Shown: one piece after another, positions 1 through 25,315 of the stretch
Layout of the letters: each line of letters starts with the position of its first letter
Position numbering within the stretch: position 1 is the first letter of the stretch
IMG/VR virus record: IMGVR_UViG_3300042398_000264
Coordinates: 1-25,315 of that record
Origin: a virus
Length of the DNA stretch: 25,315 bases
Strand: one strand, 5' to 3'
Program-made: the position numbers and the translations under genes
The notes under the pieces: model-generated
The model's input: only the letters and a program-made list of their open reading frames with translations
The model's database searches: none
What the model was told of the DNA's origin: nothing

Positions 1-1
1 T

Positions 2-349
2 TCATCTGATAACCCCCTCTAGTCTGTCTGCGACCAATTTAGCATAGCCCGCAATGTCGATCCACGAATCGGCGTAGTCGGGGTCGCCATTCAAGATGCG
101 GGCAATCTTCTGAGCAATTACCTCAAGCGCTTCCTTTTGATCGGGGGCGAGTCTTGCCCAGCCTTCTTCTTGTTTCATCATATCTTTTATTGTCTGCGAC
201 ATAGCAGCTAGGTCTTTAAATAGACCGTAGCGGCGGCCGCGCTCCTCTAGGATGGCGTCTACGCCTTTAATGGGGTGTGCGTACCCTTGGGCGTAGTCGC
301 GCGCCTGTTGCTCACGCACAATGTCTGCGAGTGTTTCAAGGTTTTTCAT
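2..349 (-). CDS. DUF6378-like phage protein
   Basis: Last gene of the leftward early operon in this window, about 115 residues. The segment ILEERGRRYGLFKD followed by IAQKIARILNGDPDYADSW and GYAKLVADRLEG matches my memory of the phage family DUF6378, small helical proteins near phage nucleotide-metabolism genes; the biochemical role is not established from sequence. I prefer the ATG at 349, which overlaps the preceding 54-residue gene by 14 nt. A longer version starting at a TTG at 394 would place 15 more residues inside that gene and has no visible Shine-Dalgarno. The stop is at 2-4, so the gene is complete. Confidence 0.75.
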   Translation of the reverse strand: MKNLETLADIVREQQARDYAQGYAHPIKGVDAILEERGRRYGLFKDLAAMSQTIKDMMKQEEGWARLAPDQKEALEVIAQKIARILNGDPDYADSWIDIAGYAKLVADRLEGVIR

Positions 350-500
350 ATAGTGGCTCACAATCGTCGAAAGGGAAAGGGGTTGATTCGTCAAAGTAAT
401 GCCAAACGCCGCTGACTTTCTTGCGCCAAGCGACGGGCTCTGGGTATAGGCATTCGATGCAACTACAAAACCCTGAACCGCAGTTTTCGGGTTTGGTCAT
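336..500 (-). CDS. small phage protein with EPVAWR and EPLYE motifs
   Basis: A 54-residue ORF starting with MTKPENCGSGFCSCIECLYP and containing EPVAWRKKVSGVWHYFD and a C-terminal CEPLYE. The 'PVAWR...W.YFD...EPLY' pattern recurs in small phage proteins of unknown function. It starts at an ATG preceded by GAGGAG about 8 nt upstream and overlaps the stop of the upstream 28-codon ORF (ATGA). Four cysteines near the N terminus could bind metal, which is speculative. It fills a stretch that would otherwise look non-coding. Confidence 0.7.
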   Translation of the reverse strand: MTKPENCGSGFCSCIECLYPEPVAWRKKVSGVWHYFDESTPFPFDDCEPLYEKP

Positions 501-583
501 GTGACGCGCTCCTCAAAGTTATACAGAAACTCTCGGCGCACAAAGCATTTTAATGGGGGCAACGATGAGACGAGGTAGCTCAT
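497..583 (-). CDS. 28-residue ORF, apparently truncated phage protein
   Basis: Begins at an ATG overlapping the stop of the ribbon-helix-helix gene (ATGA) and ends with a TGA inside the next ATGA, so it is a perfect link in the overlapping chain. The peptide begins MSYLVSSLPPLKCFVRREFL. 'LPPLKC.VRREFLY' resembles the N terminus of a longer phage protein family that I recall as roughly 100 residues. Here it stops after FEERVT, and the last codons double as the GAGGAG ribosome-binding site of the next gene. It is likely a deletion remnant kept as a short translated leader, or a genuinely short version. Confidence 0.5.
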   Translation of the reverse strand: MSYLVSSLPPLKCFVRREFLYNFEERVT

Positions 584-729
584 AGAGTTTTCGCTTCCAG
601 CGCAACTTTAACTAGGTGAATGATCTGCCGGCTTATTGAGCGTGTCTGTTTGTCGGCTTGCTCCTTGATTACTTTAAACAATTCAATCGGCATCCTGATT
701 GTTACAAAGTGGTCTTTCGGTTCATTCAT
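580..729 (-). CDS. ribbon-helix-helix (Arc-like) DNA-binding protein
   Basis: 49 residues from an ATG at 729. The segment HFVTIRMPIELFKVIKEQA followed by RSISRQIIHLVKVALE has the beta-strand, helix, turn, helix pattern of Arc/MetJ-type repressors. These bind DNA as dimers through the strand (residues about 7-13). The start overlaps the end of the VRR-NUC gene by 8 nt (ATGAATGA) and has GGAG about 7 nt upstream; a longer in-frame start at 813 would run into that gene and is not needed. It is probably a small autoregulator or regulator of late early-gene expression; its target is unknown. Confidence 0.75.
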   Translation of the reverse strand: MNEPKDHFVTIRMPIELFKVIKEQADKQTRSISRQIIHLVKVALEAKTL

Positions 730-1054
730 TGCGGTTCTCCAATATTTGTGCTTTGGCATCCTCAGCACCAAGTCCCACAATAACAGAATATCCAACACTT
801 TGTAAGTAATCAATCATAGCTTGTTGCTCAAGCGATATCTTGCCCCCCTTGACCTTTTTCATCTCAATCCACAGTTTCCACTCGGGCACGAACAAGTCAG
901 GAATGCCAGGCACGACGCCCTCGACCTTCAGCTTCATAGCCTGCGACTTGGAGCGCATCCCACCGTTAGGAATGGCAAAGATTAATGTATCCGGATATGT
1001 GCGGCGAAACCACATGACAAGGCGGGCTTGTTCTAGGTGTTCTGAAGTCACCAT
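722..1054 (-). CDS. VRR-NUC domain nuclease
   Basis: 110 residues, the usual size of a stand-alone phage VRR-NUC protein. A PD-(D/E)XK fold is indicated by GVVPGIPDLFV (Asp53) and WIEMKK (Glu64-x-Lys66), then SLEQQAMIDYLQSVGY, the conserved Q/helix region. The family cuts DNA structures such as Holliday or flap junctions, or acts as a nickase. It overlaps the helicase gene by 7 nt upstream and the ribbon-helix-helix gene by 8 nt downstream, so it is translationally coupled and probably works with the helicase in replication or recombination. Confidence 0.88.
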   Translation of the reverse strand: MVTSEHLEQARLVMWFRRTYPDTLIFAIPNGGMRSKSQAMKLKVEGVVPGIPDLFVPEWKLWIEMKKVKGGKISLEQQAMIDYLQSVGYSVIVGLGAEDAKAQILENRNE

Positions 1055-2640
1055 ATTCGTTTCACCACCTTGTAGAATTTGCCATCACGCTTGTAAGAAA
1101 TTAACTTAGGTGGATCCGATTCATTCATCTGTGCAACTAAATATGTCAACGGCACTACCGCCTGATCAATACCAGACAGTACTGCCCCAGATTGACGTGC
1201 AATGTCATGCAACAATTGAATGGCTTTGTTACCCGCAAAGCCCTGATTAAGCACCGGTAGGTACTCTGTGATCGGTGGGTCAGTTAAGCCACCATAATAA
1301 GTCAACGCAATCATTTCGTTGCCACTAGCACGGCTGATGTGCTTGCGCCAATGCCAATCGGTCACAAGCATGTCCATGCCCTCCAGCCCCATGATGTCGT
1401 CCTGGCGTAGCACCAGTTTCTTTTCTGCCGTTGGCGGAAATTCATGGCCACAGTTCGGGCAAACCTTAGCAGAGATATGCACAATCTCATGGCATTCATC
1501 ACACACTTTTACCGGTGCCTCACCCTCGCCAGACCCACCCTTCTTGGGTGGTTGCACGTTGGTGATTGGACCGTGCATCTCAACCACTCCCGCAAAGTCA
1601 AGCACTAAACAATGATCGGTGTGACTCTTGGGGCGCATCCCACGCCCTGCCATCTGCACATAGAGCGACGCACTCATGGTCGGTCGTAGCATGGCAATCA
1701 AGTCAATGTCTGGGTAATCAAAACCTGTAGTCAACACATTGGCATTGGTCAGCGCACGGATGCGTCCGGCCTTAAACTCGGTCAGCATCCGGTCACGCTC
1801 AGCCTTGGGGGTATCGCCTGTCACACAGGCGGCAGAAACGCCCTGGTCAATTAGCTCTTGGCAGACGTGCTGCGCGTGTTTGACACCAGCGCAAAAGAAT
1901 AGCCAAGCTTTGCGGTCAGCGGCAAGTTTGATGACTTCACGCACAACCGCAATATTCTTGTCTTGGTTATCTACCGCGGCTTGCAACTCAGCCTCGATAT
2001 ACTCGCCACCACGCTTGTGTACGGCACTTACGTCAAAGCGCTCGGACGTCACTTTACTGCGCAACGTCGCCAAATATTTTTTATAAACCAATTCCTCAAT
2101 GCTAATTGGTTCAATCAATGCATCAAACAATGCTGGCTTATCCGTGATTAAACCGTGCCCAAGGCGGTATGGCGTGGCAGTCAGCCCTACCACCCTAAGA
2201 CTGGGATTAATCGTTTGTAGGTCGTTTAAAAGGGTTCGATATCCGCCCTCGTCCTTGTGGCTCACTAGGTGACACTCGTCCACAATTACTAAGTCAACGT
2301 GGCCAAGTTGTTCTGCCTTAGTCCTAACCGATTGAATGCCGGCAAAGGTAATTGGCTCACCTAATTGACGCTTACCAATCCCTGCGCTATAAATGCCCAA
2401 AGGCGCTCCCTTCCAATGGAGTCTCATTTTCTCGGCATTCTGAACAATCAATTCCTTAACGTGCGTCAACATAAGAATTTTTGTTTTTGGCCAAGATTGC
2501 AGCGCGTCCTTACACAGCGCCGCAACAATGTGGCTCTTCCCCGACCCAGTTGGGAGGACCAGGCACGGGTTACCAGTTGGGGTCTTGTTAAACCAAGCGT
2601 ATAACTGGTCTATCGTGCGCTGTTGGTAGTCACGAAGCAT
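1048..2640 (-). CDS. superfamily 2 DNA/RNA helicase (DEAD/DEAH, Res-type)
   Basis: 530 residues. Motif I is LPTGSGKS (about 29-36), motif II is DECH (121-124), motif III is LTATPYR (about 153-159), and a C-terminal helicase domain holds QMAGRGMR (motif VI). A zinc ribbon follows (CDECHEIVHIS then CPNCGHEFP, two CxxC pairs), then an unassigned C-terminal region of about 130 residues. The family consists of ATP-driven translocases with UvsW/type III restriction-like cores, used by phages in replication fork remodelling or recombination. The start ATG overlaps the methyltransferase stop (TAATG), and the stop overlaps the nuclease start. Confidence 0.92.
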   Translation of the reverse strand: MLRDYQQRTIDQLYAWFNKTPTGNPCLVLPTGSGKSHIVAALCKDALQSWPKTKILMLTHVKELIVQNAEKMRLHWKGAPLGIYSAGIGKRQLGEPITFAGIQSVRTKAEQLGHVDLVIVDECHLVSHKDEGGYRTLLNDLQTINPSLRVVGLTATPYRLGHGLITDKPALFDALIEPISIEELVYKKYLATLRSKVTSERFDVSAVHKRGGEYIEAELQAAVDNQDKNIAVVREVIKLAADRKAWLFFCAGVKHAQHVCQELIDQGVSAACVTGDTPKAERDRMLTEFKAGRIRALTNANVLTTGFDYPDIDLIAMLRPTMSASLYVQMAGRGMRPKSHTDHCLVLDFAGVVEMHGPITNVQPPKKGGSGEGEAPVKVCDECHEIVHISAKVCPNCGHEFPPTAEKKLVLRQDDIMGLEGMDMLVTDWHWRKHISRASGNEMIALTYYGGLTDPPITEYLPVLNQGFAGNKAIQLLHDIARQSGAVLSGIDQAVVPLTYLVAQMNESDPPKLISYKRDGKFYKVVKRIW

Positions 2641-3366
2641 TATCTAAGCAGCTCCCATGCTGTTGCTGCCACTGATGGAACTTGTCCATTTCCAATGGCT
2701 TTAAGTCTGTCCACCCGAGCGGCCACATCATCAATATCTCTTGCGCTGCCAACGGCATTTTCATGTTGTATTTGCGGGCGTAATGATATTGAGGACGATT
2801 TTGATGTCCCGCTTCGTTTTTGTCCCCTTGCCTTTTTAATGTTTCTAATTTGCCCGTCGCTTTCCAATCCGTTGCCGTTGGTGTAGGCCAATATCCAAAT
2901 CCTTTTTCGATGGTGACAAGCCCCAATGTCATCTGCGCCCAACACTCCCCATTTTGCATCAAACCCCATTGAGGCCAAGTCTGCAAGGACAGTTCCAAGT
3001 CCTCGAATAGTGAGCATTGGACTGTTTTCCACAAAAACGTATCTAGGTCTAACCTCGCCAATAATCCGTGCCATTTCTCGCCACATACCTGAACGCTCTC
3101 CGGTAATTCCCGCCCCCCCCCCGCTGCGCTAATGTCTTGGCAGGGAAACCCGCCAGATACAACGTCAACAATTCCTCGCCACGGCTTTCCGTCAAAGGTT
3201 TGTACGTCATCCCAAATCGGGAAAGGCGGGAGAATTTTGTCATTTTGTCGGGCGCACAATACGCTTGCTGGGTATTGTTCCCACTCAACGGCGCAGACGG
3301 TTCTCCATCCGAGAAGGTGTCCCCCAAGTATTCCTCCACCAGCACCTGCGAAAAGAGCCAACTCAT
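2630..3366 (-). CDS. putative overlapping reading frame inside the methyltransferase gene
   Basis: A second frame, shifted relative to the methyltransferase, starts at an ATG at 3366 with GGAG 7 nt upstream. That Shine-Dalgarno lies within the first codons of the methyltransferase. It runs MSWLFSQVLVEEYLGDTF... to LYLAGFPAKTLAQ, is broken at the same G10 tract, and continues in the frame containing CGEKWHGLLARLDLDTFLWK, WPQWGLMQNGECW, YWPTPTATDWK and WPLGWTDLKPLEMDKF, to a stop at 2630. One added G rejoins it as an open frame of about 245 codons. I recall phage and metagenome proteins with these same motifs ('LFSQALVEEYS', 'LTESRGEELLT', 'GWTDLKPLE.DKF') as hypothetical or methylase-associated proteins. 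Function is unknown; it could be a conserved shadow rather than a translated gene. Confidence 0.45.
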
Positions 3367-3379
3367 TTAAGTTCTCCAT
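2640..3379 (-). CDS. cytosine-C5 DNA methyltransferase, interrupted by a frameshift at a G10 tract
   Basis: The gene starts at the ATG at 3379 (TAATG overlap with the nuclease gene) and should end with the TAA at 2640. The first part has motif I LFAGAGGGILGG and motif IV GGFPCQDIS with catalytic Cys80. Just after, at the G10 tract (3113-3122), the frame is lost. The rest continues in another frame: MWREMARIIGEVRPRYVF, VENSP (motif VI), HHRKRIWILAY (motif VIII) and LKAIGNGQVPSVAATAW (motif X). Eleven G (or eight) would join the parts as ISAAGGGAGITGERSG, which is the family consensus around this point. As read the enzyme is not made intact unless slippage occurs. The region between motifs VIII and X is short for a target-recognition domain. 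Probable role: self-methylation against host restriction. Confidence 0.85.
3113..3122. repeat. C10/G10 homopolymer tract at the methyltransferase frameshift
   Basis: Ten C on the + strand (G10 in the coding strand), immediately followed by C and GGG in the coding direction. It sits between motif IV and motif VI of the methyltransferase. A tract of 11 or 8 G restores both overlapping reading frames. Such tracts are classic slipped-strand mispairing sites and also classic assembly or sequencing errors; the sequence alone cannot separate these. Confidence 0.85.
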
Positions 3380-4398
3380 TATCCGATTACCTTCGCACCA
3401 AAGTTCTCACGCATATCTTCCACAAACCGATCACCACTGGCACAAGCAGAAGGATTGACCACAATCTCATGGCTTGTAAAAGTTTCCCAATCGCTCACGC
3501 CATTCTTGATGTCGCCCTCGGGTGTGATCCAAGTAATTACATTGTCCTTAACTTTATGTGGCCACGGCACCAAGTCAGGGTGCAGGATGTGCGCCTCGCA
3601 GCCTGCCTTTTGATTATCAAAATCTAATGGCACGTCGTACTGCTCACAATGCCAAGTGCTGTCCTCGCGCGCTGTGCTGTTAGTACAAGTGCGGCAGTTC
3701 ACTTCCTTGGTCAGCTTAGTCTTGTGGCAAAACTCATGTGCGGCACAAAACCGGCACTCAAACCATGTTGGGTCGGTCGAAAGCGGTGGAGGCATACGCT
3801 CGGACTTGACCAAGCGGTGCCCACGATCAACGGCTTTTTGTGCCACATCCTTATCAAACTTTACCCGCTCGGCGTGAACGCGGTCGTCGTCCTTGCAAAC
3901 TGCGTAATACAAGGCGCGATCAATGCCCATGCCAGCCATATACATCTGCATTTGCACATAGTGCTGGGGCTTAGATTTCTCCACCCCATTCTTTTCCAAG
4001 TCATCAAAAGACTTTTTGCCGTGCGTTTTAACTTCCAACACATGCTTGGCTTTAGGCGCCTCAAGCAACCCAGATTCAATGATTCCGTCCACACTGCCCG
4101 ACACATGGCACCCAAAATCCACGCGCGACTGATTAGCACCAGTTTTTTGCACGCTAATGCCGATAGCGCGCAAGTCGGACACAACTTGTGCCTCTTCGTT
4201 CTGGCCACGCCTAAACAAGCGCAGGATGCGCCCTGGGAACTTTTCAACCACAGCCATCCTAAACGATAGCCATAGCCAACGGTCGCAAGGATGACCAAGC
4301 AGGGACGCGCCCATGTGGGGGCGTGGTTCTTGCTGAATTGACTCATGGTGCTTGTCAATTAGTGCTTGAATCGTGTATTCTGATTCCGGTATCTTCAT
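3379..4398 (-). CDS. Cas4/RecB-like PD-(D/E)XK exonuclease
   Basis: 339 residues. The nuclease core has GSVDG (Asp104), LEVKTHG (Glu122-Val-Lys124) and HYVQMQMYM (motif with the conserved Gln). A cysteine set, Cys38 in GHPCDRW plus FECRFCAAHEFC (Cys215, Cys218, Cys224), is arranged like the iron-sulfur cysteines of Cas4 and AddB nucleases. About 100 further residues hold more Cys and His (CRTCTN, WHCEQYD, AGCEAHI), perhaps a second metal site. Family role: 5'-3' or 3'-5' resection of DNA ends for recombination, here probably feeding the Sak4-like ATPase. RBS AAGGAG lies 8 nt before the ATG; the stop overlaps the methyltransferase start (TAATG). Confidence 0.85.
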   Translation of the reverse strand: MKIPESEYTIQALIDKHHESIQQEPRPHMGASLLGHPCDRWLWLSFRMAVVEKFPGRILRLFRRGQNEEAQVVSDLRAIGISVQKTGANQSRVDFGCHVSGSVDGIIESGLLEAPKAKHVLEVKTHGKKSFDDLEKNGVEKSKPQHYVQMQMYMAGMGIDRALYYAVCKDDDRVHAERVKFDKDVAQKAVDRGHRLVKSERMPPPLSTDPTWFECRFCAAHEFCHKTKLTKEVNCRTCTNSTAREDSTWHCEQYDVPLDFDNQKAGCEAHILHPDLVPWPHKVKDNVITWITPEGDIKNGVSDWETFTSHEIVVNPSACASGDRFVEDMRENFGAKVIG

Positions 4399-4420
4399 GG
4401 TATCAACTCCTTAGTTCTTT

Positions 4421-4453
4421 TGCCCCCAACCTTATGGTCAGGGGCATTTTTTT
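4421..4453 (+). terminator. hairpin plus T7 tract, terminator-like on the + strand
   Basis: TGCCCC (4421-4426) pairs with GGGGCA (4441-4446), extended by an inner ACC/GGT pairing (4429-4431 with 4436-4438), and is followed by seven T (4447-4453). It reads as an intrinsic terminator only in the rightward direction, although the surrounding genes run leftward. It lies in the 53-nt gap between the PP-loop gene and the nuclease gene. It may block antisense transcription, or act as an mRNA hairpin in the leftward transcript. Confidence 0.45.
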
Positions 4454-5309
4454 AATCTGTCGTGTAAACTTCGCAAGACTCGGAACAACCACCGTCTTGG
4501 TAAAGGTCTAACTGCTGTGGTGCGCGTCGATCCTCATCCGCACTTTTAATTGCCATCTCGCGCAACATTTTGACCGACGTATGCCCCCTAAAAAACACGC
4601 GATCAGGAGCATCGTCATACTTTGCAAATTCAGCACCTACCCTTGGGTATTGTTTTTCCATCCGTTCAAAAAAATCAAATTGGCTTGGGTCTTCGTTGTG
4701 TAACATAATTAATTTGTTAAAACTTTTTTTCCAGCAAGTTTTGCAATTGCCTTGATGTTCTAGCAGTTGCAAGTCAAACGCTTGGTCTTCCCACCAATCC
4801 AACACATCTTGTTTGTCAGTGGGAAACCAATGCACTAATGGATATATGACTTGTCTATCAACCGAATCTTTGACCCGCCGCACCTCGTCCGTGCGAATAC
4901 CAATTGCCAACTCGTAATCCCATTTTGTCCAGCCAATTGATTTCATGTAATGTTCAATTGGATATCGTTTTAAGTTGCGGGTGCATTGCGGCGATTGCAT
5001 ATTGGCAATGCCGTACTTCTCAATCATTGACTCAAAAGGCTCGGCATTGCGCGACGCAGTATCAAATGTGACGACCTTATGAGTAATACCGTTCCCAGCG
5101 CCTGAATGCGTAATTGCTTCAATCCAAACTGTATTGAATCCAAAGTGCGTATCGCAATCATGCACAAACTGTAAAGTTGCTTCGTTCTCAAAGCCAGTGT
5201 TAGCAAATATGACTTTTATCTCGTATTGATCAGAGTATTTGTCCAATAACATCTTCGTCATATAGCCTGATGTACGACCACCGCTAAAAGAAACAAGCAA
5301 TTTTTTCAT
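4452..5309 (-). CDS. PP-loop ATPase, phosphoadenosine phosphosulfate reductase family
   Basis: 285 residues from the ATG at 5309 (GGAA about 7 nt upstream); a TTG four codons earlier is less likely. The N terminus LLVSFSGGRTSGYM carries the SGGxTS PP-loop (residues 9-14) that binds ATP and releases pyrophosphate. Cysteines in QSPQCTRNLK, GNCKTCWKK and GGCSESCEV could hold an Fe-S cluster, as in DndC-like members. The family includes PAPS reductases and the sulfur-transfer enzymes of DNA phosphorothioation; phage members have no settled function. A DNA- or nucleotide-modifying role is possible beside the methyltransferase. It is the only gene in the operon isolated by two hairpin-containing gaps. 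Confidence 0.82.
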   Translation of the reverse strand: MKKLLVSFSGGRTSGYMTKMLLDKYSDQYEIKVIFANTGFENEATLQFVHDCDTHFGFNTVWIEAITHSGAGNGITHKVVTFDTASRNAEPFESMIEKYGIANMQSPQCTRNLKRYPIEHYMKSIGWTKWDYELAIGIRTDEVRRVKDSVDRQVIYPLVHWFPTDKQDVLDWWEDQAFDLQLLEHQGNCKTCWKKSFNKLIMLHNEDPSQFDFFERMEKQYPRVGAEFAKYDDAPDRVFFRGHTSVKMLREMAIKSADEDRRAPQQLDLYQDGGCSESCEVYTTD

Positions 5310-5322
5310 TTTGTTTTCCAAT

Positions 5323-5346
5323 ACCCCCAGCCGCTAAACTGGGGGT
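5323..5346. other. perfect 8-bp hairpin between the DUF669 and PP-loop genes
   Basis: ACCCCCAG (5323-5330) pairs with CTGGGGGT (5339-5346) around an 8-nt loop. No clear T-tract follows in the leftward direction; on the + strand only a weak one (GTCGTTTTAC) follows. In the leftward transcript it lies about 14 nt upstream of the PP-loop start codon, so it may be a processing or stability element rather than a terminator. Confidence 0.5.
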
Positions 5347-5353
5347 TGTCGTT

Positions 5354-5824
5354 TTACTTCTTAACCCAAGGAGGGGCTGCTTTTGCTGCGGCCGGTGCTT
5401 TGGCCGCTACTGCTGGTGGCGCCGCACCGTTGGACTTATAGCCCTTGACGTCGTTCGATGCGCCATACTGCTCAGACTCGCGCACGTCTAGCTTGATGCT
5501 CAATTGGCCACCAATCAATTGATCAGTATCTTGCACCGTTGTCAAGCCAATTGCTCGCATAAGCTCACCAAGCTGTTGGCGACCAATCTCTTCGGCCTTG
5601 GGGTTTGGGTTCTTGATGTTCAAATTGCCAAACACCACGCGCCCCTGATGGGTAGGTCCTGTGATGTCATAACGCACTGCGATGTACTGACCGGTGCCAG
5701 CCTTAGTGTTTTTGATCTCAGCGCTGTTGACCACTGCGGTATACCACCCAGCCGGTAATGGCTCAAAGTTGTTGGTGGGTGTAGGCAGCGAATCAACGCT
5801 AAAGGTTTCGAGTAACTGTGCCAT
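5354..5824 (-). CDS. DUF669 family phage protein
   Basis: 156 residues. The segment LPAGWYTAVVNSAEIKNTK, with QYIAVRYDITGP, GRVVFGNLNI and a 'KAEEIGRQQLGELMRAIGL' helix, is the DUF669 signature. The C terminus is a low-complexity Ala/Pro/Lys tail ending PPWVKK. Members sit beside phage recombinases and are suspected single-strand-binding or annealing partners; that role is inferred from context. It follows a 5-nt gap after the upstream gene, whose last codons contain its AAGGA ribosome-binding site. Confidence 0.82.
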   Translation of the reverse strand: MAQLLETFSVDSLPTPTNNFEPLPAGWYTAVVNSAEIKNTKAGTGQYIAVRYDITGPTHQGRVVFGNLNIKNPNPKAEEIGRQQLGELMRAIGLTTVQDTDQLIGGQLSIKLDVRESEQYGASNDVKGYKSNGAAPPAVAAKAPAAAKAAPPWVKK

Positions 5825-5829
5825 GATGT

Positions 5830-6264
5830 TTATTCCTTAGTAATGGTAAAAGATGGGCGACCGTTAGTGGTCGTAATAGCGTCTTGCAACGGGGTAGTGA
5901 TTAGTGCATCAGCCGATTTCCATGCCGAAGCATTGACTTCAGGCTTCCACCGGAAAAGGCTCGACAAGTGCTGCGTCAAACCGTGCTCTGCTGCCAAGTC
6001 TTGGAGTTTGTCAGCGTTGACCTTGCGGTCTAAGCGCCCCACGACCTTGACCTTGTAGCCCTCGGCCTCAATGTTCTGAGTACCGTCGAGTGTCTTCTCA
6101 ATGCCAAGCTCGGCAACCAGTTCGTCCTCAAGCGCACGACGTAAGTCCATTGCGGCCTTTTCGGCTTCCTTGGCGTCGATCCATTTTTGGTAAAGGTTTG
6201 TACTTTTAACAGTCGTCAAACCATGACCTTTGGCATATGAGTAGTCTTTGTTAGCGTCAAACAT
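5830..6264 (-). CDS. phage early protein of unknown function
   Basis: 144 residues from the ATG at 6264, starting MFDANKDYSYAKGHGLTTVK, with a run of Gs (TTGGGGGTTGAT) as ribosome-binding site and only 1 nt after the stop of the ATPase gene. A longer in-frame start at 6321 lies inside the ATPase gene and is rejected. The middle (WIDAKEAEKAAMDLRRALEDE) is a charged helix and the second half (YKVKVVGRLDRKVNADKLQ) is mixed. I do not recognise a catalytic motif. Such proteins commonly sit between the Sak4-type ATPase and DUF669 in phages, so a recombination accessory role is inferred. Confidence 0.75.
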   Translation of the reverse strand: MFDANKDYSYAKGHGLTTVKSTNLYQKWIDAKEAEKAAMDLRRALEDELVAELGIEKTLDGTQNIEAEGYKVKVVGRLDRKVNADKLQDLAAEHGLTQHLSSLFRWKPEVNASAWKSADALITTPLQDAITTTNGRPSFTITKE

Positions 6265-6265
6265 A

Positions 6266-6937
6266 TCAACCCCCAATCTTTGCAATGATGGCACCAAGGT
6301 CTGGTGCTTCCCAAGTGTCAAGCTTGCCAGAGCGATCCTTGGCTTGCCAGATACCGTCGGAGTCGCACATCAACGCACGTTGTGCCACGCCCTCCGCATC
6401 CTTCTCAACGCGAAGTGCCAGCACCTCATCAAAGAAGTAAGGCAGTTGCTGGCCAGTCTTATTGCCAGGCATACTAGGTGCATACAAAATGCGGCCAGTT
6501 TCGTCCGTTGATTTCTCGCACTTAGCCGTAAAATAAACGTGCTTGTTTGGAATATCGCGAAACGCACGAATGATGTCAGACATCTGTTCTTGCATCGCAC
6601 CGTACGCCTGACGAGGATCCTTAGCAATTTTCTTCTCATGGTTAAGCACCACCTCAGCAATCTCAGAGATTGAGTCCAGAGCAATCGACTCAAAGTGCTT
6701 GGCTTCGTCCGAGCTCGTTACCCACTTGTACGCTTCCATCAGTGTGTCGTAGCTAGACACCTCAACAAAAGGCACATCAGCATCAGCAATGGACAACAAG
6801 CCGCCCTCAGCCGAGAACACAACAGGGTTAGGCAGTGTCGGGATAAGTGACGTCTTGCCCGAACCGGCATTACCGTATACAAGTAGCTTCACGCCGTTGG
6901 CGTGCAAACCTTTGGTACTGCGTAGATTGATAGCCAT
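6266..6937 (-). CDS. Sak4-like RecA-fold ATPase (phage AAA_24)
   Basis: 223 residues. Walker A is YGNAGSGKTS (Lys28, Thr29) and the Walker B-like strand is FESIALDSISEI (Asp88). The remainder, with HVYFTAKCEKS, PSMPGNKTGQQLPYFFDEVL and ALMCDSDG, is typical of the phage nucleotide-binding family that includes Sak4 single-strand-annealing recombinases. It is the first gene of the leftward operon, with AGGAG upstream of the ATG and a strong promoter just beyond. With the DUF669 protein and the Cas4-like nuclease it probably forms the phage recombination module. Confidence 0.85.
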   Translation of the reverse strand: MAINLRSTKGLHANGVKLLVYGNAGSGKTSLIPTLPNPVVFSAEGGLLSIADADVPFVEVSSYDTLMEAYKWVTSSDEAKHFESIALDSISEIAEVVLNHEKKIAKDPRQAYGAMQEQMSDIIRAFRDIPNKHVYFTAKCEKSTDETGRILYAPSMPGNKTGQQLPYFFDEVLALRVEKDAEGVAQRALMCDSDGIWQAKDRSGKLDTWEAPDLGAIIAKIGG

Positions 6938-6991
6938 TTGTGGCTCCTAAAGTTGATCGCTTGTTGGGGTATCCGTTTAGCGATTGATTGA

Positions 6992-7021
6992 ATTATTGCA
7001 TGATTAATGTTATTGTGTCAA
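6992..7021 (-). promoter_or_regulatory. leftward sigma70-type early promoter
   Basis: On the minus strand a perfect TTGACA -35 (7016-7021) is followed after 18 nt by AATAAT (6992-6997, 5 of 6 to TATAAT). Transcription would start about 45 nt before the Sak4-like gene. The short palindrome TTGTGTCAACAA (about 7013-7024) covers the -35 box and is a plausible operator for the Cro-like protein encoded just to the right. I see no equally good rightward promoter in this 113-nt gap. Confidence 0.6.
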
Positions 7022-7050
7022 CAAGTATTTTCAATTTAATTGGATAAGCC

Positions 7051-7224
7051 ATGAAAACACAGGAAGCAATTGACCATTGGGGCGGTGTCAAGCGACTCGC
7101 AGACGACCTAAAGACATGGCCACAAACCATCTACCAATGGGGCGAGTACCCGCCAATTGGCAGGCAGTACGAGATTGAAGTAAAAAGTGATGGTTGCTTG
7201 AGAGCAGAAGAGGAAAAGGTATGA
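7051..7224 (+). CDS. Cro-like helix-turn-helix regulator
   Basis: 57 residues. The layout AIDHWGGVKRLADDLKTWPQ then TIYQWGEYPPIGRQYEIEV follows P22/lambda-type Cro proteins (helix 1, helix-turn-helix with 'A..L......I..W', then 'IP...AY.IE'). GGATAAG precedes the ATG and the stop overlaps the primase start (ATGA). It faces the leftward promoter, which it probably represses early in infection. No CI-type partner gene is present in the window. Confidence 0.82.
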   Translation: MKTQEAIDHWGGVKRLADDLKTWPQTIYQWGEYPPIGRQYEIEVKSDGCLRAEEEKV

Positions 7225-9218
7225 CCAATTTATCTGCAATACTAGGTGACAATTGGTCGCCCCCAGCAGACAAGACACTTGCATCACCCGAAGTTCAGTT
7301 CATTGACGCCATTGTTCACGCAGGGCTAAACGCCCCCAGAGATTTGGTGTTGGATGGCAAAATACACCGCTTTGCGAGCGATGAAGACAAGCGCAAGAAG
7401 CCTGGTTGGTACGTTGGTTTTGAGGAACCCATCCCTGTGTTGGTGTTTGGGTGTTGGAAGGCGGGATTCACTAGCCAAAAACGCGCTGAAACAGGCGTCA
7501 AGTACACGCCCGCCGATGAGATGAAGTTGCTATCTCATATCGCAATGGCAAAAAAGCTGCGCGACGCGGAGCTTGAGCGCAAGCATGAGTTGGCCGTTGA
7601 AACGGTTGAGTTAATCTGGCCAAACTGTACCCCAGCCTCCCCCGACCACCCGTACTTGAAGCGCAAGGGCATATCCACCCATGGTGCCAGAGTGACCGGC
7701 GATGGTCGCTTAGTTGTGCCACTTTTTTCTGAAGAGGGTGAGTTGTCGAGCCTTCAATACATTGATGGTGATGGCAATAAGCTGTATCACACAGGCGGGG
7801 TGACAGGCTCACGCTTTTGGTTGATTGGTGAGCTTAAGCAAACCCTGTACATAGCAGAGGGGTTTGCCACCGCTGCCACCATCCACGAAGTGACCAATGA
7901 TGCGGTTTGCGTGGCGTACAGTGCCAATAACCTGTCGAACGTGACCGGCATCATGCGCACCAAGTACGGTGCCACCCAGAACATTGTGATTGTGGCGGAC
8001 AATGATATGTCAGGCGTTGGGTTAAATGAGGCCACCAAGGCGAGTGCCAAGCATGGTGCCAGAGTCGTCATGCCACCCATCATAGGCGATGCAAACGATT
8101 ATGCTCAGGCCGGCAATGATTTGTTGATGTTGCTCAATCCACCCAATGACGATTGGCTCATCTCAGCCGATGATTTCAGTGCCAAACCAGAACCCGTCAC
8201 TTGGTTAATTAAGCGTTGGGTTCAAGCAATGGCCCTGATTATGGTGCATGGCCCGAGCGGTGGTGGCAAGACCTTCGTGGTGTTAGATTGGGTGTTGCAC
8301 ATGGCAGCCGGTTTGCCCATTTGGGCAGAAAACAAGGTCAAACCCAGCGCAGTCGTATATCTGGCAGGCGAAGGGCACCAGGGCTTGCGCGGTCGGGTTG
8401 CAGCTTGGAAGCACAAACACCAAGCTTCTAAGCTCAATATGTGGCTCTCAAAGTCCGGTTGTGACTTAAACACCCCAGAGGGGTATCAGAAGGTCTCTGA
8501 CCAGATCCGCGCCTTACCCGTCACGCCGACCATGATCGTGGTCGATACCCTGCACCGTTTCTTACTTGGCGACGAAAACAGTGCCCAAGACGCCAAAGGG
8601 ATGTTAGACGCCTGTGCAGCCCTCATGCGTGAGTTTAATTGCTCAGTGCTACTGGTACACCACACCGGAGTCAGCGAAGAGGCACAGCATCGCGCAAGGG
8701 GGTCAAGCGCTTGGCGCGGTGCCTTGGATATTGAAATCAGCATTATCCCGTCCAAAGACGGTCAACCCCTTGAAATCGTCCAACGCAAGCAAAAAGACGG
8801 CGAATTGTCCGAACCCTTGTATGCCCGCATCGCACCTATCGTGATACCAGGTTGGTTTGATGAGGACGGCGAACCCGTAAAAAGTGCCACTTTGGAGTTG
8901 GTCGATGCCCCAGTGCGGGTTACCGCGTCCGACAATAAAGTGCAAGAACATCGCAAAATGTTCGAGAACGCATGGTTCGATTCTGGCGCCGAAGACCTAA
9001 AAGGCGAGCCCTATATATCCCGATCTGCCATGAAGGAATATTTAGATAAACAGGAAATTGCAAAGGCAACGGTCCAGAAAATGCTTAACCCGAGCGAGTC
9101 GTCAAGGTTTATGGGCAAGTTAATTAACTCAAATATACTTAGAACAGAGGGTCATGGGTGGGTGGTAAGCGATAAATTAATGGCTCAAAGCATGATGATT
9201 ATGAGGGGTGCTGAATGA
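7221..9218 (+). CDS. primase-helicase (Toprim plus RepA-like ATPase)
   Basis: 665 residues from the ATG at 7221, which overlaps the cro-like stop and has AGAGGAAAAGG upstream; the longer start at 7194 is rejected. The N-terminal 200 residues resemble a phage primase accessory region. A Toprim domain follows with YIAEGFATAAT (Glu213) and IVIVADNDMSG (Asp260, Asp262), then a RecA-like helicase domain with GPSGGGKT (344-351), MIVVDTLHRF (Asp442), LLVHHTG and RARGSSAWRGALD. The C terminus is less conserved. It synthesises RNA primers and unwinds DNA at the fork. The repeats just downstream are a candidate origin. Confidence 0.9.
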   Translation: MTNLSAILGDNWSPPADKTLASPEVQFIDAIVHAGLNAPRDLVLDGKIHRFASDEDKRKKPGWYVGFEEPIPVLVFGCWKAGFTSQKRAETGVKYTPADEMKLLSHIAMAKKLRDAELERKHELAVETVELIWPNCTPASPDHPYLKRKGISTHGARVTGDGRLVVPLFSEEGELSSLQYIDGDGNKLYHTGGVTGSRFWLIGELKQTLYIAEGFATAATIHEVTNDAVCVAYSANNLSNVTGIMRTKYGATQNIVIVADNDMSGVGLNEATKASAKHGARVVMPPIIGDANDYAQAGNDLLMLLNPPNDDWLISADDFSAKPEPVTWLIKRWVQAMALIMVHGPSGGGKTFVVLDWVLHMAAGLPIWAENKVKPSAVVYLAGEGHQGLRGRVAAWKHKHQASKLNMWLSKSGCDLNTPEGYQKVSDQIRALPVTPTMIVVDTLHRFLLGDENSAQDAKGMLDACAALMREFNCSVLLVHHTGVSEEAQHRARGSSAWRGALDIEISIIPSKDGQPLEIVQRKQKDGELSEPLYARIAPIVIPGWFDEDGEPVKSATLELVDAPVRVTASDNKVQEHRKMFENAWFDSGAEDLKGEPYISRSAMKEYLDKQEIAKATVQKMLNPSESSRFMGKLINSNILRTEGHGWVVSDKLMAQSMMIMRGAE

Positions 9219-9222
9219 GGCA

Positions 9223-9345
9223 AAACCGTACCAAAGCGTACCAATGGTACGGTTTGTCTTTTGGTACGGTTTGGGGGCAAAAAGCCATAAAAACCGTACC
9301 AAACCGTACCAGCTATCTATAAGATAGCTGGTATTGGTACGATTT
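9223..9345. repeat. array of direct and inverted GGTACGGTTT repeats with a central hairpin (origin-like)
   Basis: Exact copies of AAACCGTACC lie at 9223-9232, 9291-9300 and 9301-9310, and exact copies of the complement GGTACGGTTT at 9246-9255 and 9263-9272. One-mismatch copies lie at 9233-9242 (AAAGCGTACC) and 9336-9345 (GGTACGATTT). Next to the last pair ACCAGCTATCT (9308-9318) and AGATAGCTGGT (9322-9332) form a perfect 11-bp hairpin with a 3-nt loop. AAACCGTACCA (9223-9233) can also pair with TGGTACGGTTT (9245-9255). The array fills most of the 153-nt gap between two convergent genes. It has no T-tract, so a plain terminator is unlikely; an iteron-type origin or a terminase/regulator site fits better. 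Confidence 0.75.
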
Positions 9346-9371
9346 ATGGTGCGGCGGTGTTTGGTAGATAA

Positions 9372-9911
9372 TTAAGTATTGTTTAAGGGTATAGTTTCGG
9401 GTTCATTGGGCTCGATATCGCTTACGTTATCGATTAAGCGAGCCTCAGCTTCTTTTAGTGCAGATACGATTGATATTTGAGTGTGGGTAACCGAGACGTC
9501 GATTTTGTCACCCCATGCTTTAGGTCGAAGTTTGGCAGCGGTCCATTTCCGAGTATCAATTCGAATCTTCATTTGGTTTATCCAGGCGCTTAACTGGGGA
9601 CCGTCTAAACCTTCTGGCGGTTTTTCCTCAGATATGTCGATAAGGGATTCAGCGAGATAGTCGGCCCTTGCTTCAATCGCTTCATCGTATAGGCGCCTAA
9701 TCTCGGGATTAGCTCGCATGTATTTTTGTACGCTGTCATAGGTCGGATAGCCCTCTTTTTTAATGGCGGTAATTAGGCTAGAGCCATTACCTATGTCCCG
9801 GAGTATCTCGGGCCACAGTTTTGGCCAATCGTATAAGGTGACAAAGTACCCCCAATCGTCGCGGTCCCTGCTATCGGCTAATACTTGCATGGGTGTTTGA
9901 ACGTGTTCCAT
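9372..9911 (-). CDS. terS: terminase small subunit (Sf6-type)
   Basis: 179 residues. An N-terminal helix-turn-helix region (SSLITAIKKEGYPTYDSVQK, then YMRANPEIRRLYDEAIEARA) is followed by DYLAESLIDIS, MKIRIDTRKWTAAKLRPKAW and GDKIDVSV, the order found in Sf6/P22-like small terminases. They bind the packaging site and assemble into a ring that delivers DNA to TerL. It is encoded on the strand opposite to TerL and about 2.2 kb away, which is unusual. It converges on the primase gene across the 10-bp repeat array. The ribosome-binding site is weak (GGA 9 nt upstream); no in-frame start exists further upstream. Confidence 0.8.
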   Translation of the reverse strand: MEHVQTPMQVLADSRDRDDWGYFVTLYDWPKLWPEILRDIGNGSSLITAIKKEGYPTYDSVQKYMRANPEIRRLYDEAIEARADYLAESLIDISEEKPPEGLDGPQLSAWINQMKIRIDTRKWTAAKLRPKAWGDKIDVSVTHTQISIVSALKEAEARLIDNVSDIEPNEPETIPLNNT

Positions 9912-9985
9912 TGTGAATGTCCATTATTGAAGGTGAGTGCGTAGCAAGTTTAAATCAATATGATGGGTGATGTATAGGGCACAAT

Positions 9986-10009
9986 AAAAAAACCCGCCTA
10001 AGCGGGTTT
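9986..10009 (-). terminator. strong intrinsic terminator of the leftward small-gene operon
   Basis: On the minus strand AAACCCGC (10009 down to 10002) and GCGGGTTT (9997 down to 9990) form an 8-bp stem with a 4-nt loop, and the U-run extends to seven T (9992 down to 9986). It lies 25 nt after the stop of the 20-residue peptide gene and upstream of terS. terS therefore needs its own promoter or read-through; none is obvious in 9912-9985. Confidence 0.85.
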
Positions 10010-10033
10010 AAATCGTTCCTAGGGGTATGTTTG

Positions 10034-10096
10034 CTATAGGTCGAAGACTAGAATCATCAAGAGAACTACAGCGGCCGCAACAAGGGAAAAGGTCAT
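10034..10096 (-). CDS. 20-residue hydrophobic peptide
   Basis: The peptide MTFSLVAAAVVLLMILVFDL is essentially one membrane segment. Its ATG overlaps the stop of the preceding 72-codon gene (ATGA), its TAG is followed 25 nt later by the operon terminator, and AAAGGG lies about 11 nt before the start. The perfect overlap and the terminator position support translation, but at this length chance cannot be excluded. A role in the membrane, such as a small holin-like or accessory peptide, is conceivable and not demonstrated. Confidence 0.5.
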   Translation of the reverse strand: MTFSLVAAAVVLLMILVFDL

Positions 10097-10311
10097 AACG
10101 GCATCAACCCTTTAAAAATTGGATGCACGTTATCCCATTGGGCGCCTATGTCTTTTGGATAAAATGGGCGCAGCGTGTGGGATTCGTCCATACTGCGCGC
10201 GTAAACGTAGCCCGATTTAACGTCGAATGAATCGACGGTGTAAGGTTTGTTTTTAATGTGGACGACGTCGCCATGCTCTACCGGCCGGCCGTTGGTGTAT
10301 TTAATTTGCAT
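10093..10311 (-). CDS. small phage protein (NGRPVEHGDVVHIKN type)
   Basis: 72 residues from the ATG at 10311, with GAGGG about 9 nt upstream; the in-frame start at 10332 lies deeper in the previous gene. The sequence NGRPVEHGDVVHIKNKPYTV resembles small phage proteins with a 'G.p...GD.V...g..Y.V' beta-barrel-like pattern, found among phage early or accessory genes. Function unknown. It overlaps the preceding gene by 11 nt and the 20-residue peptide gene by 4 nt. Confidence 0.7.
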   Translation of the reverse strand: MQIKYTNGRPVEHGDVVHIKNKPYTVDSFDVKSGYVYARSMDESHTLRPFYPKDIGAQWDNVHPIFKGLMPL

Positions 10312-10468
10312 AATGCTTGCCCTCGTTCTCAAACTCGATCACGTCGAAGTCAACGAGCTTGAATTGATCTAGCTCGGTCGTATCCAATTGCAGAATGGCC
10401 GAATCGTCGTTGGTGGCCGTCACTTCAATTGTGAGCTTGGCCAATATTGTAATTTTGTAATTGTTCAT
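10301..10468 (-). CDS. 55-residue acidic protein
   Basis: Starts MNNYKITILAKLTIEVTATN and ends FENEGKHYAN; beta-rich and acidic. It has a clear AAAGGA ribosome-binding site about 6 nt upstream and its ATG overlaps the preceding stop (ATGA). I do not recognise a family. Its fit in the overlapping chain is the main evidence. Confidence 0.65.
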   Translation of the reverse strand: MNNYKITILAKLTIEVTATNDDSAILQLDTTELDQFKLVDFDVIEFENEGKHYAN

Positions 10469-10611
10469 GCTTTTTCCTTTAATATGATTTTAAGAAAATT
10501 GATAACATTATCAGCGTCAAATTCTGACGCGTCAGGATTTTCGAGTAATGCCAAGGCGCGCTCGCAGCCTGCGCGCAGCGCTGAATATTCCATGATTTCA
10601 AGGTTTGTCAT
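10465..10611 (-). CDS. 48-residue helical protein
   Basis: Starts MTNLEIMEYSALRAGCERAL, then ALLENPDASEFDADNVINFL and KIILKEKA; largely helical. The start overlaps the stop of the GP88-family gene (TAATG), GAGGG lies 7 nt upstream, and its TGA overlaps the next ATG. No family recognised. Confidence 0.65.
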   Translation of the reverse strand: MTNLEIMEYSALRAGCERALALLENPDASEFDADNVINFLKIILKEKA

Positions 10612-11258
10612 TATGCTGCCCTCAAAATTCGGATAACCTTGGCCATTGATACCCCATGGGCTGGATATGCGATAACCTTGGCGCCTTTTTCATAGCACGC
10701 ACGACAACCAGAGCACTTACCTTCGTTCTCATACGCGCGGCATAGTGTCATTCCCTTTTTAACGTCGGCCGGTGTGGGGATAATGACCGAGCCATGAAGG
10801 CCCTTAGTGTATTGGCCGGTAACACTGTCAGAGCTAAAGCGTACCGATACATTCTGCAAAGCCTGCATTTGCTCCAGCACGCGACGGAACTTGGGGAACT
10901 TGTGCATACGTGTGGGGAGCCAATGTTTAACCCATGGCGTGCGAGTCATTACGTCGAGCATTTTTTCGGCCAATCCTAAAGCGTACATATCGCCAGAGTC
11001 AAACCAGCGAAAGAATCGATCGTTTTGCAAGGCCTGCACCATATCGTCGGCCCATTCCAAGCGTTGCCAGTCAATCTTATTGTGCTCCCTTGGGGCTTTG
11101 ACGTTAGCGAAGCGATAATTTCCTGTAGTGGCATAGCATCCCCTGCACGCGTCGACCAATTCACCGGGCGATGCAATTGCACCAGGGCAAGTATCAATGG
11201 CCTGAAGCGACCACGAGCGAATCCCGTCTAATTTAGATGTAACTGAAAGCTTGATCAT
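10611..11258 (-). CDS. GP88-family phage protein
   Basis: 215 residues from the ATG at 11258, fixed by the ATGA overlap with the upstream gene and a GGGGTGA ribosome-binding site. Conserved blocks are KLDGIRSWSLQAIDTCPGA, DACRGCYATTGNYRF, FFRWFDSGDMYALGLAEKML, HWLPTRMHKFPKF, VSVRFSSDSVTG and CRAYENEGKCSGCRACYEKG. This matches the phage 'Gene 88' (GP88) family as I recall it. The clustered cysteines (TCPG, CRGC, KCSGCRAC) suggest an Fe-S or zinc centre, and 'DSGD' and 'PTR' are the likely active-site region. The reaction is not known to me. It is the only large gene in an operon of tiny ones. Confidence 0.78.
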   Translation of the reverse strand: MIKLSVTSKLDGIRSWSLQAIDTCPGAIASPGELVDACRGCYATTGNYRFANVKAPREHNKIDWQRLEWADDMVQALQNDRFFRWFDSGDMYALGLAEKMLDVMTRTPWVKHWLPTRMHKFPKFRRVLEQMQALQNVSVRFSSDSVTGQYTKGLHGSVIIPTPADVKKGMTLCRAYENEGKCSGCRACYEKGAKVIAYPAHGVSMAKVIRILRAA

Positions 11259-11467
11259 AATTTCACCCCATAAAGTTCGGCTCGCACGTCGGCCCAATAT
11301 TTGGCCGATCCATACATGTAATCCCAATATCCCGCGTCGTCTTCACTCAATTCAGCGTCGCTTGTATTTTCTAGATCAATACTATGATCGATCAAGCGAA
11401 TGCCGTTTTTAACTTCTATTTCATCTAGTTGATCTAGAAGTGTCCAATAGTCTTTTTCGGTTTTCAT
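11255..11467 (-). CDS. 70-residue acidic protein of unknown function
   Basis: Starts MKTEKDYWTLLDQLDEIEVK and carries an aromatic, acidic C-terminal half (DDAGYWDYMYGSAKYWADVR). Both ends overlap neighbours by 4 nt (ATGA). No family recognised. Its strong negative charge recalls small phage proteins that mimic DNA or bind host enzymes, which is speculation. Confidence 0.65.
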   Translation of the reverse strand: MKTEKDYWTLLDQLDEIEVKNGIRLIDHSIDLENTSDAELSEDDAGYWDYMYGSAKYWADVRAELYGVKL

Positions 11468-11547
11468 GGTATTGATCTCACAATTTCAGAAATGACAATG
11501 GCAAACACGCCAAGCGATGCACAAACAATCAGTATTTTTTCAATCAT
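11464..11547 (-). CDS. 27-residue single-span membrane peptide
   Basis: The sequence MIEKILIVCASLGVFAIVIS, followed by EIVRSIP, predicts one transmembrane helix. The ATG overlaps the previous stop and the TGA overlaps the next ATG, so it is a link in the ATGA chain. No strong ribosome-binding site of its own is visible, so it probably depends on coupling. Function unknown. Confidence 0.6.
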   Translation of the reverse strand: MIEKILIVCASLGVFAIVISEIVRSIP

Positions 11548-11681
11548 GATTGCATTGCCTCTACAAATTGAGCAAGCGTATCAAATGACATGTCGCGAGT
11601 GTCTTCGTCTAATGAATCAACGACGCGTCCGTCGTCTAACAGGTAGAATTTATAGCCGTCTTCAGTGATAAGCGTAATCAT
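11544..11681 (-). CDS. 45-residue acidic protein, first gene of the small-gene operon
   Basis: Starts MITLITEDGYKFYLLDDGRV and ends DTLAQFVEAMQS. AAGGA lies 8 nt before the ATG and the stop overlaps the next start (ATGA). The 'DGY.FYLLDDGRVVDS' pattern is common in small phage proteins but no function is known to me. Transcription must start in the region to its right (11682-11860). Confidence 0.68.
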   Translation of the reverse strand: MITLITEDGYKFYLLDDGRVVDSLDEDTRDMSFDTLAQFVEAMQS

Positions 11682-11765
11682 GATGTATTTCCTTGGGTTT
11701 GATAAATCAGTTTAGGAGTACATATATTAACACTAGATCTCACAATAAATCACAAGTGTTTACGA

Positions 11766-11785
11766 AAATCCTCGCAAATCCTCGC
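11766..11785. repeat. tandem pair of 10-bp repeats
   Basis: AAATCCTCGC occurs twice with no gap (11766-11775 and 11776-11785), immediately followed by about 45 bp of AT-rich DNA. Iteron-like, but with only two copies the support is modest. Confidence 0.55.
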
Positions 11786-11838
11786 ATATATTTATTAATC
11801 AATTATTTAATATTGATAAGCAAAACCTATTGCACAAT

Positions 11839-11854
11839 TGTTCCACGTGAAACA
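11839..11854. promoter_or_regulatory. parS: parS-like ParB-binding site
   Basis: TGTTCCACGTGAAACA matches the bacterial chromosomal parS consensus TGTTNCACGTGAAACA at all fixed positions. The two half-sites form an inverted repeat with one mismatch. No ParA or ParB gene is present in the window, so if functional it would recruit host ParB. It lies at the left end of the 15-bp repeat array. Confidence 0.7.
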
Positions 11855-11865
11855 GTGTGTCGCCT

Positions 11866-12014
11866 TGTTGCGTTGCACCATGTTGCGTCGCACAACATAA
11901 ATATGTTGCATCGCACAATGTTGCATTGCATCATTGCATCGCTCGTTTTGTTGCGTCGCAATATTGTGCGTCGCACCATGCCATGCCGCATTGCAACATT
12001 GTTGCGTTGCGTCA
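11866..12014. repeat. array of about eight 15-bp units, consensus TGTTGCRTYGCACMA
   Basis: Units begin at 11866, 11881, 11904, 11919, 11934 (degenerate), 11949, 11964 and 12000, mostly exactly 15 bp apart; 11979-11999 is a decayed stretch. The core TTGCGTCGCAA is an odd-centred palindrome, so each unit can bind a dimer. Because 15 is a multiple of three, the array stays open as a reading frame on both strands. Candidates are a packaging site for TerS, an origin or centromere-like site, or a multi-operator for the divergent promoters. Confidence 0.8.
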
Positions 12015-12129
12015 AACGAAGGGGGGGGGTAGGTCCCTGCGCGGGGAGTGTGTGTGTGCGCAGTGCCCACTAAAACTTTTTATTTTTTTTATTATTGCTT
12101 CAACATCACTTTCATTTACAATCAGTTTT

Positions 12130-13653
12130 ATGCAAACAACTGTCTATTCTCCCCAAGACGAGATGCAACTCATGTCAGCGCTTTGGTCACCCAAGATCAA
12201 GGATGACCCACTAGCGTTTGTGTTGTACGCATTTCCATGGAATCAGAAAGGCACGCCTCTAGAGGGCTTTACCGGCCCCCGCAAATGGCAGCGGGAGGTG
12301 CTGACTGATCTGGCCGCGCATATTAAACAAAACGGCGGCAAGGTTGACTTTGACACGTTTAGGATGGCAACCAGCTCGGGTCGAGGTATTGGCAAATCGG
12401 CGTTGGTTAGCTGGCTTACCTTGTGGATGCTCTCCACACGGATTGGCTCTACCACCATCATCTCGGCAAACAGTGAATCTCAATTGCGCTCGGTTACCTG
12501 GGCAGAGATCACTAAATGGTTGGCGATGTCTTTGAACTCGCACTGGTTCGAGGTTTCAGCTACTAGGCTCATGCCCGCCAAGTGGATTACCGAGCTCGTT
12601 GAGCGCGACCTAAAGAAAGGTACGCGCTACTGGTCGGTGGAAGGACGCTTGTGGTCAAGCGAGAATCCTGATGCGTACGCGGGTGTGCACAACTACGACG
12701 GTGTGATGGTGATCTTTGACGAGGCCTCCGGTATTGACGACACCATCTGGGCGGTGACCGCGGGTTTCTTTACCGAGAACACACCAAACCGTTTTTGGTT
12801 GGCGTTCTCAAACCCACGGCGCAACACTGGTTACTTCTTCGAGTGCCACAATTCTAAGCGTGACTTTTGGAACACTAAGATTGTGGACGCACGCACGGTC
12901 GAGGGTACGGACAAGGCGGTCTACCAACAGATTATTGACGAGTATGGGGCAGATTCCTCACAGGCGGCAGTCGAAGTGTACGGTGACTTCCCGTCGGCGG
13001 GCGATGATCAGTTTATATCCGCATTGATTGTGGATGAGGCCATGCGTCGTGCTCGCTACAAAGACCTAAGCGCCCCCATTGTCGTGGGGGTTGACCCAGC
13101 GCGCTTTGGGTCGGACTCAACGGTCATTGCGGTGCGGCAAGGGCGTGACATTATTGCCATCAAACGCTACAAGGGCGACGATACGATGACGGTGGTGGGT
13201 CATGTCATTGAGACGATTGAGGAATACGCCCCCGCAATGGTCGTGATTGACGAGGGCGGTGTGGGTGGTGGGGTTGTGGATCGCTTAAAAGAGCAGCGCT
13301 ATAAGATTCGGGGGGTGAACTTTGGTAGCCGCTCCAAGAATCAGCTTATGTACGGCAATAAACGAGCAGAGATGTGGGGCGAGATGCGTACTTGGTTGAA
13401 GTCTGCCTCTATTCCGTCAGACAGACTGCTCAAGAGTGACCTTATCTCGCCCATGATGAAGCCGGACTCCAAGGGCACGATCTTCTTAGAGAGCAAAAAA
13501 GATATGCGATCAAGAGGCTTGGCCTCACCAGATGCCGCCGATGCGATATGCGTGACGTTTGCGTATCCGATGGCGCATCGTGAGACTGTTGACAAGACCA
13601 TACGCAGGGGGTATTCTGCAAGCGGCGTACAAACTTCATGGATGGGGGCCTAG
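12130..13653 (+). CDS. terL: terminase large subunit
   Basis: 507 residues from the ATG at 12130 (MQTTVYSPQDEMQL). The ATPase domain has Walker A SSGRGIGKS (about 82-90) and Walker B VMVIFDEASG (Asp197, Glu198), with coupling motif FSNPRRNTGYF. The nuclease domain has GVDPARFGSDSTV (Asp322) and MVVIDEGGVGGGV. It powers DNA translocation into the procapsid and cuts the concatemer. No Shine-Dalgarno is visible, and a -10-like TACAAT lies only 8 nt upstream, so a leaderless mRNA is possible. An upstream in-frame start at 11857 would read through the repeat array and is rejected. Confidence 0.95.
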   Translation: MQTTVYSPQDEMQLMSALWSPKIKDDPLAFVLYAFPWNQKGTPLEGFTGPRKWQREVLTDLAAHIKQNGGKVDFDTFRMATSSGRGIGKSALVSWLTLWMLSTRIGSTTIISANSESQLRSVTWAEITKWLAMSLNSHWFEVSATRLMPAKWITELVERDLKKGTRYWSVEGRLWSSENPDAYAGVHNYDGVMVIFDEASGIDDTIWAVTAGFFTENTPNRFWLAFSNPRRNTGYFFECHNSKRDFWNTKIVDARTVEGTDKAVYQQIIDEYGADSSQAAVEVYGDFPSAGDDQFISALIVDEAMRRARYKDLSAPIVVGVDPARFGSDSTVIAVRQGRDIIAIKRYKGDDTMTVVGHVIETIEEYAPAMVVIDEGGVGGGVVDRLKEQRYKIRGVNFGSRSKNQLMYGNKRAEMWGEMRTWLKSASIPSDRLLKSDLISPMMKPDSKGTIFLESKKDMRSRGLASPDAADAICVTFAYPMAHRETVDKTIRRGYSASGVQTSWMGA

Positions 13654-13654
13654 C

Positions 13655-13792
13655 ATGCCGCTAAAAAAGTCACCTACAAAAGAGGCGTTTCGCGCTAATG
13701 TTAAAGCGGAAGTCAAAGCCGGAAAGCCCGTTAAACAAGCCGTTGCAATCGCCTACTCAGTGAAGAAAAATGCTCAGACCAATAAACGATAA
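13655..13792 (+). CDS. 45-residue basic phage protein (DUF6496-like)
   Basis: Starts MPLKKSPTKEAFRANVKAEV and contains KAGKPVKQAVAIAYSVKK. The 'G.P.KQAVAIA' motif is typical of tiny basic phage proteins found near terminase and portal genes. The ATG follows the terL stop by 1 nt, with GGGGG about 8 nt upstream. Strongly basic, so it may bind nucleic acid; function unproven. It overlaps the next gene by 23 nt. Confidence 0.72.
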   Translation: MPLKKSPTKEAFRANVKAEVKAGKPVKQAVAIAYSVKKNAQTNKR

Positions 13793-14015
13793 CATCGTAG
13801 TCAAACCAGACCCGTTTGTGCAGTCTGGATTGATTATTATGCCTGAAGAAGATATGCGCACGGGCGTGGTGGTGGCAGTAGGCCCAGGCAAGAAGGGATC
13901 GAGTCGCCCACTCATGGTGTCGGTCGGTGACCACATCATGTACAGCGGCACCATTGACCAAGAGTTTGATGGGTTGCTAATGATGAAAGACAAGGACGTA
14001 ATTGGAACAATATGA
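13770..14015 (+). CDS. GroES-like co-chaperonin (Cpn10)
   Basis: 81 residues against about 97 in bacterial GroES. The order is conserved: MLRPINDNIVVKPDP (strand 1), a short mobile loop PFVQSGLIIMPEE with hydrophobic L-I-I at 21-23 in place of I-V-L, RTGVVVAVGPGKKG, VSVGDHIMYSG and the final LLMMKDKDVIGTI. The roof loop appears shortened. A phage GroES homologue would cap host GroEL for folding of coat or other virion proteins, as T4 gp31 does. It lies between terL and the portal and overlaps the portal start by 4 nt. Confidence 0.85.
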   Translation: MLRPINDNIVVKPDPFVQSGLIIMPEEDMRTGVVVAVGPGKKGSSRPLMVSVGDHIMYSGTIDQEFDGLLMMKDKDVIGTI

Positions 14016-16177
14016 AAGATAAAGACATCCTGTCAGTCGCCAAAAGCCGTTTTACAATGGCTGTTTCAGCATATTCGGAAAGCCGCGAAGATGAACTGGA
14101 TGATCTACGCTTTTATGCGGCAAGTCCTGACAACCAGTGGCAGTGGCCAGCCGATGTGTTGGCCACCCGTGGTGCGGTGCAAGGTCAGACGATCAACGCC
14201 CGCCCATGCTTGACCATCAATAAGCTACCCCAGCACGTCAGACAAGTTACCAACGATCAGCGCCAAAACCGACCAAGCGGGAAAGTAATTCCCGTGGACG
14301 ACAAGGCGGATGTTGAAGTAGCGGAAGTATTTGACGGGCTTGTACGCCATATAGAGTACATCTCGGATGCGGATGTGGCGTATGACACGGCGTGTGAGAA
14401 CCAAGTGGCGTACGGCGAAGGGTATATCCGTCTGCTCACTGAGTACTGCGACGACAATAGCTTTAACCAAGACATTAAGATTGGCAGGATTCGCAATTCG
14501 TTCTCGGTGTACATGGACCCAACCATCCAAGACCCTTGCGGCTCAGATGCGCAGTGGTGCTTCATTACCGAAGACTTGACTAAAGCTGAATACGAGCGCC
14601 AGTTCCCTGATGCCCAACCTATTTCATCTATGATGTCGCAGGGCGTGGGCGATGCCTCTATCTCGCAGTGGGTAAGCGAAAACACGGTGCGTATTGCTGA
14701 GTACTTCTATATTGAGCATGAGAAAGCCACACTAAACCTGTACTACGGCAACGTGTCGGCCATGAAGGGCTCGGCTGAAGACGAAGACATGGCCATGCGC
14801 GGCATGAAGCCAATTAAGACCCGCATTGTTGACATTAAGAAGGTCAAGTGGTGCAAAATCAACGGTTTTGAGATACTTGAGTCGCAAGATTGGGCGGGCT
14901 CAAACATTCCTGTGGTGCGAGTGGTCGGCAACGAATTTGAGGTTGACGGTCGCATTTATGTCTCCGGCATCGTGCGTAACGCTAAAGATGCGCAGCGGAT
15001 GTATAACTACTGGACGAGCCAAGAAGCTGAGATGTTAGCCTTGGCACCCAAAGCCCCCTTTATCGGCTACGGTGGTCAGTTCGAGGGCTACGAGAACCAG
15101 TGGAAGACAGCCAACACGACCAACTGGCCGTATCTGGAAGTCAACCCTGATGTGACCGACGGTGCGGGTGCGGTATTGCCCTTGCCACAGCGTGCGCCCC
15201 CACCACTGCCCCAAACTGGTCTAATTCAAGCCAAAATGGGCGCCAGTGACGATATTAAGGGCACCACAGGACAATATGACTCTAGCCTTGGTCAGACCTC
15301 TAACGAGCGTTCTGGTAAGGCTATCTTGGCCCGCGAGCGTCAATCGGATGTGGGGACTTATCACTACGTTGATAACCTTGCGCGTGCGGTGCGCTACATT
15401 ACCCGTCAGATCGTGGACTTGATCCCTAAAATTTACGACACTGAGCGCATTGCGCGCATTGTTGGTGAAGACGGCGAAACAGGCATTATTAAGGTAAACC
15501 CTAATCAGCCCATGCCGGTCAATAAGATTATGGATCAGCAGGGCATTGTGCTTGAGAAGATTTATAACCTCGGTGTTGGTAAGTACGATGTCTGTGTGAC
15601 GACCGGCCCAAGCTACATGACTAAGCGTCAGGAAGCTCTGGAGGCGATGGCGCAGCTCTTGCAAGGCAACCCACAGTTGTGGGCGGTTGCGGGCGACTTG
15701 TTCATCAAGAACATGGATTGGCCTGGTGCGCAGGAAATGTCCAAGCGCTTTGCCAAGACCATTGATCCTAAGATCATGGAAGGCGGCGATGACTCACCTG
15801 AGATGCAGGCCGCTAAGATGCAAATGGATGCCATGAATCAAGAGATGGAGCAGATGATGAATATGCTCCAGAATATCGGCAAGTCTGTCGAGGTTCAAGA
15901 GCAGCAACGTGCGGATTACGAGGCTCAGATCAAGGCGTTTGATGCTGAAACCAAACGTATCTCGGCAGTCCAAGCCGGCATGACCTTTGAGCAAATTCAA
16001 GATATTGTTAACGGCACGATTGCGGCTGCCTTGGATACGGGCGATCTGATTGGTGGCGCGCCAGAGCGTCAAGCCTTTGAGATGCCTGAAATGGCACCGC
16101 CACAAGAACAGATGATGCCTCCGCCTGATCAAATGCAACAAATGCCGCCCCCTGAAATGATGGAGCCACAAAGATGA
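14012..16177 (+). CDS. portal protein (P22-like)
   Basis: 721 residues, the size of P22 gp1. Typical features are TINKLPQHVRQVTNDQRQNR, DTACENQVAYGEGYIRLLTE, FSVYMDPTIQDPCGSDAQW, YWTSQEAEMLALAPKAPFI, GQTSNERSGKAILARERQS and FIKNMDWPGAQEMSKRF. The last 120 residues are a Gln/Glu coiled-coil-like segment followed by a Met/Pro/Gln-rich tail. It forms the dodecameric ring at the head vertex through which TerL pumps DNA. It begins inside the co-chaperonin stop and ends inside the next ATG (ATGA both times). Confidence 0.93.
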   Translation: MKDKDILSVAKSRFTMAVSAYSESREDELDDLRFYAASPDNQWQWPADVLATRGAVQGQTINARPCLTINKLPQHVRQVTNDQRQNRPSGKVIPVDDKADVEVAEVFDGLVRHIEYISDADVAYDTACENQVAYGEGYIRLLTEYCDDNSFNQDIKIGRIRNSFSVYMDPTIQDPCGSDAQWCFITEDLTKAEYERQFPDAQPISSMMSQGVGDASISQWVSENTVRIAEYFYIEHEKATLNLYYGNVSAMKGSAEDEDMAMRGMKPIKTRIVDIKKVKWCKINGFEILESQDWAGSNIPVVRVVGNEFEVDGRIYVSGIVRNAKDAQRMYNYWTSQEAEMLALAPKAPFIGYGGQFEGYENQWKTANTTNWPYLEVNPDVTDGAGAVLPLPQRAPPPLPQTGLIQAKMGASDDIKGTTGQYDSSLGQTSNERSGKAILARERQSDVGTYHYVDNLARAVRYITRQIVDLIPKIYDTERIARIVGEDGETGIIKVNPNQPMPVNKIMDQQGIVLEKIYNLGVGKYDVCVTTGPSYMTKRQEALEAMAQLLQGNPQLWAVAGDLFIKNMDWPGAQEMSKRFAKTIDPKIMEGGDDSPEMQAAKMQMDAMNQEMEQMMNMLQNIGKSVEVQEQQRADYEAQIKAFDAETKRISAVQAGMTFEQIQDIVNGTIAAALDTGDLIGGAPERQAFEMPEMAPPQEQMMPPPDQMQQMPPPEMMEPQR

Positions 16178-16536
16178 AAGCCTGTGATTTTGTAGGTATG
16201 CTGTTTTTAGCGCGGGATGTTACGCACTCCGTGCATTTGAATACTCGCAGCTATTCTAAGCACAAAGCACTGCAAAAGTTCTATGAGAACATTATCGAAC
16301 TTGCAGACGCATTTGCTGAAGCGTATCAGGGGCGAAGTGGCTTGATGGGTCCGATTTCTTTGAGTTCTGCTAAAAAGACTACAAATGTAGTTGATTTTTT
16401 AGAGAACCAATTAGAGGATATTGAGGCTAATCGGTATAAAATCTGTGATAAAGACGACTCCACAATGCAGCAACTGATAGATAATATAATTGAGTTGTAT
16501 TTGACGACTCTCTACCGATTAAGGTTTTTAGCATGA
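16174..16536 (+). CDS. DUF5856 family protein
   Basis: 120 residues. FLARDVTHSVHLNTRSYSKH, KALQKFYENIIELADAFAEA, YQGR and a helical C terminus match the DUF5856 family of phage proteins. Its pattern of helices with His, Asp and Glu suggests a ferritin-like or four-helix fold; whether it binds metal is not known to me. It overlaps both neighbours by 4 nt, in the middle of the virion operon. Confidence 0.8.
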   Translation: MKACDFVGMLFLARDVTHSVHLNTRSYSKHKALQKFYENIIELADAFAEAYQGRSGLMGPISLSSAKKTTNVVDFLENQLEDIEANRYKICDKDDSTMQQLIDNIIELYLTTLYRLRFLA

Positions 16537-17321
16537 CAACAGCTTACGTCTCGCAAACTCAGTACGGCAAAAACGAAAATTTTGCTTTACAAGTGGCGCG
16601 TGGGCAAGTGCAAGGTCATTCAGCTATAACAATATTTGGCTACAACCCTGATATTGATACTTCTGAGGAATCAGTGTGGCCAGATGGTGGCACTGTAATT
16701 CACCCTACTGTTGCTTCCGTTTTAAAAATAAGTTCAAGTGACGCTGTGGATGCAAGCCCAAGTGGCACAGGCGCGCGCTCTGTTCGTATCACAGGCTTAA
16801 ACGGCAGCTACGATGAAGTGTCTGAAACGGTTGTATTGAACGGTCAGACAGCGGTCAACACTGTCAATAGTTACCTATATGTCAACGGGCTAACGGTAAC
16901 TTCCGTAGGCTCTGGCGGTGCAAACGCAGGCAACATTAACGTCGGCACAGGCACTGTAACGTCTGGCGTTCCTGCCGTGCTGTACGATATAATATCAATT
17001 GGCTATAACAACCGCACTACGGGTCATTATTGTGTCCCAGCGGGTTATACGGGATATTTGGTTCATGGAATGTTTACTGCTGGGCAAGCGTCTGGTAGTA
17101 CTTCAGTCACAGGAAAACTTCTTATTCATTCATCTGACGATAATATTGTTCGTGTTGGCGCAATTACAACGCTAAACAACGGCGTTGTGCAATATGTGTT
17201 TGATTACCCAACAGCTATTCCAGAGAAAAATTGTATCGGTGCGACTGCAATAGGTTCAGCCGCTAACAATTCTGTCTCAAGTATGTTTAATATTTGTTTA
17301 ATTAAAAACAACACGGGCTAA
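16533..17321 (+). CDS. probable virion structural protein
   Basis: 262 residues, rich in Gly, Thr, Ser and Asn with alternating beta patterns. TIFGYNPDIDTSEESVWPDG, SGTGARSVRITGLNGSYDEV and GQTAVNTVNSYLYVNGLTV recall a widespread phage structural protein family with 'GaR.v.i.GLdg.y.e..E.v.LNG'. No enzymatic motif. Likely a head- or tail-surface protein; assignment is from composition and position. Confidence 0.7.
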   Translation: MTTAYVSQTQYGKNENFALQVARGQVQGHSAITIFGYNPDIDTSEESVWPDGGTVIHPTVASVLKISSSDAVDASPSGTGARSVRITGLNGSYDEVSETVVLNGQTAVNTVNSYLYVNGLTVTSVGSGGANAGNINVGTGTVTSGVPAVLYDIISIGYNNRTTGHYCVPAGYTGYLVHGMFTAGQASGSTSVTGKLLIHSSDDNIVRVGAITTLNNGVVQYVFDYPTAIPEKNCIGATAIGSAANNSVSSMFNICLIKNNTG

Positions 17322-17323
17322 AT

Positions 17324-17626
17324 ATGGAACTTCTTAAACCATTGGCAAAAGCCGACTTTCCTGGCGCAGCTGTTGCGTACACGGGATCAGCAGGCAACAC
17401 AAGCACATGGAATGCCGGTCCTCAAGGCGTCATTGTTTGGTCTACTACCCCCGCTTACATTGAAGTCGGCGAAGGCGCGGTGGCAACAACTGCCAGCACC
17501 CCAATCCCCGCCTTCACGCCCATCCCGTTTGCCGTGCCTAATGGCTCAGGTGGATTGTGGAGAGTAAGCGCCATTCAGGTGTCTGATGCTGGATCGGTGT
17601 ATTGCAAGCCGGTTAATAAAGAATGA
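17324..17626 (+). CDS. small virion-associated protein
   Basis: 100 residues, starting MELLKPLAKADFPGAAVAYT, with WNAGPQGVIVWSTTPAYIEV. Beta-rich and small, like decoration or adaptor proteins seen next to phage coat genes. Starts 2 nt after the previous stop; the stop overlaps the next ATG. Function not established. Confidence 0.65.
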   Translation: MELLKPLAKADFPGAAVAYTGSAGNTSTWNAGPQGVIVWSTTPAYIEVGEGAVATTASTPIPAFTPIPFAVPNGSGGLWRVSAIQVSDAGSVYCKPVNKE

Positions 17627-17790
17627 GTTTCGGTGTCGCCCTGCGTAACAGTGTAGCCCTTGGGCTTGGTGGCATTGCGACCTTGTTCTCGGGTACCCGT
17701 GATAGCGGTGCTTCTGTGAGCAACCTTCTTACCGAGTCTGGGGATAATTTAATCCAAGAAGACGGCGGCTTGATCCTTTTGGAGCCTTGA
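17623..17790 (+). CDS. 55-residue phage protein (LLTESGDNLIQEDGG type)
   Basis: Starts MSFGVALRNSVALGLGGIAT and ends with the repeat-like TESGDNLIQEDGGLILLEP. The 'L.tE.g..L..EdG..lL.E' ending is common in tiny phage proteins around tail genes. The start overlaps the previous stop (ATGA), and its final GGAG codon serves as ribosome-binding site for the next gene. Confidence 0.7.
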   Translation: MSFGVALRNSVALGLGGIATLFSGTRDSGASVSNLLTESGDNLIQEDGGLILLEP

Positions 17791-17791
17791 C

Positions 17792-19765
17792 ATGGCAGTC
17801 AATCTTTCCCCAGTTGGCGGCGTTGCCGCACAATTTTTTGATAATAACGGTGTAATTCTGACCGGCGGTAAGATTTACACTTACACTGCTGGGTCTTCTA
17901 CACCGCAGACAACATACACAAGCAGCAGCGGTAACACAGCCCACAGCAACCCTATTATTCTTGACGCATCAGGGCGTGTGCCTAGCGGTGAGATTTGGTT
18001 GACAGATGGACTGTCGTACAAGTTTCTTCTTAAAGACGCAAATGACGTATTGATCGGCACTTATGACAATATTGTTGGCATTAACGCCAATTTTATTAAT
18101 TACACCGGTGAGCAAGAGATTCAGACGGCGACTGCCGGCCAGACCGTCTTTACGCTGACCACCATGCAATACCAACCAGGCACTAATAGCCTGTCGGTGT
18201 TTGTGGACGGTGTAAACCAGTACGGTCCAGGCGCTCAGTACGCCTACGTTGAAACTAGCAGCACAGTCATTACTTTTGTGACCGGTTTGCACGTTGGGGC
18301 TTCGGTTAAGTTTACGACCGCCACAATTAACTCATCGTCTTACGGTGATGCGTCGCAAGTTGGGTTTACTGGATTTAAAGGTCAAACAGGTAACGTCCAA
18401 GACTTAGCCGACAATGATGGTTCTGATTGGGTTGGCTTTTTACAAGAAGGCACCGGTGCGGTAGCTATCTCTGTTCAAGACAAACTGCGTCAAGTTGTTA
18501 ACGTCAATGATTTTGGTGCTGTCGGTGATGGCACAACAGACGATTTAGCAGCAATCCAAGCTGCAATTGATGCTGTTGGCTTGAGTGGCGGCGGTATTGT
18601 TCAATTGCAAGCTGGGTTTTACGCAATCTCAGATCAGTTAACCATCAACTATGATGACGTCACGATTCAAGGTGCTGGCAACAATACTTCGTGGATTAAA
18701 GTCACTGGCGCAAACAAAAACGGCATTAAAGTAAATGGCGTTTCTGGTACTCCAATTCGCAACATTATGTTGCGCGATTTCAGCATCATTTTGGCCACCG
18801 CAGCGACTGCCAATTCAATTGGTTTGGATTTAAATTTCACAGTATTTGCAATTGTTGAGCGTATGCAAATCCACGACTTTTTGTTTGGGTTCCGCATGGA
18901 AGGCGCAACTAATTCGCAGATTACTAAAGTCGGCTCAACCTACACAGGCAGCACAAACAATTTTATTGGGTTTGTAATTTATGGCGGCGCGTCAGGTTCG
19001 GCGAGCGCCAACGCATCAAGCATATTGCGCGATTGTTATTCGTCTGGCGTGTCTGGGTTAACCGGTCAGATTGGTTTTAAAGTGTACGGCTCATATATGT
19101 CGGACATTCAATTTGACAATTGCGAAACTGCTTTGACCAACTATGGTTATTCTCTGGATTATACGTCTGCGCCTAACTTCAACGTGGACATAATCATCCG
19201 CAACCCGATTGTGGACCGATATTTTGTGCAGGGCATCCTTGTTGATGGTTTGCCGTCCAACGGCATTTTGCAAATTATCGGTGGGTATAGCAACCCCGAC
19301 ACACTTGGTGTTGCTGCACAAAATATTTATCTTGATACTTGTCTTGGTGCTGTTAACGTAGTCGGGCATGAGTTTATGGCTCTTACAAACACCATATATA
19401 CAGACGGTTTTTATGCTGATAATTGTTCAGGATTAACGGTGTCTGGATGCGTGTTTAGTATGCTAGATAAAGGCATTTATATGAATAGCTGCGGGTACAG
19501 CGTAATCGCGAACAACATCTTTAAAGGTGGCAACCCGTCAGCGTTTAGCAAGATGGTTGAAATTATTGGCGGTGCTAGAGTCATGGTCAACGGCAACTCA
19601 TTTGACGGTGCAACTGAAGGTGTAGTCATTGACGTAACATCTAGCGGCTGCGGTATTGTTGGAAATACTGCAAACGTATCAACTGTTGCAACACGTTACA
19701 CAAACTCAGGCAGCGGCCCGATTGGTGGCGCAGATGGCTCAACTGGTCTTAACAGCGGAATTTAA
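17792..19765 (+). CDS. tail spike with pectate-lyase-like beta-helix
   Basis: 657 residues. The N terminus (SPVGGVAAQFFDNNGVILTG, GKIYTYTAGSSTPQTTYTSS, DASGRVPSGEIWLTDGLSYK) is a head- or tail-binding domain typical of podovirus spikes. From about residue 235, VNDFGAVGDGTTDDLAAIQA opens a pectate-lyase-3/P22-type right-handed beta-helix that fills the rest. Such spikes bind and often depolymerise surface polysaccharide. The catalytic residues cannot be assigned by eye. GGAG lies 7 nt before the ATG. Confidence 0.85.
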   Translation: MAVNLSPVGGVAAQFFDNNGVILTGGKIYTYTAGSSTPQTTYTSSSGNTAHSNPIILDASGRVPSGEIWLTDGLSYKFLLKDANDVLIGTYDNIVGINANFINYTGEQEIQTATAGQTVFTLTTMQYQPGTNSLSVFVDGVNQYGPGAQYAYVETSSTVITFVTGLHVGASVKFTTATINSSSYGDASQVGFTGFKGQTGNVQDLADNDGSDWVGFLQEGTGAVAISVQDKLRQVVNVNDFGAVGDGTTDDLAAIQAAIDAVGLSGGGIVQLQAGFYAISDQLTINYDDVTIQGAGNNTSWIKVTGANKNGIKVNGVSGTPIRNIMLRDFSIILATAATANSIGLDLNFTVFAIVERMQIHDFLFGFRMEGATNSQITKVGSTYTGSTNNFIGFVIYGGASGSASANASSILRDCYSSGVSGLTGQIGFKVYGSYMSDIQFDNCETALTNYGYSLDYTSAPNFNVDIIIRNPIVDRYFVQGILVDGLPSNGILQIIGGYSNPDTLGVAAQNIYLDTCLGAVNVVGHEFMALTNTIYTDGFYADNCSGLTVSGCVFSMLDKGIYMNSCGYSVIANNIFKGGNPSAFSKMVEIIGGARVMVNGNSFDGATEGVVIDVTSSGCGIVGNTANVSTVATRYTNSGSGPIGGADGSTGLNSGI

Positions 19766-19774
19766 GGAACTAAA

Positions 19775-20767
19775 ATGGCAGACAAGAAAATTTCAGCGTT
19801 AACAGCGGCGACTACCCCGCTTGCGGGGACTGAGGTTTTGCCTATTGTGCAAACCGGAACAACAGTAAAAGCAAGCATTGCTAATATCCAAGCTACTCCT
19901 GTTGCAGTCGGCACAGCAAACGCCATACAATTTTTAAATGCAAGTAAGGTGCCTACGACAAGCGCCAATTTATTGTTTGACGGTGCGGTAGTTGCTGTTG
20001 GCGGCACATCTAGCGCTTGGTCTGGTGTCGGTAATGTGGTGCAACTGACAGGTACTGCGCTATGGGGTTCTAGTGCTGTTGGCCACGTTTCGGTCAACAC
20101 ATACTTTGACGGTTCTAACTATAAATACCTGACTACTGATTTTGTAACTGATTACTACCAGTTTGCTGGATCTCATGTATTTAGATACGCCCCATCAGGA
20201 ACAGCAGGAACAAACGTACCCTTTAATACGGGTATGACGCTAGATGCTTCTGGCAACTTGCTAGTTGGTACTACCAGCGCATCGTTTGGTCAATCAGGTT
20301 TTCTTTTTCTTCCAGGTTACAGCGCAGCCGGAAATTCAGGGGCTGCAATTCAACACATAAACGGTTCTGCGTCTGGTTCAAATTATTTAGCGTTTATTTA
20401 TAATGCAGGGCAGATTGGTAATATTTCACAAAACGGCACAACTGGCGTTTTATACAACCTCACATCAGACTATCGCTTAAAGAATGACCAACAGCCCCTA
20501 ACAGGTTCTAAAGACTTTATCATGGCGTTACAGCCTAAGAAGTGGCAATGGTGGGACGGCTCAGGTGAGGGTGTTGGCTTTATAGCGCATGAGTTTATGG
20601 AAGTTGCAACTCAGTCTGGCGTAGGCGAAAAAGATGCTGTAGACGCTAATGGCAATCCTCAATATCAAGCAATTCAACCGTCTAGTGCAGAAGTGATTGC
20701 AAACCTTGTTTCATTCATTCAAGAACTTAGAAACGAATTTGATGAATATAAGCTGTCTCATCCTTGA
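19775..20767 (+). CDS. tail fibre with C-terminal S74 intramolecular chaperone
   Basis: 330 residues. The N terminus ISALTAATTPLAGTEVLPIV is the usual attachment motif of phage fibres. A beta-rich shaft follows. From residue 231, SDYRLKNDQQPLTGSKDFIM and WWDGSGEGVGFIAHEFMEV form a Peptidase_S74-type autocleaving trimerisation domain with the Ser-Asp and Lys of the catalytic site, ending in a coiled-coil (AEVIANLVSFIQELRNEFDE). The chaperone is expected to self-cleave before the Ser of SDYRLK. Confidence 0.85.
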   Translation: MADKKISALTAATTPLAGTEVLPIVQTGTTVKASIANIQATPVAVGTANAIQFLNASKVPTTSANLLFDGAVVAVGGTSSAWSGVGNVVQLTGTALWGSSAVGHVSVNTYFDGSNYKYLTTDFVTDYYQFAGSHVFRYAPSGTAGTNVPFNTGMTLDASGNLLVGTTSASFGQSGFLFLPGYSAAGNSGAAIQHINGSASGSNYLAFIYNAGQIGNISQNGTTGVLYNLTSDYRLKNDQQPLTGSKDFIMALQPKKWQWWDGSGEGVGFIAHEFMEVATQSGVGEKDAVDANGNPQYQAIQPSSAEVIANLVSFIQELRNEFDEYKLSHP

Positions 20768-20781
20768 TTTAGGAAAATAGA

Positions 20782-22227
20782 ATGTTGACCAAAGTTTCAT
20801 ACTCAATGATAGATGGTGCGCCAATTAACGTCCTTGATTTTGGCGCAACTGGTGATGGGACTACAGATGATACTGTTGCTATTCAAGCCGCTTGGGCGTA
20901 TGCAATTTCTGTTGGCGGCGCTCGTATCCATGTTCCTGCTGGTACTTATTTAGTTACCTCTGCAATTAACATCACTGGTGCTGATAACGTAATATTTGAG
21001 GGCGATGGCGTAGATAACACTATCCTTACGTCAAACTCAACGACAGCCAATGTTTTTTATGATTCTGGTACTTCTGTATGGAGAACATTTAGAGATTTCT
21101 CGATTGCTTCTTCAGTAACACGAACCGCAGGAAGCTATTTTTATTTGACAGCAGAAAAACGTAGCTCATTTCAAAATTTAAAACTTACCGGACATTTTAA
21201 CGGGTTTAATTTTTTAGGATTTGAGCAGTGTTGGATGTATGCCGTATCAATAACTACGCCATCGGGGGCGGGCAGTTCTATTATTTTGGGGACACAAGGA
21301 ACAGCGGGTTCAGGTGCTAACATCATGTTGGATTCATTGTTTTTGCGAGGAAACAATGATATTACTCAAAATGCGCCTACCGGTCTATATGCGTTAAATA
21401 TCACCGACTGTGATGCAGTATTTGCCGTAAATTGTGACATTGGTGGGTTTGTTAACAATGATATGCTAATTGAACCAACGGTACGTTCAGCAAATCATCA
21501 TTTTACTCAATGTTTTTTTGACGCTACAAAAAGCTCAGACTGCGTAAAATTTGATGGCGTAGGAACTAAGCAACAAATTACCTTTAACGGGTGTTGGTTT
21601 TCATCAGCCGGAAAACTTACAAGCGGAAACGATGAAGCGTGTGGTGTTCGTGCGTTTAACGCAGGCACATACCAAGACATTATATTTTCTGGTTGCCGTT
21701 TTTATAATTCTTCAGGATCAGGTTTATTAGCAGAATCTACAAATTGCGATTTTACTCTTAGCGGTTGCAATTTTTATTTTAATAGTTCTGCTGCTGTTAC
21801 CAACCAATATGGTTTCTTTTGGGCCCCCGCTAGTGTTGGGTCAATAGGTCCAAATCTTACTGGCTGTCGCTCTGCTGGAAATGGTGGAGGCGGTTTTCGT
21901 TTTGACGCTAACGCTAGAAATTATTCGGTGGTAGGCTCTAACATCCAAGATGGGCTATCCAACGCAGGGTCGGGCGGCATTTTATCTAAGAACCCTGGCT
22001 ATAACCCAGTAACATCAACATTAAGCGTTACAGCTAGCCCATTTTCATACACCAACAATACTGGCGATACACAAACAGTTGTAATTGCTAGTGGCGCAGT
22101 TTCTGTTATTACTCTTAATGGCTTAGCTGTTGGTGCTGCAACAAATACTAGTGTTAGCGTTCCAAATGCAGGCACTATTGTCATAACTTATTCATCGCTC
22201 CCAACTGTTTTAGCTGTTGGAAATTAA
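20782..22227 (+). CDS. second tail spike, pectate-lyase-3 fold
   Basis: 481 residues. It begins MLTKVSYSMIDGAPINVLDF and goes straight into GATGDGTTDDTVAIQAA and ARIHVPAGTYLVTSAINITG, the start of a right-handed beta-helix, without the head-binding domain of the first spike. It may therefore attach to another spike or fibre in a branched complex. The gene looks more AT-rich than the coat gene, consistent with module exchange. Confidence 0.82.
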   Translation: MLTKVSYSMIDGAPINVLDFGATGDGTTDDTVAIQAAWAYAISVGGARIHVPAGTYLVTSAINITGADNVIFEGDGVDNTILTSNSTTANVFYDSGTSVWRTFRDFSIASSVTRTAGSYFYLTAEKRSSFQNLKLTGHFNGFNFLGFEQCWMYAVSITTPSGAGSSIILGTQGTAGSGANIMLDSLFLRGNNDITQNAPTGLYALNITDCDAVFAVNCDIGGFVNNDMLIEPTVRSANHHFTQCFFDATKSSDCVKFDGVGTKQQITFNGCWFSSAGKLTSGNDEACGVRAFNAGTYQDIIFSGCRFYNSSGSGLLAESTNCDFTLSGCNFYFNSSAAVTNQYGFFWAPASVGSIGPNLTGCRSAGNGGGGFRFDANARNYSVVGSNIQDGLSNAGSGGILSKNPGYNPVTSTLSVTASPFSYTNNTGDTQTVVIASGAVSVITLNGLAVGAATNTSVSVPNAGTIVITYSSLPTVLAVGN

Positions 22228-22243
22228 TTTAAAAGGATTTACC

Positions 22244-22579
22244 ATGACGACATACACTTGGAACGTATCACAAACTGATTATGAAACCGCTACTGGTTTT
22301 ATCATTACGGCCCATTTTCAATGTACAGCGGTTGATGGTGATTTTACAGCATTAACTTATTCAACGTCTTCATGGCCGAACGGCGTGTCAGTAACGCCAT
22401 ACGCCAACGTAACAATGGCAAAAGTCTTGGAATGGATTTGGGATAACGGTGTCGATAAAGATGCAATTGAAACATCTCTTGCAAAACAACTTGACGCACT
22501 TAAAAATCCCGTTACATCTACAGGAACGCCGTGGGTAGTAGCACCAGCACTAATACCAGCACAAAGTCGCATTCGTTAA
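22244..22579 (+). CDS. DUF7936-like small phage protein
   Basis: 111 residues from the ATG at 22244, with AAAAGGA 7 nt upstream; the earlier in-frame start at 22217 lies in the preceding gene. TTYTWNVSQTDYETATGFI, then ITAHFQCTAVDGDFTA and a C-terminal helix with DKDAIETSLAKQLDALK, resemble small proteins found next to phage tail fibre genes. Role unknown; chaperone or fibre adaptor are possibilities from position only. Confidence 0.65.
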   Translation: MTTYTWNVSQTDYETATGFIITAHFQCTAVDGDFTALTYSTSSWPNGVSVTPYANVTMAKVLEWIWDNGVDKDAIETSLAKQLDALKNPVTSTGTPWVVAPALIPAQSRIR

Positions 22580-22592
22580 ATTGTCTTTGTTA

Positions 22593-22622
22593 TTGCAGAA
22601 GTTAAGTAAAATACTGTATATT
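22593..22622 (+). promoter_or_regulatory. candidate promoter for scaffold and coat
   Basis: TTGCAG (22593-22598), 18-nt spacer, TATATT (22617-22622, 5 of 6 to TATAAT), in an 88-nt gap that follows a run of closely packed genes. It would give the abundant capsid proteins their own transcript. Confidence 0.5.
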
Positions 22623-22665
22623 CATACTGTATCGGTTCAGTAAACCGAGGTTTCTCAGGAAACGA
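22611..22665 (+). promoter_or_regulatory. direct repeat and two small hairpins in the scaffold leader
   Basis: ATACTGTAT occurs twice (22611-22619 and 22624-22632), overlapping the candidate -10. CGGTT (22633-22637) can pair with AACCG (22643-22647), and GTTTC (about 22650-22654) with GAAAC (about 22659-22663) around TCAG. The second hairpin includes the AGGAAA ribosome-binding site, so it could tune scaffold translation. An operator or translational control role is inferred. Confidence 0.4.
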
Positions 22666-22667
22666 AA

Positions 22668-23438
22668 ATGTCAGAAGAAGTAAGCCAAGCGGAAGTGCCC
22701 GCGCCGGAACTGGAAGCTACGGTAGCCCCAGTATCTGAAGTACAAACGCCGGAAGTAGACCAAGAACAGCAGCCAGCCAAGACCTTTAGTCAGGAAGAAC
22801 TGGACGCCGCCATTGGGAAAAGGCTCGCAAGAGAGCAACGTAAGTGGGAAAGAGAGCAGGCTCAAAGGGCGCAGCCCCCGATGCCAACATCTGCTCCCGT
22901 AGCGCCAGAACAGTTTGAATCGACCGATGCGTATGTAGATGCACTTGCAACGCAAAGAGCCGAGCAACTTTTGGCACAACGAGAGCAGAACAGGCAACGG
23001 ACTGAACTTTTAGAGTCGTATCACGACAGAGAGGAAAAGGCTAGAGAAAAGTACGACGACTTCGAGCAAGTCGCCTACAACCCTAATCTTCCAATCACTG
23101 ACGCGATGGCTCAGTCGATTCAAGCATCTGATATTGGTCCCGAAGTGGCTTACCACTTAGGCGCTAATCCGAAAGAAGCTGAACGCATTGCCCGTTTATC
23201 GCCACTTTTGCAGGCTAAGGAAATTGGTAAATTGGAAGCTAAATTAGCCTCTGATCCACCAGTTAAGAAAACCTCTAATGCGCCAACGCCCATTAGTCCG
23301 ATTACTGCCAGAAGCACGGGTACGCCCGCATACGATACGACTGACCCACGCTCTATCAAAACGATGAGCACCTCAGATTGGATCGAAGCCGACCGGCAGC
23401 GTCAGATTAAAAAGCAAGAAGCGCTACGCAACCGCTAA
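22668..23438 (+). CDS. capsid scaffolding protein
   Basis: 256 residues, highly charged and helical, directly before the coat gene. Acidic N terminus (MSEEVSQAEVPAPELEATVA), FSQEELDAAIGKRLAREQRK, a long Arg/Glu/Gln coiled-coil, KEAERIARLSPLLQAKEIGK, and a basic C terminus (ADRQRQIKKQEALRNR), as in P22-type scaffolds whose C-terminal basic helix-turn-helix binds coat. It guides procapsid assembly and is then released. Confidence 0.85.
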   Translation: MSEEVSQAEVPAPELEATVAPVSEVQTPEVDQEQQPAKTFSQEELDAAIGKRLAREQRKWEREQAQRAQPPMPTSAPVAPEQFESTDAYVDALATQRAEQLLAQREQNRQRTELLESYHDREEKAREKYDDFEQVAYNPNLPITDAMAQSIQASDIGPEVAYHLGANPKEAERIARLSPLLQAKEIGKLEAKLASDPPVKKTSNAPTPISPITARSTGTPAYDTTDPRSIKTMSTSDWIEADRQRQIKKQEALRNR

Positions 23439-23458
23439 CTTACTTTTAGGAAATCAAA

Positions 23459-24661
23459 ATGAGTAATTCACTCTTAACCATTGACATGATCACACGGAAG
23501 TCTCTTGAAATCCTTGAGAACAACCTTGTCATCACCCGTAACGTCAACCGCCAGTACGATGACTCCTTCGCTGTTGAAGGCGCCAAGATTGGTTCAACCC
23601 TCCGTATCCGCCTGCCCGATCGTGCGCTGGTGACTGACGGTGCCGCCCTGCAAGTTCAGGCCGACAACGAACAGTTCACAACGCTGACCGTGTCCAGCCA
23701 AAAGCATATCGGCGTGAACTTTACGTCTGCCGAACTTACAATGCAGTTGGATGACTTCGCAGAGCGTGTCTTAAAGCCTCGCGTCTCGCAGTTGGCATCT
23801 TCGGTTGACGCCGACGTTGCAACTTCGTACAAAGGCATTGCTAACTCCGTCGGCACACCAGGCACTACGCCTGCTACGTCGCTCGTTCTGTTGCAAGCCA
23901 ACCAGAAACTAAACGAGTTCGCCACACCTATGTCACCACGCTACGCAACAGTTAACCCTGCTGCAAACGCTGGCCTAGTTGAAGGCATGAAAGGTCTGTT
24001 TAACCCAACCGGCGCCATCAGCCGTCAGTTCAAGAACGGCATGATGGGTGAGGGCATTTTGGGTCTAGACGAGATCAATATGTCTCAGTCAATTAGCAAC
24101 CACACAAACGGCGACTGGGGTACTGCCATCACTGTGACATCAACTGTCGCAACTGAAGGTCAGTCAACTCTCGGTATCAGTTTCACTGGTTCGAGCAAGA
24201 CATGGAACGTCGGCGACGTGTTCACAATCGGCAGCGTTTTTGCTGTTAACCCACAGACCCGTCAATCGACCGGTAGCCTCCAACAGTTCACCGTGACTGC
24301 TGTGGCAACTGGTTCTTCGACAGCCACTCTGAGCATCAGCCCAGCGCTGTACACTGCTGGTAACGCATTGGCTACTGTCAATTCGTTCCCACAGGCATCT
24401 GCTGTTGTGACGATGTTGGGTTCAGCCAATACCGGTTACCCACAGAACTTGGTCTACCACAAAGATGCCATTAGCTTTGCTACGGCTGACTTGTTGTTGC
24501 CACAGGGCGTTGACATGGCTTCGCGCCAAGTCCACAACGGTATTTCGTTGCGTATCGTACGTCAGTACGACATCAACAACGACCGCCTCCCCTGCCGTAT
24601 TGACGTGCTGTATGGCTACGCTGCCATCCGTCCCGTCACTGCCGTCCGTCTCTGGGGCTAA
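23459..24661 (+). CDS. major coat protein (P22 gp5-like)
   Basis: 400 residues, slightly shorter than P22 gp5 (about 430). LTIDMITRKSLEILENNLVI, QYDDSFAVEGAKIGSTLRIR, TTLTVSSQKHIGVNFTSAEL, DDFAERVLKPRVSQLASSVD and PRYATVNPAANAGLVEGMKG match the P22 coat family (HK97 fold with an inserted domain, here roughly residues 215-320). AGGAAA precedes the ATG; a terminator-like hairpin follows. Codon use is visibly more GC-rich and even than in the spike genes, as for a highly expressed gene. Confidence 0.92.
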   Translation: MSNSLLTIDMITRKSLEILENNLVITRNVNRQYDDSFAVEGAKIGSTLRIRLPDRALVTDGAALQVQADNEQFTTLTVSSQKHIGVNFTSAELTMQLDDFAERVLKPRVSQLASSVDADVATSYKGIANSVGTPGTTPATSLVLLQANQKLNEFATPMSPRYATVNPAANAGLVEGMKGLFNPTGAISRQFKNGMMGEGILGLDEINMSQSISNHTNGDWGTAITVTSTVATEGQSTLGISFTGSSKTWNVGDVFTIGSVFAVNPQTRQSTGSLQQFTVTAVATGSSTATLSISPALYTAGNALATVNSFPQASAVVTMLGSANTGYPQNLVYHKDAISFATADLLLPQGVDMASRQVHNGISLRIVRQYDINNDRLPCRIDVLYGYAAIRPVTAVRLWG

Positions 24662-24664
24662 ATC

Positions 24665-24698
24665 AATGGGGGCTTTGGCCCCCATTCGTAACTTTTTT
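24665..24698 (+). terminator. hairpin and T-run after the coat gene
   Basis: AATGGGGGC (24665-24673) pairs perfectly with GCCCCCATT (24678-24686) around TTTG; six T follow at 24693-24698, slightly displaced from the stem. It is probably a partial terminator that lowers expression of downstream genes relative to coat. Confidence 0.65.
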
Positions 24699-24712
24699 CA
24701 AGGAAATTTATC

Positions 24713-25108
24713 ATGGCACTTTCTAATGGCACAGGCGGTTATCAGGTCGGCGCAGGCGCAACTGACGAAGCAATTATGTTCGTTCAAGGCGCGCCTCTTG
24801 CATTGACAGCAGCCGCAACCGCAACGGCTGCACAACTCCAAAATGGTCTGTTTACTTTTGACGGCACCGCTGGCAACCTAACATTGCCAACAGTCGCTTT
24901 GTTGGAAGCAGATATGTCCAGCGCACAAAAGGTCAATTCTGCATTTGACTTCTTTGTTATCAACACTGATGGTTCAGACTCAGTCACTTTGGCTGTTGGC
25001 ACTGGTTGGACAATCGTTGGTGCTGCTGCCGTAACTACTGCAACTTCAGCCCATTTCCGCGCGCGCAAGACCGGCGACGGATCGTGGACTGCATACCGCA
25101 TTAGCTAA
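24713..25108 (+). CDS. virion structural/decoration protein
   Basis: 131 residues starting MALSNGTGGYQVGAGATDEA. Beta-rich with NGLFTFDGTAGNLTLPTVAL and SAHFRARKTGDGSWTAYRIS. Its size and place just after the coat gene suggest a head decoration or accessory capsid protein; no specific family is certain. AAGGAAA precedes the ATG. Confidence 0.7.
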   Translation: MALSNGTGGYQVGAGATDEAIMFVQGAPLALTAAATATAAQLQNGLFTFDGTAGNLTLPTVALLEADMSSAQKVNSAFDFFVINTDGSDSVTLAVGTGWTIVGAAAVTTATSAHFRARKTGDGSWTAYRIS

Positions 25109-25117
25109 TGTAAAGGG

Positions 25118-25139
25118 GGCGCTTCGGCGCCTTCTTTTT
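25118..25139 (+). terminator. intrinsic terminator with UUCG loop
   Basis: GGCGC (25118-25122), TTCG tetraloop, GCGCC (25127-25131), then TTCTTTTT (25132-25139). A compact and stable terminator between two structural genes. Confidence 0.75.
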
Positions 25140-25154
25140 AACAAGGGAAAAATT

Positions 25155-25315
25155 ATGGCTAATACTAAACCTGTTGGCGTAGCTTTTGCTGATCCAGAAC
25201 TTGTTTCTGGCACTACAATCGCCGACGCTGTTATTACTGGTTCTTCAGTTGGCGGTACGTTTACTTCAACTGCAACAACTGGGCCTGTTGTGGCTAACGC
25301 TACTGCTGGTTTGTA
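25155..25315 (+). CDS. phage structural protein, cut by the window edge
   Basis: 53 codons are visible, starting MANTKPVGVAFADPELVSGT, then TIADAVITGSSVGGTF. Preceded by AAGGGAAA 6 nt before the ATG. Similar short Gly/Thr-rich proteins occur after phage coat genes. The reading frame is open to the right edge; the C terminus is missing. Confidence 0.7.
   Translation, partial: MANTKPVGVAFADPELVSGTTIADAVITGSSVGGTFTSTATTGPVVANATAGL

Follow-up and report, generated by a model that had tools for sequence, protein, structure and literature searches.

Organization of the Locus

The stretch of DNA that we analyzed (25,315 nucleotides; hereafter the window) is a 25.3-kb viral contig whose genes include a terminase, a portal protein, a major head protein, tail-spike proteins, a primase/helicase, a Sak4-like protein, a Cas4-like exonuclease and a helicase. 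It also carries an auxiliary metabolic gene resembling phosphoadenosine phosphosulfate reductase (4452-5321, minus strand; PHROG 424, E 1e-54). Two tail-spike-like proteins (17792-19765 and 20782-22227, plus strand) match the same families (PHROGs 18522, 2234, 14558) and are possibly alternative receptor-binding spikes.

On the minus strand, next to the helicase gene, lies a cytosine methyltransferase gene that contains two overlapping frames. The methyltransferase frame, M, opens with an ATG at 3379 (MENLNELALFAGAGGG...). The second frame, S, is in the +1 frame relative to M and opens with an ATG at 3366 (MSWLFSQVLVEEYLGD...), preceded at a distance of 7 nt by a Shine-Dalgarno-like GGAG (3374..3377) embedded in the opening codons of M; this second start and its GGAG are seen in the sequence just as originally predicted. 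The N-terminal half of M (3113..3379), delimited from the open reading frame list, PF00145 and PHROG 363, extends from motif I to the catalytic PCQ loop (MENLNELALFAGAGGGILGG...GGFPCQDISAA). Its C-terminal half (2640..3112; ENSPML ... RIWILAY ... RLKAIGNGQVP), the register of which we compared with relatives L008 to L011, continues up to motif VIII, followed by motif X, and its stop codon overlaps the start of the helicase gene. The N-terminal half of S (MSWLFSQVLVEEYLGD ... LTESRGEELLTLYLAGFPAKTLAQR; 3113..3366) lies in a frame that is conserved in relatives, and its C-terminal half (...CGEKWHGLLARLDLDTFLWKTVQCSLF...TWPQWGLMQNGECW...WPTPTATDW...EILMMWPLGWTDLKPLEMDKF; 2630..3112) is open and constrained in them.

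Three further features of the minus strand recur throughout this analysis. A run of ten G (3113..3122) determines the register of the two frames; in relatives such a tract recurs, with varying length. A variable, target-recognition-like region (2741..2882) was delimited by a codon-position test and by module exchange in relatives, in which the S frame is constrained there and the M frame is free. Finally, a segment of S resembling motif IX, EILMMWPLGWTDLK (2699..2740; consensus LNPxWVEWLMGWPxGWTDL), overlaps the start of motif X of M.

By comparison with relatives, the window copy is one base out of register at the G10 tract, so the original prediction was correct in placing a single-base shift between the frames at this point. 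The C-terminal half of M, open at 3086-2640, is out of register with the N-terminal half, and the N-terminal half of S leaves its frame and reaches a stop at 3049. The 249-aa open reading frame at 2630-3379 is a chimera, the N-terminal half of M fused to the C-terminal half of S. The second frame had been predicted to run to 2630; S itself is real, but the open reading frame 2630-3379 is this chimera and not the second protein, and among the blocks assigned to the second frame, WPQWGLMQNGECW and WPLGWTDLKPLEMDKF belong to the C-terminal half of S.

Family Assignments

The two halves of M match PF00145 at 6e-10 and 1e-11, and the catalytic motifs I, IV (PCQ), VI (ENS), VIII and X of this family are all present. 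M also matches PHROG 363, and the M of a relative matches TIGR00675 over positions 4-185 of 329. For S, we found no credible match in Pfam or NCBIfam; the S of the window matches PHROG 1008 (labelled DNA methyltransferase), 26627 and 35493, in agreement with the earlier suggestion that relatives of the second frame are filed as hypothetical or methyltransferase proteins. PHROG 1008 is matched by all 49 of the 49 S relatives scanned. Altogether, matches of the S frame fall in PHROGs 1008, 26627, 35493, 27243, 31772 and 16143, and three S-matching PHROGs bear the label DNA methyltransferase, even though it is the overlapping frame and not the catalytic one that they match. S proteins are thus already in the databases, with names that say little or are borrowed. 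In Pseudomonas phage VB_PaD_phPA-G (L002, 1442-2170), the deposited coding sequence is the S frame, named "hypothetical protein", and the open M frame is unannotated.

Structure prediction with AlphaFold2 on S alone gave no confident fold (pLDDT 52 with 47 sequences and 59 with 83 sequences), which agrees with, but does not prove, the idea that S folds on a partner. A sequence/profile search of solved structures with S likewise returned nothing credible (best match 3nng, E 0.015).

The Second Frame Is a Coding Frame

Relatives were gathered twice, once by S and independently by an M profile alone. Across 62 distinct homologues, the S frame contains a mean of 0.13 stop codons, compared with 5.05 in synonymous-codon shuffles within each gene, and it is open across the whole gene in 56 of the 62; shuffled genes keep it open in about 0.2% of cases. 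As a control, the +2 frame shows no depletion of stops (15.3 observed, 13.2 shuffled). The same depletion is found in the viral set (0.04 stops and 5.2 when shuffled; n=78) and in the bacterial set collected with the M profile only (0.21 and 3.87; n=75), in which nearly all S stops lie at most about 20 codons from either end. The bacterial relatives include Pseudomonas, Acinetobacter, Enterobacterales, Akkermansia, Nitrosomonas and Patescibacteria. We had considered S as a phage-specific gene, and this is ruled out because bacterial relatives fetched via M alone also carry it.

Four-fold-degenerate sites of M provide a second line of evidence. We examined 73 conserved four-fold-degenerate columns in 37 genes with less than 80% M identity. 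In 40 of these columns, the third base is almost invariant (p<0.001 each, values that are inexact because the genes share ancestry, the free columns serving as the internal control), with a mean top-base frequency of 0.77 compared with 0.46 expected. The frozen base varies between columns, and free columns are interleaved with frozen ones, particularly near GGFPCQDISAAGKGAG, where the G tract sits. Since third positions of M are second positions of S, this freeze represents constraint on the amino acids of S. Both checks that had been proposed for the second frame, stop codons in homologues and variation at synonymous sites of M, thus favor S, and the suspected conservation of the overlap is borne out.

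The S start codon is ATG in 60 of 60 genes and that of M is ATG, TTG or GTG; in the commonest spacing, S begins four bases 3' of M, as in ATGAATG. In the relative L008, S has about 245 codons and M about 246, so that the overlap takes up nearly the whole gene. No locus among the 80 fetched with an S profile has S without M. We conclude that the overlapping protein S is real, with next to no room for doubt. A literature search, in which subscription journals were barely covered, found no account of this overlap.

An S frame is also found in distant phage enzymes, namely those of Mycobacterium phage SG4, Sulfitobacter phiGT1, Porphyromonas, Stenotrophomonas S72, Pseudomonas Marin and Bacteroides BF1-TP2. 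In these, stops occur in the N-terminal part of S, and roughly the last 170-220 codons are open. From this distribution, the core of S looks older, and its N-terminal extension appears to be a later overprint in the subfamily of the window; it is this extension that makes the overlap nearly complete.

The Poly-G Tract and the Register of Both Frames

When viral contigs were searched for the tract with a DNA pattern, at least 120 matches were obtained, and among the matches listed there are at least 102 distinct viral loci with 8 or more G. Among these 102 loci listed, 74 are in register, and 18 and 10 are out of register in the two directions; in 25 of the 28 out-of-register copies listed, the two frames downstream of the tract each stay open over more than 100 codons. 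When relatives are not selected for the tract, 8 or more G are found at 19 of 137 viral loci and at none of 78 bacterial loci, and most relatives lack a long tract, having 2-5 G at the site. Within the tract-selected contigs, runs of 9 or more G occur 112 times at the site and 7 times elsewhere in 1.04 Mb. There are close relatives that are one G apart with no other gap (98.0% identity over 747 nt, 97.2% over 496 nt). We found no near-identical contigs that differ in G length, the closest length variants being 97-98% identical; in the pair L322 and L350, which are 99.95% identical, the tract differs by substitution and not by length.

Individual copies illustrate several states of the locus. 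The genes of Salmonella phage S9-5 and of the E. coli PT62 prophage are examples that are in register. The tracts of L056 and L097 are out of register, and L097 is shifted the other way from the window, its S N-terminal half running into the C-terminal half of M, the mirror image of the window chimera. In five bacterial relatives (L225, L233, L260, L280 and L282), the M frame is cut short (41-182 codons) and there is no long G tract; these are possible frameshifts or decaying copies.

Because M and S both pass through the tract, any slip by a number of bases not divisible by three disables the two proteins together. The tract is a homopolymer in a coding region and occurs in both registers among otherwise intact relatives, as expected of a contingency gene, and these comparisons suggest that it is probably a phase-variation switch. 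Alternatively, the out-of-register copies could be homopolymer errors of assembly or sequencing, an explanation that bears on the tract only. The sequences are metagenome assemblies, and the sole other contig of the window virus that we found to cover the tract (L007, = L391) is identical over 2,100 bases, G10 included, both of which would suit such errors. Against them stand the recurrence of the long tract itself at this one site, the shifts of register in both directions, and the close relatives separated by a single G with no other indel. We regard error as the less likely account of the out-of-register copies, although one with a real share of the probability.

Division of Labor between the Two Frames

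The two frames are not constrained alike along the gene. In the catalytic region, substitutions between closer pairs fall mainly at the third position of M (55%), and in the stretch that separates motif VIII from the C-terminal block they concentrate at the first position of M, which is the wobble position of S. Over 16 independent pairs, substitutions in this variable region number 233, 47 and 35 at M positions 1, 2 and 3, placing 74% of the 315 at the S wobble position (p=1e-51); in the same pairs, S identity there is 0.87-1.00 and M identity 0.48-0.93. Since the substitutions fall on its wobble position, S is the constrained protein in the variable region, where M is under little constraint.

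The S variable region is 32-144 residues long and often contains repeated [WLF]PTP-type units. We compared 2050 pairs with catalytic segments of 88-99% identity, and in 86% of them the two S variable regions bear no relation to each other. In addition, 13 pairs have an S module in common on catalytic parts that have diverged. Judged by these patterns, the S variable region behaves like a target-recognition domain with exchangeable modules.

Across 33 bacterial genomes, the PF00145 genes are of two kinds. The first comprises 18 methyltransferases with an ordinary C-terminal half that includes motif IX (e.g., RRLTPRECARLMGFP; that of the Dcm-like enzymes is missed by our strict pattern and visible in the alignment), and these have 6-20 stops in the +1 frame and no S motif. 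The second comprises 10 short methyltransferases in which motif IX is absent from M in 10 of 10 and the +1 frame is wholly open; the S signature EWLMGWP is present in 8 of the 10. In the other two short enzymes, L427 and L428, M still has a recognition-like region, and it is the +1 frame that contains a segment like motif IX (in L427, the frames are 1462-2319 and 1481-2305 on the plus strand, with a +1 open reading frame of 274 aa and the segment IGSERLTIMGFAPDWM / SERLTIMGFAPDW), the same division of motifs as described for M.EcoHK31I (PMC3404938).

We also compared S with motif IX directly. A canonical motif-IX HMM has its best match on EWLMGWP in 134 of 185 S proteins, matches that are individually not significant, and its mean scores on S exceed those of reversed, shuffled and M-frame controls. 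With a simple motif-IX matrix, about half of the S proteins are matched at the right position, but the M frame scores higher. The resemblance of the S consensus to motif IX is suggestive only.

A Probable Split Cytosine Methyltransferase

We propose that the locus encodes a split C5-cytosine methyltransferase, composed of a catalytic subunit, M, and a specificity subunit, S, and we consider this reading probable. M would supply motifs I-VIII and X. S, translated in the +1 frame from its own ATG and Shine-Dalgarno sequence, would contribute a conserved core, the variable region with its exchangeable recognition modules, and the C-terminal motif-IX-like segment. The two subunits presumably assemble into an active enzyme with a sequence specificity conferred by S, and this enzyme would methylate the phage DNA, most likely protecting it from host restriction. 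In many viruses, the poly-G forms the linker between the N- and C-terminal halves of both proteins, and gain or loss of one G puts both subunits out of register together, so that the tract probably acts as an on/off switch that could be reversed; the window copy, with G10, would be in the off register.

S could instead be a genuine overprinted protein that is tied to the methyltransferase gene and has another job, such as a regulator of M, a toxin-like protein or an anti-defense protein; the original prediction leaned toward such roles and toward a phage gene. That S is conserved and under selection would fit, as would the fact that searches gave it no fold or named function. However, S is present exactly where M is without motif IX and a recognition region and absent where M has them, and it provides the sole constrained reading of the variable region, with modules that recombine. 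It is also as common in bacterial relatives as in phages, which disposes of a phage-only gene. Never seen without M, S behaves like the missing specificity half of the enzyme, and a separate job for it seems improbable.

Less probable still is that ribosomal or transcriptional slippage joins motifs I-VIII of M to the recognition region in the S frame, with S not made on its own. This would account for a recognition-like part in one frame and a catalytic part in the other, and the window's own open reading frame is such an M-S chimera; yet the S ATG occupies a fixed place in 60 of 60 genes, the N-terminal half of S, far upstream of any useful shift, is equally constrained, and reaching motif X would require a second shift back. 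Moreover, the slippery tract comes before the ENS motif and motif VIII in the gene, and most relatives lack it. Least credible of all, at the margin of consideration, is a +1 frame that is open merely through base composition and the conservation of M and is not translated: GC-rich genes do carry long spurious +1 open reading frames and S similarity in part tracks M similarity, but the codon-shuffle and +2 controls, the frozen four-fold sites, and the S-frame wobble pattern with M as a passenger in the variable region refute it, barring some non-coding constraint that follows the S frame with a period of three bases.

We see roughly even chances that the split methyltransferase constitutes a large, essentially unrecognized class of methyltransferases of phages and bacteria, in which catalytic and recognition subunits are encoded in two frames of the same DNA, recombination in the overlapping frame exchanges recognition modules, and one slip of a single poly-G tract phase-varies both subunits in many phages. 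To our knowledge, full-length overlap of two conserved proteins on the same strand is rare in cellular and double-stranded DNA phage genomes. The overlap described here is widespread and apparently old, and so offers hundreds of natural replicates for the study of dual coding. It would explain many proteins that are filed as hypothetical or as 'DNA methyltransferase' (e.g., PHROG 1008), and it would serve as a warning that, of the two frames, gene callers list just one. Orphan phage methyltransferases might then appear inactive when M is cloned without S. If specificity is set by the S variable region, these genes are a store of recognition modules, and if the tract switches, phages gain one-base on/off control of a protective modification.

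Comparison with Known Systems

The closest parallel by architecture is M.EcoHK31I, for which Lee et al. are said to have found, in 1995, that both polypeptides are required in vitro and that beta is encoded inside alpha in another frame. M.EcoHK31I (YGGCCR), with its alpha and beta polypeptides, and M.EaeI likewise form one C5 methyltransferase from two polypeptides, a likeness of architecture; in the M.EcoHK31I type, the second polypeptide reportedly lies within the first gene in another frame, as does S here. C5 methyltransferases made of two polypeptides, M.EcoHK31I and M.AquI, are known, the recognition region of M.EcoHK31I being assigned to its large subunit, and the second polypeptide of M.AquI carrying the distal recognition region and motif IX (PMC3404938). 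In M.EcoHK31I, motif IX lies in the small polypeptide and not in the large one; here it is absent from M, and the resemblance of a segment of S to it is suggestive. In contrast to M.EcoHK31I, the variable region of the present enzymes is constrained in the overlapping S frame and not in the large polypeptide, S overlaps nearly the whole of M, the arrangement is spread over phages and bacteria, and there is a poly-G tract in many viruses. M.AquI (CYCGRG), also with alpha and beta polypeptides, is another naturally divided C5 methyltransferase, with recognition and motif IX in the second polypeptide; its second subunit also contains motif X, whereas here it is M that has motif X, with S written across M in a different frame.

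A protein hidden out of frame in a phage methylase gene is also known from the ShiLan element, an out-of-frame HNH endonuclease in actinophage DNA methylases (PMC11855218). That element, however, is an inserted homing element in the third frame, whereas S, which occupies the +1 frame, is not inserted and extends across the conserved core of the methyltransferase. With regard to the tract, bacteria have phase-variable poly-G methyltransferase genes in which a homopolymer in the coding region sets the register. The candidate switch described here differs from these in being viral and in that one tract sets the register of two overlapping proteins.

Follow-up and report, generated by a model that had tools for sequence, protein, structure and literature searches.

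A repeat array between the primase-helicase and terminase genes

The window, that is, the whole 25,315-nucleotide stretch of IMG/VR virus record IMGVR_UViG_3300042398_000264 analysed here, contains a non-coding gap bounded by the stop codon of a primase-helicase gene (9218) and the end of a convergent ORF for a terminase small subunit (TerS)-like protein (9372). An array of short repeats begins four bases past this stop codon. The features of the locus are as follows:

7051 to 7224, plus strand: gene for a Cro-like regulator (PHROG 409), upstream of the primase-helicase gene; served as control
7221 to 9218, plus strand: gene for the 665 amino acid primase-helicase (Toprim primase, RepA/T7 gp4-like RecA-fold helicase, C-terminal winged helix)
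8925 to 9215, plus strand: predicted C-terminal winged-helix domain, residues ~569-665
9051 to 9110, plus strand: putative recognition helix and following loop, the only strong peak of word-protein covariation
9223 to 9345, no strand: repeat array in the non-coding gap, proposed origin
9223 to 9232, minus strand: exact GGTACGGTTT, containing word copy 1 (9227 to 9232, CGTACC on the plus strand)
9233 to 9242, minus strand: one-mismatch copy GGTACGCTTT, with word copy 2 (9237 to 9242, CGTACC on the plus strand)
9246 to 9255, plus strand: exact GGTACGGTTT, with word copy 3 (9246 to 9251, minus strand; GGTACG on the plus strand)
9263 to 9272, plus strand: exact GGTACGGTTT, with word copy 4 (9263 to 9268, minus strand; GGTACG on the plus strand)
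9273 to 9286, plus strand: core GGGGGCAAAAAGCC (GGGGC[AG] or GGGGGC in 48/70 arrays)
9291 to 9300, minus strand: exact GGTACGGTTT, with word copy 5 (9295 to 9300, CGTACC on the plus strand)
9301 to 9310, minus strand: exact GGTACGGTTT, with word copy 6 (9305 to 9310, CGTACC on the plus strand)
9307 to 9333, no strand: perfect 12-bp hairpin (stem 9307-9318/9322-9333, loop ATA)
9336 to 9345, plus strand: one-mismatch copy GGTACGATTT, with word copy 7 (9336 to 9341, minus strand; GGTACG on the plus strand)
9372 to 9911, minus strand: gene for an Sf6-type terminase small subunit (Pfam Sf6_terminase, 1e-23), convergent neighbour

The primase-helicase is matched by the Pfam families AAA_25 (3e-37) and Toprim_3 (1e-10) and by a DNA primase/helicase PHROG, and consists of a Toprim primase fused to a RecA-fold helicase, as in T7 gp4. 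The AlphaFold2 (AF2) model of the protein (pLDDT 84.6) matches T7 gp4, Twinkle and the RepA protein of RSF1010, the latter also being its sole sequence match in the PDB (1g8y). The C-terminal winged helix is predicted both in the model of the whole protein and in that of the domain alone (pLDDT 82.5), and Foldseek matches to this domain, all weak (E 0.04 or worse), are mostly to winged-helix regulators. The Sf6-type TerS gene is not part of the repeat and primase-helicase system. Elsewhere in the window, a C5 cytosine methylase on the minus strand (2630-3379) is seemingly split over two frames (ORFs 2630-3379 and 2640-3086), as though a frameshift had occurred, and a repetitive low-complexity stretch is present at the start of the terL ORF (11800-12060), the true start of which is probably located further downstream.

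A recount bears out the five exact and two one-mismatch copies of the 10-bp motif GGTACGGTTT that the preliminary description had noted in both orientations between 9223 and 9345, as well as the non-coding nature of the gap. The perfect stem-loop reported there is likewise present, although its stem comprises 12 bp with a 3-nt loop rather than 11 bp. No further exact copy of GGTACGGTTT occurs in the 25,315-base record, while three one-mismatch copies are scattered over it, so that the motif is not distributed throughout the record; as the latter is a fragment of a phage genome, this absence elsewhere is valid for these 25 kb only. When up to two mismatches are allowed, the motif is matched 34 times where 19.1 matches are expected, a count reached in 0/100 shuffles. 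The six-base word CGTACC/GGTACG occurs seven times in the gap, as opposed to 0.36 times per kb elsewhere, where it is never found twice within 250 nt. The best 6-mer count in 250 nt is seven, against 2.6 in shuffles, and 0/702 background tiles, taken from outside the arrays of five phage records, exceed six copies.

Arrays and words among relatives

Relatives of the primase-helicase were collected from viral contigs, bacterial genome contigs and annotated phages, and the DNA past the stop codon was examined in each locus (L-numbers are the labels of these loci). A significant array (shuffle P of 0.03 or better, at least four copies) directly follows the primase-helicase gene in 73 of 94 non-redundant relatives. 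The remainder comprises eight loci with arrays visible by eye, namely L205, L252 and six with G-run words that failed the test as set or were filtered, one locus with a displaced array (L217) and twelve without. The window's own word is retained in relatives with at least 75% identity, while those at 50-62% identity have, at the same site, an array just as dense but built from another word. Lineage words include TGACCC, GGTAAC, GGGAAC, CGTAAC, CGCAAC, CGGACC, TGGACA, GGGACA, GGTACA and GGTTCA. These share a common frame, in which the second base of the layout-oriented words is G and the fourth mostly A; frame and orientation were set by a partly automatic rule, hand-corrected in two cases. Words of the GTAC type were ambiguous in orientation in the first alignment and were resolved by the layout rule, with the same conclusion both ways.

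The arrays contain a median of ten copies, the first of which starts at a median distance of 8 nt from the stop codon, and both orientations are represented in 70/70. A layout of inward-facing words, a GGGGGCAA core and a hairpin with a CCTTTAGG-type apex is kept across the relatives, the usual order being a left word group, a spacer, words, GGGGGCAA, words, and the hairpin with inverted words. The spacer is AT-rich in longer arrays (L110, L111 and L042) and short in the window. The stem sequence of the hairpin is variable, while its apex in relatives is usually CCTTTAGG, CCTATAGG or CCCTTAGGG; that of the window belongs to the family CCTTTAGG/CCTATAGG/TCTATAAGA. In the arrays the longest stem has a mean length of 8.6 bp, compared with 5.2 bp in shuffles.

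In L217 the full array, together with core, hairpin and three DnaA boxes, lies ~960 nt downstream (about 930-1200 nt past the stop codon), presumably displaced by an insertion. The twelve array-less loci (L054, L055, L058, L061-L063, L071, L072, L076, L080, L081 and L083) form one clade, to which the loss of the array maps on the tree and in which the recognition region is rebuilt and enlarged with extra residues; a scan of these whole loci for repeat-dense windows yielded no clear candidate for a displaced array. The enzyme can therefore work without an array directly after its gene. A lack of repeats in relatives, raised in the preliminary description as an argument against an origin, is not found generally and applies to this one clade, where the recognition region has also changed, and to the displaced case of L217.

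Arrays with words of their own also follow the genes of more distant homologues, namely those of roseophage CRP-406, a Manatee Spring phage and two Spirochaetales MAG loci, while none was found after the gene in L271, L274, L275, L280 and L281. The cultured roseophages CRP-821 and CRP-811 carry ten and eleven copies, respectively, at nearly identical positions, with the word changed from GTATAA to CTACAA. The publication describing the cultured roseophages mentions neither repeats nor an origin (PMC12629253), and the papers searched yielded precedents but no account of an origin in phages of this group. A Klebsiella plasmid of 17 kb with a capsid protein gene (L276, CP018459) has a gene for a RepA-like helicase followed by a GTGCGGCA array, and looks like a phage-plasmid that uses an origin of this kind. 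In CRP-406 (L273:3045-3371) and XX1924 (L270:24415-24543) the array is overlapped by CDSs annotated as hypothetical; these are probably not genes.

Covariation of the word with the C-terminal domain

Word distances between loci were compared with protein distances in 20-residue windows. A clear signal is confined to residues 601-640, where the best two windows have r values of 0.54 and 0.57, as opposed to 0.04-0.24 in the other windows up to residue 600. The numbering used here starts at base 7236, five residues being added for the protein from the ATG at 7221, such that residues 606-625 correspond to 611-630 of the 665 amino acid protein. For residues 606-625 and layout-oriented words, r is 0.571, and the partial r given residues 1-555 is 0.544. 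This r is reached in 0/2000 permutations (maximum 0.13) and in 0/1000 when words may change places solely among proteins of the same similarity cluster, these permutation tests being inflated by related sequences. The best 11 of 556 single columns are all located at 602-624, and among 28 disjoint close pairs, which lessen the effect of shared ancestry, columns 621 and 615 are the best of 660. In the AlphaFold2 model the covarying residues fall in a helix and loop of the C-terminal winged helix. Because the word changes in step with this C-terminal tip of the primase-helicase, the comparison suggests that the tip reads the repeats.

Both small and large word changes can be observed. The proteins of L209 (GGTAAC) and L204 (GGGAAC) are 94% identical over residues 1-555 and differ within 595-640 at three recognition-region residues only, Q615V, S621A and P622T. 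Base 3 of the word follows residue 615, with Q accompanied by T in 16/16 cases and V by G in 6/6, while K and N are not decisive. The proteins of L246 and L216, by comparison, share mostly 80-97% identity at residues 180 to 570, but only 33-43% past residue 600, where each is similar to the C-termini of other proteins with its own word, and by their sequences the two look like the products of a cassette exchange. At least 34 word changes are required on the tree of residues 1-555, against ~60 with shuffled labels. The word may change through point changes in the recognition helix, or through replacement of the gene's 3′ end and the array as one cassette.

A candidate replication origin

We consider it highly probable, from sequence comparison, that the gap represents a phage replication origin, with the word CGTACC bound by the C-terminal winged helix of the adjacent primase-helicase. 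As in iteron-type origins, compact non-coding short repeats lie next to an initiator gene. An origin had already been proposed in the preliminary description from the position after the primase-helicase gene, and the comparison lends it strong support, in that the array travels with this gene, its word covaries with the winged helix, and DnaA boxes are found in relatives. The gaps contain the perfect DnaA box TTATCCACA 41 times and the rest of the retrieved sequence 25 times, at densities of 1.36 and 0.033 per kb, respectively, an about 40-fold enrichment, while shuffled versions of the box average 0.24 occurrences (at most 3). These boxes flank the array in 18/94 loci belonging to several word classes, typically with two just past the stop codon and one near 200 nt; none is present in the window or its nearest relatives, which counts against the origin reading, as do the weak fold matches of the winged helix and the lack of an array after the gene in the clade of twelve and in some distant homologues. 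Loci L221 and L242 contain extra DnaA boxes and near-copies ~640-870 nt past the stop codon, downstream of the array. In five records the cumulative GC skew reaches its minimum about 1-2.5 kb away from the array, at the divergent promoter; this is suggestive only, as the skew is confounded by divergent transcription.

From these observations we infer that the gap is active as an origin, that the protein binds it directly, that helicase rings are loaded and that priming takes place at the hairpin. The primase-helicase would bind CGTACC (~7 copies here, the median in relatives being ten) via its C-terminal winged helix, one or more helicase rings would be loaded at the array, aided by host DnaA in some lineages, and the AT-richer spacer would be where the strands melt. 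The GGGGGCAA core and the conserved-apex hairpin may then act in single-stranded form as a primase start or loading site.

Alternatively, the primase-helicase may bind the array for another purpose, such as self-regulation, segregation, packaging or fork control. The covariation links protein and word and is silent on the function of this link. However, the DnaA boxes flanking the array in relatives, the helicase and primase activities of the binder itself and the precedent of origins in the same place (PMC6092414, PMC7581432) render such a role unlikely. Another reading is that the gap stops transcription from both sides, as a terminator or cruciform, in keeping with the convergent genes in the window, the strong fold of the gap (z -7.9) and one weak terminator-like site found by scanning, which involves a different 6-bp stem. 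However, in 1N2-2, PB15 and CGphi29 the gene downstream points the same way as the primase-helicase gene, and the conserved 12-bp hairpin lacks the T-tract of an intrinsic terminator. The earlier suggestion of cruciforms that stop converging transcription is therefore unsupported as a shared function. Termination also leaves unexplained why five to fourteen copies change their word along with one protein helix, and we regard it as very improbable. A structured RNA element was also considered and rejected, as there is no Rfam match in the window and folding leaves the protein covariation unexplained.

Phage pac sites are often located near terS, which is the next gene in the window, and the array could accordingly be a pac or cos site bound by TerS. 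In PB15 and XX1924, however, TerS is encoded at a distance of over 5 kb, with the array still beside the primase-helicase gene, and the word tracks the primase-helicase, making this reading highly implausible. An operator array for the Cro-like regulator encoded just upstream of the primase-helicase has next to no probability, given that word and Cro-like protein are correlated with a partial r of only 0.08, or 0.04 once the recognition helix is accounted for, and that L209 and L204 have unrelated Cro proteins with words one base apart.

The proposed origin has partial counterparts in several known systems. The alpha protein of satellite phage P4 (ori/crr) combines primase, helicase and origin binding in one protein, although its helicase is of a different superfamily. 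This multifunctionality is documented in part in PMC7145576. In PICI and SaPI islands, the origin lies immediately 3′ of the initiator helicase gene and consists of short iterons in two sets around an AT-rich region, with iteron sequences given island by island, and is recognized by the C-terminal domain of the helicase (PMC6092414, PMC7581432). Their Rep proteins are, however, SF3/D5-type or DUF927 helicases, only some of which have a primase fused to them, whereas the phage system has a Toprim primase with a T7 gp4/RepA-like RecA-fold helicase (AAA_25), a conserved-apex hairpin and the GGGGGCAA core. With a helicase of a different superfamily, it falls outside the PICI replicon family. The C-terminal domain of SCCmec Cch2 has been shown by a binding assay to bind direct repeats just downstream of its own gene (PMC7581432); unlike the phage system, Cch2 is a D5-family helicase with only three iterons and a separate primase-polymerase. 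The RSF1010 (IncQ) origin comprises iterons and the hairpin priming sites ssiA and ssiB, and is served by a helicase (PMC4234260), with iteron binding (RepC), helicase (RepA) and primase (RepB′) divided over three proteins, and by analogy the phage system is like a fused version of it. A pRN1-type plasmid has an essential stem-loop element downstream of its primase-helicase gene (PMC4234260), which differs in its ~100-nt stem-loop, archaeo-eukaryotic primase, SF3 helicase and lack of a word array.

It is about an even chance that a widespread T7 gp4/RepA-like helicase-primase class carries its own C-terminal origin-address domain, with word and domain forming a repeatedly replaced cassette, and that natural variation reveals a residue-to-base code, for example residue 615 setting base 3. 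Such replacement perhaps keeps co-infecting relatives or satellites from using the origin. If the origin reading is right, it would provide a simple rule for finding origins in hundreds of uncultured phages, extend self-origin recognition to gp4/RepA-type helicases, and supply a set of naturally occurring specificity changes, the smallest involving just a few residues, for testing recognition and origin exclusivity.
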